From an uncultured bacterium (GTDB lineage Bacteria; Cyanobacteriota; Vampirovibrionia; Gastranaerophilales; Gastranaerophilaceae), in assembly GCA_949297715.1 (NCBI GenBank), contig CASFTJ010000003.1:1-64000 (forward strand): a DNA stretch of 64,000 nt, read 5' to 3'. The notes beneath the pieces are model-generated. The model saw only the letters and a list, made by a program, of their open reading frames with translations. It ran no database searches and was not told the origin of the DNA. Numbering within the stretch: the stretch's first letter is position 1; the number at the start of each line of letters is the position of its first letter. Shown here piece after piece: positions 1 to 64,000 of the stretch. The translations under genes and the position numbers were made by a program.

Positions 1-92
1 CTCTGTTGGTTGATCTGTTGACCTTCATATTCAGTATTTGTTTTTCTGGCCGTGAGTCCTAAGAATCTGGCCTGTGATGCTGCCATTCCCAT
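1..92 (-). CDS. MGMAASQAR-family protein, N-terminal fragment
   Basis: The first 30 codons of a gene that runs off the left edge. The start ATG is at 92, preceded by an AAAGGGA ribosome binding site. The visible protein begins MGMAASQARFLGLTARKTN and continues with polar, glutamine-rich helix. The first nine residues are identical to those of the 659-residue protein starting at 43545, which continues with LLSITSR, so the two are paralogues at least at the N-terminus. There is no Sec signal peptide. It lies downstream of the phosphorylase gene on the same strand, separated from it by a terminator. I do not recognise a function; the conserved start could be a targeting or assembly element. Confidence 0.8.
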   Translation of the reverse strand, partial: MGMAASQARFLGLTARKTNTEYEGQQINQQ

Positions 93-220
93 GACGTTTC
101 CCTTTCAATTTCGTTTCCTTGTGTCATGTGTTACGGCAATGCTATTTAAAATCTTTAATTTTTTATCCACTTTTTGTAATATTTCGTTACATTAATTGCT
201 GAAATTTAATTATAATAACA

Positions 221-252
221 AAAAAGAACCGGCTTTTGACCGGCTCTTTTTT
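221..252 (-). terminator. Terminator after the phosphorylase gene
   Basis: GAGCCGG and CCGGTTC arms (minus strand) around a short A-rich loop, followed by CTTTTTT. One arm position is a G-U pair on the minus strand but an A-C mismatch on the plus strand, so the hairpin fits a minus-strand terminator best. Confidence 0.8.
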
Positions 253-267
253 ATTTGTAATTTGTTT

Positions 268-1959
268 TTACTTGATATTTGAGAATGTCCAAGCATCAAA
301 TGTCGGAGTTTCAGAAATGTTCATTTCTTTTTTCTTGCCGCCTGATGTTGAGTCATTGTGTGCAATCGGTTTGTACAATCTGTTGTAGTATTCAATTACC
401 ATTCTGTCTGAATTGAAGTATGCTTCAGATGTTCTGATTGCCTGTCTCATCAATCTTGCCCATTCCTGTTTGTTTTCATAATAAGTCGGGATGATTTCAT
501 TTTCAATCTTATTCATCATGCATTCATGATCTTTCCAATGACGTTCTTCCCAAGGCATTTCATCGTCAAGTTCAGGGTATTCGATTGTGTAGCCGTTGAT
601 TCCGTCAAATGTGCCTTCTACTGTCCAACCGTCAAATGTTGATAAGTGAAGTGCTCCGTTTGCGTTTGCTGACATTCCTGAAGTTCCTGATGCTTCAAAC
701 GGTCTTAGAGGTGTATTTAACCATATATCAGAACCGCGTTTCAGCATTCCTGAAAGTTCAAGTTCATATCCTGGCAATACAACAACGTTTTTAAGCGTAT
801 GTGAACGGTTAAGAAGCTTGTTGAACATTTCTTTACCCATAACATCATCGGGATGGAATTTTCCTGCAAAGATAATCTGAATTTTGTTTTCGTCAAGAAG
901 CTTGTTGATTCTGTCTTTGTCCATCAAGATAAGCCAAGCACGTTTGTAATCCGCAAATCTTCTTGCCCAAGTGATTGTTAGTACATCAGGATTGAATCTC
1001 TTGCCTGCTACGTTTGCTACGTATTCAAACAATTCTGTTTTCATTTCACGTTTAACAGCAAGCAATTTTTCAGGTGTATTAGCTTTTTTAATTCTCGGAT
1101 CTTGCCAGTAGTGAAGGTTTACGGCATTTGTGATTGCTCTTATCGGGCATCTGCCTTCAACCCATTCCCACATTTTGTTCGCTACAAGTCCGTGAAGCTG
1201 TGAAACTGCGTTTGCAAGTCTTGACATTCTTAATGCGGCTACTGTCAATGAGAAGTTTTCTCCGCCTAATTGTACTGCAGTTTCTCTGGATGCTCCCGCA
1301 AAGAAGCCGCCTTCAAGAAGGGTATCTACCCAGTGAACTTCGTTTCCTGCTGCAACAGGCGTGTGTGTTGTAAATACGGTTTTCTTCTTAACTTCTTCAA
1401 GATTGCCGTTATATTGTCTTAAAAGTTCAAATGCTGCCGGAAGTGCGTGACCTTCGTTCATATGGATTACGTCAAATTTGTATCCGATTGCCTGAAGGAT
1501 TCTTACACCGGCTACACCCAGAACTGTTTCCTGCGCAATTCTGATTTTTTCATTTCCGTCATAAAGTTTGTGTGAAATGCTTTTCGCCCAATCGCTGTTG
1601 CCTTCGATGTCTGTTGTTAAGAGATATACAGGGCATGCACCAAACAAATCAGGTTCTACTAAATATGCTTTTACTTTTACTTTTTCTCCAAAAATATCTA
1701 CTTCTGTTGAAACATTCGTATCTTTTAAGAAGTCATAATATTTTCTGATATATGCAACTTCTACTTGTCCATCGTGTGCTATTCTCTGATCGTAATAACC
1801 GTAAGACCATAGCATAGTTACACCGACCATAGGCATTTGCAAATATCCGGCTGATAACATATGAGAGCCTGCTAAAAATCCTAAACCGCCTGAATATGTC
1901 TTTAATGACTGATCCATTGCGATTTCCATTGAAAAATATGCTACGTTTGGTAATGACAT
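268..1959 (-). CDS. glgP: Alpha-glucan phosphorylase family protein lacking the PLP lysine
   Basis: 563 residues, GT35-like (short alpha-glucan phosphorylase type). Visible motifs: SGGLGFLAGSHML near residue 23, HMNEGHALPAAFELL near 166, FTTHTPVAAGNEVH near 196, the phosphate/substrate segment RRFADYKRAW at 333-342, and EASGTSGMSANANGALHLS from 422. In glycogen phosphorylases the last motif reads GTGNMKFxLNG, with the lysine carrying pyridoxal phosphate; here that position is Ser430, while N434 and G435 are kept. The reaction normally releases glucose-1-phosphate from glycogen. Without the lysine the protein may be inactive or do different chemistry. GGAAAGGTGAAG precedes the ATG. The family call is firm; the catalytic activity is uncertain. 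Confidence 0.8.
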   Translation of the reverse strand: MSLPNVAYFSMEIAMDQSLKTYSGGLGFLAGSHMLSAGYLQMPMVGVTMLWSYGYYDQRIAHDGQVEVAYIRKYYDFLKDTNVSTEVDIFGEKVKVKAYLVEPDLFGACPVYLLTTDIEGNSDWAKSISHKLYDGNEKIRIAQETVLGVAGVRILQAIGYKFDVIHMNEGHALPAAFELLRQYNGNLEEVKKKTVFTTHTPVAAGNEVHWVDTLLEGGFFAGASRETAVQLGGENFSLTVAALRMSRLANAVSQLHGLVANKMWEWVEGRCPIRAITNAVNLHYWQDPRIKKANTPEKLLAVKREMKTELFEYVANVAGKRFNPDVLTITWARRFADYKRAWLILMDKDRINKLLDENKIQIIFAGKFHPDDVMGKEMFNKLLNRSHTLKNVVVLPGYELELSGMLKRGSDIWLNTPLRPFEASGTSGMSANANGALHLSTFDGWTVEGTFDGINGYTIEYPELDDEMPWEERHWKDHECMMNKIENEIIPTYYENKQEWARLMRQAIRTSEAYFNSDRMVIEYYNRLYKPIAHNDSTSGGKKKEMNISETPTFDAWTFSNIK

Positions 1960-2147
1960 ATCTTCACCTTTCCTCTTCTTTTAATACTATGTACTTTGTC
2001 TAATACCACTCATTTGTGGGGTACCTTAACAGTTTACCACAAAAATTCTACTGTCAATTCTAACCAACACTTTTTACTTATCTAATTCTTAAGAATTAGT
2101 CATATATGGCTATTTACCTGTTTACGAAACTTAATAATAAGAGTAAT

Positions 2148-2975
2148 TTAAAAAATATGATATTTTTTTGTAATTTGTTTAAATATATTTAAAAATTTAT
2201 TTGCTTCTTCTGAATCTAATGCGTATCTCGCAGTTTCTTCACCAGCATTATTATAAAGAATCACATCGTTTTTTATTGCAAATCTTTTTGTTTTACCATC
2301 AGCTTGGTAAACCGTATATGCACATCTATTTTCATCATATTCTAATTTATATTTTTTATCGAATGCATCATATTCATAATGTTTTACAAAGTTATCATCT
2401 TTACTAGCAATATTCATTAACCCATTTTTTCGGTCAATAGTTATGTTTTTTTTTGTAGTAAAGATATGGTCATTACTTATTGATACTAAAATGCCCTCAG
2501 GATCATCTAGTGCTTTTGTCGCATCTCTAACAAAACGTAGTTTGTCTGAGTCATAGTGGTAACTTTTTTTACTAATTATTTTGCCATTTTCTAATTTTGT
2601 AACTACATGATCTCCAAATGTATCGTATTCAAAAATAAGAGTTGAGCCTTTTTTAGTTTTTTGTGTTAATTTGCCAACAAATCTTCCACCGTTTGCAAGT
2701 AAAGCTCTACCTTTTTCAAAGGTATTACCGGCTTTTTTAAATGCATCAATTGTCATTTCTTCCAAGTTTTCTCCCGATTTAGCAGATTGTGTGGTTGTTC
2801 TTCCTCTAATTGCAAGATATATACCACTGCTAATTGCAAGAGCGGCTAAACTTCACAATAAAAGAGCTGTCCCGTTTGGGTTATCTTTCGTTTTTTTAAT
2901 TCTTGGATTTGATACTTTAACAGGTTGATGTGACTGTATATTTTGTGATTGCGCAAATCCTTTTACTTGATCCAT
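2148..2975 (-). pseudogene. Membrane-anchored hypothetical protein with in-frame TGA
   Basis: Reading from the ATG at 2975, which has a good AGAAGGTG ribosome binding site, gives 40 codons, then TGA at 2855-2853, then 234 further codons in the same frame. The TGA falls inside a predicted transmembrane helix (TALLL, stop, SLAALAISSGIYLAI), where Trp (TGG) would fit. Downstream, the protein is beta-rich with YD-like tracts such as FEYDTFGDHV and YEYDAFDKKY. Other genes here end in TGA (for example at 5860, 32174 and 56433), so a reassigned code is unlikely. A recent nonsense mutation or a sequence error is the simplest reading. Restart at the internal ATG 2765 would give a 205-residue protein without the anchor. 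Confidence 0.75.
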
Positions 2976-3044
2976 AAGCACCTTCTAATTTATAAACTAC
3001 CTTATTTATGTAAAAAACGTTTAATTTAAATTTTTGCCTTTTTA

Positions 3045-4280
3045 TTAAGTTTTTTTAACAATATCAAGAAATTTTTCCAGCGCAATTTTTACGTGCGCAT
3101 AGTTTAGACCACCCTGCATATATGCTACATAAGGTGCTCTTAAAGGGCCGTCGGCTGAAAGTTCTATTGTTGAGCCTTCAATAAATGTTCCGCCTGCCAT
3201 TATTACTTTGTCTTCATATCCCGGAACGTATTCGGGAATCGGGGTTACGTAGCCGTTTACAGGCGACAGTGACTGGATGGTTCGGCAAAATTGCTCTAGA
3301 GGTTCCGGTGCGCCAAAGGTTATATTTTGTATAATATCCGTTCGTTTTTCATTATATTTTGGCGAAGAATCATAGCCTATTTCATCAAAGATTTTTGCGG
3401 CAAGAACTGCACCTTTTACGGCATCGCAAACTACTGAAGGCGCCATAAAAAGCCCTTGAAAAATTAATCGGTGCTGATTAAACATTGCGCCACCTTCTGA
3501 GCCTATTCCAGGGGCTGTTAATCGGTTTGCGGATTTTTCCACTAATCTCGCTTTTCCTGCTATATATCCGCCGGCTTCTACAATTCCGCCTCCGGGGTTT
3601 TTGATTAGAGAGCCTGCGATTAGGTCTGCACCGACCTCTAAAGGTTCTTTGCTATCTACAAATTCACCGTAACAATTATCTACAAAGCAGATGCAATTCG
3701 GATTTTTTGATTTTACAACTTTGCAAATTCGTTCTATCGTTTCCATTGACAAAGATTTCCTCGTTGAATAACCTTTTGAACGCTGAATTAAAACCATTGT
3801 AACGGTTTCATCCACCATTTGTTCAAGTTTTTCAAAGTCAATATCGTCGTTTTTAAGCGGAACTTCGTCATACAAAACTCCGTGTGCAATTAGTGAATCC
3901 TCTTTTGTTTCATCATCGCCTGCGGTTCCTATAACTTCCAGCATCGTGTCATAAGGGGTGCCTGCAACTGACAATAATTTGTTTCCCGGTCTTAAGCAGC
4001 CGAATAGACAGCAGGCAAGTGTATGCGTGCCAGAGGCAAAATGTATTCTTGCTATCGCTTTTTCAGCCTTAAAAACATCTGCAAAAACTTTATCAAGAAC
4101 TTCGCGCCCCAAATCATCATGCCCGTATCCTGAAACAGTGTAAAAATGTTCTGGCGCAACTTTGTTTTCTATAAAGGCTTCTAAAACTTTTTTCTGGTTA
4201 AAATCTCTTATGTCTTCAATGTATTCAAATTGTTCACTTAATTCCTTTTCGGCTTTTTTTATAATTTCTCGGCTATTCAT
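3045..4280 (-). CDS. Methionine gamma-lyase family PLP enzyme (YnbB-like)
   Basis: 411 residues, the usual length of the COG4100/Met_gamma_lyase group of fold-type I PLP enzymes (also called aluminium resistance proteins). ASGTHTLACCLFG near residue 82 binds the cofactor phosphate, FVDNCYGEF near 199 contains the pyridine-nitrogen Asp, and K227 in SLIKNPGGG is the Schiff-base lysine. GSEGGAMFNQHR follows in the C-terminal part. The true substrate is not settled for this group; cleavage of a sulfur amino acid is an inference from the family name. It is a single gene, convergent with nothing, with its promoter region facing the VWA gene. Confidence 0.85.
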   Translation of the reverse strand: MNSREIIKKAEKELSEQFEYIEDIRDFNQKKVLEAFIENKVAPEHFYTVSGYGHDDLGREVLDKVFADVFKAEKAIARIHFASGTHTLACCLFGCLRPGNKLLSVAGTPYDTMLEVIGTAGDDETKEDSLIAHGVLYDEVPLKNDDIDFEKLEQMVDETVTMVLIQRSKGYSTRKSLSMETIERICKVVKSKNPNCICFVDNCYGEFVDSKEPLEVGADLIAGSLIKNPGGGIVEAGGYIAGKARLVEKSANRLTAPGIGSEGGAMFNQHRLIFQGLFMAPSVVCDAVKGAVLAAKIFDEIGYDSSPKYNEKRTDIIQNITFGAPEPLEQFCRTIQSLSPVNGYVTPIPEYVPGYEDKVIMAGGTFIEGSTIELSADGPLRAPYVAYMQGGLNYAHVKIALEKFLDIVKKT

Positions 4281-4408
4281 TTTTTAAATCCCTTCTTCAA
4301 CAGCTAAATTTTAACACGAAGGTTTTTATCGTTGCAATATTTTGTTTTTAATCTTTTGTGCCCGAGCGGGTAATGTATATAATTTTTCTGCTTTTTAAAA
4401 TTAGTCTT

Positions 4409-5116
4409 ATGAAAAGAATAATTTTAATATTAATTATTTTAATAAGTATTCCAGCTTTTGCTTCTGAATATTCTGTACATACTCCTGAAACTTACAATTA
4501 TAATTCTGAAGATGGCGAAAAAACTCTTTTTATCTTGGATTTTTCAAACAGTATGAGTGAATATCTGGACGGAGAAAGAAAAGTTGATTTAATGCTTGAT
4601 ACTATGAAAAAAATATTGCCTAGAATTAGTCCTGAAAGTTTTATCGGGTTAAGGGTTTACGGGCATAGAATGGGGTTTACTCCTTATGAGGCTTGCAGGG
4701 CTTCAAGTTTGAAGGTGCCGATTTCAAGGGCTAGTGTTAATAATATTCAATCTGCACTTGAAGATACCGAACCCAGAGGAATGACTCCGATTACTTTTTC
4801 ATTGAAAGAAGCTGTAAAGAAGGATTTTATGGGGTTTAGCGGGCGTAAACATATAATCCTTCTTACCGACGGCGGTGAAAACTGCGACGAAAGCCCATGT
4901 AAGTGGGTGATGGAGCTTGTAAAATACCGAAAAGATATTGTTATTGATGTTATTGCGTTTAATGTAACCGAGGAAGATGATTTGGATCAGCTTGAGTGTA
5001 CTTCTCTTGTGACGGGCGGAAAATTTTACAGCGCAAATACTGCCGCTGAACTTGCTAGAAGCCTTAATAAAAGTATTAATGTAAAAAAGAATGTTGAGGC
5101 TAAAATTATTCCTTAA
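4409..5116 (+). CDS. Exported von Willebrand factor A domain protein
   Basis: 235 residues. I chose the ATG at 4409, not the upstream GTG at 4358, because a clean Sec signal peptide starts there (MKRIILILIILISIPAFA, cleavage before SEYS). The mature protein is essentially one VWA domain with a complete metal-ion-dependent adhesion site: DFSNS at about residues 44-48, the Thr in RGMTPIT, and the Asp in LLTDGGENCD. Three Cys in the second half could form disulfides. VWA domains bind protein partners through a divalent metal; here that would be in the periplasm or on the surface. There is no neighbouring chaperone or pilus gene, so the role is unknown. Confidence 0.85.
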   Translation: MKRIILILIILISIPAFASEYSVHTPETYNYNSEDGEKTLFILDFSNSMSEYLDGERKVDLMLDTMKKILPRISPESFIGLRVYGHRMGFTPYEACRASSLKVPISRASVNNIQSALEDTEPRGMTPITFSLKEAVKKDFMGFSGRKHIILLTDGGENCDESPCKWVMELVKYRKDIVIDVIAFNVTEEDDLDQLECTSLVTGGKFYSANTAAELARSLNKSINVKKNVEAKIIP

Positions 5117-5179
5117 AATCAGGCAATTTTTTAACCCCGAAAGTTTTATATTAATATAGGGGAAAATAAAGGAAAAATT

Positions 5180-5860
5180 ATGCTTGCCGGAGATTTGTAC
5201 AAATTAGGACGAACTATAGTTAAAAATTCAGGCTTAATAAGAAAGACAGGTAAACCTGATATCCCACGGTATTTGTATCATATGACACGAAAGAAAAATT
5301 ACGAGCAAATATTGGAAAAAGGTTTGATAAATGCATATTCTGATACCGGTCACAGTGACTTGTGCGGAGTTTTTATGTTTGATTTAAAAAATTTTGAAAA
5401 GCGCTGGGCAAATACCTGGTTTAATATTGAGGATATGAAAGTTAATCTTGGCAGGGCGCTTTTATCAAAACACGCTTGTGAAGATTCGGTTATCGGAAAG
5501 GCTGATGATATAGTGATGTTAAGAATTCCGACTAAAAATATGGATATTAATAAACTGAAAATAAGAAGACAGGATATTATGCAGTTTGAAGATGCAGACA
5601 GCGCAATTTATCAGTCAGTTTACACAAGACGAAAGATTCCAATTGAGTATATTTATGAGTCAGATATTGATGTTTCTAACGTCCAAAAAATAGGCGAAAT
5701 GTCAGTTAAAATTAAGAATCAAGATGAATTAAAAAAAATAATTGAATTAAAACCGTTTGATTTGTTGTTAAAGCTTTTCAAAGGTCAACCTGAAGAAAAA
5801 GGAATTTTGGCTCATCAGGCGACATACCCGAAAGCTAAAGTACATACTTTGGTAGAATGA
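5180..5860 (+). CDS. Hypothetical protein, possible ADP-ribosyltransferase-like fold
   Basis: 226 residues, no signal peptide, with AAAGGAAAAA before the ATG. Residues around 30-50 read YLYHMTRKKNYEQILEKGLI, which resembles the H-x-T / I-L-x-x-G-L opening of DarT and other ART-superfamily proteins; this is a motif-level resemblance only. The rest (an F-E-x-R-W stretch, then DIVMLRIPTKNMD and an S-x-Y-T-R-R-K-I-P segment) is consistent with a compact alpha/beta domain, but I cannot name a family. It converges on the phospholipase D gene with one base between the stop codons. Confidence 0.7.
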   Translation: MLAGDLYKLGRTIVKNSGLIRKTGKPDIPRYLYHMTRKKNYEQILEKGLINAYSDTGHSDLCGVFMFDLKNFEKRWANTWFNIEDMKVNLGRALLSKHACEDSVIGKADDIVMLRIPTKNMDINKLKIRRQDIMQFEDADSAIYQSVYTRRKIPIEYIYESDIDVSNVQKIGEMSVKIKNQDELKKIIELKPFDLLLKLFKGQPEEKGILAHQATYPKAKVHTLVE

Positions 5861-5861
5861 T

Positions 5862-7664
5862 TTAGCGGCAGCCTTCATCATTAAAATCAATCTTGCCGTC
5901 AAAATCGTTATCTACACCGTCATAACAAGAGCCTATAGAGTATTTGCTTTCTGGGCGGACTGAGTATTTAAGATAAATATCAGGTATTTTCTTCCAGATA
6001 AATTCAAACCAGCCTTTATAAAATTTTGCAAGTTCAGAATTTTCTATAACAAGACAGTTTTCGTCGTTTCTGTTTTCTCCGCTGTTTGAAAAGTTCATAG
6101 AGCCCGTTATTACATATTTATCGTCAATTATCATTGATTTGTTGTGAACTTTGCCTGCGTAGTTTTCGGTTTTTAGCGGAATCCCTGCTTCTCTTAAAAT
6201 TTCGTGGGTTGTGTGGTTTGAGCGAACACTTGTTGCATCAAGTATTATTTTGACGTCAACTCCTCTGTTTTTGGCATCTATTAGTGCTTGGGTAAGTTTT
6301 TTATGCGTTATTACAAAAACAGGAAGATAAATATAGCTTTGGGCATTTTCAACAAGCGGAACTAAGGCTTTTTCTACGGTTTTGTCCTGGGGTGAAAAGT
6401 ATGCGCTGATTTTTGTTGTCCCGACTGTAAAAGTGTTTTCTCCATCGAGTGGAGTTTTAAGTGTGTGGAATTTGCCTGAGTACATTTGGTCAAATTCTTT
6501 CGTGTAATATCCTGCAAGCGAAGGTGAGTCTACGATTACAATATTATTTGCGTTGAAGCCCGAAAAGCCTGTCCTTGAAAAGTTCATTGAGCCTGTCATT
6601 AATCTTTTCTTGTCTGAAATTATGAATTTGTTGTGCATTAGCATTGAGGTGAGCTTTTTATCTTCTGCTATTTCATCGGATTTTTTGTTTTCAATTGTGT
6701 TTAGAAAATTATTCATTTCTTCTCTGAGCGGTTGGTTTTCCTTAACTTCATAAATAACGCGGATTTGTACTCCTCTTTTCTTTGCATTTTCTATTGCTTT
6801 TTCAATGTCAGGTATCCTGCTCCATTCATATACCGCCATATCAAGTGTTGTGGTTGTATTATTAATTAGTTTTACTGTTTCTTTGCAAAACGGATGAAGG
6901 CATTTTGTGTCGGGTGTAAGGTGGTTTGTGTAATCAGACAGTAAAAATTTTATCCCTGTAATTTCTTTTGTTTCGGGGTAAGTGGATTTGTCCAGAGTTG
7001 GAGCTTCTTTTTCTTTAAGCTTTTTGCTTTTTTCAGGATTTACTATGCAATATTTGCATTTCTCAAATTGTAATTCCGCTTCCTGCATCGGTAAAATTAG
7101 AAAATCACTTGTTTTTATCCCGTATCTGCAATCAAGTTTATGAAATTTACCGCTTTTTCTGTTCAGTATAACAAGGTTTAATTTATGTGCCTCGTTAAGT
7201 TTTTGGTTAAAAAGTTCGGGTTCCGTCAGTTTGCCGTCAACTATTGCGTGGCCTGAGTGAAGCAATTCTTCGGTGTAATTTAAGTCGCCTGTAAAAATTT
7301 CTGCATAACGGCAATCAGTTGTTCTTTCGGGCTTAAAATTTATTTTTACTCTTTTATTAAGCAGAAGTTCTTTGGCAAATTCATCTGCCATATATCCTGC
7401 ATTTATCGCATCAGGTGCTGTAAGTTTAAATTTATTTATCAGGTCATTTTGATTAACTTTTAAGTCAGAAGTAAATGTTTCAATCCCCTGAATGCAGACT
7501 GTTTCGCCTTCGTCATAAACCCCGTTGCTGTTTAAGTCAACTGCTATTCGGGTTGGTGTGAATACTTCAATTACTTTTGTGCCTGTGTTTTTGTACAGTT
7601 CAAAGCTTGCAAAACCTGCAAAGATTAATATTATATAAGCTATTCTTTGTAATTTTTTCTTCAT
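5862..7664 (-). CDS. Phospholipase D-like protein with twin HKD motifs
   Basis: 600 residues. An N-terminal membrane segment (IAYIILIFAGFASFELY) should anchor it, leaving the rest outside the membrane. Two HxK motifs, HNKFIISD at H344 and HNKSMIIDD at H507, each followed by GSMNFS, make the complete PLD catalytic pair for phosphodiester transfer or hydrolysis. Residues about 35-170 look like a divergent thermonuclease-like (SNase) domain, followed by a Cys-containing stretch (KLDCRYG, KCKYC). The C-terminus CYDGVDNDFDGKIDFNDEGC resembles a calcium-binding repeat. Its ATG overlaps the stop codon of the upstream deacetylase gene by one base, so the two are probably co-transcribed. Confidence 0.85.
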   Translation of the reverse strand: MKKKLQRIAYIILIFAGFASFELYKNTGTKVIEVFTPTRIAVDLNSNGVYDEGETVCIQGIETFTSDLKVNQNDLINKFKLTAPDAINAGYMADEFAKELLLNKRVKINFKPERTTDCRYAEIFTGDLNYTEELLHSGHAIVDGKLTEPELFNQKLNEAHKLNLVILNRKSGKFHKLDCRYGIKTSDFLILPMQEAELQFEKCKYCIVNPEKSKKLKEKEAPTLDKSTYPETKEITGIKFLLSDYTNHLTPDTKCLHPFCKETVKLINNTTTTLDMAVYEWSRIPDIEKAIENAKKRGVQIRVIYEVKENQPLREEMNNFLNTIENKKSDEIAEDKKLTSMLMHNKFIISDKKRLMTGSMNFSRTGFSGFNANNIVIVDSPSLAGYYTKEFDQMYSGKFHTLKTPLDGENTFTVGTTKISAYFSPQDKTVEKALVPLVENAQSYIYLPVFVITHKKLTQALIDAKNRGVDVKIILDATSVRSNHTTHEILREAGIPLKTENYAGKVHNKSMIIDDKYVITGSMNFSNSGENRNDENCLVIENSELAKFYKGWFEFIWKKIPDIYLKYSVRPESKYSIGSCYDGVDNDFDGKIDFNDEGCR

Positions 7665-8506
7665 TATAACTGCTTGTAATTCGTAATTTCAAAACCTAAA
7701 CTGCGGATTTTGTTTTCCAGTTCTTTGTTTTGTGTAATAAGAAATTCTTTTGTGTGTGAATTGTTAATATTTGTATTATATTTGCAGGGATGAATAAGGG
7801 CTTCTGCAATGCAATCCTTGTCAGGAAGCGTTTCCAGACCGTATTCTACCGTTAAATTGTCCATCATGCCTGTGTATCCGACACCTAAAATATAATCGTT
7901 TGTTTTTATTGCGGTTCCCATAAGTGCTTTTTTGTTAATCGAGGTAAAGTAATTTAAAAGAATAATTTTTAAAATGTTAATCGGATATTTGAAATTTAAA
8001 TGTTTACTTATTTGCGGGATTGTGTAAAATTCTTCGTGCTGAGTTCTGATAAAAGGTATTTGATATTCTTGCGCAAGTTTTAAGGTGATTTTAAAAATTT
8101 CAGGGATTGCGTGGGTGTGGACATGTGAATCTATATGATCTGGTTTTCTGAATTTTATAACCTTTTCAATTTGAGCTCTGAATTCGGCTTCAACCTGTTT
8201 TTTAAATTCTTTGTTTTTAGATTTTAAAATTAGTGAGAGATACCCGTTATTAAATTTCCCGTCATCATTTGTTAATGCAGGACATCGTGTGAGAGATTTT
8301 CCTTCAATAATGTTAAGGTGAACTCCGATTCCAAGATTTTGACATTCAGGCAGAATTTCATACACCGCATTGTCAAAGGCTTCACCGTTTGCGCAAAGGC
8401 TTGTGCTTTTCAAAAAGCCTTTTTCGTAAGCATAAAGAACAGCTCTGTTAAAATCCTTTGACATCCCGAAATCATCTGCATTTAGAATAAAATATTTCTC
8501 ACTCAT
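7664..8506 (-). CDS. ChbG/HpnK (YdjC-like) carbohydrate deacetylase
   Basis: 280 residues. NADDFGMS near the N-terminus, GVHLNI, and DSHVHTHAIPEI supply the metal-binding Asp and His residues of the YdjC-like deacetylases, which remove acetyl groups from N-acetylated sugars (chitooligosaccharides, or N-acetylglucosaminyl-hopanoid in HpnK). I chose the ATG at 8506 over the GTG at 8524 because AAGGAAAAG sits at a proper distance from it. It is divergent from a GT2 polyprenyl-glycosyltransferase gene, a pairing that would suit lipid-linked sugar modification; the actual substrate is not visible. Confidence 0.85.
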   Translation of the reverse strand: MSEKYFILNADDFGMSKDFNRAVLYAYEKGFLKSTSLCANGEAFDNAVYEILPECQNLGIGVHLNIIEGKSLTRCPALTNDDGKFNNGYLSLILKSKNKEFKKQVEAEFRAQIEKVIKFRKPDHIDSHVHTHAIPEIFKITLKLAQEYQIPFIRTQHEEFYTIPQISKHLNFKYPINILKIILLNYFTSINKKALMGTAIKTNDYILGVGYTGMMDNLTVEYGLETLPDKDCIAEALIHPCKYNTNINNSHTKEFLITQNKELENKIRSLGFEITNYKQL

Positions 8507-8573
8507 TATAACTTTTCCTTGCACCTATCACCTGTTTATTATATTATAAAACACAAATAAAGGAAAATAGTTT

Positions 8574-9527
8574 ATGAATCCCCCTAAATTAGCTATAGTA
8601 GTTCCATGTTATAACGAGGAGCTTTGTATAAAAAATACAGCTGAAAAACTTTCTGAAGTTATTGCTTATTTGTTAGATAAGAAAAAAATCAGCCGAGACA
8701 GCTTTATATATTTTGTTGATGACGGATCAGTGGATAAAACTTGGAATATAATATCATCTTTGCATGCTCAAAATCGGCAAATTAAAGGTCAGAGATTTTT
8801 GAGAAATTTTGGTAATCAAAAGGCAATTTTGGCAGGGTTGGAAGCTGCAAACAGATTTAACTGTGATTGCGCCGTTTCAATAGATGCTGATTTACAACAG
8901 GATGAATGGACTATCGAAAAATTTCTTGATAAATATCAAAAAGGTTATGATGTTGTGTGCGGGATTAGAAATAACCGCAAAACGGATACTTTCTTTAAAA
9001 AGTTTACTGCTCTTTGTTTTTATAAGATGATGAACTTTTTAGGTGCAAATATTCCGGTAAATCATTCTGATTTCAGACTTATAAATCGCAGAGCTTTGAA
9101 TATTTTAAACATGTATAATGAGCGTTATTTATTTTTAAGGGGATTTTTTTACGATGTGGGTTTAAAGACAGCTTATGTGAATTTTGATGTTAAACAGCGT
9201 TATGCGGGAAAATCAAAATTTAATCTGTTTAATTTGAGCGGTCTTGCTCTTAACGGTATAACGTCTTATAGTGTTGTTCCTTTAAGATTAGTGTCACTTT
9301 TAGGGTTTACGATGACGATAGTTGCAACAATTTTAGGAACAATAGCTGTTTGCAATAAAATATTCTTTGCCAATTTCCAGCATGACTGGGTAATTGACCT
9401 TATTTTAAGCTGTTTCTTCGGTGGTATTGAGCTTTTCTGTTTAGGTTCAATCGGAGAATATATAGGGCAGATATTTCTTGAAGTCAAAGGCCGCCCTAGA
9501 TACATTACCGATGTTGAATTAAAGTAA
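8574..9527 (+). CDS. GT2 glycosyltransferase, DPM1/GtrB-like, with two C-terminal helices
   Basis: 317 residues. An N-terminal GT-A domain shows VVPCYNEE, FVDDGSVDKTW (D49/D50) and the metal-binding DADLQQDE near residue 104. Two membrane helices follow near residues 240-265 and 275-300, and the end GEYIGQIFLEVKGRPRY is typical of polyprenyl-phosphate glycosyltransferases (GtrB, ArnC and relatives). The likely reaction is transfer of a sugar from a nucleotide donor to polyprenyl phosphate at the inner membrane. AAAGGAAAA precedes the ATG. It is divergent from the deacetylase gene. Confidence 0.9.
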   Translation: MNPPKLAIVVPCYNEELCIKNTAEKLSEVIAYLLDKKKISRDSFIYFVDDGSVDKTWNIISSLHAQNRQIKGQRFLRNFGNQKAILAGLEAANRFNCDCAVSIDADLQQDEWTIEKFLDKYQKGYDVVCGIRNNRKTDTFFKKFTALCFYKMMNFLGANIPVNHSDFRLINRRALNILNMYNERYLFLRGFFYDVGLKTAYVNFDVKQRYAGKSKFNLFNLSGLALNGITSYSVVPLRLVSLLGFTMTIVATILGTIAVCNKIFFANFQHDWVIDLILSCFFGGIELFCLGSIGEYIGQIFLEVKGRPRYITDVELK

Positions 9528-9541
9528 AAATTTGTTATAAT
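9514..9541 (+). promoter_or_regulatory. Promoter of the six-repeat protein, apparently leaderless
   Basis: TTGAAT, 16 nt, TATAAT ending at 9541; the ATG at 9549 follows 7 nt later with no Shine-Dalgarno. The -35 box lies within the last codons of the GT2 gene. Confidence 0.55.
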
Positions 9542-9548
9542 AAATTTT

Positions 9549-9974
9549 ATGAGAAAAATTTTATTTTTAGTGTTTGCTTTATTATCATTGGCTTATTCGT
9601 CTTGTTTTGCGGGAGATATAAGGTACGGATACAATTCAAGGGGAGATTATGTTCCGATATCTGTTGACGGTCAGAGTGTAAACTACGGATACAATTCCCG
9701 CGGGGATTACGTGCCTATATCTGTAGGGAGTGATAGAATAAATTACGGATATAATTCCAGAGGTGACTACGTACCTACTTCAATCGGCAGTGATAAAATA
9801 GATTACGGATACAATTCCAGAGGCGACTATGTTCCGACTTCTGTTGGCGGTAATCATATCCAATACGGGTATAATCCGAAGGGGAATTATGTTCCGACAG
9901 GAATTGGAGGCCGTCAGATAAATTACGGATATAATTCAAAAGGACAGTTTGTACCTGTGGGTATAAGTAATTAA
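9549..9974 (+). CDS. Secreted protein of six tandem 20-residue repeats
   Basis: 141 residues. A Sec signal peptide (MRKILFLVFALLSLAYSSCFA) is followed directly by six repeats with the consensus I-N-Y-G-Y-N-S-R-G-D-Y-V-P-x-S-V-G-G plus two variable residues; nothing else is present. Repeats 1-4 are nearly identical in the core, and 5 and 6 have drifted (NPKGNYVP, NSKGQFVP). Only the four residues between the cores vary freely. This suggests a small repetitive beta structure or a surface or matrix polymer. I do not recognise a family. It is not clearly part of an operon, having its own likely promoter and the SRP RNA gene downstream. Confidence 0.8.
   Translation: MRKILFLVFALLSLAYSSCFAGDIRYGYNSRGDYVPISVDGQSVNYGYNSRGDYVPISVGSDRINYGYNSRGDYVPTSIGSDKIDYGYNSRGDYVPTSVGGNHIQYGYNPKGNYVPTGIGGRQINYGYNSKGQFVPVGISN
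9618..9971 (+). repeat. Six tandem 60-bp coding repeats
   Basis: Five full 60-bp units and one 54-bp unit, in frame, each coding a YGYNSRGDYVP core. Synonymous differences between units show they have been diverging under selection for the protein sequence, although units 2-4 remain close enough for slippage or recombination. Confidence 0.85.
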
Positions 9975-9980
9975 GAGATT

Positions 9981-10009
9981 TTGCAATTTAATAATGTTTG
10001 ATGTAATAT
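9981..10009 (+). promoter_or_regulatory. SRP RNA promoter
   Basis: TTGCAA, 17 nt, TAATAT; the predicted start, 7-9 nt on, coincides with the first paired base of the SRP RNA. Confidence 0.65.
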
Positions 10010-10017
10010 AAGAATTA

Positions 10018-10278
10018 AGCCGTGCTCCACGGGGAATTGCAATCCCTCGACCGGAAGTTAATGCCGGGTGCAGAGCCTGTTGTGAGGGTTGTGCGGGCGG
10101 GGTAAAAGTTAATATTTTTGTTGATGTTTATAGTCAGGGCGGCGTAAAACTCCGAACCGTGTCAGGATGGAAACATAGCAGCACTAAGGTGACCTTTGCG
10201 GGTGTCTTGATTATAAAAGTAGAAAATATTCTCCGATACTTCCGGCTGCGCAATTCGATAGACAGAGGCACGGCTTTT
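10018..10278 (+). ncRNA. ffs: Signal recognition particle RNA, large type with Alu domain
   Basis: The 5' AGCCGTGC pairs with 3' GCACGGCT at 10268-10275, followed by a T-run. The 5' segment GCCGTGCTCC-ACGGGGA and the 3' segment ATTCGATAGACAGAGGCACGG match the pattern I recall for Bacillus-type large SRP RNA with an Alu domain. Domain IV is at about 10150-10195: GTCAGG at 10161, a three-pair stem with a GAAA loop, then AGCAGC. The RNA scaffolds Ffh for co-translational membrane targeting. The GAAA loop departs from the usual GGAA. Length is about 261 nt, comparable to other large bacterial SRP RNAs (about 265-270 nt). Confidence 0.92.
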
Positions 10279-10387
10279 TATTTGTTCAAAAATAAAACGT
10301 TAAGATTTGCGGTTCCGGCTGGTAATAGAAAAATACACACGACGCCTATGCAGATAATTTCTGCGTTATAAAAATTATCAATATTCA

Positions 10388-11161
10388 CTAATCAGGCAGG
10401 CATTCAAAATAACTTCTTCCGCTCCCGTCGGGGCACATATCCCTGAGTGCATACCACGCACACCCAATACCGTTTGCTTTTTGTTTTGAGGTAAAGCTGC
10501 AAGGATTTCCTTTGCGTTCCTTCAAGAATTCTTCCCCGTACTCTCCATCCTCTATTTCTTCTTCTGTAAAATTTTGAGGCTTATTGGCAAAAGATATAGT
10601 ATCATTATTTTTGTCAATAGTAAAAATAAAAATGTCATGTCCTAATTGATTAGGGCCTTTTTGTCCATTGACATCTACGTTTATATAGAATTTATATTCA
10701 ATGATATTCATGTTAAGGAAGGAACCGTCCGGCATAATATTTGTTTCATAGATTCCCTGCCCTATTCCGGCTAAAGAGCTTATATCTGTTATCTGTAATC
10801 CGTTATATGTTTTTATAATTTCATTTGTGCGGTTTATGTTGTAATGCCTCATGTATGTAGATTTATTTCCTGCTATGTTTACAAAGTTTTGGTAAAAGCC
10901 ATCATAGCATTCTTTAGAGGCATAATATCCGTCAGTTTCATTATACTGTATGCAGAAATCGACAAATTTGTCACTTCCAAGTTGAACTTTTGTTTTCATT
11001 ATTGCTTGTGAGATGACTGATACCGATTTTTTAAACTGGGTTTCAAGGACTTTTCTCCGAAATTTTCCGAGCATTGAAGGAAAAGTCATTGTAGCAACTA
11101 TTCCGATAATCCCCAGTGTTATGAGAACTTCTGCCATTGTAAAAGCTTTTATATGTTTCAT
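10388..11161 (-). CDS. Prepilin-like protein 1
   Basis: 257 residues. The N-terminus KHIKAFTMAEVLITLGIIGIV is a class III prepilin signal: a short basic leader, cleavage expected before FTMAE, Glu at mature position 5, then the hydrophobic spine helix. The globular part contains the phrase GQKGPNQLGHDIFIFTID and ends with a four-Cys pattern (NPCSF, GIGCAWYA, MCPDG, FECLP), probably two disulfides. Prepilin 2 at 53306 has the same GP-N-GHDIFMF phrase and the same Cys pattern. GAGGGAG precedes the ATG. No pilus ATPase or prepilin peptidase gene is in the window. It is divergent from an XRE-type HTH gene. Confidence 0.9.
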   Translation of the reverse strand: MKHIKAFTMAEVLITLGIIGIVATMTFPSMLGKFRRKVLETQFKKSVSVISQAIMKTKVQLGSDKFVDFCIQYNETDGYYASKECYDGFYQNFVNIAGNKSTYMRHYNINRTNEIIKTYNGLQITDISSLAGIGQGIYETNIMPDGSFLNMNIIEYKFYINVDVNGQKGPNQLGHDIFIFTIDKNNDTISFANKPQNFTEEEIEDGEYGEEFLKERKGNPCSFTSKQKANGIGCAWYALRDMCPDGSGRSYFECLPD

Positions 11162-11177
11162 AAAAATTTCTCCCTCT

Positions 11178-11203
11178 TATCTGTTTCCATTTGGAAACAG
11201 ATA
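11178..11203. promoter_or_regulatory. Perfect 26-bp palindrome between prepilin 1 and its HTH gene
   Basis: Arms TATCTGTTTCCA and TGGAAACAGATA with a 2-bp centre, 12 of 12 paired. It covers the predicted transcription start of the prepilin gene and ends just before its ribosome binding site, so it can act as a repressor operator or as an mRNA hairpin. The neighbouring HTH protein is the obvious candidate binder. Confidence 0.75.
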
Positions 11204-11233
11204 TTGAAATTATATAGTTATAATTCATATAAG
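11204..11233 (+). promoter_or_regulatory. Possible promoter of HTH gene 1
   Basis: TTGAAA, 18 nt, TATAAG, overlapping the divergent prepilin promoter. Spacing is slightly long; weak support. Confidence 0.35.
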
Positions 11234-11237
11234 TCAA
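11209..11237 (-). promoter_or_regulatory. Promoter of prepilin 1
   Basis: On the minus strand: TTGACT, 17 nt, TATAAT. Transcription would begin at the edge of the adjacent palindrome. Confidence 0.7.
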
Positions 11238-11249
11238 GTTGGAGTATAA

Positions 11250-11522
11250 ATGCCTGATAACAATGTAGAGCAGGAATATTTATCAGTTTTTGGACAAAAA
11301 CTTAAGAGTTTGAGAGTTAATCTCACTAAGAAGAGTTTAAGACTTTTTTCTTACGAAGCTGATATTCCGTGTGCAACTCTAAGCCGGCTTGAAAACGGCA
11401 CCAGAATTCCTAATATCATTACACTTAAAAAAATAGCATCCGAACTTAATATATCTGTGTCAGAGCTTTTAGAAAAAATAGAATATGAAATGCCCGAGCA
11501 TTTAAAAAACTTTGAGCCTTAG
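11250..11522 (+). CDS. XRE/Cro-CI-type HTH regulator, partner of prepilin 1
   Basis: 90 residues. The helix-turn-helix spans about residues 15-70: FGQKLKSLRVNLTKKSLRLF, then IPCATLSRLENGTRIPNIIT (recognition helix), then LKKIASELNISVSELL. There is no effector domain. TTGGAG lies before the ATG. Divergent from prepilin 1, with a perfect palindrome in the shared region; I infer that it regulates that gene and perhaps itself. The same arrangement occurs twice more in this window. Confidence 0.88.
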   Translation: MPDNNVEQEYLSVFGQKLKSLRVNLTKKSLRLFSYEADIPCATLSRLENGTRIPNIITLKKIASELNISVSELLEKIEYEMPEHLKNFEP

Positions 11523-11597
11523 CTTTTAATATTCCACATCTGGGTAATGTTTTTAAATTTCTTTAAAGATATTTTAGAACCAGAAAGGAGATGAAAG

Positions 11598-11993
11598 ATG
11601 ACACAAAGGTTAGAACTTTACAGGTGCAGTGTCTGTGGCAACCTTGTTCAGGTTATTCTGGAAGGACAGGGTGAACTTGTTTGCTGCGGCGAGCCTATGA
11701 AGCTTTTGAAGCCACAAAAAGATGATGAAAACAAAACCGAAAAACATGTTCCTGTTTTCATAAAAGATGAAAGCGGAAATGAAATTATTGCCGTCGGGTC
11801 TATACCGCATCCTATGGAAGAAAATCACTATATAATGTTTATAGAGGCAATTTCCAAAGATAAAAATAAATTAGAACTCAGGTATTTATACCCCGGTGAA
11901 GATGCAAAATTTCTTTTAAAAGATGCTGAAGCAATTTTATCAGCATTAGAATACTGTAATTTGCACGGGTTATGGGAGGGAAAACGTGATTAG
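11598..11993 (+). CDS. dfx: Desulfoferrodoxin (superoxide reductase)
   Basis: 131 residues. The N-terminal desulforedoxin domain has all four Fe ligands (C10, C13, C29, C30). The catalytic neelaredoxin domain shows EKHVP (H50), HP (H71), H77, and CNLHG (C120, H123), the four His plus one Cys of the SOR centre. It reduces superoxide to peroxide in the cytoplasm without making oxygen, as anaerobes require. A strong AAAGGAGATG ribosome binding site precedes the ATG. It overlaps the ferritin gene by 8 bases: an oxidative-stress and iron-storage operon. Confidence 0.95.
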   Translation: MTQRLELYRCSVCGNLVQVILEGQGELVCCGEPMKLLKPQKDDENKTEKHVPVFIKDESGNEIIAVGSIPHPMEENHYIMFIEAISKDKNKLELRYLYPGEDAKFLLKDAEAILSALEYCNLHGLWEGKRD

Positions 11994-12498
11994 TGAAAAA
12001 ATTCAAAACATACTTAACGAGCAGATTAATAAAGAATTTTATTCAGCTTATTTGTATCTTGCTATGTCTGCACATTTTGACGAAATGGGCCTTAAAGGTT
12101 TTGCTGACTGGACAAAAATTCAGGCACGCGAAGAGGTAGACCATGGAATGATTCTTTTTGATTACATTATAGAGCGTCAGGGGAGAGTTTCATTAAAGCA
12201 GATAGAAATGCCTGAAGAAAATTTCGGTAATCCTTTAGAAGTATTTGAAAAAATATACTCGCATGAAAAATACGTAACTGATAGCATAAACTGTGTTGCA
12301 AATATGACAGATGAAGAATGCGATTTGGCGACAAGATACTTTATAAATTGGTATATATCCGAGCAGGTTGAAGAAGAGGCAAATGTTGACGATATTATAA
12401 AGAAACTTAAAATTTTTGGTTCTGAAAAGGCTGCTTTGTACCATCTTGATAAAGAACTGGGGAACCGAGAGTATAAACCACACAGTTACAATTCATAA
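11986..12498 (+). CDS. ftnA: Non-haem ferritin
   Basis: 170 residues, typical length for bacterial FtnA. NKEFYSAYLYLAMSAHFDEMG carries E17, and AREEVDHG carries E50 and H53 of the ferroxidase centre; the four-helix pattern continues to HLDKELGNREY. The start is GTG at 11986, with GGGAGGGAAAA upstream and the start lying inside the end of dfx. It oxidises and stores iron. Co-expression with superoxide reductase would remove both superoxide and the free Fe(II) that feeds Fenton chemistry. Confidence 0.95.
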   Translation: MISEKIQNILNEQINKEFYSAYLYLAMSAHFDEMGLKGFADWTKIQAREEVDHGMILFDYIIERQGRVSLKQIEMPEENFGNPLEVFEKIYSHEKYVTDSINCVANMTDEECDLATRYFINWYISEQVEEEANVDDIIKKLKIFGSEKAALYHLDKELGNREYKPHSYNS

Positions 12499-12525
12499 AA
12501 ATTTTAAAGCGCTTTAAGTTTACAG

Positions 12526-12554
12526 GCGGAAAAGTTAAAATATAACTTTTCCGC
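12526..12554 (+). terminator. Hairpin after dfx-ftn
   Basis: Perfect 11-bp arms GCGGAAAAGTT and AACTTTTCCGC around a 7-nt loop. No long T-run follows, so intrinsic termination is plausible but not certain. Confidence 0.55.
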
Positions 12555-12575
12555 TCTTAGTATGTTCTTAACAAA

Positions 12576-12604
12576 TTGCGCAGTTTTAATAAAAAATATA
12601 TAAT
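12576..12604 (+). promoter_or_regulatory. Promoter of the FlhA-like gene
   Basis: TTGCGC, 17 nt, TATAAT; the ATG is at 12632. Confidence 0.6.
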
Positions 12605-12631
12605 TAGTCAGACGTATATACTGGAATTTTA

Positions 12632-14410
12632 ATGAGTAGAGATTTTAATTATAAAGATTATGTAAATATGCTTCGATTTCAAATTGGCGGAGGCTGTCCT
12701 GACTATTTTGATGAAGCAATTGAAAAATATGTTCGCAAGCAGGTTTATGATAAGACCACAGATGTTGCAAAAAAGCTTTATCAGAATCCATCTGTTAAAA
12801 TTGAAGCTTGTGAAATAATTACCAAAACGATAGCAGAATGGACTTTTTATAAAATAATAGACTTAATATATGGAGATATTCCGATTGAGTTTCATGACGC
12901 AATAATTAACAAAATAAACAATTCTATATTTGAATATCTTGTAGAGCAGAATAAAGTTGAAGAGTTAACGGAAGAAAACATAAAAATGAGCAGTTGTGTT
13001 CATGCCGTAACAGAAATTGTAAAATCGACTTACCGTGCAGAACTAAGCAAATTATATTCGGACAAAAAGATTGACAGAGCTATGTATACTTTTGCTCTTG
13101 CGCAGTCATACAAAGAGGTAGAACAAAATAATTTGCAGAAAGAACTTTCAAAAGAAGTGAAGAAGGACATTGTTTCCTGCTTAGAGCGAAAAAGCGTATT
13201 TTTAAATAACGTAAAAAAATGGATTAAGTTGCATAGTTTGAGGTTTATATTTTATTGTTTATCATTTTTGCCGTTAGGGTATTTAGCCGTAATTTCCGTA
13301 AAATTAACAGAACCTAATCCGTTGTATTTGAAAATCGTTTTAGTCTTTTATTTAGGGTTGATGATAGCAGCTCTGGCGGATACCTTATCAATAATAATGA
13401 ATTATGATTATTCTTTTTTAGGATGGTTAGTCAGTTCTTTAAAGTCAAATAAAAAAGAAAATGAAGATGAAATTGACGAAGTTTATTTAAACGGTCCAAA
13501 CGAAATGTACCAAAGGCTTGGTGTAGATGTTCTATCAATAAGATTCGGAACTGATTTTTTGGACTTGGCAGATCCTGATGCGGATAATTGTATTCTTCCG
13601 ATGATATCAAAGTTAAGAACAGAATTAACTGATACTCTCGGGTATATAATTCCTAGTATAAGATGTATGGATGATACATCTTATAAGCCAAATGAGTTTG
13701 GAATTTATGTAAGAAATGTAAGGCGAGTTAAAATTTTTGCAGACTTTGGGCGTTCTAATGTTGAGATTACAGAACTTATAAGAAAAAATTTAAGGGCATG
13801 TTGCATAAAATATGCTAACGAGATAATAACTCGTACCGATATTTTAAAGATTATGACACTTGTAGAGAGCGAAAATCCAACACTTGTTAATGATTTAATT
13901 CCGACAATGATTTCAGCTGTAGATTTAAGAAGAATATTTGTGGCGCTTGTACAGGAAGAAATACCTATTAAAGATGTAATTTTAATTTTCGAAAGGTTAT
14001 GTGAATTTGCAAGGCTAAATACGAGTCCGAATGTATTGGTAGAGAGGCTGAGAGCCGAGATGGCGCCTCAGATTTGCGATAAATACTCAATCAAAACCGA
14101 TAACAAAACAGTTTTGTATACAGCATTATTAAGTCCCGAGCTTGAGAATAAACTTCTTAATTCAGTTAGTGTGACGGATTTTTGCAGTTTTTTCAAGCTT
14201 GAAGCTTATGAGCTCGAGAATGTTGTAACTTCCGTTTTAGAGAAACTTAATAAACTTGATGGATACAGAAACGATGTGGTTCTTTTGGTTTCTCCCAAAA
14301 TAAGAAAACCTCTGTTTGATATTTTGTCAAAGCATATAGATAATATAAGAGTGATGTCATTTGGCGAATTATCTCAAGATATTGAAGTAGAAGAATTGTG
14401 CGTGATTTAA
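12632..14410 (+). CDS. FlhA-like export-gate cytoplasmic domain on a two-helix anchor
   Basis: 592 residues. Residues 1-200 are helical and unrecognised. Two membrane helices lie near 204-223 and 232-256. Residues about 290-592 read like the cytoplasmic domain of FlhA/SctV (FHIPEP): a start like LGVDVLSIRFGTDFLDLAD, then SKLRTELTDTLGYIIPSIR, KPNEFGIYVRNV, the stretch TRTDILKIMTLVESENPTLV / DLIPTMISAVDLRRIFVALV / EEIPIKDVILIFE, and the close LLVSPKIRKPLFDILSKH / RVMSFGEL. True FlhA has eight N-terminal helices and about 690 residues; here that membrane half is missing. No other flagellar or type III gene is nearby. It precedes a two-component system. The similarity is read by eye, and I rate it strong over the last 300 residues. 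Confidence 0.8.
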   Translation: MSRDFNYKDYVNMLRFQIGGGCPDYFDEAIEKYVRKQVYDKTTDVAKKLYQNPSVKIEACEIITKTIAEWTFYKIIDLIYGDIPIEFHDAIINKINNSIFEYLVEQNKVEELTEENIKMSSCVHAVTEIVKSTYRAELSKLYSDKKIDRAMYTFALAQSYKEVEQNNLQKELSKEVKKDIVSCLERKSVFLNNVKKWIKLHSLRFIFYCLSFLPLGYLAVISVKLTEPNPLYLKIVLVFYLGLMIAALADTLSIIMNYDYSFLGWLVSSLKSNKKENEDEIDEVYLNGPNEMYQRLGVDVLSIRFGTDFLDLADPDADNCILPMISKLRTELTDTLGYIIPSIRCMDDTSYKPNEFGIYVRNVRRVKIFADFGRSNVEITELIRKNLRACCIKYANEIITRTDILKIMTLVESENPTLVNDLIPTMISAVDLRRIFVALVQEEIPIKDVILIFERLCEFARLNTSPNVLVERLRAEMAPQICDKYSIKTDNKTVLYTALLSPELENKLLNSVSVTDFCSFFKLEAYELENVVTSVLEKLNKLDGYRNDVVLLVSPKIRKPLFDILSKHIDNIRVMSFGELSQDIEVEELCVI

Positions 14411-14432
14411 TTATTGCGAATTTGTAACCAAT

Positions 14433-14461
14433 TTGTCTGTAATGACAAAATACTTTATTAT
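14433..14461 (+). promoter_or_regulatory. Promoter of the kinase gene, apparently leaderless
   Basis: TTGTCT, 17 nt, TATTAT ending at 14461; the ATG at 14471 follows 9 nt later without a Shine-Dalgarno. Confidence 0.5.
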
Positions 14462-14470
14462 GTATATGTT

Positions 14471-16057
14471 ATGGAAAATTCCGGAATAATAGTAGTAGAT
14501 GATGAAAAAATGGTTACCTCAGCATTCAGGACATTATTTGCTGTAGAGGGAATAAAGGGCGGTGCGTTTTTTAATTCGCCTAAAGAAGCTCTTGAATATA
14601 TGCAAAAAGAAGCTCCTGATTTAATAATTTCAGACTTTTTAATGCCTGAAATGAACGGTTTGGAATTTTTGCGCAAGGCAAAGAAAATGTACCCCGAAAC
14701 AAGCATGATACTTTTGACCGGATATGCTGATAAAGAAAACGCAATTCGAGCCATCAATGAAGTCGGGCTTTATAAATATATCGAAAAGCCTTGGGATAAC
14801 GATGATTTGTTAATGAATATTCGTAACGGAATAGAAAGAAGCCATCTTTTAAGTGATTTAAGGCAAAAAATTGCAGAATTGGAAGAAGCTAAAAAACAGC
14901 TTGAGATTTATTCAAACGATTTGGAAAGGCTTGTAGCAGAAAGAACACACGATTTATCTCAAGCCAACCAGAAATTAAGCGGGATTATCAATCACTGTGC
15001 TGACGGGATAATAATTCTAAATGGCGAAGGCAAAATTGAGCAGATAAATCCGGCATGTGAAAATATGACAGGAGTTGACGGCGGTGCAATTATCGGCAAG
15101 CTTTTCACTCAATTTGTCAAAGGCTGCAAGCGAGATATGATTTCTGATAACGGCGGTTTATTCGGGTTAAATTCTGATAATTCTGAAATTTTATTAAAAG
15201 ACTGTTCGGTTGTTAATTCTCTAAGCGGAGCTCAGACGCCTGTCGAAATAAATCTTGCGGCAATAAGTGATGATAATACTGATTTACCTGAAAAGTATGT
15301 CGGAGTAATAAGGGATGTAACAACCCAAAAAGAAACCGAGCGTTTAAGAGATGATTTTATAGCAACTCTGACTCACGATTTAAGAACTCCGCTGCTTGCT
15401 GCAATTCAGACTTTAAAATTCTTTCTTGACGGTTCATTGGGCGATTTGGATGAAAAGCAAAAAGTGCTTTTATCAACTATGCTTCAAAGTAACGAGGATT
15501 TGCTGGGGCTTGTAAATGCGTTACTGGAAGTTTACAGGTTTGACAGCGGAAAGCTTGAGCTTTGCAAGACTGTGTTTGCACCGAGAACTCTTGTGGAACA
15601 GTGCATTGAAGAATTAATGCCGCTTACAAAAAGTAAGAATATATCTCTGGAATTGGATTGTGAATTTGATGAAAGGCTTGAAATTACAGCAGATAAAGCT
15701 GAATTGAAGCGAGTAATCACAAATTTGTGCGGTAATGCCGTAAATTATACAAACAAAGAAGGTCATATAAAAATAATTTTGAAAGCCCAAGCCGGAGATT
15801 TAATCTTTTCAGTAGAGGATAACGGAAACGGCATACCAAAATCAGATATTCCGCAATTATTCACAAGATTTTCTCAAGGGACAAGCCGGAAACGTTCAAC
15901 GGGAACAGGTTTAGGATTGTACCTTTCACGTCAGATAATAGAGGCTCATGGCGGTAAAATCTGGGTGGAGAGCAAAATTAATAAAGGAAGTGAATTTACC
16001 TTCCTTTTAACAGATGTTGTAAAATCAAACGAAGAAAGACAGGTTGTAAATGGTTAG
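14471..16057 (+). CDS. Receiver-PAS-histidine kinase hybrid
   Basis: 528 residues from the ATG at 14471; the in-frame TTG at 14414 would add 19 unlikely residues. Order: N-terminal receiver domain (IIVVDDEK, phospho-acceptor D55 in ISDFLMPEMNG, EKPW lysine), a coiled coil (residues ~120-165, ending in ERLVAERTHDL), PAS (~170-285), HisKA with H302 in TLTHDLRTP, and HATPase with NLCGNAVNYT, DNGNGIP and GTGLGLYLSRQI. There is no membrane segment, so the kinase is cytoplasmic and takes input through its receiver and PAS. It overlaps the response regulator gene by 8 bases. Position after the FlhA-like gene suggests functional linkage. Confidence 0.9.
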   Translation: MENSGIIVVDDEKMVTSAFRTLFAVEGIKGGAFFNSPKEALEYMQKEAPDLIISDFLMPEMNGLEFLRKAKKMYPETSMILLTGYADKENAIRAINEVGLYKYIEKPWDNDDLLMNIRNGIERSHLLSDLRQKIAELEEAKKQLEIYSNDLERLVAERTHDLSQANQKLSGIINHCADGIIILNGEGKIEQINPACENMTGVDGGAIIGKLFTQFVKGCKRDMISDNGGLFGLNSDNSEILLKDCSVVNSLSGAQTPVEINLAAISDDNTDLPEKYVGVIRDVTTQKETERLRDDFIATLTHDLRTPLLAAIQTLKFFLDGSLGDLDEKQKVLLSTMLQSNEDLLGLVNALLEVYRFDSGKLELCKTVFAPRTLVEQCIEELMPLTKSKNISLELDCEFDERLEITADKAELKRVITNLCGNAVNYTNKEGHIKIILKAQAGDLIFSVEDNGNGIPKSDIPQLFTRFSQGTSRKRSTGTGLGLYLSRQIIEAHGGKIWVESKINKGSEFTFLLTDVVKSNEERQVVNG

Positions 16058-16715
16058 GGTTTTGATAGTTGAAGATCACGATATGGCTCGGATGGGGCTT
16101 TCAGTAATCTTAAGCAAAAATCCGAATATAGAAATTGCCGATATGGCATCAGACGGTCAAGAGGGAGTAGATAAGGCATTATCTTTAGAGCCTGATGTTG
16201 TCATAATGGATATCGGGCTTCCGACCATTGACGGGATTGAAGCTACAAAAAAAATTAAACTTGCCAATTCGAGGATTAAAGTTTTAATGTATACTTCAAG
16301 AGAAGATGAAGATGACATTTTTGATTCATTTCAAGCTGGAGCGGACGGTTATATAACAAAAGGAGCAACTTCAGAACAAACTGTTTCGGCGGTTTTAGCG
16401 GTAAGTGAAGGGGCAGGGTGGCTTGATCCCGCTATAGCTAAAGTTGTTTTGACAAACGTAAGAAGAAACACTCAGCCGCAGCAAAGGCGAGGGGAAATTA
16501 ATTATAAGTTAGGCAAAAACTTGTACGGATTAACGGAAAGAGAGATGGAAGTTTTGGCATTGATAGTTGACGGGCTTACAAACCCGCAAATTGCAGACAA
16601 ACTTGTGATTACTATTTCTACTACCAAAACTCATGTGCACAGTATTCTGCAAAAACTATATGTAGGTTCACGCGCTAAAGCCATAGCAACCGCAATGAAG
16701 GAAGGGCTTGTTTAA
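16050..16715 (+). CDS. NarL/FixJ-family response regulator
   Basis: 221 residues. Receiver domain: VLIVEDHD at residues 4-11, D54 in VIMDIGLPTIDG, and the switch residue in LMYTSRED. LuxR-type HTH near residues 155-215: LTEREMEVLALIVDGLTNPQIA, TISTTKTHVHSILQKL. It starts inside the end of the kinase gene, so this is presumably its cognate partner. Its stop overlaps the next ATG (TAATG), extending the operon to the periplasmic protein gene. Confidence 0.93.
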   Translation: MVRVLIVEDHDMARMGLSVILSKNPNIEIADMASDGQEGVDKALSLEPDVVIMDIGLPTIDGIEATKKIKLANSRIKVLMYTSREDEDDIFDSFQAGADGYITKGATSEQTVSAVLAVSEGAGWLDPAIAKVVLTNVRRNTQPQQRRGEINYKLGKNLYGLTEREMEVLALIVDGLTNPQIADKLVITISTTKTHVHSILQKLYVGSRAKAIATAMKEGLV

Positions 16716-18160
16716 TGTTCTTGAAAAGGCTTTTACCTGCTGCATTGTTGTTAATGGTTCCTATAGCTGCAAATGCTTGGTCTTTTGATGATTTTAAAGA
16801 ACATATAGAGGATATGGAGTTTTCTGTTCCTTGGAAGAAAGAGGATAATTCCGCAACACAAAAAGCGAAGTATCTCAATAAAGTAAAAAAAGATGATTTG
16901 GAGGAGGAGTACGGGCGCAAAAAATTAGAATTGCATCCGAATCCTTATATGACTGTAGAAGAATATGAAATGCTCTCAGCTCCAAAAGATAAAAAACTTG
17001 AAGAAATCCCGATTCCAAAGCCAGAAAAAGCCTCCGATATGAAATATGTTCCGGAGTACGATTACGAAATTGTTCGCTATAACGATCCCCCGGGAAGTCC
17101 TGAGATATCTCTTGGTGTTAATTTTAAACAGCGAAGACAGCAGAATGTACAGGGAATAGTATCTCCGGATTATTCAATTCTTGTTTATCCGTCGGTTTAT
17201 TATTACCACAAAGAAAATATAGTTACCTGTGATCTTTTTGTAATCCCGCTTGAGCAGAGTGGAAATGCTCTTTCAAGAATAAAAAAAGCAAACGTAATGC
17301 ACAGAGATCAGGAGCCTATTCTTTCTACCGAAAAATCGACAGATGAATACGGCATATTCAGAACTTTGACTCCGATTGATTTCAACATTGACGGTACAAA
17401 GCTTCTTGTAAAAGAAAAAATCGGGAGTAATTCCGATGGAATCTGGCAGACAAATGCGATAGTATATGATTTTTCGACAAATACTTCTTACAAGCTTAAT
17501 GAAATTCGTGATGCGATTACATACTACTGGCAGGAGTACAAAAATCTTAATTTGAGTGATTTTCGGTGGGATATTTATCCTCTCGGATTTGAAGTGAATA
17601 ATCCTGACCGAATTGCTGTAGCGGCTTTTGCTTATACCGGCGGAACCCCTGTATTTTTAGGGACTTGGAGTGTTGATACTAAAGGCGAGAGAACACTTCT
17701 GCTTTCGTTAAATCCTAAAAATAATGTTCAAATAAGCATGAATGGGGTTAAAATGGTTCAATCGGGTGTAGTTCCTCATATAATAGTAGAGCAGGAGGAA
17801 AAGCACAAAAAATATCTTGATGAGCTTGATGCTAAGGAAAAGAAAAAGGAAGAAAAAGAAAAGCTTGAGGCTCTTGAAAAAGAATATAAGCAAAAAATAA
17901 AAGAACTTGATAAAGAATTGAAATTTGAGATAAAGAAAGATGATTTAAGAGGAAAAGTTCAAGGTTCGACTTCAAGAAACGATGCTGTTGAAAAAGTGGA
18001 AGAAGTCTTGGAAAACGCTGAGCAAAAGCAACTAGAGAAAGAGCAAAAAGCCAAAGAACGTCAGGAAGCAAGAGAACAGAAGCGTTTGGAAAAAGAACAG
18101 AGAAAAAATAATTCATCAGGCTCAGTTTCAACAGGCGCCGAAGCATCCGAAAATGAGTAA
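16715..18160 (+). CDS. Periplasmic protein with C-terminal coiled coil
   Basis: 481 residues. A Sec signal peptide (MFLKRLLPAALLLMVPIAANA) is followed by a charged linker, a central domain of about 230 residues (from PGSPEISLGVNFKQRRQQN to GGTPVFLGTWSVDTKGERT) that looks like a beta-propeller-type or lipocalin-like beta structure, and a long E/K-rich coiled coil from about residue 355 to 470. No family recognised. Its ATG overlaps the regulator stop codon, so it is translated from the same message as the two-component system and could be its output or a structural partner of the FlhA-like membrane protein. Confidence 0.8.
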   Translation: MFLKRLLPAALLLMVPIAANAWSFDDFKEHIEDMEFSVPWKKEDNSATQKAKYLNKVKKDDLEEEYGRKKLELHPNPYMTVEEYEMLSAPKDKKLEEIPIPKPEKASDMKYVPEYDYEIVRYNDPPGSPEISLGVNFKQRRQQNVQGIVSPDYSILVYPSVYYYHKENIVTCDLFVIPLEQSGNALSRIKKANVMHRDQEPILSTEKSTDEYGIFRTLTPIDFNIDGTKLLVKEKIGSNSDGIWQTNAIVYDFSTNTSYKLNEIRDAITYYWQEYKNLNLSDFRWDIYPLGFEVNNPDRIAVAAFAYTGGTPVFLGTWSVDTKGERTLLLSLNPKNNVQISMNGVKMVQSGVVPHIIVEQEEKHKKYLDELDAKEKKKEEKEKLEALEKEYKQKIKELDKELKFEIKKDDLRGKVQGSTSRNDAVEKVEEVLENAEQKQLEKEQKAKERQEAREQKRLEKEQRKNNSSGSVSTGAEASENE

Positions 18161-18162
18161 GA

Positions 18163-18408
18163 TTAGCTGATTAATTTTAATTTGTCGGCTCTTTTAAGTT
18201 TTTTAATTCGATATTCTTCTTTCATGGCTTCGGATTTAGTGTTGAATTCTTTTGAATAGACTATTTTTATCGGTTTATGCACACGAGTATATTTTGCTCC
18301 TTCTCCGTTTTTATGTGCATTGAAGCGTTTTTCAACATCATCAGTAAAGCCGCAATAGAGCGTATTATCTTCTGTCAAAAGCATGTAAACATAATACTTC
18401 TTATTCAT
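18163..18408 (-). CDS. GIY-YIG domain protein (UPF0213/YhbQ-like)
   Basis: 81 residues, the normal length for stand-alone GIY-YIG domains. The signature is slightly altered: YYVYML...LYCGFTDDVEKRFNAH, with YCG in place of YIG, the catalytic Arg in EKRF kept, and the downstream Glu probably in EEYRIK. Such small nucleases act on DNA, but their roles are generally undefined. No Shine-Dalgarno is visible before the ATG. It converges on the periplasmic protein gene with two bases between. Confidence 0.88.
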   Translation of the reverse strand: MNKKYYVYMLLTEDNTLYCGFTDDVEKRFNAHKNGEGAKYTRVHKPIKIVYSKEFNTKSEAMKEEYRIKKLKRADKLKLIS

Positions 18409-18420
18409 AAAAACAATTTA

Positions 18421-18452
18421 CAATAAAAAAGACGACTTGAAATCGTCGTCTT
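18421..18452 (-). terminator. Terminator after the Gly/Cys-tailed protein gene
   Basis: Minus strand: AAGACGAC, 8-nt loop, GTCGTCTT followed by a T-run (TTTTTT). Confidence 0.85.
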
Positions 18453-18509
18453 AAATTATTTTTCTACATTTTCTCACAATTATAAAACCATAAACTTTTC
18501 TTTTAAATC

Positions 18510-18878
18510 CTATACAAATGAGGTAAAGCCACCGCCCCCGCCTCCGCAGGAACCTGAACTTGCGCATCCTCCGCCGGCGCTTGCGCCAACAAAGCTTCCG
18601 CCTGCACAGTCTGTACCGATTACAGCAACTGCATTTGCAAAATTGCTTAAAAATCCGCTGTTAGCTGTGCCAGCTTCACTTGTTGAATAATTTGAAAAAT
18701 CTACATTTATTACTTGAGGTGTGCTGAATACTACAGCATCATATGAATTCATTGCTAAATAACTTTTTTCTGCTTTAAGAGCTAAAGAGCCTGCTGTTTC
18801 TGCTGTTTCGGATTTCTTAGATGAAATTGTTTGTGTTGATGTTTGTTGTGAAGTGCGTGCAAAAATGTTGTTTGTCAT
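18510..18878 (-). CDS. Small protein with Gly/Ser/Cys-rich C-terminal tail
   Basis: 122 residues, no hydrophobic signal peptide. The first 90 residues are Ser/Thr/Ala-rich; the tail (from TDCAGGSF to the end) has four Cys in a Gly/Ser background and ends GGGGGGFTSFV. A leader-plus-core layout of this kind occurs in ribosomally made modified peptides, but no modifying enzyme lies next to it, so that is only a possibility. AAAGGAGTATAAA precedes the ATG, and a clear terminator follows, so it is a real single-gene unit. Function unknown. Confidence 0.7.
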   Translation of the reverse strand: MTNNIFARTSQQTSTQTISSKKSETAETAGSLALKAEKSYLAMNSYDAVVFSTPQVINVDFSNYSTSEAGTANSGFLSNFANAVAVIGTDCAGGSFVGASAGGGCASSGSCGGGGGGFTSFV

Positions 18879-19030
18879 TTTATACTCCTTTAAGCCTCGT
18901 GGTACTTATATAAAAAAAAACAAAATTGTCGGATTTCAGCATGCACCTTTTTTGTAACATTTGTTTACATATATCACTGCTGAATATAAATCCATGGATT
19001 GAGTAAATACGCTCTATTGGTTGATGTCAT

Positions 19031-19058
19031 TTGCTTTCTAAGGATATATGCTTATAAT
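19031..19058 (+). promoter_or_regulatory. Promoter of the AMIN-like protein gene
   Basis: TTGCTT, 16 nt, TATAAT; GGGAGA and GAGAG lie between it and the ATG at 19091. Confidence 0.5.
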
Positions 19059-19090
19059 GTGAAAACAGACTAGGGAGATATTGAGAGAGT

Positions 19091-19756
19091 ATGAAGAAAA
19101 TATTGTTAAGCCTTATTATAATTATATCAATGATATCTTCGGCTGCTTTTGCTTCAGACAACAGCTTAAATTCAATAATTATAGAAGGTGTTTCAGACGA
19201 TAGTTACAATGTAATTCTGCGCACAGATAAAGTTGCGAATATAAAAAAATTAATTAATGATAGCGGCGTTTTGGTTTTAGAGTTAAAGAACATAGCGACC
19301 TCTTTAAATATGGATACCAAATATATTAATGCAAATAATATAGATAATGTAATTGTTGAAAACACGCCAAGCAACGGGGTAAACATATATATAGAAGCTC
19401 CCAAATCCTCTAAAGCAGATGTTATATTTGATACCCCAGCGGCTCCGCCTGTTGTTGTAGGAGATGGAATTTCGCGTAATCAAATAGGATGGATAGCAGC
19501 GGCATTTGTTTTGGTATTTGCGATGGCCGGAAGCTTTAGAAGGTCTGCGGAAAAAGATGCTCGTGTGACTTATAAAAATGACCTTACAGAGCGTGAAATT
19601 AAATTTTACAAAGAGTATAAATCAGATATTTTAACTTCAGCAAGAATTGACAGCAAGATTAAAGAAAGTCTGGCTAAAGCAAGGATTGCAAACATTGCCA
19701 AAAACGCACAAAAAACAGCTACGATAAGAAGTTTGCAAAAAATGTCTATGAAATAG
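19091..19756 (+). CDS. Exported AMIN-like domain protein with internal membrane helix
   Basis: 221 residues. A Sec signal peptide (ending SSAAFA) is followed by a beta-rich domain of about 80 residues whose pattern (SIIIEGVSDDSYNVILRT ... VLVLELKNIAT ... VIVENTPSNGVNIYIEA) resembles AMIN domains, which bind peptidoglycan or localise secretins and amidases. A proline linker leads to one helix near residues 135-152 (IGWIAAAFVLVFAMAG), then a basic helical tail that would be cytoplasmic. It could tether a cytoplasmic partner to the cell wall. The AMIN call rests on pattern only. Confidence 0.75.
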   Translation: MKKILLSLIIIISMISSAAFASDNSLNSIIIEGVSDDSYNVILRTDKVANIKKLINDSGVLVLELKNIATSLNMDTKYINANNIDNVIVENTPSNGVNIYIEAPKSSKADVIFDTPAAPPVVVGDGISRNQIGWIAAAFVLVFAMAGSFRRSAEKDARVTYKNDLTEREIKFYKEYKSDILTSARIDSKIKESLAKARIANIAKNAQKTATIRSLQKMSMK

Positions 19757-19912
19757 TTACGCTACGGGGCAAAAGATAATTTACGCAATGTATGTAAAGA
19801 AGTATCGAAAAAATAATTCGATTTTTGCCTCTTTAATCTTTTAGGTAAGTGAAAAAGGCTTTTTGAACTTTATGCAGTGTAACGTTGTGGTTCTTGCTTA
19901 CAGAATGCAATT
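19757..19912. other. Gap between convergent genes
   Basis: No gene. ATCGAA at 19804 and TTCGAT at 19817 form a small hairpin followed by TTTT, which could terminate the AMIN-gene transcript. An AAAAGAT / ATCTTTT pair also lies here. I see no tRNA and no confident structured RNA. Confidence 0.4.
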
Positions 19913-21040
19913 TTAGCCAAGGCTAAAATAATTAGAGATAATACCTTTAATTTTCTGTGCGGCTTTGCCGTCGCCGTAAGGGTTGACGGCTTTTAGTCTT
20001 GTAGAGGTAAATGAATTTGAAAGAACATGTTCACTGTGTTCAAGAATTTTGTCATAATCCGCGCCCACAAGAATTGAAACACCTGCATCTATGCCTTCTT
20101 GACGTTCTGTTTCATAGCGCATAACTAATGTCGGGCAGCCAAATGACGGTGCTTCTTCTTGGATGCCGCCTGAATCTGTCAAAATAAGCTTAGCATTTTT
20201 CATCAAGTAAACAAGATTTGGGTAATCCAAAGGCGCTAAGAGTTTAATATTACTGTAATTCCCAAGTGCCCTGTGAATTTTGTCTTTAACATTCGGATTC
20301 GGGTGAACCGGAATTACAAATGTATGGTCAGAATATTTTTGAGCAAGAAATTCTATTGCCGAAATAATTCTGTCAATTCTTTCGCCGTGGTTTTCGCGCC
20401 TGTGAGCGGTTATAAGCACTAATTTGTCATTAATTTCTATATTATTATTGTTGAAAAATTCTGCACTATCGGCAAGTGTTTCATCAGACAAACAGAAAAG
20501 TGCGTCTATAACGGTGTTTCCGGTCACAAAAATCGTGTTTTCCGAAATATTTTCTTTCAAAAGAGCTTCTTTATTTTTTGCGGTAGGTGCAAAGTTTAAA
20601 GCCGTAACTCTTGACGTCATTTGGCGCATAACTTCTTCGGGAAACGGTTCGTAAATGTCATAGGATCTTAAACCAGCTTCTACATGGAAAACAGGAATTT
20701 TATTATAAAAACTTGCCAACGCTCCGCACAAAACAGTCATTGTATCGCCCTGTACAATCGTCGCATCTATTTTATTTGAGCTGAAAACCCCGTTTAAGGC
20801 TGTAAGAATTCTGGTCTGAATTTCCAAAAGCGATTGATTTGGCTTCATGCAATCAAGGTTTATATCTGCTTTCAGATTAAAATAAGAAAGCGTTTGATTA
20901 GAAAGTTCTTTTTGCTGTTCGGTATTGCAAACGATTACATTAAATTTATCGGGATATTTTCTTAGTTCAAGAATTACCGGTGCAAGCTTGATAACCTCCG
21001 GACGTGTCCCAAATACAACAAGTATGTTTTTTCTCTCCAT
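19913..21040 (-). CDS. wecB: UDP-N-acetylglucosamine 2-epimerase, non-hydrolysing
   Basis: 375 residues, full length. VVFGTRPEVIKLAPVI at the N-terminus, EAGLRSYDIYEPFPEE (around residue 122), ITAHRRENHGER, and LTDSGGIQEEAPSFGCPTLVMR with ETERQEGIDAG are the standard signature. It interconverts UDP-GlcNAc and UDP-ManNAc, feeding surface polysaccharide or wall-polymer synthesis. It stands alone here; csaB and the GT2 gene elsewhere in the window would fit the same general use. No Shine-Dalgarno is evident; TATAAA lies 9 nt before the ATG. Confidence 0.95.
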   Translation of the reverse strand: MERKNILVVFGTRPEVIKLAPVILELRKYPDKFNVIVCNTEQQKELSNQTLSYFNLKADINLDCMKPNQSLLEIQTRILTALNGVFSSNKIDATIVQGDTMTVLCGALASFYNKIPVFHVEAGLRSYDIYEPFPEEVMRQMTSRVTALNFAPTAKNKEALLKENISENTIFVTGNTVIDALFCLSDETLADSAEFFNNNNIEINDKLVLITAHRRENHGERIDRIISAIEFLAQKYSDHTFVIPVHPNPNVKDKIHRALGNYSNIKLLAPLDYPNLVYLMKNAKLILTDSGGIQEEAPSFGCPTLVMRYETERQEGIDAGVSILVGADYDKILEHSEHVLSNSFTSTRLKAVNPYGDGKAAQKIKGIISNYFSLG

Positions 21041-21156
21041 ATTTTAAATTTTATAACAAAATTATATATATGCAATCAAGTAACCCGATAAGAGAATATA
21101 AAATTTGTTTCATTTTATAAAATAAATATACGATGAGTTAGTAAAAAGGAGTGCAA

Positions 21157-21393
21157 ATGCCTGATTTATATATTCTGGAATCTTGTCCGTATTGTCGAAA
21201 AGTTATGGATTTTCTGAACGGGAATGATATTGAATACAACAAGCTCGATATCTCGGAACCTGAAAATTATGATAATCTCCTGAAAATAGGTGGAAAATCG
21301 CAGGTACCTTTTCTTGATGACGAAAAAAAAGGTGTCAGAATGTATGAATCTGATGATATTATAGATTATTTCAGAAATAGCATGAAGGAGTAA
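21157..21393 (+). CDS. Glutaredoxin-like protein
   Basis: 78 residues. LYILESCPYCRKVMDFL carries the dithiol active site CPYC; KSQVPFLDD supplies the cis-Pro and YESDDIIDYF the C-terminal glutathione-site segment. I chose the ATG at 21157 over the GTG two codons upstream because AAAGGAG is then at the right spacing. It sits one base upstream of the Hcp-like gene, so the two are probably co-transcribed and it may keep that protein reduced. Confidence 0.9.
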   Translation: MPDLYILESCPYCRKVMDFLNGNDIEYNKLDISEPENYDNLLKIGGKSQVPFLDDEKKGVRMYESDDIIDYFRNSMKE

Positions 21394-21394
21394 T

Positions 21395-22999
21395 ATGTTT
21401 TTCAATAAATATAACGCCGAAGGAACTGATTATAATGATTGCGTGGCAAGGGGAAATTGTGCTTTATCGCCTGAAATTCGCGCAATTCAAGAAGTTATTC
21501 TTATGTTTACATGCCAGTTGGCTTTTTATGAATTAAAAGCAGAAGAACTTAATATGGCTTATTTTGAGAATAAAGAAATTGTTTTGAGTGGTGTAATTTC
21601 ACTTATATCAACATCTGAATATTCTCATGAACAGCTTCTTGATATAATAAGCAAGATTTATTCCAAACTTTTGTATGCCAGAAAGGAATATCAGAATTTT
21701 TGTACTCTAAACAATATAAAATGTGAAGACTTAAAATTGTCCTTAAAGCTTAGTCCTGAGATGACTTTGAATGAAATAATACGTGCGGGAGAAAAAGTAT
21801 TTCTTGAAAATTACAAAAAGTTGTCTTTAAGGCAGAAAACACTCAGGGAAATCTTAATCCTTGTTGTAAAAAGTATTTGTACAAACCTTTCAAAGCTTAA
21901 AGAGTTTGATAAGACAGACTTGGATGTCTTAAAAAACATGCTTGAGGGGTTAAATATTTTAAACTTTCAGCGGGTAGCACTGCAAAAATTGAAACAAAAG
22001 ATAACTTCTTTGTCTGAAAATAATTTGGAACTTGTAAGAATGCTATCTTCAGCTCAAAAAGAAAAATTCGGACCTGTTATGAAGAAATCTGTTTCACGTT
22101 CCACAAAACCCGCAAAAGCAATTCTTGTTTCCGGTTCAAATTTGCAAAATCTTTATGATGTGTTAAAAAGTTCAATGGATTTTGAGGTTGATGTATATAC
22201 GCATTCGGATCTTTTGACAGCCCATGCATTAAAAAGATTTGAAGAATTCCCTAACTTAAAAGGTCAATACGGCAGTTGTTATACCAATTGTATTGTTGAT
22301 TTTGCGACATTTCCGGGCGCAATTCTTCTTACTAAAAACACTTTTCCGAATGTTGATTACCTTTATCGCGGAAAACTGTTCTCAGGAGAAGATATTTCGC
22401 CAACAGGGGTTTTAAAAATAAAAAATAATGACTATACCCCTCTTATAAAGGCATCTCTTGAAGCAAAAGGGTTCACAAAAGGGAAGGAAATGCCCTCTAT
22501 ATCTGTCGGCTATGACAGGTCAGAACTTGAAAATAAATTAGATGAAATCTCTGAAAAATTTAAAACTTCAGAAATTGAAAATCTTTTAATTGTCGGCAGG
22601 TCTGATTTTTCGGGTGTTCAAGACGAATATTTTAAAAAACTTTTTAAACAGCTTAAGCCGAAAACCTTTGTCATAACTTTTTCTCACAACAGCGGAAAAG
22701 ATAATGAGCTGCATATAAATCTCGGGAACAATCTTCCCCTGATTGCAGATGTAATTGATAAAATATTTGCTAAAATTGATATAAATTCAAATCGGCTTTC
22801 ATTTTTTCTCACAAAATGCGATCCAAGTTCGATTTCTTACATTATAAATCTTCATAACGCAGGTGCCAAGAAAATATTTTTAACTAAATGTCCGCCATTT
22901 GTAATAAATCCAAGTATTCAAAGTGCGATGAAAAATCTCTACGGAATATACCAAGCTCTAAATCCTGAAGATGACTTAAAGATAATATATAATTTATAA
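21395..22999 (+). CDS. Degenerate hybrid-cluster protein (Hcp) relative
   Basis: 534 residues. Several tracts follow the Hcp/prismane order: C-V-A-R-G-N-C near residue 16, VDVYTHSDLLTAHAL, FPNLKGQYGSC, FATFPGAILLTKNTFP, DYTPLIKASLEAKGF, and late Cys in FFLTKCDPSS and IFLTKCPPFV. In canonical Hcp the position of KNT usually reads T-N-C, giving a cluster ligand; that Cys is missing here, and the N-terminal CxxC-type cluster motif is also incomplete. Hcp reduces NO or hydroxylamine using a 4Fe-2S-2O cluster. This copy probably cannot assemble the normal cluster. Paired with glutaredoxin. Confidence 0.65.
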   Translation: MFFNKYNAEGTDYNDCVARGNCALSPEIRAIQEVILMFTCQLAFYELKAEELNMAYFENKEIVLSGVISLISTSEYSHEQLLDIISKIYSKLLYARKEYQNFCTLNNIKCEDLKLSLKLSPEMTLNEIIRAGEKVFLENYKKLSLRQKTLREILILVVKSICTNLSKLKEFDKTDLDVLKNMLEGLNILNFQRVALQKLKQKITSLSENNLELVRMLSSAQKEKFGPVMKKSVSRSTKPAKAILVSGSNLQNLYDVLKSSMDFEVDVYTHSDLLTAHALKRFEEFPNLKGQYGSCYTNCIVDFATFPGAILLTKNTFPNVDYLYRGKLFSGEDISPTGVLKIKNNDYTPLIKASLEAKGFTKGKEMPSISVGYDRSELENKLDEISEKFKTSEIENLLIVGRSDFSGVQDEYFKKLFKQLKPKTFVITFSHNSGKDNELHINLGNNLPLIADVIDKIFAKIDINSNRLSFFLTKCDPSSISYIINLHNAGAKKIFLTKCPPFVINPSIQSAMKNLYGIYQALNPEDDLKIIYNL

Positions 23000-23021
23000 A
23001 TTTTAAAAAATATAAATACAC

Positions 23022-23051
23022 AAAAAATCCCGCCAAAAAGACGGGATTTTT
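23022..23051. terminator. Bidirectional terminator between hcp-like and rpsG genes
   Basis: AAAAATCCCG and CGGGATTTTT arms with a 9-nt loop; T-runs on both strands, so it can serve both converging transcripts. Confidence 0.9.
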
Positions 23052-23070
23052 AAATATGATATCAAAAATA

Positions 23071-23541
23071 TTAATATCTGTAATGAGCAAACGCTTTGTT
23101 AGCTTCAGCCATTTTGTGGGTATCTTCACGCTTTTTGCAAGCAGAACCTGTGCCGTTTGAAGCATCAATAATTTCGTTTGTCAATTTTTCAATAATAGAT
23201 TTACCGCCGCGTTTTTTAGCAAAATCAATAATCCAGCTTGAAGAAAGAGCAAAACCTCTGTCAGCTTTAACTTCAATCGGAACCTGGTAAGTAGAACCAC
23301 CAATACGTCTTGCTTTAACTTCAAGAAGCGGAGTAGCGTTTGTAAGACCTTTCTGGAAAACTTCCATCGGATCTTGATTAGTTCTTTCTTTAATTCTTTC
23401 CATAACTGAATAGAAAATCTTTTCAGCCAAAGACTTTTTACCGCGTCTCATAATTCGGTTGATGAATTTAGAAACGTCAACGCTGTTATATACCGGATCT
23501 GCTAACGGAACACGTTTTGCAGGTTTAGAACGTCTAGACAT
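23071..23541 (-). CDS. rpsG: 30S ribosomal protein S7
   Basis: 156 residues, standard length. [39 protein letters not shown] and the end HKMAEANKAFAHYRY are typical. It binds the 3' domain of 16S rRNA at the E-site side of the 30S head. Its ATG overlaps the rpsL stop (TAATG). A terminator follows directly, so fusA and tuf, which usually complete this operon, are elsewhere in the genome. Confidence 0.98.
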   Translation of the reverse strand: MSRRSKPAKRVPLADPVYNSVDVSKFINRIMRRGKKSLAEKIFYSVMERIKERTNQDPMEVFQKGLTNATPLLEVKARRIGGSTYQVPIEVKADRGFALSSSWIIDFAKKRGGKSIIEKLTNEIIDASNGTGSACKKREDTHKMAEANKAFAHYRY

Positions 23542-23936
23542 TACTTCTTACCTCCTTTTGCATTTTTCGCATTCTTTTTAGCACCGTATTTAGATCTGCT
23601 TTGTGTTCTGTTAGCAACACCGGCAGTATCCAGAGTGCCTCTTACAATGTGGTAACGAACACCAGGAAGGTCTTTAACCCTTCCGCCTCTGATAAGAACA
23701 ACACTGTGTTCCTGAAGGTTGTGACCGATACCCGGAATATATGAAGTAACTTCAAATCCGTTGGTTAAACGAACCCTTGCAACTTTTCTTAAAGCTGAGT
23801 TCGGTTTTTTAGGGGTTGTTGTGTAAACCCTGGTGCAAACTCCGCGTCTTTGCGGGCAATCCATCAAAGCCGGAGATTTTGTTTTGTCTGTAAGCTTTTT
23901 ACGTTCACGACGTACAAGCTGATTAATTGTAGGCAT
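23541..23936 (-). CDS. rpsL: 30S ribosomal protein S12
   Basis: 131 residues. [14 protein letters not shown] at the N-terminus, [18 protein letters not shown] and [17 protein letters not shown] mark the decoding-centre loops; both lysines associated with streptomycin sensitivity (in PKKPNS and RVKDLPG) are the wild-type residue. The C-terminal tail after SKYGAKK is a few residues longer and lysine-rich. AAAAGGAGAAAAC precedes the ATG. First gene of the short rpsL-rpsG operon. Confidence 0.98.
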
Positions 23937-24105
23937 TGTTTTCTCCTTTTATTAAGTACATTTTTTCAGCAAAATCATATCCTGAAACCCTTACGCATTC
24001 CGGCTATGATGGGACTACCGAGCTTTTTAAGTGCTGCCCCTACGTCCTATTTTTGCCTGACAGCCAAATATTCCAGCACGAAAATTTCGGCTATTGTCTA
24101 TTGTT

Positions 24106-24134
24106 ATTTAAATCTAAACAGCTTGTTATGTCAA
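24106..24134 (-). promoter_or_regulatory. rpsL promoter with a ~160-nt leader
   Basis: Minus strand: TTGACA, 17 nt, TTAAAT. The leader between about 24098 and 23937 is GC-richer than its surroundings, with segments such as GGGGCAGC and GGGACT-type blocks that could fold; a ribosomal-protein feedback site is possible but not demonstrated. Confidence 0.65.
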
Positions 24135-24212
24135 GTCTGCATTTTTTTTTAAATAAATCTTGAAAATTACTTTAATAAAGTTTATAATATAGTCTATATA
24201 TGGAGATTTGTT

Positions 24213-24869
24213 ATGAGTTTTAAAATTAAAGTTTATTTTACAATAATATTGCTATTACTAGGGTTCTGGTTGTATGCATTGTTTATTATGTCGGATGATT
24301 ATAAAGCTGAAAAAGAAAAAGAGCTTCCGCCGACGATTCACATCAAAAAAGTGGTTGTAGGTGATCCGAATATTTATGAATATATTCCTGAATATTTGCC
24401 GCAGCCTATTCCTGAAGATGTTTTAGTAGGCTCAAAAGAAAATAGTTTTTACGATTATCTTTTTATGAATCCGAATAAAAAATCGGTATTTTATCAGTTT
24501 AACCCCGGTTCAACTTTACCTTCAGATAGTGAGAGTTTTCATAAATCCATAGATACTTATATTAAAGAAGTAAGGACAGATGGCAACTATAAAAATAAAT
24601 ATGTTACTAATTTTGGTGCCAATTTTTATGAAAAAAATGTTTTAAAAAATGTTGAAGCTGCAAATTATGTTCCAAAAGAGAAGGATTCTAAAAAACATAT
24701 ACATGAAATGACAGAGAAGAAAGCAAGAATTGATGCCGTTAAAGCTTTTTATGCTGAATGTGCAAAAACTTTTTGCATAATAAATAATAAAACTAACGAA
24801 TACGTAATTTTGGACAAAAGAGATGCGGATAAGGCAAAAAAATTACTTGATGATTACAAACTTTGGTAA
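24213..24869 (+). CDS. Membrane-anchored hypothetical protein
   Basis: 218 residues. One N-terminal helix (VYFTIILLLLGFWLYALFIM) followed by an acidic linker, a PIPEDV-type Pro-rich stretch (EYIPEYLPQPIPEDVL) and a soluble domain with two close Cys near the end (AECAKTFCIINNKTNEYVIL). The topology suggests a domain exposed outside the inner membrane. TGGAGA precedes the ATG, and TATAAT-like sequence lies shortly upstream. No family recognised. It converges on leuD with no gap between stop codons. Confidence 0.75.
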   Translation: MSFKIKVYFTIILLLLGFWLYALFIMSDDYKAEKEKELPPTIHIKKVVVGDPNIYEYIPEYLPQPIPEDVLVGSKENSFYDYLFMNPNKKSVFYQFNPGSTLPSDSESFHKSIDTYIKEVRTDGNYKNKYVTNFGANFYEKNVLKNVEAANYVPKEKDSKKHIHEMTEKKARIDAVKAFYAECAKTFCIINNKTNEYVILDKRDADKAKKLLDDYKLW

Positions 24870-25367
24870 TTAATCGTTAAGTTTAAAATCACCGTGTTTT
24901 TTAATATGTTCAACAAGTCCGCCATCTGAAAGCATTTTGCGCATAACAGGAGGTATAGGTTCAATTTGAATTACGGCACCATTTGTAATGTTTGTAATAA
25001 CCCCTTTTTCAATATCAACATCAAGCTCATCTCCTGCATCAATAGCATCCGTATCGCATTCAATAGCTAAAAGCCCTATATTAATCGCATTTCTGTAAAA
25101 AATTCTTGCAAAGGATTTTGCTATAACTGCTCCTACACCGGCAATTTTTATAATCTGAGGAGCATGTTCACGAGAAGAACCGAGTCCAAAGTTGTTTCCT
25201 GCGACAACAAAGTCACCTTTTTGCATTCTTGTAGCGAATGTTTCATCCGCATCTTCAAGAACGTGTTTTGCAAATTCTTCCAAATTTGATCTTAAATGAA
25301 ACAATCTACCTGGTGCAATATGGTCTGTAGAAATGTTATCACCGAATTTAAAGGCTTTTCCTCTCAT
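24870..25367 (-). CDS. leuD: 3-isopropylmalate dehydratase small subunit
   Basis: 165 residues, the archaeal/short LeuD length. FGDNISTDHIAPGR near residue 8, NNFGLGSSREHAPQIIK near 58 and ARIFYRNAINIGLL near 88 are diagnostic. It is the swivelling small subunit of the enzyme that isomerises isopropylmalate in leucine synthesis; homoaconitase-type small subunits look similar. AAGGAGGAAAGC before the ATG. The large subunit leuC is not in the window, unlike the usual leuCD arrangement. Confidence 0.93.
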   Translation of the reverse strand: MRGKAFKFGDNISTDHIAPGRLFHLRSNLEEFAKHVLEDADETFATRMQKGDFVVAGNNFGLGSSREHAPQIIKIAGVGAVIAKSFARIFYRNAINIGLLAIECDTDAIDAGDELDVDIEKGVITNITNGAVIQIEPIPPVMRKMLSDGGLVEHIKKHGDFKLND

Positions 25368-25457
25368 GCTTTCCTCCTTGTTTTCTTCATAATACTACAA
25401 AAAAATAATATTATATGATATAATTGTTAAGAAATTAAGATTAAAGAGGAAAAGCTT

Positions 25458-26081
25458 ATGTATTTTAGCAGAAAATGCAAGATAACTTATATATCGCACG
25501 GGGCAACAATATATTCAGAAGAAGGAAGATTTTCGGATGTTTTGAATTATCCGCAGTTGAATGATGCAGGCCAAGAAGAAGTTGAAAGAATTACGGATTA
25601 TTTAAGGCGCAGAGCTATAAAAAATGATAAAATATATTCTTCATCAGCAACAAGAACTCTGCAAACTGCAGAAGTAATTGCAAAATTGTATAAAAAAGAT
25701 TATGAAATTCTTGAGGATTTAACACCGCGCAAGTGCGGTTCTTTTAACGGTTTGACTTACGAGCAGATTGAGCAGAAATATCCTGAAGAATTTAAAAGAC
25801 TTATGACGGATCCGTCGGTTGCGACTCCTGATGATGCCGAATCTGTTGTGGATTTTATACAGCGTGTAAGCGGTATTATAAACAGGGTAGTGGATGAAAA
25901 TGTACAAAACCGTGTTATTATTGTTACCCATCCTGATGTTATTAAAGCTGCAATATGTGATGCGCTGAACATTCCGGCGGCTTCATTGCCTAGAATTTAC
26001 ATAAAAACAGGAAGTGCAACTCAAATCAGCTATTTTGAAAGCTGGAAAAGCTTGATATATTCGGATTACACACCGCTGTAG
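25458..26081 (+). CDS. Histidine phosphatase superfamily protein with altered RHG motif
   Basis: 207 residues. The fold markers are clear: TYISHGATIYS at the N-terminus, SSSATRTLQTAEVIA near residue 60, a G-S-F-N-G-L-T segment, and IIVTHPDVIKA near 152. In active phosphoglycerate-mutase-like enzymes the first motif is RHG, the Arg holding the phosphate; here it is SHG. The two His are kept. It may be a non-catalytic or substrate-shifted member. AAAGAGGAAAAGC before the ATG. Its end overlaps the convergent radical SAM gene by 16 bases. Confidence 0.85.
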   Translation: MYFSRKCKITYISHGATIYSEEGRFSDVLNYPQLNDAGQEEVERITDYLRRRAIKNDKIYSSSATRTLQTAEVIAKLYKKDYEILEDLTPRKCGSFNGLTYEQIEQKYPEEFKRLMTDPSVATPDDAESVVDFIQRVSGIINRVVDENVQNRVIIVTHPDVIKAAICDALNIPAASLPRIYIKTGSATQISYFESWKSLIYSDYTPL

Positions 26082-27625
26082 ATTTTACTTAAATCTAAAA
26101 GCCTTTTATTTTCGGACTGAAGAAATTCTTTGTCGGGTTTAACTTCGATGAAATCCCATGGCAGAGTTGAATTTAAGTCCCAATTTTCGGTTGCGTGGAA
26201 ATCTGTGTTTATTTTGTTTATGCGGGCTGCTTTTTTGAAATCGCCGAGCTTACCGCCGGATTTGTATACATCAATAAGAAAATCTGTGAAATTCTCATCT
26301 CCTCTTGAAAGTACGGCTTGCCAGTAATCCCATTTTATGCTTGAAATGTTTGCAGAAATTCCGATTTTGTGCATTTCTTTCTTTAAATATTGGGATTTTG
26401 CTTCCAAAGATTTTGTATTTTCTCTGCCAAGCCACTGGAATGGAGTGTTAGGTTTTGGAACAAAGCTTGAAAATCCAAAGGAAATATCAAATCCCTTATG
26501 ATTTTTTTTAATCTTATCTGCAAGCGAAATAAGAGCATTGATGTCTTCCTTTGTTTCTGTCGGAAGTCCTATCATTCCGTAGAATTTGATACCTTTTAAC
26601 CCGCAGGAGGCCGCAATATCAACTGCATTTATAATTTGGTCTTCTTGAAGATTTTTGTTTATAACCTTTCTTAATCTTTCACTGCCGGCTTCGATTGCAA
26701 GTGTAATGTTCTTTTGGCCGGCATCCGCAAGGGTTTTTACAATTTCCGGCTTTATGGCGTCCACTCTTAAAGAAGAAACGCTCATTTCAATTTTTTGACC
26801 GGATTTAATTTTATTATCAATTATTTGAAATATTTCCTCAAATTTAGGATGTGCGCTTATTTGTGCTCCTAAGAGGGCTATTTTATCAGTGTATTTAAGC
26901 CCAAGTTCTATCGATTTAAGTACATCATTGTAAGGTGCGCATCTTAAAGGTAAATTCATATAAGAGGCAAGACAAAAACCGCAGCGATTTGCGCATCCTC
27001 TTGCAAGCTCCGTAATGAAAGTATTTGCAAAAAAAGCATCTTTACTTATGATCGGGGTGTAAACACAATTATCAAGACGTTTGGTAAGCTTTTTAACTTT
27101 CTCTTGAGTTATGCTTGGAACATAAACTCCCTCTACATCTGATAAGCATTCAAGAATATATTCTTTAGGCTTTAATTTATTATTCTTGCAAATTTCAACA
27201 ACTTTAGAATTTACGTCCTCGCCGTCGCCGATAATGATAAAATCAAAGAAGTCTTTATAAGGAACGGGATTTGCGCTTACAACGGGGCCTCCAGCAAAGA
27301 TTAAGGGGAATTCTTCTCCTCTGTCTTTTGATTTTAAGGGGATTGAATACTTATCAAGCATTGAAAATATTGTTAAAAAATCAGTATCAAATGTAAATGA
27401 AAAACCGATTAAACCGACATTTTCCTGCCTGTATAAAGTTTTTTGAGTATCCGAGCAAATCATTTCTATATTTACATCAGGCATTTCGTCGATTTCTTTA
27501 AACATCCACAAAAAACCCAGAGAAGATAGTGCAAAAGATTTTCCCCCAGGAAAAGCGAGCCACATTGTGTAGTCAGCATTTTTTGAGATTATTCTGTCGT
27601 AAAGGTAAATATCAGAATCAGTCAT
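26066..27625 (-). CDS. B12-binding-type radical SAM protein
   Basis: 519 residues. The N-terminal part (from AFPGGKSFALSSLGF through GLIGFSFTFDTDFLTI to IFAGGPVVSANP and IIIGDGED) resembles a cobalamin-binding-like Rossmann region. The radical SAM motif ELARGCANRCGFCLAS gives the C-x3-C-x2-C that holds the 4Fe-4S cluster, followed by the GSE-like EAGSERLRKVINK and FYGMIGLPTETKED. The C-terminal part is DUF-like. Substrate unknown; methylation or rearrangement chemistry is typical for the class. It overlaps the PerM-like gene by 8 bases, suggesting co-transcription. Confidence 0.88.
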   Translation of the reverse strand: MTDSDIYLYDRIISKNADYTMWLAFPGGKSFALSSLGFLWMFKEIDEMPDVNIEMICSDTQKTLYRQENVGLIGFSFTFDTDFLTIFSMLDKYSIPLKSKDRGEEFPLIFAGGPVVSANPVPYKDFFDFIIIGDGEDVNSKVVEICKNNKLKPKEYILECLSDVEGVYVPSITQEKVKKLTKRLDNCVYTPIISKDAFFANTFITELARGCANRCGFCLASYMNLPLRCAPYNDVLKSIELGLKYTDKIALLGAQISAHPKFEEIFQIIDNKIKSGQKIEMSVSSLRVDAIKPEIVKTLADAGQKNITLAIEAGSERLRKVINKNLQEDQIINAVDIAASCGLKGIKFYGMIGLPTETKEDINALISLADKIKKNHKGFDISFGFSSFVPKPNTPFQWLGRENTKSLEAKSQYLKKEMHKIGISANISSIKWDYWQAVLSRGDENFTDFLIDVYKSGGKLGDFKKAARINKINTDFHATENWDLNSTLPWDFIEVKPDKEFLQSENKRLLDLSKIYSGV

Positions 27626-28670
27626 TTCCCTCCGAATTTGTTTCTGTTTTTTCGTTAATTGGTTTAATATAAAGCTCGTCTATCAAAACGCAGATTGTTG
27701 AAGCAATAGCTGGAGAAAGGATTACGCCCCAAAATCCCATAAATTGTTCGCATACAAACAATGCAAAGAATATTGTAAGCGGGTGAAGTTTCATAAATTT
27801 ACCAAAAAGCAAAGGTCTTACAATAATGTTTGAAGCCTGCTGTACAAGCAGGAATGTAACTATTAAAAGAATAAATTTGACGATTCCTACCGGATAGGCA
27901 ACTAGCAATATTATAACCAAAGCTATCATAGGTCCTAATACAGGAACTATGTCCATAATTCCTGTTATCAAGCCCAGTAGCAGCGGGTAATCTATCCCTA
28001 AAAGGATTAGTACGAGTAATTGCATAATACCTATAGACAGCATAGAAAGAATTTGCGCTCTGACGTATCCGCCGACTTTGCTGCTTATGTTGTTAAATAT
28101 GTAATCTGCACGATCTTTCAGGTTTTGTGGGAAAAGTTCAAGAAATTTTTCAACCAGATACGTTTTATCTACAAGCAGGTAGAATATTATCATACCGATT
28201 GTAATTGTAACAACAAAGAATTGAAAAACACCGATCGTAATGTTCCACGATTGGCTGAATAAATTTTGGGCTATATCAGGGCTTGTGTCAAGAATAGACG
28301 AAAAATTAATTAAATCTGCGATTGTATGTCCGTATATTTTAAGATTAGTTATATAATGCGTAGCATCAATGATTTTTTCAGGAAATACCTGAATGAAGGT
28401 CTTTATTTCTTTAAAAGCAATAGTAATAATTGGTGCAAATAATGCAAATAATGCTAAAATCCCTCCAAATACAACTATAATCGAAGCTAAAATGCGATTA
28501 TTCTTCAGTTTAATTTGTAGTTTTTCTACATAAGGATCCATAGCACAGGCAATTACGTATGCCGCAAAAAATAACAGTACAATTCCTGAAATTTTGGGCA
28601 AAATTAAAAGTAGTATAACAATCCCCGCAATAAAAGCTATATTTTTTACTGAAAAAAATCTTGATATCAT
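27618..28670 (-). CDS. AI-2E/PerM family membrane transporter
   Basis: 350 residues. About eight hydrophobic segments: two at the N-terminus separated by AYVIACAMDPYVEKLQIKL, an ectodomain, then LLLGLITGIMDIVPVLGPMIAL and ASNIIVRPLLFGKFMKLHP in the conserved C-terminal half. The family includes exporters of varied small molecules and sodium/proton antiporters, so substrate cannot be assigned. First gene of the two-gene unit with the radical SAM protein. Confidence 0.92.
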   Translation of the reverse strand: MISRFFSVKNIAFIAGIVILLLILPKISGIVLLFFAAYVIACAMDPYVEKLQIKLKNNRILASIIVVFGGILALFALFAPIITIAFKEIKTFIQVFPEKIIDATHYITNLKIYGHTIADLINFSSILDTSPDIAQNLFSQSWNITIGVFQFFVVTITIGMIIFYLLVDKTYLVEKFLELFPQNLKDRADYIFNNISSKVGGYVRAQILSMLSIGIMQLLVLILLGIDYPLLLGLITGIMDIVPVLGPMIALVIILLVAYPVGIVKFILLIVTFLLVQQASNIIVRPLLFGKFMKLHPLTIFFALFVCEQFMGFWGVILSPAIASTICVLIDELYIKPINEKTETNSEGND

Positions 28671-28811
28671 ATTATCCCTCTCAAAAATTTATACTTTAAA
28701 AGTTTATCAATAAAATATTTTTTTTTCAATTGTAAACAAATATAATAACAAATGTAACAAAATTGTTAAGTTATGTAAATTTTACGATTATATAAGTCAA
28801 TTTCACTATAA

Positions 28812-28828
28812 ATATATACTTTATATAT
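28812..28828. promoter_or_regulatory. 17-mer shared with the promoter region at 56566
   Basis: ATATATACTTTATATAT, 29 nt before the ATG at 28857. The identical 17-mer occurs at 56566-56582, 27 nt before the ATG at 56609. Probable promoter element for lineage-specific protein genes, though low complexity weakens the case. Confidence 0.4.
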
Positions 28829-28856
28829 TTAACGAGGACTAAAATCGAGGTTAAAC

Positions 28857-29381
28857 ATGGGTTTCCTAACTGGTACATACCTAAAAATGCAAACCGCGCG
28901 AATGCGAATTCAACTGCAACATCAGTTGACCTCCGTTATGTCGCAATTAAATCGTGTAACCAAGCAAATGGCCGATATGGAGAAAAACCTTGCTTCTCAA
29001 CAGAGAAGTGCAGACCTCGCTTTGCGTCAACAAGCACAGGCAAGTATATGGACTCCTTTACAACAAAAGTATCCTGGTATTGATCCAAATAATCCTGCTA
29101 CTTTAATGAATTTGGATTCAGCTGCATCACAGGCATTCAGTTATACACAACAGCAAGCACAATACAGATATGCACAGGCTCAATCTGTATGGGCTGATTA
29201 CTTTGAAAACTATAAAGAAGCTCAATTGGAACCGCTTAAGAGTTTGGAAGAAAGCTTAACAATCAGAAAAACCAGCATAGAATCCAGATTACAGCTTATC
29301 GGAGAACAAGAAAAAGCTGCAAGCGATATGACGAAAGCTTCACAACAAGACTTCACCCCGCAGTATACGGGACAGGGTTAA
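28857..29381 (+). CDS. Helical Q-rich hypothetical protein
   Basis: 174 residues, no signal peptide, no Cys. Starts MGFLTGTYLKMQTARMRIQL and is almost entirely amphipathic helix with high Gln, Ala and Ser (MADMEKNLASQQRSADLALR). The C-terminus is disordered (SQQDFTPQYTGQG). The composition and the MG start recall the MGMAASQAR proteins at 1 and 43545, but the sequences do not align well. Such coiled-coil proteins can be filament components or export substrates; no function recognised. Single gene, with promoter-like sequence upstream and a strong terminator after it. Confidence 0.75.
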   Translation: MGFLTGTYLKMQTARMRIQLQHQLTSVMSQLNRVTKQMADMEKNLASQQRSADLALRQQAQASIWTPLQQKYPGIDPNNPATLMNLDSAASQAFSYTQQQAQYRYAQAQSVWADYFENYKEAQLEPLKSLEESLTIRKTSIESRLQLIGEQEKAASDMTKASQQDFTPQYTGQG

Positions 29382-29389
29382 TAAATTTT

Positions 29390-29422
29390 AGCCCCCTTGC
29401 TTTAGGGCAAGGGGGCTTTTTT
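29390..29422 (+). terminator. Terminator after the helical Q-rich gene
   Basis: AGCCCCCTTGC and GCAAGGGGGCT arms, 6-nt loop, then TTTTTT. Very strong intrinsic terminator, implying high expression. Confidence 0.95.
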
Positions 29423-29448
29423 AATACCTAAAAACTAATAAAATCAAA

Positions 29449-29634
29449 CTAAAATTCGTCAATATGAATTGCGCCGACTGGACAATTAAAAACTGCATCC
29501 ATACAGCTTTCTTCATTTCCGACTACTTTTGAGTGGTCAGGAACAGCAAAAGCTTCATGAATTTCAAAAACTTCAGGGTTTATTGTTGAACACACTCCGC
29601 AACCGGTGCAGGTATCAAAAATACTTATACGCAT
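29449..29634 (-). CDS. Single-cluster ferredoxin
   Basis: 61 residues from the ATG at 29634, with AAAGGAAAA upstream; the GTG two codons before is also possible. DTCTGCGVCSTINPEVFEI gives the C-x2-C-x2-C ligands, and NCPVGAIHID gives the fourth; an extra Cys (ESCMDAV) may form a disulfide, as in Thermotoga-type ferredoxins. It carries one 4Fe-4S cluster for low-potential electron transfer. It is a stand-alone gene; the partner enzyme cannot be seen from context. Confidence 0.92.
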   Translation of the reverse strand: MRISIFDTCTGCGVCSTINPEVFEIHEAFAVPDHSKVVGNEESCMDAVFNCPVGAIHIDEF

Positions 29635-29697
29635 AAACACTTTTCCTTTATCAATAAGTATTTACTTAATGCGTATAAATTTCATTCTCTTTTGTTA

Positions 29698-30642
29698 TTA
29701 GTCGATTTTTATTATTTCGGCACCGTTTTCTTCAACAGGGAGTGTTATAATTTCGGCTTTTATGTTTAAGTCGTTCCAAGTATCTCTTACGATTGATTTA
29801 ATTTTATCGAGGTTGTTCTTTTCGCTTATAACAAGTATAGCGGGGCCTGCGCCACTTAAAACGCATCCGAGAACATTTTCTTCGTGTTTTAAATTCTCCG
29901 TAATTTTTTCAAGTCCGGGAACAAGTTTCATTCTATAAGGCTGATGAAGCTTATCTTTCAGGGCAAGCTTCATTAAAGCAGAATCCTTGGTATGAATTGC
30001 GTGAACAAACATTCCCATTCTTTTAACATTAAACACTGCATCCTGCATCGGAACATCTTTAGGCAAAACAGAACGGGATATATCTGTTGCAAGCTCATAC
30101 TCCGGAATACAAACCGTAATTGACCATTCTTTAGGCCATTCAAGCTTTCTGTATGCAATACTTCCGTCTTCTTCGCTTGAAGTAATGACAAGTCCGCCGA
30201 CAATAGCTGGCGTAACATTATCAGGATGACCTTCGACTTCTGTTGCTATTGACAGTAAAGCTGCTTCATCGGCAGGATGCCCTAGAAGCTCGTTGGCTGC
30301 CAAAAGCCCCCCGACGATTACGGAAGCACTGCTGCCTAACCCTCTTGCAACAGGTATTTGAGTATGAATTGTTATTCTTAATTCGCTTGGAGTCTGACCG
30401 ATTGAGTTGTATAAAAGCTCAACAGCTTTATATATTATGCTGTTTTCATCCATCGGTATATGCTCAAGTGAAAGTTCATCAGTTTTATCATCTTCTGAAA
30501 TTACATTAATTTCTACTCCGGTACCAGGAAGAACAGTTTCTTCAATGGTTACCGTATTATATATAGGAAGCGCCATTCCCATACAATCAAAGCCCGGGCC
30601 TAAATTTGCTGTTGTTGCGGGCACTTTCACACTTACTTTCAT
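29698..30642 (-). CDS. thrB: Homoserine kinase
   Basis: 314 residues, GHMP kinase. VKVPATTANLGPGFDCMGMALP at the N-terminus contains the family start motif, IPVARGLGSSASVIVGGLLA (about residue 92) is the nucleotide-binding loop, and LSGAGPAILVISE is motif 3. It phosphorylates homoserine for threonine synthesis. Neither thrC nor hom is in the window, so the pathway genes are dispersed. Confidence 0.95.
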   Translation of the reverse strand: MKVSVKVPATTANLGPGFDCMGMALPIYNTVTIEETVLPGTGVEINVISEDDKTDELSLEHIPMDENSIIYKAVELLYNSIGQTPSELRITIHTQIPVARGLGSSASVIVGGLLAANELLGHPADEAALLSIATEVEGHPDNVTPAIVGGLVITSSEEDGSIAYRKLEWPKEWSITVCIPEYELATDISRSVLPKDVPMQDAVFNVKRMGMFVHAIHTKDSALMKLALKDKLHQPYRMKLVPGLEKITENLKHEENVLGCVLSGAGPAILVISEKNNLDKIKSIVRDTWNDLNIKAEIITLPVEENGAEIIKID

Positions 30643-30730
30643 ATTTCCTCTTTAGATTTTCCAAAATTATCTTAACACAAAGAGAAATTTTGAACAAATA
30701 AGATGCCAAATATTGCGTTTTTTGAAGAAC

Positions 30731-30758
30731 TTGAACCCCCTTAAATGCGCTGTATAAT
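30731..30758 (+). promoter_or_regulatory. Promoter of the MnmC-like gene, apparently leaderless
   Basis: TTGAAC, 16 nt, TATAAT (with upstream TG); the ATG at 30765 is 6 nt after the -10 box and there is no Shine-Dalgarno. Confidence 0.6.
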
Positions 30759-30764
30759 TGAATT

Positions 30765-32174
30765 ATGTACGAAATACATCCATATTTTACCAACGACGGC
30801 TCGGTCGGACTCTTTAGCCCAGAAGCTGATGACATCTACCACTCTACATACGGCGCCTTAGCGGAAGCCTATGAAAAGTTTGTATTACCCGCTGAACTTG
30901 AGAAATATTTCCAAAATAATTCGCAAATTAAAGTTCTAGATATTTGCTACGGAATCGGATACAATACAAAAAGTTTTTTAAATTTTTTATTGGAAAAAAA
31001 TATTATAAATTTCCAAAATAAAAATTTAAAAAAAATTAAAAAAAATAATTCTTTTAAACAAAATAACGCTCCGATACATACCGATAATATTAAAAATAAC
31101 AAATATAACGCCAAGATATATTCAAATAACACTAATTATAACGACAAGGTATATAGTAATAACATTTCCGAAGAAACGCAGACACAAAATGCTCATGAAC
31201 GTGCAATAAATAGCGGTGCGTTATATTCAAATAATATTTCTGACAGAAATTCTGTAAGCAAAGTTCAAAATAATAAAATTTTTATAAAAGCGATTGATAC
31301 AGATGCAAAATTATTTTATTTTTCTCCGTTTTTCAGACAAGGGCTGGAGAAAGATAAAAAATATAATAATATTGATTTTAATTACGAAAAAATAAATAAA
31401 CTTTTAAAAGGCAATTTTGAGCAAAAATACAAATTAAAAAATGAAGTAAATTTGTTTATTTTTAAAAATATCATTGAAAAATTGCCTGAAATATTCGATG
31501 ACATTGAATTTGAGCAAATTTTAACCTCAAAAAAGTATTCGGCGTTTTTCGACAAGGAATTTATAGCCCTTTTTAAGCTTTTAAAAAATAATCAGAGTAA
31601 ATATGCCTTCTGCACGAGGATAACAACGTTCTTACATAATATATATTATAGGTATATTTCAAATCGTTATAAAATAGCGCTGAATGCCCTGTATTTAAAC
31701 GATTTTGTTTTTGAACCTGAAGTCGAGGATGCAAGGACTTCTCTAATTAATGATAAAAATATTTATAATTTGATATTTTTGGATGCATTTACCCCTGCTA
31801 AATGTCCTGCGCTTTGGTCTTTGGAATTTTTTAAGCTGCTTTTTGAGCATTTGGATAAGGATGGAATGATTTTAACTTATTCAAATTCTGCGGCTGTCAG
31901 AAATGCCATGATAAATGCAGGATTTTATGTCGGTAAAATTTATAACCCTGAAATTGATAAATACACAGGGACGATTGCCGTAAAAAATAAATCACTTATA
32001 AAATATGAGCTTTCAGAATACGATTTAGGGCTTATAAATTCTCGCGCAGGTATATTTTATCGTGATGAAAATTTAAGCCTCGCTAACGAGGCGATTATCG
32101 CTTCTCATGAAATCGAAGTTAAAAACAGTGATAAAATATCAAGTTCTCGTTTTATTAAAGATTTCAAAAAGTGA
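30765..32174 (+). CDS. MnmC2-like tRNA wobble-uridine methyltransferase with large insertion
   Basis: 469 residues. N-terminal start (HPYFTNDGSVGLFSPEADDIYHST), the SAM site VLDICYGIGYNTKSFL near residue 56, and the DUF752/MnmC2 motif NLIFLDAFTPAKCPALWSLEFF near 337 fit the enzyme that methylates 5-aminomethyl-2-thiouridine in tRNA. Between about residues 80 and 165 there is an Asn/Lys-rich low-complexity insertion with three Y-S-N-N units (KIYSNN, KVYSNN, ALYSNN); a further helical insert follows to about 300. The usual methyltransferase domain is roughly half this length. The FAD domain of bifunctional MnmC is absent. Confidence 0.8.
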   Translation: MYEIHPYFTNDGSVGLFSPEADDIYHSTYGALAEAYEKFVLPAELEKYFQNNSQIKVLDICYGIGYNTKSFLNFLLEKNIINFQNKNLKKIKKNNSFKQNNAPIHTDNIKNNKYNAKIYSNNTNYNDKVYSNNISEETQTQNAHERAINSGALYSNNISDRNSVSKVQNNKIFIKAIDTDAKLFYFSPFFRQGLEKDKKYNNIDFNYEKINKLLKGNFEQKYKLKNEVNLFIFKNIIEKLPEIFDDIEFEQILTSKKYSAFFDKEFIALFKLLKNNQSKYAFCTRITTFLHNIYYRYISNRYKIALNALYLNDFVFEPEVEDARTSLINDKNIYNLIFLDAFTPAKCPALWSLEFFKLLFEHLDKDGMILTYSNSAAVRNAMINAGFYVGKIYNPEIDKYTGTIAVKNKSLIKYELSEYDLGLINSRAGIFYRDENLSLANEAIIASHEIEVKNSDKISSSRFIKDFKK

Positions 32175-32304
32175 TTTTTTATATTTTTCTGTTTGAATTT
32201 TATTTGAATATACCTGAACGATACAAGATTTTAAAAAACTAATTTTCTTTATTTTTATTTTGATTATTTTGTAAAAAGTTTTTCGATTAAAAAAAATTAA
32301 TTTT

Positions 32305-32333
32305 TTTACAAAATTGAAAACAAAATTTATAAT
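32305..32333 (+). promoter_or_regulatory. Promoter of the FAD oxidoreductase gene, apparently leaderless
   Basis: TTTACA, 17 nt, TATAAT; the ATG at 32340 is 6 nt after the -10 box, no Shine-Dalgarno. Confidence 0.65.
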
Positions 32334-32339
32334 GTTACT

Positions 32340-33659
32340 ATGAAAAAATATGATGTAGTAATTATTGGCGGGGGGACCGCGGGTTGTGCAGCGGCTTATG
32401 CGGCAGGAATGGCTGGGTTAAAAGTATTACTTCTTGAAAAAGGCATTCATCTTGGCGGTGCTATAACGTCAGGGCTTGTTGTTCCTGTTATGAATTGCGG
32501 TGAAAATCAGATTAATACTGAATTTTACAATGCCTTAACCGCTGAATTAAAGTCGCTTGGCGGTCAGGTGACGTATATGGGGAATCAAGGCTGGTTTAAT
32601 CCTGAGCTTACAAAGATTGCACTTGATAATCTTATGAGCAAAGCCTCTGTAGAAGTGCTTTTTAGTGTGCATATACAGGATGTAAGGCTTAAGGATAAAA
32701 AGATTAAGGCTATACAAATATCAAACGAAATGTTATCTGTATATAACGAAAAGTTAGAAAATGAAAACAAAAAATTATCGGTATATATCGAGGCGAAATA
32801 TTACGTAGATGCGACAGGAAATTGCGAAATCGGAAAACTTTGTAATTGTGAATTTTTAGAAAAAAAAGAAGAGCAGCAGCCTGTAAGTTTAAGATTTATA
32901 ATGAGCGGAGTTGATGTAAAGCGCTTTGGTGAGTGGCTTAAAAGTTATGATAAGGATAGAAACGTTACAACTGTTGAAGATATAGACGGTGAAGTACATC
33001 TTTCTACCGCTTGTACGTGGGATAAGGACAAAAAATGGGCTTTAGCGCCTTTGTTTAAAGAGGCTGAGCGTAAGGGTGTTATTAAAAGCAGTGATTGGAA
33101 CTATTTTCAGGTGTTTACGGTGGCCGGAATGCGCTCTGCTGTTGCGTTTAACTGCCCGAGAATTATAGATTACAAAGACACAAGCAATCTGAAAAATGTT
33201 TCAAAAGCCTTGCAGGAAGGGCGTCAGAGTATATTAAGACTTGCGGAATTTTGCAAGACTTATTTTCCTGGATTTGAAAAAGCTTATATATCAAATATTG
33301 CTGATATGCTCGGGGTGAGGGTTTCAAGGCGAATTAAGGGGAAATATGTTTATAGTGTTGAAGACATAATTTCGGGTAAAAAGTTTGAGCAGCCTGTGGT
33401 TGTTTCAAATTATCCGATAGATGTTCACAGCCGTAAAAAGGACCAATCTACCCTTAAAGTTGTTGAGGATTATGAGCTTCCGATAGAAGCTTTAATGTCT
33501 GCTGATGTTGATAATTTGTACGTTGCGGGGCGTTGTATTTCGACTGATTTTATAGCGCAAGGGGCAATAAGAGTTCAAGCAAGCTGTTTTGCAATGGGGG
33601 TAGGGCTTGGAAAATATTTGGCAGAACTTGAAACGCATCATAATTCTTTAAAGGAGTAA
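32340..33659 (+). CDS. FAD-dependent oxidoreductase (FAD_oxidored family)
   Basis: 439 residues. YDVVIIGGGTAGCAAAYAAG is the dinucleotide-binding fingerprint, followed by LLLEKGIHLGGAITSG, typical of the PF12831 group of flavoproteins. YVDATGNCEIGKLCNCEF marks the second conserved block, and NLYVAGRCISTDFIAQGAIR near the end closes the FAD site. Substrate unknown. Its 3' end overlaps the convergent CoA-disulfide reductase-like gene by 22 bases. Confidence 0.9.
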   Translation: MKKYDVVIIGGGTAGCAAAYAAGMAGLKVLLLEKGIHLGGAITSGLVVPVMNCGENQINTEFYNALTAELKSLGGQVTYMGNQGWFNPELTKIALDNLMSKASVEVLFSVHIQDVRLKDKKIKAIQISNEMLSVYNEKLENENKKLSVYIEAKYYVDATGNCEIGKLCNCEFLEKKEEQQPVSLRFIMSGVDVKRFGEWLKSYDKDRNVTTVEDIDGEVHLSTACTWDKDKKWALAPLFKEAERKGVIKSSDWNYFQVFTVAGMRSAVAFNCPRIIDYKDTSNLKNVSKALQEGRQSILRLAEFCKTYFPGFEKAYISNIADMLGVRVSRRIKGKYVYSVEDIISGKKFEQPVVVSNYPIDVHSRKKDQSTLKVVEDYELPIEALMSADVDNLYVAGRCISTDFIAQGAIRVQASCFAMGVGLGKYLAELETHHNSLKE

Positions 33660-35005
33660 ATTTTTTCAGCCAAAATTTGAGCTGCATTAAGAAGCGGATC
33701 TATAGTCGGTGAAAACGGCGGGGCATAAGTTAGGTCATTTTGTAAAAATTCTTCTGTCGTTAGACCTGCAAGAAGTGCTGAGGTTACGGCATTAACCCGC
33801 TTATCTGCATCGCCTGAGCCTATTGCCTGACATCCTAGAAGTTTTCCTGAATTTTTGTCAGCAATAAGCTTTAGAGTAATATTGTTTACATCGGGCATAT
33901 AACCGACTTTGTCATTTTTTGTTACTGTTGCCGAAATTGTTTCTATACCGAGAGTGCAAGCCTTTTTTTCGGTAAGTCCCGTCATTGACATACTGAGCGA
34001 AAGACATCTTGTGACAGCAGAGCCTAAAACTCCAGCAAACTTGTCGTTTCCGCCACATGCATTGACTGCGGCAGTCCTTCCTTCTTTGTTTGCGTTTGTT
34101 CCTAATGGCATCCAGATTTTAGTGTTTGTGATAAGTAAATTTGTTTCTACACAATCCCCGCAGGCATAGATATCTTTTATATTAGTTTCCATTCTTTCAT
34201 TAACTTTTATTGCGCCTGTTTCACCTAAGATTATTCCTGCATCTTTTGCTATTTCAATATTGGGCTTTACTCCAGCACAAATTACAACAAAATCCGCCTC
34301 AATTTCTTTTCCCGAACCTGTTCTTACAAGTTTAACACCGTTGTTGTCGCCCGAAAATTCAGTCGCCATTTCAGATGTCAGAATTTCATACCTGTCTGAT
34401 GAGATTTCTTTTAATTGTTCAAGGATAAGTTCTGACATGTCGTCATCAAAGTTCTGCATAATCGTCGGAGCATATTCAATCAATGTGGTGTGCACATTTT
34501 GCTTAACAAGTGCCTCAAGCATTTCTATTCCGATGTAGCCGCCGCCTATAATGACGGCTTTTTGAGAATTTCCCGCTTTTTCTTTAATCGCAATCCCGTC
34601 TTCAATTTTTCTTAAGGTAAAAACATTTTGCAGTTCGACATTTTTAATTTTCGGAATTATCGGACGTGCTCCGATTGCAATTATAAGCTTGTCATAATCG
34701 GTTAAAAATGCTCTATTTTCGCCCATAACCTCAATTAAAACCTGTTTTGAGGCTGGCAGAATCTTTGCCGCACGGTGTTTAAGATGAATATGAATCCCGT
34801 CTTTCTCAAATTCTTCGGGCAGTCTTACCAAAAGCATTCTAAAATCTTCAAAATTCCCTTCAATATAGTAAGGAAGTCCGCACGCAGAATAAGATACGTG
34901 GGTGTCGTCAGTGTATAAATTAATCTCTGCATCAGGTAAAAGCCGTTTTGCTTTCGCAGCCGCCTTTGCGCCTGCAGCAACTCCGCCAAGTATAACAATT
35001 TTCAT
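33638..35005 (-). CDS. CoA-disulfide reductase / NADH oxidase-type flavoprotein
   Basis: 455 residues. IVILGGVAAGAKAAAKAKRL binds FAD; C42 in VSYSACGLPYYIEG is the redox-active Cys of the Nox/CoADR group; AVIIGGGYIGIEMLEAL binds NAD(P)H; IYACGDCVE closes the FAD site; and the C-terminal dimerisation domain includes SLSMTGLTEKKA. There is no rhodanese extension. It may reduce CoA-disulfide, polysulfide or oxygen; sequence alone does not decide. Likely a thiol or oxygen defence enzyme, matching the dfx-ftn genes elsewhere. Confidence 0.9.
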   Translation of the reverse strand: MKIVILGGVAAGAKAAAKAKRLLPDAEINLYTDDTHVSYSACGLPYYIEGNFEDFRMLLVRLPEEFEKDGIHIHLKHRAAKILPASKQVLIEVMGENRAFLTDYDKLIIAIGARPIIPKIKNVELQNVFTLRKIEDGIAIKEKAGNSQKAVIIGGGYIGIEMLEALVKQNVHTTLIEYAPTIMQNFDDDMSELILEQLKEISSDRYEILTSEMATEFSGDNNGVKLVRTGSGKEIEADFVVICAGVKPNIEIAKDAGIILGETGAIKVNERMETNIKDIYACGDCVETNLLITNTKIWMPLGTNANKEGRTAAVNACGGNDKFAGVLGSAVTRCLSLSMSMTGLTEKKACTLGIETISATVTKNDKVGYMPDVNNITLKLIADKNSGKLLGCQAIGSGDADKRVNAVTSALLAGLTTEEFLQNDLTYAPPFSPTIDPLLNAAQILAEKIYSFKEL

Positions 35006-35054
35006 AATATTGCCATACTAAGCTTTTTTTCTTTTTATCACAATCCCTGACAGG

Positions 35055-35198
35055 CTAGTTTAATCCTGATGTATTTAAAATCATTTCTCTCATAAATTCG
35101 CAATAGCTGTCAATATCGTCCAAATCATCAATACTTTGATCAATTAAAGCTCTGATTTCAATGATAATATTTTCGTTTTTTAAGTTTTCAAAATCCAT
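35055..35198 (-). CDS. Small acidic hypothetical protein (47 aa)
   Basis: An ORF of 47 codons: MDFENLKNENIIIEIRALID, then QSIDDLDDIDSYCEFMREMI and a short tail. GAGAGGG lies 8-9 nt before the ATG (a second ATG two codons upstream is less well placed). Amphipathic helical pattern and codon use like the neighbours. It fills most of the gap between the flavoprotein gene and 35346. Unknown function. Confidence 0.5.
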   Translation of the reverse strand: MDFENLKNENIIIEIRALIDQSIDDLDDIDSYCEFMREMILNTSGLN

Positions 35199-35345
35199 AT
35201 ACATAACCCTCTCATAACTAATAAAATGTATTTCGGTAAAAAGTCATAAATACTTGAGGAAAAATAATCCATTTTTTACAAAAATTTACTTCAAAAGCGC
35301 AAAAATAAATTTTTAGGCGCTTTAAGAAAAAGCAAGGAGGCATCC

Positions 35346-35693
35346 ATGGATATCGGCAATAACTTTAACTCTCCCGTTTTCACATCAAGATTTATGAGTT
35401 CCAAAGCGACAGTAGAAGTGAATAAATTTGCACAAGAGCAAGGAATAAGTAATTTTATAGAAGGTATAAATGCATCATTAAAAAATGCTGGGAACTACAA
35501 ATTTAATCTGAAACATCTTTACAGCAAAGCATTAGGAGTAGTAAAAACAGAAATCAGATTTGAAAAAGATGGGAATAAATATTTAATCTCCGAGACTTCG
35601 TCAAAGACAAAAAATCCCGCTGAATTCACAATGCAATTATTAAAAAGTTTGCAAGACAAAACAAGTGCATTTTATAAAAAGCTTTTCTGTTAA
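35346..35693 (+). CDS. Hypothetical cytoplasmic protein
   Basis: 115 residues with a strong GCAAGGAGGC ribosome binding site. No signal peptide or membrane segment. Sequence alternates polar helix (EVNKFAQEQGISNFIEGINA) with a short beta stretch (VVKTEIRFEKDGNKYLISET) and a basic helical end. No family recognised. The 3' end overlaps the convergent ABC permease gene by 4 bases. Confidence 0.7.
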   Translation: MDIGNNFNSPVFTSRFMSSKATVEVNKFAQEQGISNFIEGINASLKNAGNYKFNLKHLYSKALGVVKTEIRFEKDGNKYLISETSSKTKNPAEFTMQLLKSLQDKTSAFYKKLFC

Positions 35694-36580
35694 TCAATTT
35701 CGTTATATACAATTTTTTTGCGCAGGCTCCACTGAATAAGCGTAAGTACAAGGATTATAAAGAATAAAACATAAGCAATAGCGCTGGCTTTTCCGACGTT
35801 AAAGTATTCAAAAGCGTTTTTATAGATAGCATAAACAAGAACATTAGTGCTGTCTAAAGGCCCCCCTTGCGTCATCAGATAAATCAAGTCAAACACTTGA
35901 AAAGAGCTTATAGCGGTAATAATAACAACAAAAAAAATAGAAGGTGCCATAAGAGGGACAGTTACATTAATGAAAGTTTGTATAGAATTTGCTCCGTCGA
36001 TTTTAGCGGCTTCAAACATGTTGTTGGAGATTCCGCTAAGAGAGGAGAGAAATATTATCATATTGTATCCGATAAGCTTCCAAACAGTCACAATAATAAG
36101 TGCCGGCATTGCAAAATTCATGTCATAAAGCCAATTTATGTGTAAATTTAAAATATTAGCCAAAAAACCGATATTAGGATCAAAAATCCATTGCCAGACA
36201 ATACCTATAACAATCATAGGAGTAATAAAAGGCAGAAAATATGCAGTTTTAAAAAACTCCGAGCCTCGAATTTTAGAGTTTAAAATGCAGGCTAAAACTA
36301 AAGGTATAATCACTCCGAAAACTGAAGTAGAAACAGCAAAGACAATCGTATTAACCAGAATTTTAAAGAACAAAGGTTCTGTAAAAATTTTTTTGTAGTT
36401 GTCAAATCCTGCAAAAGTTATCGGGTTAATCAAATCCCATTTGGTAAAACTTAGGCCGAAAGAGCAAAATACAGGAATAATAATAAAAATCAAAATTCCG
36501 ACAAAAGCCGGCAGAACGAAAATCCATCCCGCAAATTTTTGATTATTAGCAGATTCAGTAATAATTTTTTTTATGTCCAT
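35690..36580 (-). CDS. Sugar ABC transporter permease (MalF/UgpA-like)
   Basis: 296 residues with six membrane helices starting at GWIFVLPAFVGILIFIIIPV. The EAA loop EAAKIDGANSIQTFINVTVP near residue 190 docks with the ATPase. This is the first-type permease of CUT1 carbohydrate importers, which normally pairs with a second permease, a binding protein and an MsmX-like ATPase; none of these is adjacent, which is unusual. TATAAT lies 9 nt before the ATG without a Shine-Dalgarno. Confidence 0.92.
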   Translation of the reverse strand: MDIKKIITESANNQKFAGWIFVLPAFVGILIFIIIPVFCSFGLSFTKWDLINPITFAGFDNYKKIFTEPLFFKILVNTIVFAVSTSVFGVIIPLVLACILNSKIRGSEFFKTAYFLPFITPMIVIGIVWQWIFDPNIGFLANILNLHINWLYDMNFAMPALIIVTVWKLIGYNMIIFLSSLSGISNNMFEAAKIDGANSIQTFINVTVPLMAPSIFFVVIITAISSFQVFDLIYLMTQGGPLDSTNVLVYAIYKNAFEYFNVGKASAIAYVLFFIILVLTLIQWSLRKKIVYNEID

Positions 36581-36622
36581 GCTATATTAATTATAGTTTA
36601 AATATAAGGGGAGAAAAATATT

Positions 36623-38080
36623 ATGAAAAAATATGAACATGCCTTTGGCAAGAACGATATAAGAGGGATTTACGGCGAGGATATAACAGAAGAAATATTT
36701 TATGCAATAGGGCGCGGTTTTGTAGAATATTTGAAAAGTCTTACATTTAAAAAAGAAGAAAAAATCTGGGTTACCGTCACAAGAGATGCGAGAACTCATT
36801 CTCCTGCACTTGCAAAAGCCTTAACAGAAGGCTTAATTTCAACAGGCGCAAACGTAGTCGATTTAGGCCTTGCGCCGACTCCAATCGGATATTACAGTGA
36901 AGTTGTCGGAGTTCCTTCTGAAATTACAGGGGGAAATAAAGTTATTTCAGCAATGATAATTACCGCAAGCCACAACCCGAAAGAATACAACGGCTTAAAA
37001 ATGACCTATGGCGGCAAAACTTTGAATGAAGCTCAAATTAAAGAAGTTAAGGAATATGTTTTTAAAGAGTTTGAAAATAAATCGCAGGTTAAAAAATCAG
37101 GCAAGGTTGTTGAATACAATATTATTCCTGATTACATAAAAGATATGAAAGAACGCTTCGGCAAAATCGGCGAAGGTGTAAAGGTTGTTGTAGATAGCGC
37201 AAACGCAACAGGCGGTGTGGTCGGGCCTCAATTGTATAAAGAATTAGGGTGTGAAGTTATAGAACTCTTTTCAACTCCCGACGGAAATTTCCCGAACCAT
37301 CACCCGAATCCCAGTGATATGAAAACTTTAAAGGTGATAGAAGAAACAGTTGTTGAAAATAAAGCCGATGTCGGAATTGCCTATGACGGCGACAGTGACA
37401 GAATAGGTGTTATTACATCAGACGGAAAACCTATTACCGGTGACAAGCTTCTGCTTATTTACGCTCAAGATTTGCTTAATACAATGGATGACAAGAGCAA
37501 GCTTACTGTCGTCAGCGAAGTTAAGTGTTCTCAAGTCCTCTTTGATACGATTAATAAAGAAGGCGGGCATGCTGTTATGTGCAAAACAGGCCACGGGTAT
37601 ATTAAAGACAAAATGAAAGAAACAAATGCGCTTTTGGCAGGTGAAATGAGCGGACATACATTCTTTAAAGACCGTTATTACGGATTTGATGATGCTGTTT
37701 ATGCAGGATGCAGAATTATCGAAATTATTTCAAAAAATAAAAAGAAAAATTCTGAATTTAAGCTTGAAGATATGCTAAAACCCTTTGATGCTGTGTGTTC
37801 ATCTGATGAAGTAAGATTTCCTTGTCCAAACGACAAGAAAAAAGAAACACTTGAAAAATTTAAACATTGTGTCGAGTCAGACAAAAATCTTTTTGGAAGC
37901 CCGATAAAAGACATAATAACCCTTGACGGTATGCGGATAGTATTTGAAGGCGGGTTTGCACTTATAAGGCAAAGCAATACAGAACCCGTATTCACTTTAA
38001 GGTTTGAAGGAAAAACAAAAGAGGCATGTGAAAGATACAAAAATTGTATGATTGAAACTCTTGAAAGTGTACTAAAATAA
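36623..38080 (+). CDS. manB: Phosphomannomutase/phosphoglucomutase
   Basis: 485 residues. NDIRGIYGED at the start, the phosphoserine loop TASHNPKEYNGLKM with S116, the metal loop YDGDSDRIG near residue 255, the sugar-specificity loop GEMSGHTFF, and RQSNTEPVFTLRFEG in the phosphate-binding domain are all present. It interconverts hexose 1- and 6-phosphates, supplying GDP-mannose or UDP-glucose synthesis and linking to glycogen. AAGGGGAGAAA before the ATG. The following lectin-like gene starts 4 bases after its stop. Confidence 0.93.
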   Translation: MKKYEHAFGKNDIRGIYGEDITEEIFYAIGRGFVEYLKSLTFKKEEKIWVTVTRDARTHSPALAKALTEGLISTGANVVDLGLAPTPIGYYSEVVGVPSEITGGNKVISAMIITASHNPKEYNGLKMTYGGKTLNEAQIKEVKEYVFKEFENKSQVKKSGKVVEYNIIPDYIKDMKERFGKIGEGVKVVVDSANATGGVVGPQLYKELGCEVIELFSTPDGNFPNHHPNPSDMKTLKVIEETVVENKADVGIAYDGDSDRIGVITSDGKPITGDKLLLIYAQDLLNTMDDKSKLTVVSEVKCSQVLFDTINKEGGHAVMCKTGHGYIKDKMKETNALLAGEMSGHTFFKDRYYGFDDAVYAGCRIIEIISKNKKKNSEFKLEDMLKPFDAVCSSDEVRFPCPNDKKKETLEKFKHCVESDKNLFGSPIKDIITLDGMRIVFEGGFALIRQSNTEPVFTLRFEGKTKEACERYKNCMIETLESVLK

Positions 38081-38084
38081 GATT

Positions 38085-38672
38085 ATGAAAGATAGTGAAA
38101 AAAATACTTTAATAGTCGGTCTTCTCAGTTTGGCTTTAATTCTTTTGATGTATTCAACAACAGGAGAGTTTGAGCCGATAGATAGTTTTAAAAATTCAAA
38201 CGGCTCGGGAATGACTCTTTTGAATGACAGTTTTTATGTCGATGACACTAACGCAGGTCCAATGGATTTTGAATCAGCCGAATATTATTGTAATTCACGT
38301 GGTATGGAACTTCCGACACGAGAGCAGGCCTGGGAAATGTGGCGAGCTTCTGCAAACTGCAAAATTGCAATGGTCTTAAATAATTATATAATTAAAGATA
38401 AAAAAACTTTTATTAACTCCTGTCATAATTTAGAAAAAGATTGTCTTTTGCCTTCAAAACAGGTCAATTATTTTTGTAATGCGAACGATGATCTTTTATT
38501 TTTAGACGAAAAAGTTTTCAGATATGGAAATTACTGGCTGAAAGACCGCTATGACAGAAACGGCCATTATAGTGCAAATTTTATAAACGGTATGACAAAT
38601 GCTTATGCTGATAATATAAAACTTCTAGGTGTAAGATGCGTTCGTACTGTTACAGGAAGCTTAAATAAATAG
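38085..38672 (+). CDS. Membrane-anchored lectin-like/DUF1566-type domain protein
   Basis: 195 residues. One N-terminal helix (TLIVGLLSLALILLMYS) and an extracytoplasmic domain whose pattern, SAEYYCNSRGMELPTREQAW near residue 62 and YWLKDRYDRNGHYSANFING ... LLGVRCVR at the end, resembles the C-type-lectin-like fold shared by DUF1566, Lcl and FGE-like proteins. Six Cys could form three disulfides. It starts 4 bases after the mutase stop, so co-transcription is likely. Function unknown. Confidence 0.75.
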   Translation: MKDSEKNTLIVGLLSLALILLMYSTTGEFEPIDSFKNSNGSGMTLLNDSFYVDDTNAGPMDFESAEYYCNSRGMELPTREQAWEMWRASANCKIAMVLNNYIIKDKKTFINSCHNLEKDCLLPSKQVNYFCNANDDLLFLDEKVFRYGNYWLKDRYDRNGHYSANFINGMTNAYADNIKLLGVRCVRTVTGSLNK

Positions 38673-38681
38673 TTAAAACAC

Positions 38682-38710
38682 TTGATTTAAATTTTTTTTG
38701 ATGTTAAAAT
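38682..38710 (+). promoter_or_regulatory. Promoter of rpsE-rpmD-rplO-secY
   Basis: TTGATT, 17 nt, TAAAAT, leaving a leader of about 115 nt before the rpsE ATG. Confidence 0.6.
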
Positions 38711-38732
38711 AAGCTTGTCAGAAAAGTTACTC

Positions 38733-38783
38733 ACGAATATGAATTCCAATAGCTTTAAATAGCTTTATTTTGGCATATTCGAA
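38733..38783 (+). promoter_or_regulatory. Stem-loop in the rpsE leader
   Basis: CGAATATG and CATATTCG pair perfectly and an inner CCA/TGG extends the stem. Such a leader stem could be a ribosomal-protein autoregulatory site; no family matched by eye. Confidence 0.45.
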
Positions 38784-38830
38784 AAAATATCAAAGTTTGT
38801 TTATTTAAAGAAAACGAAAGGTAAAAATCA

Positions 38831-39451
38831 ATGGATTTAGAAAACAAAGAAGAACTTTCTTCAGAAGTAATTGAAGAAATTACGGAAGAAACAGTTGAAG
38901 AAGAAAAACCCGCTAGAGGTAAAAAAGGCCGTGGCAGAAAACAGAAAATTGAAACTGTAGAAGAAAAACCTCAAAGTGAATGGACAGAAAGAGTAGTTCA
39001 AATCAGCCGTGTAACAAAGGTAGTAAAAGGCGGAAAGAAATTAAGCTTCAGAGCCATCGTAATTGTAGGTAACCAAAAAGGCCAAGTAGGTGTAGGCTGC
39101 GCAAAAGCTGCAGAAGTAATTATAGCAATACAAAAAGCAATAGCAGACGGCCGCAAAAACCTTATTACAGTGCCTATCTTTAAAACAACAATACCTCATC
39201 CGATAACCGGACGTTCAGGAGCAGGTGCTGTAATGCTAAGACCTGCATCACAAGGTACTGGTATTATTGCAGGCGGTGCAGTTCGTTCAGTATTAGAGCT
39301 TGCTGGTATTGAAAATATTCTTTCAAAATCACTCGGTTCAAAATCACCTCTAAACGCAGCAAATGCAACAATAGCAGCATTAAAAGCACTTACACCATTC
39401 AATGATGTTGCTAAAAAACGCGGCTTAACAATGGCTGAACTTTTAAACTAA
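38831..39451 (+). CDS. rpsE: 30S ribosomal protein S5 with acidic/basic N-terminal extension
   Basis: 206 residues, about 40 longer than usual. The first ~50 residues are a Glu-rich then Lys/Arg-rich extension ([20 protein letters not shown], then [12 protein letters not shown]). The normal protein begins near [20 protein letters not shown] and contains [33 protein letters not shown] and [21 protein letters not shown]5 acts in translational accuracy. AAAGGTAAAAATCA precedes the ATG. It heads this operon, whereas upstream spc genes (rplF, rplR and others) would usually precede it. Confidence 0.97.
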
Positions 39452-39512
39452 CCTGACGGTTAATTGTTTAAGAAAATTTAGTAAAGATTATAAATAAAAG
39501 GAATTAACAAAA

Positions 39513-39695
39513 ATGGCAGATAAAAAAATTAAAATTAAATTGGTAAAAAGCCTAATCGGTGCTTCAGAAGCTCAAAGAAGAGTAGTAAAAGGCCTAGGCT
39601 TTACAAAAAAAGATCAGGTTGTTGAACACTTAGACAGCGCAACAATCAGAGGAATGATAAACAAAGTTCCGCATTTATTGGAAGTAGCGGAATAA
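39513..39695 (+). CDS. rpmD: 50S ribosomal protein L30
   Basis: 60 residues, standard length: KIKLVKSLIGASEAQRRVVK, then GLGFTKKDQVVEHLDSATIR and MINKVPHLLEV. AAAGGAATTAAC before the ATG. Second gene of the rpsE-secY operon in the usual spc order; peripheral large-subunit protein. Confidence 0.97.
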   Translation: MADKKIKIKLVKSLIGASEAQRRVVKGLGFTKKDQVVEHLDSATIRGMINKVPHLLEVAE

Positions 39696-39750
39696 CAATA
39701 CTGCGTAAGTTCACGCGAGCGGTACACAATTAAAATAAAGGAAAAGAAAA

Positions 39751-40203
39751 ATGACAGATACAATAACATTAGAAAATTTACAACCTGCAGAAGGTTCAAC
39801 TCACAAAATTAAAAGAGTAGGCAGAGGCCGTTCATCAGGCAGAGGAAAAACATCTTGCCGCGGTCATAACGGTGAAGGCCAGAGATCAGGAAGTTCATCA
39901 AAAAGAGGATTTGAAGGCGGTCAGATGCCATCATACAGAAGATTACCTAAATTGAAAGGTTTCCAAGTATACAAAAAACCTGTATCTGCAGAAATTAATG
40001 TTGGCAGATTAGCTCAACTTGGTCTTAAAGAAGTTACTCTAGCAGCATTAAAAGAAGCCGGAAAAGCTCATCCGTCAGCAGATTTGTTGAGAATATTAGG
40101 TAATGGAGAAATTAGTGAAGCTATTACAGTAAAAGCAAATTACGTAACACCATCAGCAAAAGAAAAAATAGAAAAAGCAGGCGGAAAGGTTGAGTTAGTA
40201 TAA
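39751..40203 (+). CDS. rplO: 50S ribosomal protein L15
   Basis: 150 residues. The basic N-terminal part HKIKRVGRGRSSGRGKTSCR / GHNGEGQRSG is the conserved rRNA-binding tail; FEGGQMPSYRRLPKLKGF and the C-terminal KVELV complete the match. AAAGGAAAAGAAAA before the ATG. Its stop overlaps the secY ATG (TAATG). Confidence 0.97.
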   Translation: MTDTITLENLQPAEGSTHKIKRVGRGRSSGRGKTSCRGHNGEGQRSGSSSKRGFEGGQMPSYRRLPKLKGFQVYKKPVSAEINVGRLAQLGLKEVTLAALKEAGKAHPSADLLRILGNGEISEAITVKANYVTPSAKEKIEKAGGKVELV

Positions 40204-41540
40204 TGGCACAAGGAATGAAAATGCCTACAACCGATGATTTGATGTCAATGTGGCAGGCTTCAGGCTTGAAGCAGAAAATCATTTTTACATTTTTAATGAT
40301 AGCCGCATTCAGATTTGGTGTTCAAATGCCTTTATATGGTATTAATAACCAAGTGTTTTCAAATATTGCGCAGGGAAACAATATTATCGGATTTTTAGAT
40401 TTGTTTTCAGGCGGAGCTTTAGGAAAAGTATCAATATTTGCACTAGGCATCGGCCCTTTCATTACGGCATCAATTATTATGCAGCTTGTTTCTGTTGTTA
40501 TTCCGTCGTTGGAAAAACTTCAGAAAGAAGAAGGTGAAGCAGGCAGACGTAAATTATCACAGTACACCCGTGTATTTACGGTAATTCTGGCAGTGTTTCA
40601 ATCAATAATATTCATGTTATTTATGAGGCATTTGCCGGGAGCGATTGCGCCTAATGTAAATCATTTAATGTTTTATATTAGTTCCATCACCGTACTTACA
40701 GCTGGTTCAATACTTGTAATGTGGATTTCCGAATTGATAACCGAAAAAGGCATCGGTAACGGAGGTTCGTTAATAATCTTTGTGGGTATTTTATCGGGAA
40801 TTCCGGTATATGCCTCAAGGACATTTGAAATGGTTCAAAAAAGTACACCGATGTTGATGGGCTTGATAGGACTTTTGATAATTTTCTTTATAACTATGAT
40901 ATTCATTGTTATAATGCAGGAAGCAGTAAGAAAAGTCATAATTGTCAATCCGAAACGACAGGTAGGAAACAAAGTTTATGGCGGGATGAATTCATATATA
41001 CCGTTTAAACTCAATCCGGGCGGCGTTATGCCGATAATCTTTGCGATTGCGATATTATTGTTTCCGTCGACTGTTTTAAGTTTAGTCGGACAAGCTAACT
41101 TTAATTCAGTTGCAGTTAAAAACTTTGTAGTAAAATTAACAACAATAATGAGCCCTGACGGAATTGTATATTACGGATTGTATTTTGCATTAATCGTTGC
41201 ATTAACATTCTTCTACGCTTCGATAATGCCGAATATGCAGCCGAAGGATATTGCAAATAACCTTAAAAAATATGGATCTTCAATTCCGGGTGTAAAACCA
41301 GGCAAACCTACAGCAGATGCTTTGGATAAAATTTTATCTAAAACAACTTTTATCGGAGCTATCGGGCTTGGTGTAATAGCTTTGGTTCCATCATTTGCAA
41401 GTTACGTGACAAATATAAAAACTCTACAAGGTATTGGCGCAACATCTTTAATAATCATGGTCGGAGTTGCACTTGACCTTATCAATCAGGTTAACACTCA
41501 TCTTTTGGCAAGAAATTATGAGTCATTCCTGAAGGAGTAA
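40203..41540 (+). CDS. secY: Preprotein translocase channel subunit SecY
   Basis: 445 residues with ten membrane helices. QKIIFTFLMIAAFRFGVQMP at helix 1, the plug-region NIIGFLDLFSGGALGKVSIF, LQKEEGEAGRRKLSQYTRVF, ERGIGNG-like EKGIGNGGSLIIF, and ARNYESFLKE at the C-terminus are diagnostic. It forms the Sec channel for the many signal-peptide and membrane proteins in this window. adk, map and infA, which often follow, are absent; a terminator lies just after. Confidence 0.97.
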   Translation: MAQGMKMPTTDDLMSMWQASGLKQKIIFTFLMIAAFRFGVQMPLYGINNQVFSNIAQGNNIIGFLDLFSGGALGKVSIFALGIGPFITASIIMQLVSVVIPSLEKLQKEEGEAGRRKLSQYTRVFTVILAVFQSIIFMLFMRHLPGAIAPNVNHLMFYISSITVLTAGSILVMWISELITEKGIGNGGSLIIFVGILSGIPVYASRTFEMVQKSTPMLMGLIGLLIIFFITMIFIVIMQEAVRKVIIVNPKRQVGNKVYGGMNSYIPFKLNPGGVMPIIFAIAILLFPSTVLSLVGQANFNSVAVKNFVVKLTTIMSPDGIVYYGLYFALIVALTFFYASIMPNMQPKDIANNLKKYGSSIPGVKPGKPTADALDKILSKTTFIGAIGLGVIALVPSFASYVTNIKTLQGIGATSLIIMVGVALDLINQVNTHLLARNYESFLKE

Positions 41541-41563
41541 GCTTATAAAAAGTAAAACTAAGA

Positions 41564-41597
41564 AAATAGCCTCATAAACTTTGGGGCTATTTTTTTA
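41564..41597 (+). terminator. secY operon terminator
   Basis: AAATAGCC and GGCTATTT arms with a run of seven T. Confidence 0.85.
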
Positions 41598-41690
41598 TGT
41601 CAAAAATAGCAGATTTATGCAATGAATGCCAGTTAAAAAAAAGGTATTATGAAAATGTAAATCCTCAACTCTTCTGATTGCTCAGTTTAT

Positions 41691-41715
41691 GCCCCTTAAC
41701 AGGGGCTTTTCTTTT
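41691..41715 (+). terminator. Second terminator in the secY-PilZ gap
   Basis: GCCCC, 6-nt loop, GGGGC, then TTTTCTTTT. The 90 bases between the two terminators contain no gene I can support; a small RNA or back-up termination are both possible. Confidence 0.7.
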
Positions 41716-41794
41716 ACGAATTGTTAATATTTTTGCAATTTTTAGTGAAATAAGGTATTATTGCTTTAGATAAGAGCTTTGAAAGGGTAAATAA

Positions 41795-42394
41795 ATGAGA
41801 GAATTAATAGAAAACAATCAACGTATAACAATGGTTACTTATGATTTTAGAAATGCAAATAAAGGAACTATCGTTGATGTTCAGCCGGATAATTTTACAA
41901 TAGAACTTGACTATGATCCAAAAGGAGTATTGAAAAGTAATTATTGCGAATTTTATACACAGACATCAAACGGGATTTTGTATTTTGATTCATATGCAAA
42001 AGATATTGACGGAAGAAGAGTTACTATTGCAAGCCCTGCAAAGCATAAATTCCTTCAAAGAAGGCGTTTTACCCGTATTAAATATATGTATGATTTAAAA
42101 CTTACTTGTGGTGAAAGTTCTTATGATATATCCACACTTGATATTTCAGCAGGTGGTATGAAATTTGTAACAAACAGTAATATTGACATTGATAAAGAAT
42201 ACAATATAACGCTTCCTCTTTCGGATGAAGTAAGTGTTGATTGTGTGTTTTCGCCGATAAGAATAGAAAAGAATTTAAATGGCGAAGAATGTGCATATAC
42301 GCTTTCAGGAGAGTTTAAGTTTACTGATAATAAGGTAAAACTTACCTTAATACAGTATTGTTCAAAGCGCAGCTTGGAAATTGCAAATAAATAG
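41795..42394 (+). CDS. PilZ domain protein (c-di-GMP receptor, YcgR-like)
   Basis: 199 residues. An N-terminal YcgR-N-like beta domain (residues 1-85) is followed by PilZ, with the c-di-GMP-binding RRRFTRI at about 90-96 and the DISAGGMKF motif near 120. It probably changes conformation on c-di-GMP binding and acts on a motility, pilus or exopolysaccharide target. GAAAGGGTAAATA before the ATG. The decarboxylase gene starts 11 bases after it. Confidence 0.93.
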   Translation: MRELIENNQRITMVTYDFRNANKGTIVDVQPDNFTIELDYDPKGVLKSNYCEFYTQTSNGILYFDSYAKDIDGRRVTIASPAKHKFLQRRRFTRIKYMYDLKLTCGESSYDISTLDISAGGMKFVTNSNIDIDKEYNITLPLSDEVSVDCVFSPIRIEKNLNGEECAYTLSGEFKFTDNKVKLTLIQYCSKRSLEIANK

Positions 42395-42405
42395 AGGCTA
42401 AGCTT

Positions 42406-43443
42406 TTGAGTTTATTAACATTATTCAGGAAAAAAACAAAAAACGCTTTGTTTACGACACCGTCGCATGGGCAGAAGTTTTTTATAGTTAATAAGTTCAG
42501 GCAATTTTACAAGTTTGATATCTCCGAAACAGATACGCATAATCCTGAAGAAGCCCTTAAAAAAGCGCAAGAGCGTGCTTCAAAGATATATGGCGTAAAA
42601 TATACATTATTTTTAACGAACGGATCTTCAAGCGGAATAATAGCGGCAGTTTTGGCTTCAACAAAAGCCGGAGATAATGTTCTTTTACATGAATACGCAC
42701 ATCCTTGTCATATTAATGCAGTAAAACTTTCAGGTTGTAATCCTGTATTTTATAAGCTTCCTATAATAGAAGAGTTCGGAGTAAATGGCAGAAATTCAGC
42801 TGAAAATCTTGAGCCTTATTTAAAAAATAATAAAATCGGTGCTGTTATAATAACTTCGCCGACCTATGAGGGGTACGTTTCTGATATAAAAAAAATTACG
42901 GAGCTTTGTCATAAATATGGTGCATTATTGATTACCGATGAAGCGCATGGAGCATTATATCCGTTTTCAGACGAACTTCCTCAAAGCGCTGTAAAAATAT
43001 CGGATTTTACAGTTCAATCCTTGCACAAAACAGCAGGTGGACTTAACCCGACAGCACTTTTGCATTCAAATTGCGAAATTAATCCTGAAAATGCTTTAAA
43101 AATGATTAATACAACCTCTCCTTCATATCCTCTTTTAGCGTCAATTGAGGCTAATATAAATTATCTTAAGAGCCGAAAATGTAAAAAGAAATTGTCGGAA
43201 TTAATAGACAAAATAGAGGATTTAAAAAGTTCATGTAAGAACATAACTTTTGGCGGGGATGATATAACAAAGATTTTAATAAAATCTGAAAAATTTTCAG
43301 GAGAAGAACTTTCAGCTATTTTGTATGAAAAATACGGAATAGAAGATGAACGAACCAGTGAAAAATCGTCACTTTTGCTTTGTGGAATAGGGACAGATAT
43401 AAAAAAGCTGGAACGCTTAAAAAGAGCGTTATTAAAATTGTAA
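42406..43443 (+). CDS. Short Orn/Lys/Arg decarboxylase-family PLP protein
   Basis: 345 residues starting at TTG; no other start can precede the conserved TTPSHGQKFF, which corresponds to the TPGHK-type opening. TNGSSSGIIAAVLA binds the cofactor phosphate, DEAHGALYPF has the pyridine Asp, and K209 in VQSLHKTAGGLNPTALLH is the Schiff-base lysine. Family members such as SpeA/Cad are about 480 residues, with a separate C-terminal domain that is much reduced here. It may decarboxylate a basic amino acid or act as a lineage-specific aminotransferase-fold enzyme. Confidence 0.82.
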   Translation: MSLLTLFRKKTKNALFTTPSHGQKFFIVNKFRQFYKFDISETDTHNPEEALKKAQERASKIYGVKYTLFLTNGSSSGIIAAVLASTKAGDNVLLHEYAHPCHINAVKLSGCNPVFYKLPIIEEFGVNGRNSAENLEPYLKNNKIGAVIITSPTYEGYVSDIKKITELCHKYGALLITDEAHGALYPFSDELPQSAVKISDFTVQSLHKTAGGLNPTALLHSNCEINPENALKMINTTSPSYPLLASIEANINYLKSRKCKKKLSELIDKIEDLKSSCKNITFGGDDITKILIKSEKFSGEELSAILYEKYGIEDERTSEKSSLLLCGIGTDIKKLERLKRALLKL

Positions 43444-43544
43444 CATTTTGTAATAAATAGCTGATAATTATTAAAGAAACTGCCATTTAGAGCCGATACC
43501 AAAGATAAGAATAGTACTAACTTGAAAGGAAAAGGCGTAAAACT

Positions 43545-45524
43545 ATGGGAATGGCAGCATCACAAGCCAGATTACTATCAATAACCTCCCGTATGTCAGA
43601 TAATGAATTACGGGCGCAGTTGATTAACAATGCCAAAATACGCCTTACAGAAGATTCATCTAAGGCAAGTGAAAAATATATTAATGCCTTAAACCAGACT
43701 CAGTTGATGATGTCAAATAAAGATTTTCAGGGGAATGATCTATATCAGCAATTGACCTATAATAATTTGACAGCATACAGTTCCTACAATAATCAATACG
43801 GCTTAATTAACAAATCCGGCGAAATGGTTGTATCCGAACTTGAAGCAGCAAAATATGAACAAGCACTTGCAGCAGCGGAAGGCAATGATGATACAGATGC
43901 TTTAACAGAATTTTTAAAACTTTACGGTTTGGAAAAAGATGACACTTCATATTGGGAAAGTAATGGGCTTAGTGAAGAAATGAGAGCCCGTTTTGAAGGT
44001 GATATAGACTATGATGCAGATGGAAACAGAATTTCCGGTTATCACTATGGATATGATATGTCAAAAACATCAACAGAAATGGGTGTCTATGAAAGATTGT
44101 TAGATGATTACACAAAGGCTGATTCTGCATATTCTAGTGCAGTAATAAAAGAGATGAAAAACTATCTTTATGGGTATAAGCCGCAAGGCTTTTCTTCTGC
44201 TTATGAAGATATGTACAACGATGTCGTAGGTGGCAGTAAAACTGATTCTATGGCTGGTTCTCAAGATGCATTGAATTATTTGAAAAAGATGTTTGGAGAG
44301 TTAGTCGGTGATGATTACATAATTGAGGAAAAAATCAACCCCGATGGCACAGTAGAACCATCTATATTTTGTGAAAACATGGATTTTCTGTTAAATGATA
44401 CAATACAATTTAACGGAAGTGGTGCTGTTATAACAAACCAAATTGGAATGACAGGATCAGATCCTGGACCTTATGATATTGGTGGTATATTTACCATTAC
44501 AAAAGATACAAATAGCGGTGCATTAACAGCAACAGGTGTATCAGAAGATGGTGGTGGAACCTATTCTTGTAGTGCTGTTAGCGGTACAGATCCTGAATAT
44601 ACGTTCACATATACCTATACAAAAGAAGAAGATGACGGAACTACTTCATCAAAAACCGGCACTTGCACATTTAATCTTGATACAAATGTAGCAATAACAG
44701 AAGAAAATGCATCTGTTGAGGATGTTGCAGGGCAGATTAAATATATATATAAATATTTTAATCAAAATGTACTTTCACAAATTGACAGAGATAAGTTTGG
44801 AAGTGCAGCACCAACTGAAAAAGCTGCTTATGAAGCAGCCGCAAAACAATTATCAATGTTCATATTTGGTCAGGATATAGGTTCTGATAATTATGAATAT
44901 CTTGATGATATGTATTGGATTATCAATGAAAGCGGTATTCCGACTACCAATTTGGATAGTTCAACATCAGTAACAATAGATCAAGTTATAGGTGGAGTCT
45001 CTCAACCTGTTCAATATCAAACAAACTTTGAGGCAGTGTTAGATGTATTTTTGATAGAAGAAATGATAGCCCAATATGGAGCACCGAAATATACTTGGGT
45101 TGACAAAAACAATCCTGATGAAAATGCAGAAGCAAAAGCACAATGGTATACAAATATTTTTAATAAGATGAATGAAGACGGATACCAAAAAATATCAGCA
45201 GACCTTGCCAAAAGTCCAGATTGGATTCAGTATGCATTTGAAAGCGGATTATTAAGCATGATCCAGGTAGATGACGAATCACAATGGGTATCTACAATGT
45301 ATTCAAATTGTAGTGATATTACAGAAGATACTATAGATTTAATGATTACTCAGGCAGAGGCTGAATATACTCGTGAAACTAACAAAATTCAAGCAAAAGA
45401 TCAACTTTATGATTTAGAGCTTAAGAACATTGATACAGAGCATGAAGCACTTCAAACAGAATATGATTCAATTAAGTCTGCTCTGGATAAAAACGTAGAA
45501 CGTCATTTTAAATACTTCAGCTAA
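43545..45524 (+). CDS. MGMAASQAR-family protein, full length
   Basis: 659 residues, no signal peptide or membrane segment. Begins MGMAASQARLLSITSRMSDN, sharing its first nine residues with the fragment at 1-92. The first ~120 residues are helical (ELRAQLINNAKIRLTEDSSK); the centre is acidic and includes a Thr/Gly-rich beta region (GGIFTITKDTNSGALTATG); the last 60 residues are a coiled coil (AEYTRETNKIQAKDQLYDLE). Helical ends around a variable centre recall flagellin-like or filament proteins and export substrates, but I find no recognised family. Single gene with GAAAGGAAAAGGCG before the ATG. Confidence 0.8.
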   Translation: MGMAASQARLLSITSRMSDNELRAQLINNAKIRLTEDSSKASEKYINALNQTQLMMSNKDFQGNDLYQQLTYNNLTAYSSYNNQYGLINKSGEMVVSELEAAKYEQALAAAEGNDDTDALTEFLKLYGLEKDDTSYWESNGLSEEMRARFEGDIDYDADGNRISGYHYGYDMSKTSTEMGVYERLLDDYTKADSAYSSAVIKEMKNYLYGYKPQGFSSAYEDMYNDVVGGSKTDSMAGSQDALNYLKKMFGELVGDDYIIEEKINPDGTVEPSIFCENMDFLLNDTIQFNGSGAVITNQIGMTGSDPGPYDIGGIFTITKDTNSGALTATGVSEDGGGTYSCSAVSGTDPEYTFTYTYTKEEDDGTTSSKTGTCTFNLDTNVAITEENASVEDVAGQIKYIYKYFNQNVLSQIDRDKFGSAAPTEKAAYEAAAKQLSMFIFGQDIGSDNYEYLDDMYWIINESGIPTTNLDSSTSVTIDQVIGGVSQPVQYQTNFEAVLDVFLIEEMIAQYGAPKYTWVDKNNPDENAEAKAQWYTNIFNKMNEDGYQKISADLAKSPDWIQYAFESGLLSMIQVDDESQWVSTMYSNCSDITEDTIDLMITQAEAEYTRETNKIQAKDQLYDLELKNIDTEHEALQTEYDSIKSALDKNVERHFKYFS

Positions 45525-45658
45525 TAATTGAATAGATAGTGTTAAGCTTTTAATCTTAATATTAGATAAAAAGATATAAAGATTATGTAAGGAAATCCTG
45601 ATAATCTCAATTTTCGACTATAATAATAATATAGTTAAGAAAGAAATTGGAGATTATC

Positions 45659-45943
45659 ATGGAATCAGTAAAAGAAATTCTAACAAAATTGGAAAATGCT
45701 GATAATTCAGTTAAAAATGAAGTAGAAAATATGTTGGTAAAATGCGGAACTTCAGCTCTTCCTCAGTTGGTAGACCAACTTCAGGTTGTAAGAGGTATTA
45801 AAAGAGGGGTTGTAGCAATGACTCTTATCAGACTGGGCGATGCTTCTATCAAATATCTTGAAAATGCTGCAAAACAAAACAAAGATTTTGAATGGGTTGC
45901 AGAATATCTGATTCGTGAGATTAAAGGTGAAATCGCCGCATAA
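45659..45943 (+). CDS. Small HEAT-repeat-like protein
   Basis: 94 residues from the ATG at 45659, with TTGGAG at correct spacing; the TTG at 45647 is less likely. Two or three helical pairs (VKNEVENMLVKCGTSALPQL, RGIKRGVVAMTLIRLGDAS) match HEAT/PBS-lyase repeats, which make protein-binding scaffolds. A TATAAT box lies upstream at about 45620 and a strong terminator follows, so it is a single transcription unit. Confidence 0.8.
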   Translation: MESVKEILTKLENADNSVKNEVENMLVKCGTSALPQLVDQLQVVRGIKRGVVAMTLIRLGDASIKYLENAAKQNKDFEWVAEYLIREIKGEIAA

Positions 45944-45965
45944 GTATTAAAGTTTAAGTTTTAAA

Positions 45966-46002
45966 AAAAAAGCAGTCATTTAATAAATGTCTGCTTTTTT
46001 TT
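45966..46002 (+). terminator. Terminator after the HEAT-like gene
   Basis: AAAAGCAG and CTGCTTTT arms with an inner ATT/AAT stem, then a run of T. Confidence 0.88.
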
Positions 46003-46035
46003 AGTATAAATAAAGACATTATTAATAAATGATGG

Positions 46036-46041
46036 TATAAT
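46036..46041 (+). promoter_or_regulatory. -10 box of the patatin gene, apparently leaderless
   Basis: TGGTATAAT, with an AAGACA -35-like box 17 nt upstream; the ATG at 46048 is 6 nt downstream and there is no Shine-Dalgarno. Confidence 0.5.
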
Positions 46042-46047
46042 CGTTTT

Positions 46048-47265
46048 ATGGATAATAATAAATCATTAGAATATACATGCTTGTTTGGCGGTGGCGCCAT
46101 CAGAGGTGCTGCATATGCAGGTACCGCTAAAGCAATGGAAGAACTTGGAATTGCGCCGAATACTCTTGCGGGATCTTCTGTAGGCTCTGTTATTGCAGGA
46201 CTTCTTGCTGTCGGATATTCGGCTTTTGAGATTGAAGAAATATTTTTAAAAATAAATTTTGAAGTATTTAGAGATGTTCAGATTGGTTTAGGGGTTAAAT
46301 TTGCGCTAAGCAAAGGTGAATTATTTTTAGAATGGGTTCGCGATTTAATAGAGCAAAAATATTATGGTGCTAAGTATAAAAAAGGTTCTCATAAAGCTGT
46401 AACTTTTAAAGATATAAACAAAAACTTGGTAATAATAACAACAGATTTATCAAGTTTTGAGTGCAAAGAATTTTCAAGGTGGGAGACTCCGGATTTTGAA
46501 ATTGCTGCGGCAATCAGAATATCCTGCGGAATGCCAGGGCTTATGCGGCCAGTCGAATATAATAACAGAATTCTGGTAGACGGAGATTTACAGAAAAGCT
46601 GGCCAATGTGGAAGTTATCCAAACATCTGGAGCCTGTTGAAAACAGAATACTTGAGTTCAGACTTGAAGGTGACTTCGAAGGTAATGATAAAAACATGGT
46701 TGAATATGTAAATTCGCTTTATGCTTTTACGACTTCAATGGCAACAAAATTTATAATTGATATTTATGGAACAAAGGATATGTTCGACTATATTGTCATA
46801 AATACCGGAGAAACAAATATCGTGGACTTTAATATGCCTGAAGATAAGCGTAAAGAGTTAATGCAGATCGGATATGGGCAAACAATTGAATATTTTAAGA
46901 AAGTTTTACCTGTTAAAAAGGCATCTTTACTCACAATTTATCAGGATATTCAAAATAAACTGGTAAAAATACAAAAACACATAAAGCGCATGAATATACC
47001 TAAAGCTAAATCTCTTACAGCAGAATTGTTTATAGATTTATGTGATTATAAAGATTTTATCGAAGCAAAAATTTATAACAGTATTTTGGATTTTCAAAAG
47101 TATTTTTATTCAAACATAGATTATCCTGCGCTTTTCGGCAAAACAACTTTGAATAAGCATGATTTGGTAATAGAAAAATTAGATATTACAATATTATCTT
47201 TAAAATCAAAAACCTCTGAATTGAGCGAATATATTGAAACTAACAAGCAAGCTTGTTCGGTATAG
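46048..47265 (+). CDS. Patatin-like phospholipase
   Basis: 405 residues. The oxyanion loop GGGAIRGAAY (residues 14-23), nucleophile S44 in GSSVG, and the catalytic Asp D178 in VDGD complete the Ser-Asp dyad. A helical extension of about 150 residues follows the patatin domain (VKIQKHIKRMNIPKAKSL ...). It would hydrolyse acyl chains from phospholipids; cytoplasmic, since no signal peptide is present. Some patatins are exported toxins, but no secretion signal can be seen. Confidence 0.92.
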   Translation: MDNNKSLEYTCLFGGGAIRGAAYAGTAKAMEELGIAPNTLAGSSVGSVIAGLLAVGYSAFEIEEIFLKINFEVFRDVQIGLGVKFALSKGELFLEWVRDLIEQKYYGAKYKKGSHKAVTFKDINKNLVIITTDLSSFECKEFSRWETPDFEIAAAIRISCGMPGLMRPVEYNNRILVDGDLQKSWPMWKLSKHLEPVENRILEFRLEGDFEGNDKNMVEYVNSLYAFTTSMATKFIIDIYGTKDMFDYIVINTGETNIVDFNMPEDKRKELMQIGYGQTIEYFKKVLPVKKASLLTIYQDIQNKLVKIQKHIKRMNIPKAKSLTAELFIDLCDYKDFIEAKIYNSILDFQKYFYSNIDYPALFGKTTLNKHDLVIEKLDITILSLKSKTSELSEYIETNKQACSV

Positions 47266-47319
47266 AAATATTTATTGACAATATATCTTTTTTTAAATAT
47301 TATAGATAAGTGGATAGAA

Positions 47320-47406
47320 GCCCTAATGGCGGAATCGGTAGACGCGTTGGACTTAAAATCCAATTGGGTGAATAACTCAGTGCCAGTTCAAGTCTGGCTT
47401 AGGGCA
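47320..47406 (+). tRNA. tRNA-Leu(TAA)
   Basis: Acceptor arms GCCCTAA and TTAGGGC, discriminator A, anticodon stem TTGGA/TCCAA with TAA in the loop, a long variable arm, and a T-arm GCCAG-TTCAAGT-CTGGC. 87 nt; CCA is not encoded. A terminator follows. Confidence 0.97.
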
Positions 47407-47411
47407 ATTTA

Positions 47412-47436
47412 AAGACTTTCCAAAAGGGAAGTCTTT
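47412..47436 (+). terminator. tRNA-Leu terminator
   Basis: AAGACTT and AAGTCTT arms followed by a T-run. Confidence 0.9.
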
Positions 47437-47539
47437 TTTATTACGTTTTGTAAATTTTTATTAGTAAAATTTTAAATTAAAGCAAATTTTTATGTTAATT
47501 ATATTTATAATATATATAGAGTATATATGAGAGTATAAA

Positions 47540-48412
47540 ATGACATTCAAATTCGATTTAGAAATATTTGGAAAATGTTTACAAGGCCTTGGACAGGGTT
47601 TAATGCAAGGCGGGATTTTAATGGATACTACCCGCATGATTCATCGCAGAGGCATGTACGGCGGGATGAGTATATGGGGATGCGGTACTTTTATGCCCGG
47701 AGGATGTACGCCTCCATTGAATATATGGCATCCGATGTACGCTGGCAATACGACAAACCCTTATTTGATTCAACAAGGAAATAATATTGCAACATTTCAG
47801 GCGAAAGAAATATTTGATCAAGCATATGAATATTATAAAAAGCAAGAACAGCAGTTTACTCCTCAAATAACAGATAGCCAGCAGACAACACAAACGGAAA
47901 TCGGTAAACAAATCCAAGAAGCCTTACAGAATGAAAGCGGAGAATATTCAATAACTACATCACAATACAATGCATTGTTAAATAAACAAAATAAAACAGC
48001 AGAGGAAGAACAATTACTAGATACAGCTTATAAGGCTTCAGTAAAATCTGCCGGAGAATCTTATATGAATTGTGCAGATAAAGAGTATGGCAATTCAGAT
48101 GGAAGTCTTACAAAAGATGAATTTACCGAATATATAATGGGAACAATAAATGGCGGAACTGATTGCAGTATAACTGATGAAGGCAGAGAAGCTATAGAAG
48201 CTGCATTTAATAAACTTAATATAGATGACAACGGTAAGATCAGTAAAGACGAAATGAGTGCATTTATCGGGTATTTAGACACTGTCATAGATGGCAAAAA
48301 AGATGGTAAAATAACAGGTGCAGCGTTCTTTAAAGCATTAGAGGCCTTTGAGTCAGATTCAAACATGAAAGCAACTTTACAACAGATTCATAGCGATTTA
48401 TATAGTGAATAG
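47540..48412 (+). CDS. Lineage-specific protein with EF-hand-like loops
   Basis: 290 residues. The N-terminal 80 residues are Gly/Met-rich (GLGQGLMQGGILMDTTRMIH, RRGMYGGMSIWGCGTFMPGG). A Q-rich helix follows, then a C-terminal part with two good EF-hand loops: EYGNSDGSLTKDEF near residue 190 and NIDDNGKISKDEM near 232, plus a weaker third (DGKKDGKITGAAF). Two or three calcium sites are likely. The Gly/Met-rich start resembles in style the proteins at 56609 and 57565. No Sec signal. Function unknown; calcium suggests an extracellular or envelope location if exported. Confidence 0.78.
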   Translation: MTFKFDLEIFGKCLQGLGQGLMQGGILMDTTRMIHRRGMYGGMSIWGCGTFMPGGCTPPLNIWHPMYAGNTTNPYLIQQGNNIATFQAKEIFDQAYEYYKKQEQQFTPQITDSQQTTQTEIGKQIQEALQNESGEYSITTSQYNALLNKQNKTAEEEQLLDTAYKASVKSAGESYMNCADKEYGNSDGSLTKDEFTEYIMGTINGGTDCSITDEGREAIEAAFNKLNIDDNGKISKDEMSAFIGYLDTVIDGKKDGKITGAAFFKALEAFESDSNMKATLQQIHSDLYSE

Positions 48413-49420
48413 TTTTTCAATGCCAGACCAATCGAGATTTTTTGATGATGCGAAATTTTTTAATTTTAGAGAATTAAGTGATTTTAAGTCTTTAAAAATC
48501 AGCTCCCAATTATTTTGGGAAGTATCAAGGCTTATAAGAGGAACAGCAGCCTCATCAGCAAGTTTTTGAACTTTTACGTCATAATTTATACCTGCAGTTT
48601 TAACACCGGCTTTTAGGGCGGCGATTACGGCATGAAAACGCATTGCAAGCATATAATCAAGTTGTGAAATCCTTTTGAATGTTTCATTTCTGTTTTTGTA
48701 GTAGATAATTTTAATATCAACATTAGGATTTTTAGATTTTAAAATTTCCTCAAAATGTTTGCAGACTTCATCGTCAAGAGATTTTTGAAATACGAAAAGT
48801 TCAATTTTTCTGCCTTTAAAATATTCCAAAACATTATCAGCAAGGTTATTTAAAAAATCTTCAGTAAGTGAGGCGAAACTTCTAAGCTGAATTCCGACGG
48901 CATAATTTTTAGGTATATCCTTCATTCTAATACTAAAAACGGGATCGTTAATAAGTTCAGCATTTATCCCCCAATTTTGAAGCATTTCAAGGCTTTTATT
49001 ATCTCTTACCGAAACGTATTTAGCTTTTGAAATAAGATTTTTTACTATTTTTTGTGATATTTTACGATTTAGGGGGCCGATACCTTGTGCAAAAATTACA
49101 ACATCCTTTTTATAAAACAGAGCACAAAAAATAATAAATGAGTAATATAAAAGGCTTTTCAAACTTGTGACATCTTGCAAAAGGCTTCCGCCGCCCGAGA
49201 TAAGAATGTCAGAATTCTGGATTGTTTTGATGACGTTTTTAATGTCGAAATTTTTTACCGCGTTAACATCATAATCTGCTGAAGTTTTGGAAGGATTTGA
49301 AGAAATAACAGTGACATCGGCATTTAGAGTTTTTAGTTTATCGCACAAAACCGAAAGAATAGCATCATCACCAAAGTTGTCAAAACCATAATATCCGGAA
49401 ACAACAACTTTTTTAGGCAT
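48398..49420 (-). CDS. csaB: Polysaccharide pyruvyl transferase
   Basis: 340 residues from the ATG at 49420, which overlaps the end of the kinase gene by 8 bases and has GGAGGG before it; the longer frame to 49537 only copies the kinase end. VVVSGYYGFDNFGDDAIL, SGGGSLLQDVTSLKSLLYY, FAQGIGPLNRK, VRDNKSLEMLQNWG and AMRFHAVIAALKAGV match CsaB/WcaK. It puts ketal pyruvate on cell-wall polysaccharide, which can anchor SLH-domain surface proteins. Third gene of eda-kdgK-csaB. Confidence 0.9.
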   Translation of the reverse strand: MPKKVVVSGYYGFDNFGDDAILSVLCDKLKTLNADVTVISSNPSKTSADYDVNAVKNFDIKNVIKTIQNSDILISGGGSLLQDVTSLKSLLYYSFIIFCALFYKKDVVIFAQGIGPLNRKISQKIVKNLISKAKYVSVRDNKSLEMLQNWGINAELINDPVFSIRMKDIPKNYAVGIQLRSFASLTEDFLNNLADNVLEYFKGRKIELFVFQKSLDDEVCKHFEEILKSKNPNVDIKIIYYKNRNETFKRISQLDYMLAMRFHAVIAALKAGVKTAGINYDVKVQKLADEAAVPLISLDTSQNNWELIFKDLKSLNSLKLKNFASSKNLDWSGIEKLFTI

Positions 49421-50363
49421 TAAGCCCTCCTTTTTCAAAAATGGAATAAATTTCATCTTTATAAGGAATAGATTTAATAGCTCCGATTCCTTTAGCCTGA
49501 AGTCCTGCAACAATAGAGGCAAAACGAGTTGCTTCAAACGGTGTAAGTCCGTGGGTTACGGCATGCAAAAAGCCGCCGTTAAAAGCGTCGCCCGAGCAAG
49601 TTGTATCAACTACTTCGTGTGTATAAAACTCAGAAAAAATAATATTCCCGTTGTATCCGGTGTAATATCCGCCTGAATTTGAGTCTTTAATAACAATTAT
49701 GCTGACGCCCATATCCCAAATATTTTTCATAATATTTTCAAGCGAATCAATTTCAAGAATATTTACAGTATCATATTTTGCACTCATAAAGAGAATATCA
49801 ACATTTCCGATTATACTGTTAAAATCTTCTCTTGCATTTTCTGGTGTTGTAATCAGCAACGAAAAATTAGGATCATAAGCCGTAATTACATCGTTATTTT
49901 TAGCAAATTTAAAAGCTTCAGCAACAGCTTCTTTAGCAGACATAGAAAGTGATTGCGTGACCCCTGAAGCATATACGACTTTAGAATTAGCGATATAATC
50001 TTCAGTAATATCCTCAATAGAAAGTTTAGCAGGAGCAATACGCTTTCTGTAATAAGCAAACTCTTTTCTGCATCCGGCAGGACGTGCTATAAAATATAGT
50101 CCGTTTGGTTCAGGCGCAGTGTTAACTTTAGAGATATCAAGCCCTTCATTTTTCCAGCTTTCCAAGAGGTAATCCTTAAACACATCATCACCGATCCTTG
50201 TAATAAAGCCAACTTTAGAACCTGCTCTTGAGGCAGCAACAGCAGTAGCAAGAGCATCACCGCCATAGTATTTTTTAAGGCACTCCGCTTCATTTAAGTG
50301 AGTATCACTTGATAATTCAATTAAACTTTCTCCGATTGTAATAATATCGAGTTTTTCTTCCAT
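49413..50363 (-). CDS. kdgK: PfkB-family sugar kinase, probably 2-keto-3-deoxygluconate kinase
   Basis: 316 residues. KYYGGDALATAVAASRAGSK near residue 31 and VVDTTCSGDAFNGGFLHAV near 246 are the two PfkB signatures, the second containing the catalytic Asp. It lies one base after the aldolase gene, which points to KDG kinase: KDG to KDPG, then cleavage by Eda. Other ribokinase-type substrates cannot be excluded from sequence alone. AAAGGATT before the ATG. Confidence 0.88.
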   Translation of the reverse strand: MEEKLDIITIGESLIELSSDTHLNEAECLKKYYGGDALATAVAASRAGSKVGFITRIGDDVFKDYLLESWKNEGLDISKVNTAPEPNGLYFIARPAGCRKEFAYYRKRIAPAKLSIEDITEDYIANSKVVYASGVTQSLSMSAKEAVAEAFKFAKNNDVITAYDPNFSLLITTPENAREDFNSIIGNVDILFMSAKYDTVNILEIDSLENIMKNIWDMGVSIIVIKDSNSGGYYTGYNGNIIFSEFYTHEVVDTTCSGDAFNGGFLHAVTHGLTPFEATRFASIVAGLQAKGIGAIKSIPYKDEIYSIFEKGGLNA

Positions 50364-50364
50364 A

Positions 50365-50973
50365 CTAATCCTTTAATTCTTCAAGTGCGGTTTTAACTCT
50401 GGTTGTAATTTCCGAGTAAGAATATCCGCTTAATAAATCTCTTCCGACTCCGACTGCAACGGCACCTGCATTAATATAATCTTTTATTTCAGAGATTTTT
50501 GCAGCTCCCATAGGAACAATATTTAAAAATGGCATGGGCCTTAAAAGGTTTTCCAAATAAGAAACCCCGCCAAGAGCTGTAATAGGAAATATTTTAATTA
50601 ATTTGACTCTTGCTTTCCAAGCTGAGTATGCTTCATTTGCCGTTGAAGCGCCTGCAATAAACGGAACTTGTCTGTCTTTGGAAAACTTAACAAGATTCAT
50701 TTGAAATATCGGTGAAGACAAAACCTTGGCTCCTGCATCGACAGCAGTTTGAGCTTGAAGTGATGTTATTATTCCGCCGGCGCATACAGTTGCATGCTTT
50801 GATATTTCATCAATTACGTAATAAACCTCAGGATTGACGACATTTATTTCCATAAACTTAATTCCGCCATCAATTAGTGCTAAAGCTGTATTTCTGACTT
50901 TTTCAGGATCTCTGCTTCTTAAAATAGGTAAAAGTTTTTGTTCTGATAATAATTTTACTAAATTTTCGTTCAT
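50365..50973 (-). CDS. eda: KDPG/KHG aldolase
   Basis: 202 residues. K127 in LIKIFPITALGG is the Schiff-base lysine, and E42 in MEINVVN the general acid/base; the phosphate site GAGT-like region reads CAGGIITS. The usual EVTLRT segment is EINVVN, so the Arg/Thr that contact substrate differ, and the preferred 2-keto-3-deoxy acid may be altered. It cleaves KDPG to pyruvate and glyceraldehyde 3-phosphate. AAAAGGATAG before the ATG. First gene of the operon. Confidence 0.88.
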   Translation of the reverse strand: MNENLVKLLSEQKLLPILRSRDPEKVRNTALALIDGGIKFMEINVVNPEVYYVIDEISKHATVCAGGIITSLQAQTAVDAGAKVLSSPIFQMNLVKFSKDRQVPFIAGASTANEAYSAWKARVKLIKIFPITALGGVSYLENLLRPMPFLNIVPMGAAKISEIKDYINAGAVAVGVGRDLLSGYSYSEITTRVKTALEELKD

Positions 50974-51021
50974 AATCTATCCTTTTTTCAAAATTTATTA
51001 TATCATAAAATAAGGAGGGGT

Positions 51022-52974
51022 ATGAGAAACTTAAAGTCAAAAGCATTTTTCATATATTCATTTATATTTTACGTAATACTGTCATTTATATTGATGCTAA
51101 TTTCATGGCAGATTTTGGAGCCGAACGCTTATAATTTTATGGTAAAGAATTTTTCGGCAATACAGAATGCTTCAGATAGAATTGCGATTGTCGTAATTGA
51201 CGATAAATCAACTTCACGATACCGCTGGCCATGGAAGAGAGATCTTTACGCAAAGATATTTGAGTACTTAAACAACTACGGTGACACAGAATTAATAGGT
51301 TTTGATGCTATTTTTACAAGCTTAGATAGTGAAACCCCTCAAGCAGACAAGACGTTTTTTGATACTGTCAGACAAATAAACAATCTTGTTGTAGGCTTCA
51401 GCCTAATTGACGAAAAGCCGGCAGATCCAGAGCAGGCTGAATTATATGAACAAAAATTTCATGACAAATTCGGTGTTAACATTGAGGATAAGAGAGTTAA
51501 ATATCGTTATCCGTCAAAGTATGGAAGTTTTTCAAAATATCCTAAAGCTTATTTTGACTCTGTAAAATATGCAGGCTCAGTAAATTCTACCCGTTTACCT
51601 GCAAATGGTTACATGGTTTTTAATGATCTTATTGTTTCACTTAATCAAAAATACTATCCATCGCTATCGTTAAGGATGTATATGCTTTTAAACGGTGCGG
51701 ATAAGGTTACAATGTATGATGATTATGTTGAAGTTGATAAAACAGGATTGAAAGTTCCAACAATAGTCAGTTATAACGGACTTCACAATTACATAAAATT
51801 TTACAAGATATTAGACAGAACATCATATTCATTTAAAAAGTATTCGGCAGTAGATCTTATAGACTCTCTTGATAATATTAAAAACGGGAAACCCCCGATA
51901 ATCAATCCTGCAGAATTTAAAGACAAAATAGTTTTTGTCGGAGCAAATGCAAAAGCTTCAGCCATAAAAGTTATAGATGCCCAGTTGACTCCTATGCTTA
52001 ACGAGCATCCCGGAGTTGATATTCAAGCAGTCAACTTAAGCAACTTTATTAATAACGATATTATGAAAATCAGTTCTATAAAGTTTGATTTTTGTATAAT
52101 TTTGTTATTAAGCGTACTGACATTTATCATAATAAACAGATTTTCGGTATTTAAGTCGTTGCTGTTACTGGTATTAATAGGATGCGGATATTTAGGATTT
52201 GCAGTTGTTTGCTATACAAATGACTTTGGCGTAAATGTTGTTACACCGATGGGAATCCAGCTTGTAACGATGATTTTTGCGTATTCATACCGATTTATTG
52301 TTGAGGGCAAAAACAAAGAAAAAATCAAGCAGGCTATGGGCAAGTATCTTTCGCAGGATATAATGAAAAATGTTGTAAAAAACATTGATGATATAAAACT
52401 GGGCGGTAAAAGAGCAAATGTAACTGTACTTTTTGCTGATATCAGGGGATTTACAAGTATGAGCGAAAAGATGACGGCAGAGGAAGTTTCTAAAATTCTG
52501 AATGAATATTTTACTGAAATTGAGCCGATAATTACTAAATACAACGGAGTTATCAATAAGTTTATCGGGGATGCCGTAATGGCGATATTTGGTGAACCTG
52601 TTCAGGATCTTAATCATCCTGTAAATGCAGTTAAATGTGCTTACGAAATGTTAAAAAAGGTAGATGAACTTCGAGACAAATGGCTGTTTGAAGGAAAGCC
52701 GAAAATTGAAATCGGAGTCGGGATTAATACAGGTGATGCTTTTGTCGGGAACATTGGTTCGGAGAAGCGTTTAGAGTACACAGTAATTGGTGATACCGTA
52801 AACCTTGCAAGCAGAATTGAAAGTTATAATAAAGTTTACCGCACAAACTTTTTGATAAGCAGTTCGACATACTCATACGTAAGTAATATTGCAGATGTAA
52901 TAAAGATAAGCGAAGTTACAATTCGCGGCAAAGCTAAAAAGATGGACATTTACGAAGTTTTGCGCTTAAGTTAA
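51022..52974 (+). CDS. CHASE2-domain class III adenylate cyclase
   Basis: 650 residues. An N-terminal helix, an extracellular CHASE2 domain (about residues 40-340, including VVIDDKSTSRYRWPWKRDLY and FVGANAKASA), three membrane helices around 350-430, then the cyclase domain: D473 in FADIRGFTSM and D517 in FIGDAVMAIFG bind metals, and YTVIGDTVNLASRIES carries the transition-state Asn and Arg. NKFIGD has the Lys that selects ATP. It makes cAMP in response to an outside signal. AAGGAGGGG before the ATG. Common in cyanobacteria. Confidence 0.93.
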   Translation: MRNLKSKAFFIYSFIFYVILSFILMLISWQILEPNAYNFMVKNFSAIQNASDRIAIVVIDDKSTSRYRWPWKRDLYAKIFEYLNNYGDTELIGFDAIFTSLDSETPQADKTFFDTVRQINNLVVGFSLIDEKPADPEQAELYEQKFHDKFGVNIEDKRVKYRYPSKYGSFSKYPKAYFDSVKYAGSVNSTRLPANGYMVFNDLIVSLNQKYYPSLSLRMYMLLNGADKVTMYDDYVEVDKTGLKVPTIVSYNGLHNYIKFYKILDRTSYSFKKYSAVDLIDSLDNIKNGKPPIINPAEFKDKIVFVGANAKASAIKVIDAQLTPMLNEHPGVDIQAVNLSNFINNDIMKISSIKFDFCIILLLSVLTFIIINRFSVFKSLLLLVLIGCGYLGFAVVCYTNDFGVNVVTPMGIQLVTMIFAYSYRFIVEGKNKEKIKQAMGKYLSQDIMKNVVKNIDDIKLGGKRANVTVLFADIRGFTSMSEKMTAEEVSKILNEYFTEIEPIITKYNGVINKFIGDAVMAIFGEPVQDLNHPVNAVKCAYEMLKKVDELRDKWLFEGKPKIEIGVGINTGDAFVGNIGSEKRLEYTVIGDTVNLASRIESYNKVYRTNFLISSSTYSYVSNIADVIKISEVTIRGKAKKMDIYEVLRLS

Positions 52975-53204
52975 ATTTCAAGATTTTTAAAAATTAATAA
53001 CTCGTAAGGCTCATATTCAAGTGCAGCGGCAAGTTTTTCAACAACATCTAACGTTGGAGACGATGTCTGTGCTTCAATCTGAGTTAAAGTAGATCTGCCA
53101 ATTCCAGCTAGTTCAGCAAGTTTTTCTTGTGAATATCTTCTTTTTATGCGCTCAAATCTTACTCTCGTTGCGAATTTTTTTGCCAATGTTGATATGCTAG
53201 CCAT
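52971..53204 (-). CDS. XRE-type HTH regulator, partner of prepilin 2
   Basis: 77 residues, essentially only the DNA-binding domain: VRFERIKRRYSQEKLAELAG, then IGRSTLTQIEAQTSSPTLDV (recognition helix) and VEKLAAALEYEPYELL. A possible promoter (TTGTCG, 17 nt, TAGTAT) ends about 12 nt before the ATG, so the mRNA would be nearly leaderless, as for lambda cI. It is divergent from prepilin 2, and repeated CGTTATA half-sites lie between. Its end overlaps the cyclase stop by 4 bases. Confidence 0.9.
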   Translation of the reverse strand: MASISTLAKKFATRVRFERIKRRYSQEKLAELAGIGRSTLTQIEAQTSSPTLDVVEKLAAALEYEPYELLIFKNLEI

Positions 53205-53206
53205 AA

Positions 53207-53271
53207 TGTCGTTATACTAACATCTTGACACTATAACGACAATACGTTATTATAACAATATAGACGTTATA
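53207..53271. promoter_or_regulatory. Repeated CGTTATA half-sites between HTH 2 and prepilin 2
   Basis: TGTCGTTATA at 53207 and its exact reverse complement TATAACGACA at 53232 form a perfect 10-bp inverted pair; GTTAT-T-ATAAC (from 53246) and GACGTTATA (53263) add three more half-sites. The second and third sites overlap the spacer and -10 box of the prepilin promoter, so binding would repress it. Confidence 0.72.
53225..53253 (+). promoter_or_regulatory. Promoter of prepilin 2
   Basis: TTGACA, 17 nt, TATTAT; embedded in the half-site cluster. The ATG is at 53306. Confidence 0.7.
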
Positions 53272-53305
53272 TTATCTAAATATTTATAATTACAACAGGA
53301 GGGGT

Positions 53306-54010
53306 ATGAAAAAACAAAATGCCTTTACAATGGCAGAGGTACTTATAACACTTGGAATAATTGGAATTATAGTCGCAATGACTCTGCCCAGTTTGGTTAT
53401 GAAGCATAGAAATAAAGTATTTGAATCGCAATTTAAAAAAGCATATTCTATTGCCTCACAGGCATTAATGCTTGTTAAAGCTGAATTAGAAGTGAGCAAT
53501 TTAAAGAATGCTTTTGCAATATATAATGCTCAATCTGATGAATATTTAAATTCAAAATTATTTACAGATACCTTTTATGAGAAAGTAAAAAGTTCGACAC
53601 AAGAAGAATATAAAAATTCTATAAGAAACTATACTTTAGATAGAGACTTTACCTCAAATGCCATTACCTGCACACCAGTTAATATGTTACCCGATGGATC
53701 TTCAATATGTAATAAGATATGGTCAAATACAATAAGTATTACAATAGATATTAACGGTCCCAAAAACGGTCCAAATGCATTTGGTCACGATATATTTATG
53801 TTTATAGTTAATGACAATGATGCACTTATAGGTCAAAAACCGGGAGTAGGTGACCCTGATCCTGATGATAAATGGTACGAAACAAATAAGAGACCTTGCT
53901 CAAAAAAATATTCGACAGCAGGTAATGGTATAGGATGCTCATATTACGCAATAATTAACAAATGTCCTGACGATGAAGGGAAAAATTACTGGGAATGCCT
54001 TCCAAAATAA
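53306..54010 (+). CDS. Prepilin-like protein 2
   Basis: 234 residues. N-terminus KKQNAFTMAEVLITLGIIGIIV with prepilin peptidase cleavage expected before FTMAE and Glu at mature position 5. The spine helix leads to RNKVFESQFKKAYSIASQAL, close to the matching segment of prepilin 1. The C-terminal half shares NGPNAFGHDIFMFIV and the Cys pattern RPCS, GIGCSYYA, KCPDD, YWECLP with prepilin 1, so the two are recent paralogues with a common fold. ACAGGAGGGG before the ATG. Divergent from an HTH gene. Confidence 0.92.
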   Translation: MKKQNAFTMAEVLITLGIIGIIVAMTLPSLVMKHRNKVFESQFKKAYSIASQALMLVKAELEVSNLKNAFAIYNAQSDEYLNSKLFTDTFYEKVKSSTQEEYKNSIRNYTLDRDFTSNAITCTPVNMLPDGSSICNKIWSNTISITIDINGPKNGPNAFGHDIFMFIVNDNDALIGQKPGVGDPDPDDKWYETNKRPCSKKYSTAGNGIGCSYYAIINKCPDDEGKNYWECLPK

Positions 54011-54045
54011 GAAAATTAAATATAATTTTATGATAAAATTATCCT

Positions 54046-56433
54046 ATGATTGAGGACTTGGAAAAACTTAAACTTGCGATAGATGTTGAGGTTAAGCACC
54101 GCTACATAGATATTCACGGGAAAACGAAGTGCTTTTCAAAGTTTATAATTTCAGAGGCGAATAAATATTACAAGCTTTCCAAAAAGAATCCTAAATGGGC
54201 AGTTATTGCAGAAACCTTTGCACATTATCCGATTGCCTCAGTGCCTGAAAGAAGACGTTCAATTGAACATCTTGTGAAAGTTATACGTTCTGAAATTAGT
54301 CAATCTAAGCCTGAAAATAAGCCTGAAAATATTGCTGGCTTCCCTCTTAAAAGTCCTGCTGAAACTGATGTGACTTACGTAAAAGGGGTTGGTCCAAAAG
54401 TTGCATATTCTCTTAACAAATTAGGAATTTACACGGCACAGGATTTGATTTTTTATTTGCCGAGGAAACACATAGACTATTCAAGCAGAACCCTTATTCG
54501 AGATCTTCAAGAAGGGCAGTCAACTACGATTTTCGGTTATGTAAAGTCTGTTTCGGCATTTAATTCAAAAAACAATTTATCTGTTGTAAAAGTTAAAATA
54601 GCTGATGAATCAGGTACAATAGAGCTAGGCTTTTTTCAAGCAAAAGGCAACAGATTTACTTTAGAGCGGACAAAAGCGCAATTTCCGGTAAATGCGGGAA
54701 TAATGGTTTCCGGAACGGTTAAAATGAACAATTACGATCACCGTTTAACCTTTGACAAGCCTTCATACTCAATTATGACAGGCGAATTTCTTGAAAATGG
54801 CGCTTCAAATCTTAATATGGCAAGGATTGTTCCGATTTACACAGTTTGCGAAAATCTTAGCGTTAAAACATTAAGAAAGGCGATTTATAACGCAATCCAG
54901 CTTTACAAGGATTCTATAAAAGATATTTTGCCGGAATATTTAAGAGAAAAATACGATTTGTTAGACAAAAAAACAGCAATAGAACAAATTCACTTTCCGG
55001 AAAATCAGGAATTGCTGGAAAAAGCGCGCTTTAGTTTAATTTTTGAAGAATTGTTTATAGTTCAATTAAAAATGGTTCGTTTAAGAAATGAAAATAATAA
55101 ACATTCGGCAGTTTCACTGGAAATTAAGCGTGACGGATTAGTTCAAAAATTTATAGACAGTCTGCCTTTTGAGCTTACCGGAGGTCAAAAGCGTGCAGTA
55201 AATGAAATTTTAAACGATTTGCATTCTGAAAGACCTATGGCAAGGCTGCTTCAAGGAGATGTCGGAAGCGGAAAAACCGTAGTTGCTTGTATAATGCTTT
55301 TGGCAGGTGTTGAAAACGGATATCAGGGAGCAATTATGGCACCGACAGAGATTTTAGCTCAGCAGCATTATAACAATCTTGTAAGCTGGCTTACTCCGCT
55401 TGGCTTAAGCGTCGGGCTTTTCTTGGGAAGTCAGGGGAAAAAGGTTAGAGAAAAATTTCAAACTGATTTAAGAAACGGCCAGACAAATATCGCCGTTGGA
55501 ACTCATGCTTTAATTCAAGATTCAACGGATTTTAATAATTTAGGTGCAATAGTAGTCGATGAGCAGCACAGATTTGGGGTAAAACAGCGAAATGTTTTAA
55601 AGAAAAAATCTCAAAACCCACAAATGCTTACAATGACGGCAACTCCTATTCCACGAACTTTAGCATTAACAGTTCATGGTGATTTGGATTTGACAATAAT
55701 AGACGAATTGCCTAAAGGCAGACTGCCGATTAAAACTTCTCTTACTTCATCTCACAAAAGTGTATATGAACTTATAAAAAAAGAGGTTGAATCTGGCCGC
55801 CAGGCTTATGTAGTCTACCCGCTAATTGATGAAAGTGAAACTTTATCTGCTAAAGCCGCCACAAAAGAGGCCGAAAGACTTCAGTCTGAAGTTTTTCCGG
55901 AGATGAAGATAGGACTTCTTCACGGTAAGCTTAAAAACGATGAAAAAGAGCAAGTTATGTCGGATTTTAAAGATGGCAAATATAATATATTAGTTTCCAC
56001 AACTGTTGTAGAAGTCGGTGTAGATGTTCCAAACGCAACGGTAATGGTAATTGAAAATGCCGAAAGATTTGGTTTAAGCCAGCTTCATCAGTTAAGAGGC
56101 AGAGTCGGCCGAAGCAGTTTGCAATCTTATTGCGTTCTAGTTTCCTCTTCACGTTCGCAAGAAACCCGAGAGCGACTCGGGATTATGACACAAACTAACG
56201 ACGGTTTTGTAATTGCTGAAAAAGATTTGCAGCTTCGAGGCCCAGGAGAATTTTTAGGTACAAGACAATCCGGACTTCCTGATTTAATTATCTCTGATAT
56301 AGTTCGTGATGCTGAAATTTTAGAAAAAGCCCGCTATGAAGCTATTAGTTTTATAAATAACTATGACATAAATGATTATCCTGCACTAAACAGTGCTTCA
56401 AATCTACAACTTTTTACAGGTTTAGATATTTGA
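54046..56433 (+). CDS. recG: ATP-dependent DNA helicase RecG
   Basis: 795 residues. A ~110-residue N-terminal extension precedes the wedge domain, which starts near VTYVKGVGPKVAYSLNKLGI and FYLPRKHIDYSS. Walker A is GDVGSGKTVVA, motif II DEQHRFG, motif III TMTATPIPRT, then STTVVEVGVDVPNATVMV, QLHQLRGRVGRS and the TRG-type end LRGPGEFLGTRQSGLPD. It remodels stalled replication forks and Holliday junctions. No Shine-Dalgarno; TGATAAAAT ends 6 nt before the ATG. Confidence 0.97.
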   Translation: MIEDLEKLKLAIDVEVKHRYIDIHGKTKCFSKFIISEANKYYKLSKKNPKWAVIAETFAHYPIASVPERRRSIEHLVKVIRSEISQSKPENKPENIAGFPLKSPAETDVTYVKGVGPKVAYSLNKLGIYTAQDLIFYLPRKHIDYSSRTLIRDLQEGQSTTIFGYVKSVSAFNSKNNLSVVKVKIADESGTIELGFFQAKGNRFTLERTKAQFPVNAGIMVSGTVKMNNYDHRLTFDKPSYSIMTGEFLENGASNLNMARIVPIYTVCENLSVKTLRKAIYNAIQLYKDSIKDILPEYLREKYDLLDKKTAIEQIHFPENQELLEKARFSLIFEELFIVQLKMVRLRNENNKHSAVSLEIKRDGLVQKFIDSLPFELTGGQKRAVNEILNDLHSERPMARLLQGDVGSGKTVVACIMLLAGVENGYQGAIMAPTEILAQQHYNNLVSWLTPLGLSVGLFLGSQGKKVREKFQTDLRNGQTNIAVGTHALIQDSTDFNNLGAIVVDEQHRFGVKQRNVLKKKSQNPQMLTMTATPIPRTLALTVHGDLDLTIIDELPKGRLPIKTSLTSSHKSVYELIKKEVESGRQAYVVYPLIDESETLSAKAATKEAERLQSEVFPEMKIGLLHGKLKNDEKEQVMSDFKDGKYNILVSTTVVEVGVDVPNATVMVIENAERFGLSQLHQLRGRVGRSSLQSYCVLVSSSRSQETRERLGIMTQTNDGFVIAEKDLQLRGPGEFLGTRQSGLPDLIISDIVRDAEILEKARYEAISFINNYDINDYPALNSASNLQLFTGLDI

Positions 56434-56565
56434 TAAAATAGTAAAAATCTGTATAAGAGCAAAAGTGTGAAAAAATAAGCATTTAAGGGTATATGTATCT
56501 TATATATCTTCTTTGTATGTTAAGTATTGTAAATTTATGCATAAAAAATAGCAATATATAAATTG

Positions 56566-56582
56566 ATATATACTTTATATAT
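56566..56582. promoter_or_regulatory. 17-mer shared with the promoter region at 28812
   Basis: Identical ATATATACTTTATATAT, 27 nt before the ATG at 56609. Confidence 0.4.
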
Positions 56583-56608
56583 ATAAGAAGAAATAAAAGG
56601 AGCTTAAC

Positions 56609-57541
56609 ATGGGCGACTACCCGAACCAAATACCTGTTTATAAACCGTTAAAATACAACACTGGTCAATTAAGAGCAGGACTTCACGGAGTAAGAAGACC
56701 GTCAGGCAGTGTTAATATCTTTCATAAAGAAACGACCATAAACAATTTTGGTGGCGGATTTATGATGGATTACGGCTATTATGACACAGGACTAACCAAA
56801 GGTCAAAAATGGGGTCTTGGAATAGCAGGAGTTCTAGGAGGAATCGGGGCCATATTAAGTGCAATTTTTGGTGCAAAAACTGAAACCAAAGGTAATGCAA
56901 AAGAACCTGAAAATACAGAATCACAAGAACTCAAAGACCAATTAGAACAGCTTAAAAAAAATAATGAAGCTTTAGAGGAACAAATAAGAGATCTTACAGA
57001 TGATTTGAAAGCTAAAAAAACAGAAGATCCTCAACAAGTACAAACTCCGCAAACAAGCAGAAAATCGGTAGCGGACGCAGAAGAAGTAAAACAAGAACCG
57101 CAATATGCAGAGTTTAATGTAACTGCTAAAAAGATAGGCGATAATTTATATCGAGGCTACACAGGATACAATATAGTTGCGGCTAAATATAAATCAGAAG
57201 ATGGAACCCCGCTTACTCACAGCGAAGTTATGTCAATATGCGATAATATATTTAAAGGTAAAGCATTGCCGACGGGTAAAATAAATTTACCGTTAGAAAT
57301 TGAGGTAAACGGCAAGAAATATACATATGACAAGAACGTACCTGATGAAAATGTCAAGCCATCAGAATATTCACTTAAAAATTATGAAACCTACAAGAGT
57401 AGCGCAGTTGCTGTAGGCAGCAAATACGCACCGACGGTAGACGGCAAACGCGTAGGCTCAACTTTATATGAAACAAGAGATGAAGCAGTTAAAGCCGCTG
57501 AAGACGAAATTGCTAAAAGAGAAAAAGAAGAAAATAAATAA
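56609..57541 (+). CDS. TTINNFGGG-family protein with Gly-rich hydrophobic segment and coiled coil
   Basis: 310 residues. The N-terminal region has RRPSGSVNIFHKETTINNFGGG near residues 30-50 in two parts; then GLGIAGVLGGIGAILSAIFG (about 70-90), a Gly-rich helix that could enter a membrane; then a coiled coil (KDQLEQLKKNNEALEEQIRD), a linker and a C-terminal domain of about 120 residues with repeated YETxxxAV-type ends. It shares TTINNFGGG and the preceding residues with the next gene's product. AAAGGAGCTTAAC before the ATG. Function unknown. Confidence 0.78.
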   Translation: MGDYPNQIPVYKPLKYNTGQLRAGLHGVRRPSGSVNIFHKETTINNFGGGFMMDYGYYDTGLTKGQKWGLGIAGVLGGIGAILSAIFGAKTETKGNAKEPENTESQELKDQLEQLKKNNEALEEQIRDLTDDLKAKKTEDPQQVQTPQTSRKSVADAEEVKQEPQYAEFNVTAKKIGDNLYRGYTGYNIVAAKYKSEDGTPLTHSEVMSICDNIFKGKALPTGKINLPLEIEVNGKKYTYDKNVPDENVKPSEYSLKNYETYKSSAVAVGSKYAPTVDGKRVGSTLYETRDEAVKAAEDEIAKREKEENK

Positions 57542-57564
57542 ACCATACATAGGAGATAAACAAA

Positions 57565-58257
57565 ATGGCATGGATGATAGGTCGTAACCATTGCACAGTA
57601 CCAACAGGAAGATTACAATTAGGTTCAAGAACAAACCTGAATGTTCATTATGAAAAAACTACCATCAATAATTTTGGCGGCGGTATGGGTATGATGGGCA
57701 TGAACATATACAGTCCTATGATGAATATGGGTATGATGGGCATGAACATGTACAGCCCTATGATGAATATGGGTATGATGGGCATGAACATGTACAGTCC
57801 TATGATGAATATGGGTATGATGGGAATGGACATGTACAGTCCTATGATGGGTTTATATGGTGGTTATTATGGAGATAGCGCAGGAGCAACAACTACAATT
57901 GTAGGTTCAATAATAAATTCAGTAGGTCAATTAGCCGGTATGACCGGACAAATAATAAATGCTAAAAAATCACAACCATCCGAAGAAACAGAATCTTCTA
58001 AAAAAGAAGAATCTACAACAAATGCAGAAATAAAAGAACAAATAAAAAAATTACAAGCAGCAAATCAAAAACGATTGGAAGAACTACAGGAATTAAAAGA
58101 GCAATCGAAGTTATATCAGGAAGGTATAACAATGTCTAGTGATGGCAGTTATGTAGCAAAAGTAAAAGACAAAGACGGAAACGAAATAGAACTTAAAGGT
58201 GAAACTCTGGCAGAAGTAAGAAAATTAAAAAAAGATCATGAAGCTTCGTTAGCGTAA
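57565..58257 (+). CDS. TTINNFGGG-family protein with Met-rich tandem repeats
   Basis: 230 residues. YEKTTINNFGGG near residue 30 matches the upstream gene. Residues 41-96 are four 14-residue repeats of MGMMGMNMYSPMMN. A Gly/Ser/Thr hydrophobic segment follows (ATTTIVGSIINSVGQLAGM), then a helical region (IKEQIKKLQAANQKRLEELQ) and a short beta-type end (DGSYVAKVKDKDGNEIELKG). Met-rich repeats can bind Cu(I) or Ag(I) or form flexible hydrophobic surfaces. AGGAGATAAAC before the ATG; 23 bases after the previous gene, so probably one operon closed by the terminator at 58287. Confidence 0.78.
   Translation: MAWMIGRNHCTVPTGRLQLGSRTNLNVHYEKTTINNFGGGMGMMGMNIYSPMMNMGMMGMNMYSPMMNMGMMGMNMYSPMMNMGMMGMDMYSPMMGLYGGYYGDSAGATTTIVGSIINSVGQLAGMTGQIINAKKSQPSEETESSKKEESTTNAEIKEQIKKLQAANQKRLEELQELKEQSKLYQEGITMSSDGSYVAKVKDKDGNEIELKGETLAEVRKLKKDHEASLA
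57685..57852 (+). repeat. Four tandem 42-bp coding repeats
   Basis: Four in-frame 42-bp units coding MGMMGMNxYSPMMN. Units 2 and 3 are nearly identical at the DNA level, so copy-number change by slippage is likely. Confidence 0.88.
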
Positions 58258-58286
58258 GATTAGATATAATTACATATATACAAGAT

Positions 58287-58313
58287 AAAAAGCCCTTTAA
58301 ATAAGGGCTTTTT
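58287..58313 (+). terminator. Terminator after the Met-rich gene
   Basis: AAAAAGCCCTT and AAGGGCTTTTT arms with a 5-nt loop. Confidence 0.92.
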
Positions 58314-58352
58314 GATGCGTAAAAAATTTGTAACAAAACTATGGCTTAATAT

Positions 58353-58380
58353 TTGCAAGAAACAAAAAAGACATTATAAT
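58353..58380 (+). promoter_or_regulatory. rpiB promoter
   Basis: TTGCAA, 16 nt, TATAAT. Confidence 0.6.
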
Positions 58381-58395
58381 TAAAATATAGATTTG

Positions 58396-58415
58396 ATAAG
58401 AACAAGTGTTCTTAT
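58396..58415. promoter_or_regulatory. Perfect 20-bp palindrome in the rpiB leader
   Basis: ATAAGAACA, 2-bp centre, TGTTCTTAT. Located about 10-30 nt after the predicted start and just before the AAGGAAATGAGGTG ribosome binding region; operator or mRNA hairpin. Confidence 0.6.
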
Positions 58416-58438
58416 TATCAAGGAAATGAGGTGTTTAT

Positions 58439-58873
58439 ATGGAAGATTTGAAAGTGGCAATCGGTTCTGATCACGGCGGATATCAGTATAAAGAAAAGAT
58501 AATTGATTATTTAAAGGCAAGAAATATTCCATATACAGACTTAGGAACCCATACCCCCGAAGCTTGCGATTATCCAGAAATAGCACGCGCAGTTTGTGAA
58601 CGGGTAATATCAGGCAAATCAAACCGTGGAATTTTAATTTGCGGAACCGGAATCGGAATGTCAATTTCAGCAAATAAAGTTAAAGGAATAAGAGCTGCAC
58701 TTTGCGGAGATACATATTCAGCAAGAGTATCAAGAGCCCACAACAATGCAAATGTACTTTGCCTTGGTCAGCGTGTAATCGGCGAGCATCTTGCGCTTGA
58801 TATAGTTGACATTTGGCTTAAAACAGGCTTTGAAGGCGGAAGACACAAACGTCGAGTAGATTTGATTGAGTAA
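58439..58873 (+). CDS. rpiB: Ribose-5-phosphate isomerase B
   Basis: 144 residues. VAIGSDHGGYQYKEKI at the start, DLGTHTPEACDYPEIA, the catalytic Cys in LICGTGIGMSISANKV, and SRAHNNANVLCLGQRVIG are diagnostic. It interconverts ribose and ribulose 5-phosphates; allose 6-phosphate isomerases look similar. AGGTG before the ATG. Followed 12 bases later by rsfS, a plausible two-gene operon. Confidence 0.95.
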   Translation: MEDLKVAIGSDHGGYQYKEKIIDYLKARNIPYTDLGTHTPEACDYPEIARAVCERVISGKSNRGILICGTGIGMSISANKVKGIRAALCGDTYSARVSRAHNNANVLCLGQRVIGEHLALDIVDIWLKTGFEGGRHKRRVDLIE

Positions 58874-58885
58874 GGACGGAAGATA

Positions 58886-59281
58886 TTGGAAGAAATAAAT
58901 TCTCATAAACTGGCCTGTATAATTGCGGCAATGCTTGATGATAAGCTTGGTAAAGATATATCAATACTAAATATAAGTCACGTATCATCTCTGGCGGATT
59001 ATTTTGTAATTGTAACAGGAGATTCTACGCCTCATGTCAAAGCATTAATGGAAACTGTTAGGGAAAGGACTAAAAAAGAACTTAACAGGGCACCTTTAAG
59101 AATGGAAAATGACGCTAAAAACAGATGGAATTTACTGGATTTTGGCGATGTAGTTGTTCATATTTTGCATAAAGATGAGAGAGAAACTTATGCAATAGAA
59201 AAGTTCTGGAGTAATGCGTTCAGCATCCCGGAAGCAGAATGGAGAGAAAATTCAAAAGGATTCAGCAAGTATAATAATTAA
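58886..59281 (+). CDS. rsfS: Ribosome silencing factor RsfS
   Basis: 131 residues starting at TTG, with AAGGACGGA upstream. DISILNISHVSSLADYFVIV and the run RWNLLDFGDVVVHILHKDER followed by FWSNA are the Iojap/RsfS signature. It binds L14 and blocks subunit joining when nutrients are short. It lies downstream of rpiB; a GC-containing hairpin (CGGGTATG/CATACCCG, 59288-59308) follows. Confidence 0.95.
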   Translation: MEEINSHKLACIIAAMLDDKLGKDISILNISHVSSLADYFVIVTGDSTPHVKALMETVRERTKKELNRAPLRMENDAKNRWNLLDFGDVVVHILHKDERETYAIEKFWSNAFSIPEAEWRENSKGFSKYNN

Positions 59282-59287
59282 ATTAAG

Positions 59288-59308
59288 CGGGTATGATTGT
59301 CATACCCG
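59288..59308 (+). terminator. Hairpin after rsfS
   Basis: CGGGTATG and CATACCCG perfect arms with a 5-nt loop, not followed by a clear T-run. Confidence 0.5.
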
Positions 59309-59325
59309 TTACATTTCGCAATAGT

Positions 59326-59354
59326 TTTACAAAATGGGACTTATAGGATAGAAT
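59326..59354 (+). promoter_or_regulatory. Promoter of the TPR gene, apparently leaderless
   Basis: TTTACA, 17 nt, TAGAAT; the ATG at 59361 is 6 nt after the -10 box. A TAGGATAG stretch further upstream is too distant to be an obvious ribosome binding site. Confidence 0.5.
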
Positions 59355-59360
59355 AAGAAT

Positions 59361-60446
59361 ATGGAAAATAATGATATTAAGAAACAGGAATTAAATAAAC
59401 AAATAGAGGATGCCATTCTTGCGATGGCAAAAGACCCGCAAAATATTGCGAATTACCATACTTTATCAAAATTATATCTTGAACTCCAAGACTATGATAA
59501 AGTCATGTCGGTTTTGGAAAGTTTGCTGACGATTTCACCAAATGATGTTGAAGCGCTTATTGGAATGGGTACGATGTGGTTTTATGAAAGAGATTTCAGA
59601 AAGTCGCTTTCTTATTACAATAAGGCTCTTGAAATAAACCCTAAAAACTATTTAATTTACTATAACATAGGTAATGTTTTTGCAGAATGGAAAAACTTTT
59701 CAAAAGCACTTTTTTATTATAACAGAGCAATTGATCTTTGTTCTTCAAACCCTGAAATTTATAATGCAATAGCACTTTTATATCAGGATTTTGAGGAATA
59801 CGTTGAATCAAGAGCTTATTATGAAAAAGCACTTTCTTTGGATCCTGAGAATATAACTGCACTTGTTGATATGGGTAATGTTTGCTTTAAGCTTTTTGAT
59901 TACCCGAAAGCTCTTGAGCTTTACAAAAGAGTTTTTGCGCTTAATCCTGACAACAAAATTGTAGCTGTTTGTATAGGAAATACTCTTACATTAATGAGAG
60001 AAAGAGAAAAAGCGTATAATTATTATGAAAAAGCACTTCAAATGGAGGGTGACAATTACAAGGCTTATGTTTGTTATTCAATAGCACTTTCCGAATTTAG
60101 GGAATATGATATAGCAATAGAGATGTATAAAAGAGCAATAGCTCTTGAGCCTAAAAAAGAAAATGCATATTTGTTGCTTGCAAACCTTTATACAAACCTA
60201 AACAGACTGGATGATGCAATGGCGTTATATAAAGATGTTTTGAAATTTTCGCCAAACAGTGCTTTAGCATACATGTTTATGGGGACTTGTCATTATTTGA
60301 AGGGTGAAATTGAAAAAGCAATAGCAGCTTATCGTGCGGCAATCAAGCTTGAGCCGGATAATGACGAGCATAAACTAATTTATATCCAGGTATTGGATGA
60401 ATATATTGATAAAAAAAGAAATGGTGAAATTACAGAAAGCGCATAG
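59361..60446 (+). CDS. TPR-repeat protein
   Basis: 361 residues containing about nine consecutive tetratricopeptide repeats with the A-x-x-x-Y-x-x-A-L-x-L-x-P pattern (SLSYYNKALEINPKN, KALFYYNRAIDLCSSN, ESRAYYEKALSLDPEN, KALELYKRVFALNPDN and so on). No signal peptide; cytoplasmic scaffold for protein assembly. The next gene starts two bases after its stop, so it may work with that membrane protein. Confidence 0.93.
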   Translation: MENNDIKKQELNKQIEDAILAMAKDPQNIANYHTLSKLYLELQDYDKVMSVLESLLTISPNDVEALIGMGTMWFYERDFRKSLSYYNKALEINPKNYLIYYNIGNVFAEWKNFSKALFYYNRAIDLCSSNPEIYNAIALLYQDFEEYVESRAYYEKALSLDPENITALVDMGNVCFKLFDYPKALELYKRVFALNPDNKIVAVCIGNTLTLMREREKAYNYYEKALQMEGDNYKAYVCYSIALSEFREYDIAIEMYKRAIALEPKKENAYLLLANLYTNLNRLDDAMALYKDVLKFSPNSALAYMFMGTCHYLKGEIEKAIAAYRAAIKLEPDNDEHKLIYIQVLDEYIDKKRNGEITESA

Positions 60447-60448
60447 TT

Positions 60449-60856
60449 ATGTATCATGAAAAACCATTTATGATAGAACGTATTGTTGCAGGATTAAGTT
60501 ATTTAACCATGGGGTTAGTCGGGTTTATATGGCTTATAGTAGGTCTTATCAGGCGGACTAATCTGACTAAATTTTTGCAGTATCACATATTTCAATCAAT
60601 ATTTATTTCAATAGGATATGTATTGTTATGTTTAATTTTGGGATTTGTTTTAAATATTTTAAGCTTAATTCCAATTATAAACATTGTGGCAGCGCAGATT
60701 GCGTTGTTCTTTAATATGCCGATGATATTCGGGTATTCTATAATCCAAACTGCTATATACATTCTGCTTTTCTATCTTGCAATAACTTCATTTATGGGGT
60801 TATACGGCAGAATTCCTTTTATTTCTGATATTATTGAAGAAAATACGAAGTATTAG
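60449..60856 (+). CDS. Small four-helix membrane protein (DUF4870/Tic20-like)
   Basis: 135 residues, four predicted membrane helices: IVAGLSYLTMGLVGFIWLIV, then FQSIFISIGYVLLCLILGFV, a third around NIVAAQIALFFNMPMIFGYS and a fourth around IYILLFYLAITSFMGLYG. RRTNLTKFLQYHIFQ between helices 1 and 2 matches the F-x-Q-Y-H-x-x-Q segment of DUF4870 and Tic20-like proteins. Function is poorly defined in the family. It is the second gene of the TPR transcription unit. Confidence 0.78.
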   Translation: MYHEKPFMIERIVAGLSYLTMGLVGFIWLIVGLIRRTNLTKFLQYHIFQSIFISIGYVLLCLILGFVLNILSLIPIINIVAAQIALFFNMPMIFGYSIIQTAIYILLFYLAITSFMGLYGRIPFISDIIEENTKY

Positions 60857-61070
60857 TTTTTTGTATTTATTGTAGAATAAATTTATTATTTCAATATTAG
60901 GGATTAAATGTTTATACAGAGGATATGTCAACAGCACCAAAAGATTAATTATCATTTTAATTATAGGCCACAAAAGGGGTTGGTTTAAGCCAAATAAAAC
61001 TAATAGTTTGATTGAAGGGAGTAATCAGGCTATAGATTCAGCCGATATACTTTTGAACATTTGACACAAG
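60857..61070. other. Gap without a recognisable gene
   Basis: About 210 bases before the minus-strand terminator. Short open stretches on both strands are broken by stops; there is no ribosome binding site with a convincing start and no tRNA. Possibly decayed coding sequence. Confidence 0.4.
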
Positions 61071-61105
61071 AAAAAAGAAATCCCTGCGGGGTATTGGCGC
61101 AGGGA
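61071..61105 (-). terminator. Terminator after the phosphodiester glycosidase gene
   Basis: Minus strand: TCCCTGCG, 9-nt loop, CGCAGGGA, then TTTCTTTTTT. Confidence 0.88.
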
Positions 61106-61155
61106 AGGTGCTAATTGAGTAAGAATGTAACTTATATGAACAAAAGGTATGAGAA

Positions 61156-62472
61156 TTATGAATGATTTTCTTCTTTTTGTGTAATTTCTGTATTACTATC
61201 ATTGTTTTCAGGCTCTTTAACCGATAGAACCAAAGCGTTAGAGAGCGGGATTCCGCCTTTCATTTGAGGTTTATTAACAACTGATCCGTTTACATACATA
61301 ACGGTAGAACCGCCGCCGTCAAGGTTAATAGCGCCGATACAGCCGAGTGATTGCATAAATCTTGCAAGTTCCATTAATGTCATTCCGATAGAACTTCCCT
61401 CACGACCGTCAGCTGTAAGTAATATCAGGTTATTATCAGATGTGTAGCCAACAGCGGTTCTTGGGTTTCTGCCGCCAATTGCGCCGAGTTTTTGAGCAGT
61501 CATATCGACAAAAACTTCGCCGTTTTTAACAAGATAGGGGCCGCCGCTTATTATATGTTTAACATTTTTCCATTCAGGAATTGTTTTAATAGTCAAATCT
61601 ACGTCTTTGTTTTTCAAAAGCGGTTGAAGAAGTTTTTTAGGGCCTGAGATTACATAACCGTTTTGCGGGATATCGAGCGGGTTAGCGGAGGCTTTTGTAA
61701 TTTTGCCGTCCGCCACCCTCAAACTCATGCCATACTTCGGAGCATAGGGAGAAGTTTTGCCCCACTCCGGAGTATATACAAGTACGTGTGTTGAAAGCAT
61801 TCTTGGTTGGTTTACGTTGTCTACTTTAACTTTTGCACCGCTACCTTTGATATTTGCGTTAAGCTGAACTCTTGCTACATCAAATCCGTTATCAAAAATT
61901 CCTAATGCAACTCTGTCGTAGACAGGGCCTGTGTAAACTTTTTCATTAATCATCAATGTGCCGAGCGGAACTCCTGATTGAAATTTAAAATATGTTCCGT
62001 TAACAGCTGCAATAGCGTTTTTGGATTTTGCGATTGTGCTAATTGTCCGTCTGCTTTGAAGTTTGTCTGATGTTGATAAAGCAGGAGTTAATTCAAGATT
62101 ATTGGCAATTTTCAAGTCTGCTTCAATAATATTAATTCTGACAGATCTGCCGTTGTAGTAATTTGTAAGTTTAATATGCTTAACGCCGTCCTGAACATCT
62201 GTAATTATGGCTTTGGGATATTTTTCTTTAATGTATTCGTCGAATTTTTTCTTTCTGACTTCAGGAGAAAGTTCGATGAGAATTTTTTCCTTCAAATTTT
62301 TAACATCAACAGTTTGGACAGCGTTATGAGCAACGATTACATCATCTGCCATAATTCTTTGCGGCAAAACCATTGCCTGCAAACATACCACCCCTAGAAT
62401 AACCGAAAAGCAAAATGCTTTTTCAATTAAGTTTGACATAACCAAATTTTTGCAAGACAAAATAGTATCCAT
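61156..62472 (-). CDS. Phosphodiester glycosidase family protein (NAGPA domain)
   Basis: 438 residues. An N-terminal hydrophobic segment (AFCFSVILGVVCLQAMVL) serves as signal or anchor. The C-terminal half contains the PF09992 motifs: AAVNGTYFKFQSGVPLGTLM, GRNPRTAVGYTSDNNLILLT, and the catalytic-region end INLDGGGSTVMYVNG. The domain cleaves N-acetylglucosamine-1-phosphodiesters; in bacteria it acts on exopolysaccharide or teichoic-type linkages outside the membrane. GAGGT before the ATG, and a leader of about 115 nt with several stems upstream. Confidence 0.9.
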   Translation of the reverse strand: MDTILSCKNLVMSNLIEKAFCFSVILGVVCLQAMVLPQRIMADDVIVAHNAVQTVDVKNLKEKILIELSPEVRKKKFDEYIKEKYPKAIITDVQDGVKHIKLTNYYNGRSVRINIIEADLKIANNLELTPALSTSDKLQSRRTISTIAKSKNAIAAVNGTYFKFQSGVPLGTLMINEKVYTGPVYDRVALGIFDNGFDVARVQLNANIKGSGAKVKVDNVNQPRMLSTHVLVYTPEWGKTSPYAPKYGMSLRVADGKITKASANPLDIPQNGYVISGPKKLLQPLLKNKDVDLTIKTIPEWKNVKHIISGGPYLVKNGEVFVDMTAQKLGAIGGRNPRTAVGYTSDNNLILLTADGREGSSIGMTLMELARFMQSLGCIGAINLDGGGSTVMYVNGSVVNKPQMKGGIPLSNALVLSVKEPENNDSNTEITQKEENHS

Positions 62473-62590
62473 AGGTCGACCTCACAGGTTGAAGTATCGG
62501 ATACCTTTTTTATTAAAGAGTGGTGTGGGGAATAACACTCATCAAGGGGTGTATAAAAAACCACTTTGAGGGCATTTAACGCCCCTCTAC
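62473..62590 (-). promoter_or_regulatory. Structured 5' leader of the glycosidase gene
   Basis: About 115 nt between the promoter and ATG. GAGGGGC/GCCCTC forms a first hairpin followed by GTGGTTTTTT; AGTGGT and ACCACT can also pair across 35 nt, an alternative fold. The start region adds the palindrome AGGTCGACCT. Suggests attenuation, but no known riboswitch class matched by eye. Confidence 0.4.
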
Positions 62591-62594
62591 TATC

Positions 62595-62623
62595 ATTGTA
62601 ACATAAATTAACATATTTCTCAA
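62595..62623 (-). promoter_or_regulatory. Promoter of the glycosidase gene
   Basis: Minus strand: TTGAGA, 17 nt, TACAAT. Confidence 0.6.
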
Positions 62624-62690
62624 TGGTTAATGTTGCAAAAACAACAAAGATTTTACAAAACTAAATAGAGGCAAAATTACACTTAATCCG

Positions 62691-63356
62691 CTATCGCCAA
62701 GGGTAATTTTTGTTTATTTTCCAACCTGATCTAACTATTAATTCAGCGCAAGTTCTTCCAGTTTGCCGGCATTCATCATTTATGTAATCATCTGTTTTAT
62801 CATATCCGTAAGGTTTTATTAAACCATTTTCTGTTCTTACGAATACAAATAAATCAATACCTAGTTTATTGGGCATTCCTCCTGCGTTTAAGTCTACATT
62901 AATTAAATTTTCTGAAAATGTTGAATCAATGCCTCCGCCAGTTGAAACTGATATAAAAGTGCCGTCACTTAATATAAAAGGAGCCCTATAATCATTAATT
63001 TCTACACTATAGTCATAGGCTGTACCATTATTTAAAAACCAAGGTTTGTTTGATTTATAACCGCATTGATCATAAGTTTTGCAATAAATAACTTTTTGTA
63101 AATAAGGTTCCCAATAAATTTTAAAATACTCTTCCGCCCCCATATCAAATCCTTGTCCCCAAGATGCATACTCGCCATTTTTAAGTTGAGATTGCATAAA
63201 AGCTTGACTTAATATAGTATAAACCTTCTGTAGATGCACTTCTGTTTGTTTTTTTTTATAACCTTGAATTACTCCAGGCAGTGTCATTGCTGCAACGACA
63301 CCAATTATGCCGATTGTTATAAGTACTTCTGACATTGTAAATGCTTTTTTATACAT
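62691..63356 (-). CDS. Prepilin-like protein 3
   Basis: 221 residues. MYKKAFTMSEVLITIGIIGV with cleavage expected before FTMSE. The segment YKKKQTEVHLQKVYTILSQA parallels the post-spine helix of prepilins 1 and 2, but the C-terminal half differs: NKLGIDLFVFVRTENGLIKP and the end RQTGRTCAELIVRSGWKINK, with a YPW finish. AAAGGAAATTT before the ATG. Divergent from an HTH gene, like the other two prepilin genes in the window. Confidence 0.92.
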   Translation of the reverse strand: MYKKAFTMSEVLITIGIIGVVAAMTLPGVIQGYKKKQTEVHLQKVYTILSQAFMQSQLKNGEYASWGQGFDMGAEEYFKIYWEPYLQKVIYCKTYDQCGYKSNKPWFLNNGTAYDYSVEINDYRAPFILSDGTFISVSTGGGIDSTFSENLINVDLNAGGMPNKLGIDLFVFVRTENGLIKPYGYDKTDDYINDECRQTGRTCAELIVRSGWKINKNYPWR

Positions 63357-63381
63357 AAATTTCCTTTACTTATATTTATAG

Positions 63382-63428
63382 CATGTACTAAATAATTATA
63401 ACAAGATATAAATTATGTCAAACATGTA
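63382..63428. promoter_or_regulatory. CATGTA direct repeats between prepilin 3 and HTH 3
   Basis: GCATGTAC at 63381 and ACATGTAA at 63422, about 41 bp apart, bracket a minus-strand TTGACA / TATAAT pair (15-nt spacing) for the prepilin gene. Candidate operator half-sites; weaker than those of pairs 1 and 2. Confidence 0.4.
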
Positions 63429-63439
63429 AAAAAAAAATA

Positions 63440-63445
63440 TATAAT
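63440..63445 (+). promoter_or_regulatory. -10 box of HTH gene 3, apparently leaderless
   Basis: TATAAT ending 7 nt before the ATG at 63453; no Shine-Dalgarno and no good -35 box. Confidence 0.4.
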
Positions 63446-63452
63446 TTTTAAT

Positions 63453-63656
63453 ATGATAGAATTCAAACTTGACGATTTAATATGGATGCGCAGAACTACT
63501 GCAGAAGAAGTTCATAAAGCAACAGGTATAAGTAATTCCACACTTTCAAATATGCGCACAGGAAAAAACAGAAATGTGAGCTTAAATACGCTAAACTTAC
63601 TTTGCAAATATTTCAAATGCAAAGTTTCGGACATTTTAGAATACAGGGATGACTAG
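63453..63656 (+). CDS. XRE-type HTH regulator, partner of prepilin 3
   Basis: 67 residues, only the DNA-binding domain: LIWMRRTTAEEVHKATGISN (helices 1-2), STLSNMRTGKNRNVSLNTLN (recognition helix) and LLCKYFKCKVSDILEY. It resembles the YozG/Cro-CI short regulators. Divergent from prepilin 3 with 96 bp between start codons. Confidence 0.88.
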   Translation: MIEFKLDDLIWMRRTTAEEVHKATGISNSTLSNMRTGKNRNVSLNTLNLLCKYFKCKVSDILEYRDD

Positions 63657-63659
63657 CAA

Positions 63660-64000
63660 TTAATCCAAATCAACAGGTTCTCTTAAGATTTTATCAATAG
63701 CTTCTCTTGCTGTAAACACAAGAGCTTCCGGTACATTTTCAATTGTTGTAAACTGCCTTAAAACATCGACTACTCGCTTAAACGCTCTTACAATATCGCC
63801 TTCTCCGATGTCTATTTGCTCGTTAATTGACTCCCATTCTGCACCTTCTACCCAAAGTTCAATCAGAGATGAAAAATACGGATTTATATATAATGGCGCA
63901 TCAACATCGTAATTATTTTGAACTTTTTCGATTTTTCTTTTTATATTGCGGATAAGATTTAAGGTTTTTCTGACGGGTTCAGAAAACGGGATATAAGGAA
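63660..64000 (-). CDS. DEAD/DEAH helicase with DSHCT domain, C-terminal fragment
   Basis: The stop codon is at 63660-63662; the frame stays open to the window edge, giving about 113 residues. LWVEGAEWESINEQIDIGEG followed by DIVRAFKRVVDVLRQF and AREAIDKILREPVDLD is the C-terminal DSHCT pattern of Ski2/Mtr4-like RNA helicases (W-x-x-G-x-x-W ... E-G-D-x-x-R ... R-x-x-D-x-L-R-Q). Cyanobacteria carry such helicases. The ATPase part lies outside the window. Confidence 0.8.
   Translation of the reverse strand, partial: PYIPFSEPVRKTLNLIRNIKRKIEKVQNNYDVDAPLYINPYFSSLIELWVEGAEWESINEQIDIGEGDIVRAFKRVVDVLRQFTTIENVPEALVFTAREAIDKILREPVDLD

What the first reader, a model, noticed from the sequence alone, without database searches (positions are those of the whole stretch)
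1..92. Shared MGMAASQAR start in two otherwise long proteins
The fragment at 1-92 and the 659-residue protein at 43545 share nine identical first residues, then a similar L-x-x-T-x-R. Perfect identity limited to the extreme N-terminus suggests a functional element such as an export or docking signal, in proteins lacking a Sec signal.
Basis: partly seen in the sequence, partly recalled or inferred. Interest (0 to 1): 0.6.

Follow-up and report, generated by a model that had tools for sequence, protein, structure and literature searches.

The report
Substrates of a second flagellum-type secretion machine
The shared MGMAASQAR start marks a large, previously unnamed protein family that every examined member of this order of gut bacteria (Gastranaerophilales) carries, and that is probably exported by a second, flagellin-free, flagellum-type secretion machine which earlier papers took for leftovers of a lost flagellum.

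Summary
The fragment at 1-92 (minus strand) is cut by the contig end. It and the 659-aa protein are two of 13 loci in this genome with the same N-terminus. Complete members (333-659 aa here) share both a ~50-aa N-terminal helix and a ~60-aa C-terminal helix around a variable middle, the layout of flagellin-type axial proteins.

Most members (11/13 here, 54/67 in relatives) have a sigma-28 promoter 24-60 bp before ATG, against 2/251 and 3/447 control genes. The genome encodes sigma-28 FliA but no flagellin. It keeps a nearly complete flagellum-type export apparatus (FlhA, FlhB, FliE/F/H/I/J/O/P/Q/R, rod proteins). Its FlhA belongs to a class separate from flagellar FlhA. Flagellated relatives carry both classes; relatives without flagellin carry only this one. 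Family and FlhA occur in 192/192 Gastranaerophilales genomes, and the family in none elsewhere in the phylum sample. One subfamily member sits beside the fliE-flhA cluster in several genera.

Best reading: sigma-28-dependent late substrates (filament-like or secreted surface proteins) of a second, non-motility flagellum-type T3SS. Export itself is inferred.

The parts
1..92 (-). 5' end of a family gene of the 'ARKTN' subfamily (MGMAASQARFLGLTARKTNTEYEGQQINQQ...), truncated by the contig end
   Evidence: window start = C3:1
132..158 (-). sigma-28-type promoter of that gene (TTAAAGATTTTAAATAGCATTGCCGT), 41 bp before its ATG
43470..43496 (+). sigma-28-type promoter (TTAAAGAAACTGCCATTTAGAGCCGA), 49 bp before the ATG
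43545..45524 (+). complete family member, 659 aa (P0001)
43548..43694 (+). conserved N-terminal helix (residues 2-50)
45336..45518 (+). conserved C-terminal helix (residues 598-658)
12632..14410 (+). 592-aa FlhA-like protein: FlhA cytoplasmic domain behind an FDYxxF-type N-terminal domain, membrane half missing.

Best explanation
The two genes belong to an order-specific family of sigma-28-controlled late export substrates of a second, flagellin-free, flagellum-type type III secretion system (T3SS) in Gastranaerophilales. Shown: the family, its two conserved ends, the promoters, the FlhA class distinct from flagellar FlhA, the order-wide co-occurrence, and linkage of one subfamily to the T3SS core cluster. 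Inferred: FliA (sigma-28) switches the genes on; the N-terminal helix (MGxAASQARxLxxTxR...) is the export signal recognised by the FlhA/FlhB/FliI machine; once outside, the N- and C-terminal helices pair as the D0/D1 helices of flagellins and hook-associated proteins do, so that the subunits stack on or at the tip of the rod/hook-like axis and display variable middle domains. About ten paralogues per genome would give alternative surface subunits. The step from exported to polymerised is the least certain; free secreted surface proteins are the main variant.
For: 13 loci in one genome, E 1.5e-15 to 0.014. Paired-end conservation with a variable middle: 53% / 20% / 45% identity among paralogues, 71% / 15-20% / 61% in a 35-sequence alignment. 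AlphaFold models put one long helix at each end: 659-aa model with mean pLDDT 86.7, helices 2-50 and 598-658; 377-aa relative with helices 2-49 and 316-376. Sigma-28 promoter TAAAG-N15/16-CCG in 11/13 own and 54/67 relatives' genes against 2/251 and 3/447 controls, Fisher p 7e-16 and 1e-56, consensus tTAAAGwww-N12-GCCGwwA. FliA/WhiG sigma at 243 bits, cutoff 189.6. Export apparatus in the same genome: FlhA, FliE/FliF/FliH, FliI, FlhB/FliO/FliR, rod and FliJ/FliK-like proteins, FliP. No flagellin. Order-wide: family 192/192, FlhA 192/192, flagellin 74/192. The ~850-890-bit FlhA class is in 70/74 flagellin-positive and 0/118 flagellin-negative genomes (counted). Two FlhA clades, 100/100 support, 79-96% identity within FlhA2 and ~37% to the flagellar class. 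Conserved neighbourhood family member - 285-aa gene - 108-aa mini member - ... - fliE-fliF-X-fliH-flhA in the own genome, G044, G001, G018, G025, G059, G061 and L136; a 169-aa member beside fliE in G186. VIA-align hits of the 659-aa model are rich in flagellins, FlgL, FlgK and distal rod, e.g. 9n8h Z 9.2, 2.0 A over 106 residues.
Against: No sequence relationship to flagellin, FlgL, rod or needle proteins was found. Foldseek E-values are above 0.04. Z of 7-9 for paired long helices is within the range expected of unrelated coiled coils, and SMC/MukB and other coiled coils score as high. Most family genes are scattered, not next to T3SS genes. In six flagellated genomes examined (G174, G132, G107, G080, G175, G113) and in G057 no family gene lies near the fliE-flhA cluster. 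Export was not measured. The C-ring, motor and L/P ring genes were not searched for in this genome.
Confidence: 0.72

Rival explanations
1. The proteins are exported by the second system but do not polymerise: they are free secreted effectors or cell-surface adhesins that share an export and chaperone-binding signal, like the sigma-28-dependent Fed proteins of Campylobacter.
For: Long, highly variable middles in proteins of about 320-840 aa; many dispersed paralogues; sigma-28 control without neighbouring T3SS genes. Fed proteins are a described case of sigma-28-dependent non-flagellar substrates (PMC5223770).
Against: A shared signal alone would not need a conserved C-terminal ~60-aa helix, or minimal members of 108 and 169 aa consisting mainly of the two ends.
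Confidence: 0.33
2. The export genes are the decaying remnant of a lost flagellum, as earlier papers suggested, and the family is a leftover sigma-28 regulon without present function.
For: Flagellin is absent here. Previous authors read partial gene sets as flagellar loss (PMC4040986; PMC3787301).
Against: The FlhA kept is not the flagellar class. Flagellated relatives carry both, and the retained one is 79-96% identical across genera. Family genes are intact, multi-copy and present in 192/192 genomes.
Confidence: 0.06
3. The proteins are cytoplasmic coiled-coil scaffolds regulated by sigma-28, not export substrates.
For: Two long helices at the ends are also typical of cytoplasmic coiled coils; structure hits include SMC and MukB. 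No export data.
Against: Linkage to fliE-flhA and to a rod/hook-like gene, universal co-occurrence with a T3SS gate, and the variable-middle layout of exposed proteins.
Confidence: 0.13

Closest known systems
Flagellin / FlgL / FlgK (flagellar filament and hook-associated axial proteins)
   Same: Conserved helical N- and C-termini, variable middle, sigma-28 promoter, multi-copy, export through a flagellum-type apparatus (inferred here)
   Different: No detectable sequence homology; no PF00669 in this genome; co-exists with true flagellins in 74 relatives; N-terminal motif MGxAASQARxLxxTxR is family-specific
Campylobacter jejuni Fed proteins (sigma-28-dependent substrates of the flagellar T3SS, PMC5223770)
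   Same: Sigma-28-dependent non-flagellin proteins thought to leave through a flagellar T3SS
   Different: Feds use the motility flagellum; here a second apparatus serves genomes without flagellin. No sequence comparison was made
Injectisome / non-flagellar T3SS (Sct systems, PMC3459982)
   Same: T3SS without a motility filament
   Different: This system keeps the flagellar rod genes fliE, flgB and flgC, which Abby and Rocha use as flagellum-specific markers, and its FlhA scores higher as FlhA (694 bits) than as SctV (583), below both cutoffs
Buchnera flagellar basal bodies without filaments (PMC8109811, abstract seen)
   Same: Flagellum-type export apparatus kept by a host-associated bacterium without a filament
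   Different: In Buchnera it is the reduced ancestral flagellum; here the system is a separate class that coexists with flagella in relatives and has its own linked protein family

Membership tests
Flagellin (PF00669/PF00700) | Match to the Flagellin_N profile | tested here: not met
   No hit in the whole genome; no flagellar Pfam hit in 35 family members
Flagellin (PF00669/PF00700) | Conserved N- and C-terminal helices around a variable middle | tested here: met
Flagellin (PF00669/PF00700) | D0/D1 fold | tested here: inconclusive
   VIA Z 7-9 to flagellins/FlgL over ~105 residues, but unrelated coiled coils score as high
Flagellin (PF00669/PF00700) | Sigma-28-type promoter | tested here: met
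   11/13 and 54/67 genes against under 1% of controls
Flagellin (PF00669/PF00700) | Polymerises into an extracellular filament | not testable with these tools
   needs purified protein or cryo-tomography
Flagellum-type T3SS (host system) | Export gate and apparatus FlhA, FlhB, FliP/Q/R, FliH/I | tested here: met
   FlhA, FlhB, FliH, FliI, FliP and FliR by profile; FliQ only by position between FliP and FliR
Flagellum-type T3SS (host system) | Rod genes fliE, flgB, flgC | tested here: met
   FliE; FlgB- and FlgC-like by weak PF00460 and by Flg_bbr_C
Flagellum-type T3SS (host system) | NCBIfam FlhA equivalog cut-off (772 bits) | tested here: not met
   694 bits; the class is divergent
Motility flagellum | Flagellin filament | tested here: not met
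Motility flagellum | Motor and C-ring (MotAB, FliG/M/N), L/P rings | not tested
Injectisome (NF-T3SS) | Absence of fliE/flgB/flgC | tested here: not met
   the rod genes are present
Injectisome (NF-T3SS) | SctC secretin in the cluster, SctV above cutoff | tested here: inconclusive
   SctV 583 of 692 bits; the genome was not searched for a secretin

The most novel reading that the evidence does not exclude
Gastranaerophilales build a dedicated non-motility surface filament or secretion nanomachine, present in every member of the order and separate from the flagellum, whose subunits are a new protein family unrelated in sequence to flagellins, with many interchangeable outer domains per cell.
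Probability: 0.38. Interest if true: 0.87.

Novelty: new variant of a known kind. Interest (0 to 1): 0.7.

Why it matters
Earlier papers treat the partial flagellar gene sets of non-motile gut Melainabacteria as flagella being lost. The data here indicate that the retained genes are a second, intact, highly conserved flagellum-type secretion system present across the order, and give it a candidate substrate family of about 2-20 proteins per genome. That makes testable how common, uncultured gut bacteria export proteins to their surroundings or hosts, and adds a flagellum-class T3SS without flagellin to the few known exceptions. No description of such a system was found in the papers searched, which do not cover all journals.

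Tried and rejected
Chance match of two N-termini: rejected (E = 1.3e-4 within the genome, 13 loci, 504 relatives). A biologically truncated gene at 1-92: rejected, it is the contig end. Known domains in the family: no Pfam or NCBIfam match above curated cutoff. PDB sequence search: nothing below E 0.15. Descent from the system's own rod or FliE proteins: the N- and C-terminal profiles do not hit them convincingly. Profile-profile test of the family against the 108-aa mini protein was negative; homology is instead supported by intermediates in G001, G018 and G061 (E 1.4e-8 to 6.6e-6). The search for the missing downstream halves of the truncated copies at the contig ends fetched found none. Linkage of family genes to T3SS genes in the 67 relatives' loci (L136, L137) is by itself no more than chance (my estimate ~3%); the claim rests on the conserved neighbourhood. 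First control set for promoters contained family genes and was redone.

Full report
What was checked. Window 92..1 on the minus strand encodes MGMAASQARFLGLTARKTNTEYEGQQINQQ, and 43545-45524 encodes a 659-aa protein starting MGMAASQARLLSITSRMSDNELRAQ. The shared start is real and extends beyond nine residues: the 31-residue query finds the second gene at E = 1.3e-4 and 55% identity in a search of the whole genome, together with eleven further loci. The fragment is short because position 1 of the window is the first base of contig C3. A copy with almost the same promoter and start is cut at the end of contig C8, and three more are cut at the ends of C9, C3 and C4, which suggests that near-identical 5' ends broke the assembly (inference).

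The family. Eight complete members in this genome are 333-659 aa. They share an N-terminal ~50 residues (53% mean identity) and a C-terminal ~60 residues (45%) around a middle at 20%. In 35 relatives the figures are 71%, 15-20% in the central part and 61%. Invariant in a 33-sequence N-terminal alignment are M1 G2 Q7 A8 L11 T14 R16 E21 L34. No Pfam, NCBIfam or PDB sequence family covers it. AlphaFold2 models of the 659-aa protein (mean pLDDT 86.7) and of a 377-aa relative (75.0) place one long helix at each end. VIA-align lists many flagellins, FlgL, FlgK and distal rod proteins for the 659-aa model (Z 4-9, mostly 2-2.6 A over ~100 residues), but unrelated coiled coils score as high, so this is only suggestive.

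Taxonomy and distribution. The closest named relatives are Gastranaerophilales / Melainabacteria. The family N-terminus is found in 192 of 192 genomes sampled from the order, 1-20 copies each. In a phylum-wide sample of 292 genomes it occurs in 131, and every matching genome is in the order.

Regulation. A sigma-28-type site, consensus tTAAAGwww-N12-GCCGwwA, lies 24-60 bp before the ATG of 11/13 own genes and 54/67 genes of relatives, against 2/251 and 3/447 control genes from the same stretches (Fisher p 7e-16 and 1e-56; sites listed). Related sequences are not independent, so the second p-value is inflated; the own-genome test is less affected. Both genes of the finding have the site. The genome encodes a FliA/WhiG sigma factor above its curated cutoff.

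The secretion system. The genome, 99.6% complete, has no Flagellin_N match. It has FliE-FliF-X(353 aa)-FliH-FlhA on contig C2, a FliI-type ATPase on C1, FliO-FliP-FliQ-FliR on C4 (FliQ by position), two FlgF/G-like proteins, FlgB and FlgC on C14, and FliJ-like, FliK-like, a hook/rod-like 310-aa protein and FlhB on C16. FlhA scores 694 bits as FlhA (cutoff 772) and 583 as SctV (cutoff 692); the ATPase is likewise below the FliI and SctN equivalog cutoffs.

Two FlhA classes. Across the order, flagellin occurs in 74 of 192 genomes. Counting, the high-scoring FlhA class (about 850-890 bits, one truncated at 817) is the best hit in 70 of the 74 flagellin-positive and in none of the 118 flagellin-negative genomes; nearly all of the latter (115) have a full-length FlhA of the lower-scoring class, judged by best E-value. 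Flagellated genomes fetched at both loci (G174, G132, G107, G175, G113) carry both. A tree separates the classes at 100/100 support (E. coli FlhA falls on the flagellar side, but its branch is long). The second class is 79-96% identical across the order and ~37% identical to the flagellar class. A decaying remnant would not be expected to show this conservation.

Linkage. The arrangement family member - 285-aa gene - ~100-aa gene - 108-aa mini member, lying within about 2-9 kb of fliE-fliF-X-fliH-flhA2, is found in the own genome, G044, G001, G018, G025, G059, G061 and L136. The member there is of the same ARKTN subfamily as the fragment at 1-92. In G186 a 169-aa member lies beside fliE. In six flagellated genomes and in G057 none lies near the cluster. 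The mini proteins of G001, G018 and G061 match the family N-terminal profile at E 1.4e-8 to 6.6e-6.

Literature. Di Rienzi et al. [quoted passage not shown] Soo et al. reported complete flagellar gene sets in three of nine Gastranaerophilales genomes and inferred losses (PMC4040986). Di Rienzi's list of shared flagellar genes contains two flhA genes in ACD20, one in a run flgG-flgG-flgC-fliF-fliH-flhA-fliI-flgE, which by gene order looks like the second system (inference). No paper found describes a second T3SS in this order.

Interpretation. Shown: family, paired conserved ends, promoters, apparatus, co-occurrence, two FlhA classes, linkage. Inferred: control by FliA, export through the second apparatus, N-terminal helix as signal, pairing of end helices in an extracellular assembly. 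I give about 0.9 to the family being tied to this system, 0.8 to export by it, and 0.4-0.45 to a filament-like assembly rather than free secreted proteins.

Limits. The C-ring, motor and L/P ring genes were not searched for in this genome, the genomes are draft assemblies, and the function of the variable middles is unknown.

Noticed in passing
window 12632-14410 (+): FlhA cytoplasmic domain fused behind an FDYxxF-type domain similar to the FliG-position protein of the fliE-flhA cluster (25% over 171 aa), membrane half missing. A second soluble FlhA-like gene lies at C1:272608-274083. In L112 a similar gene neighbours a family member.
   Followed up: partly
G000 C2:20268-21329 and relatives: A 325-358-aa protein with no Pfam match occupies the FliG position between FliF and FliH in every second-system cluster examined.
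   Followed up: partly
G000 C13:25423-27132 (-) = L015:7424-9133; G000 C2:45327-45971 (-): Two non-family genes (569 aa with a weak EF-hand match; 214 aa) also carry sigma-28-type promoters: possible further members of the regulon.
   Followed up: partly
window 9549-9974 (+): 141-aa protein with a signal-peptide-like start and repeated GYNSRGDYVPxSV-type units of about 19 aa.
   Followed up: no
window 10388-11161 (-) and many other loci of this genome: Numerous type IV pilin-like proteins beginning with ...FTMAEVLITLGIIGIVAAMT...
   Followed up: no
G112 C4:134802-135417; G033 C4:112394-113017 (L197:5697-9698); G068 C6:36011-36623: Divergent pairs of nearly identical family genes only ~260 bp apart, head to head, in genus g6: possible recent duplication or recombination.
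   Followed up: no
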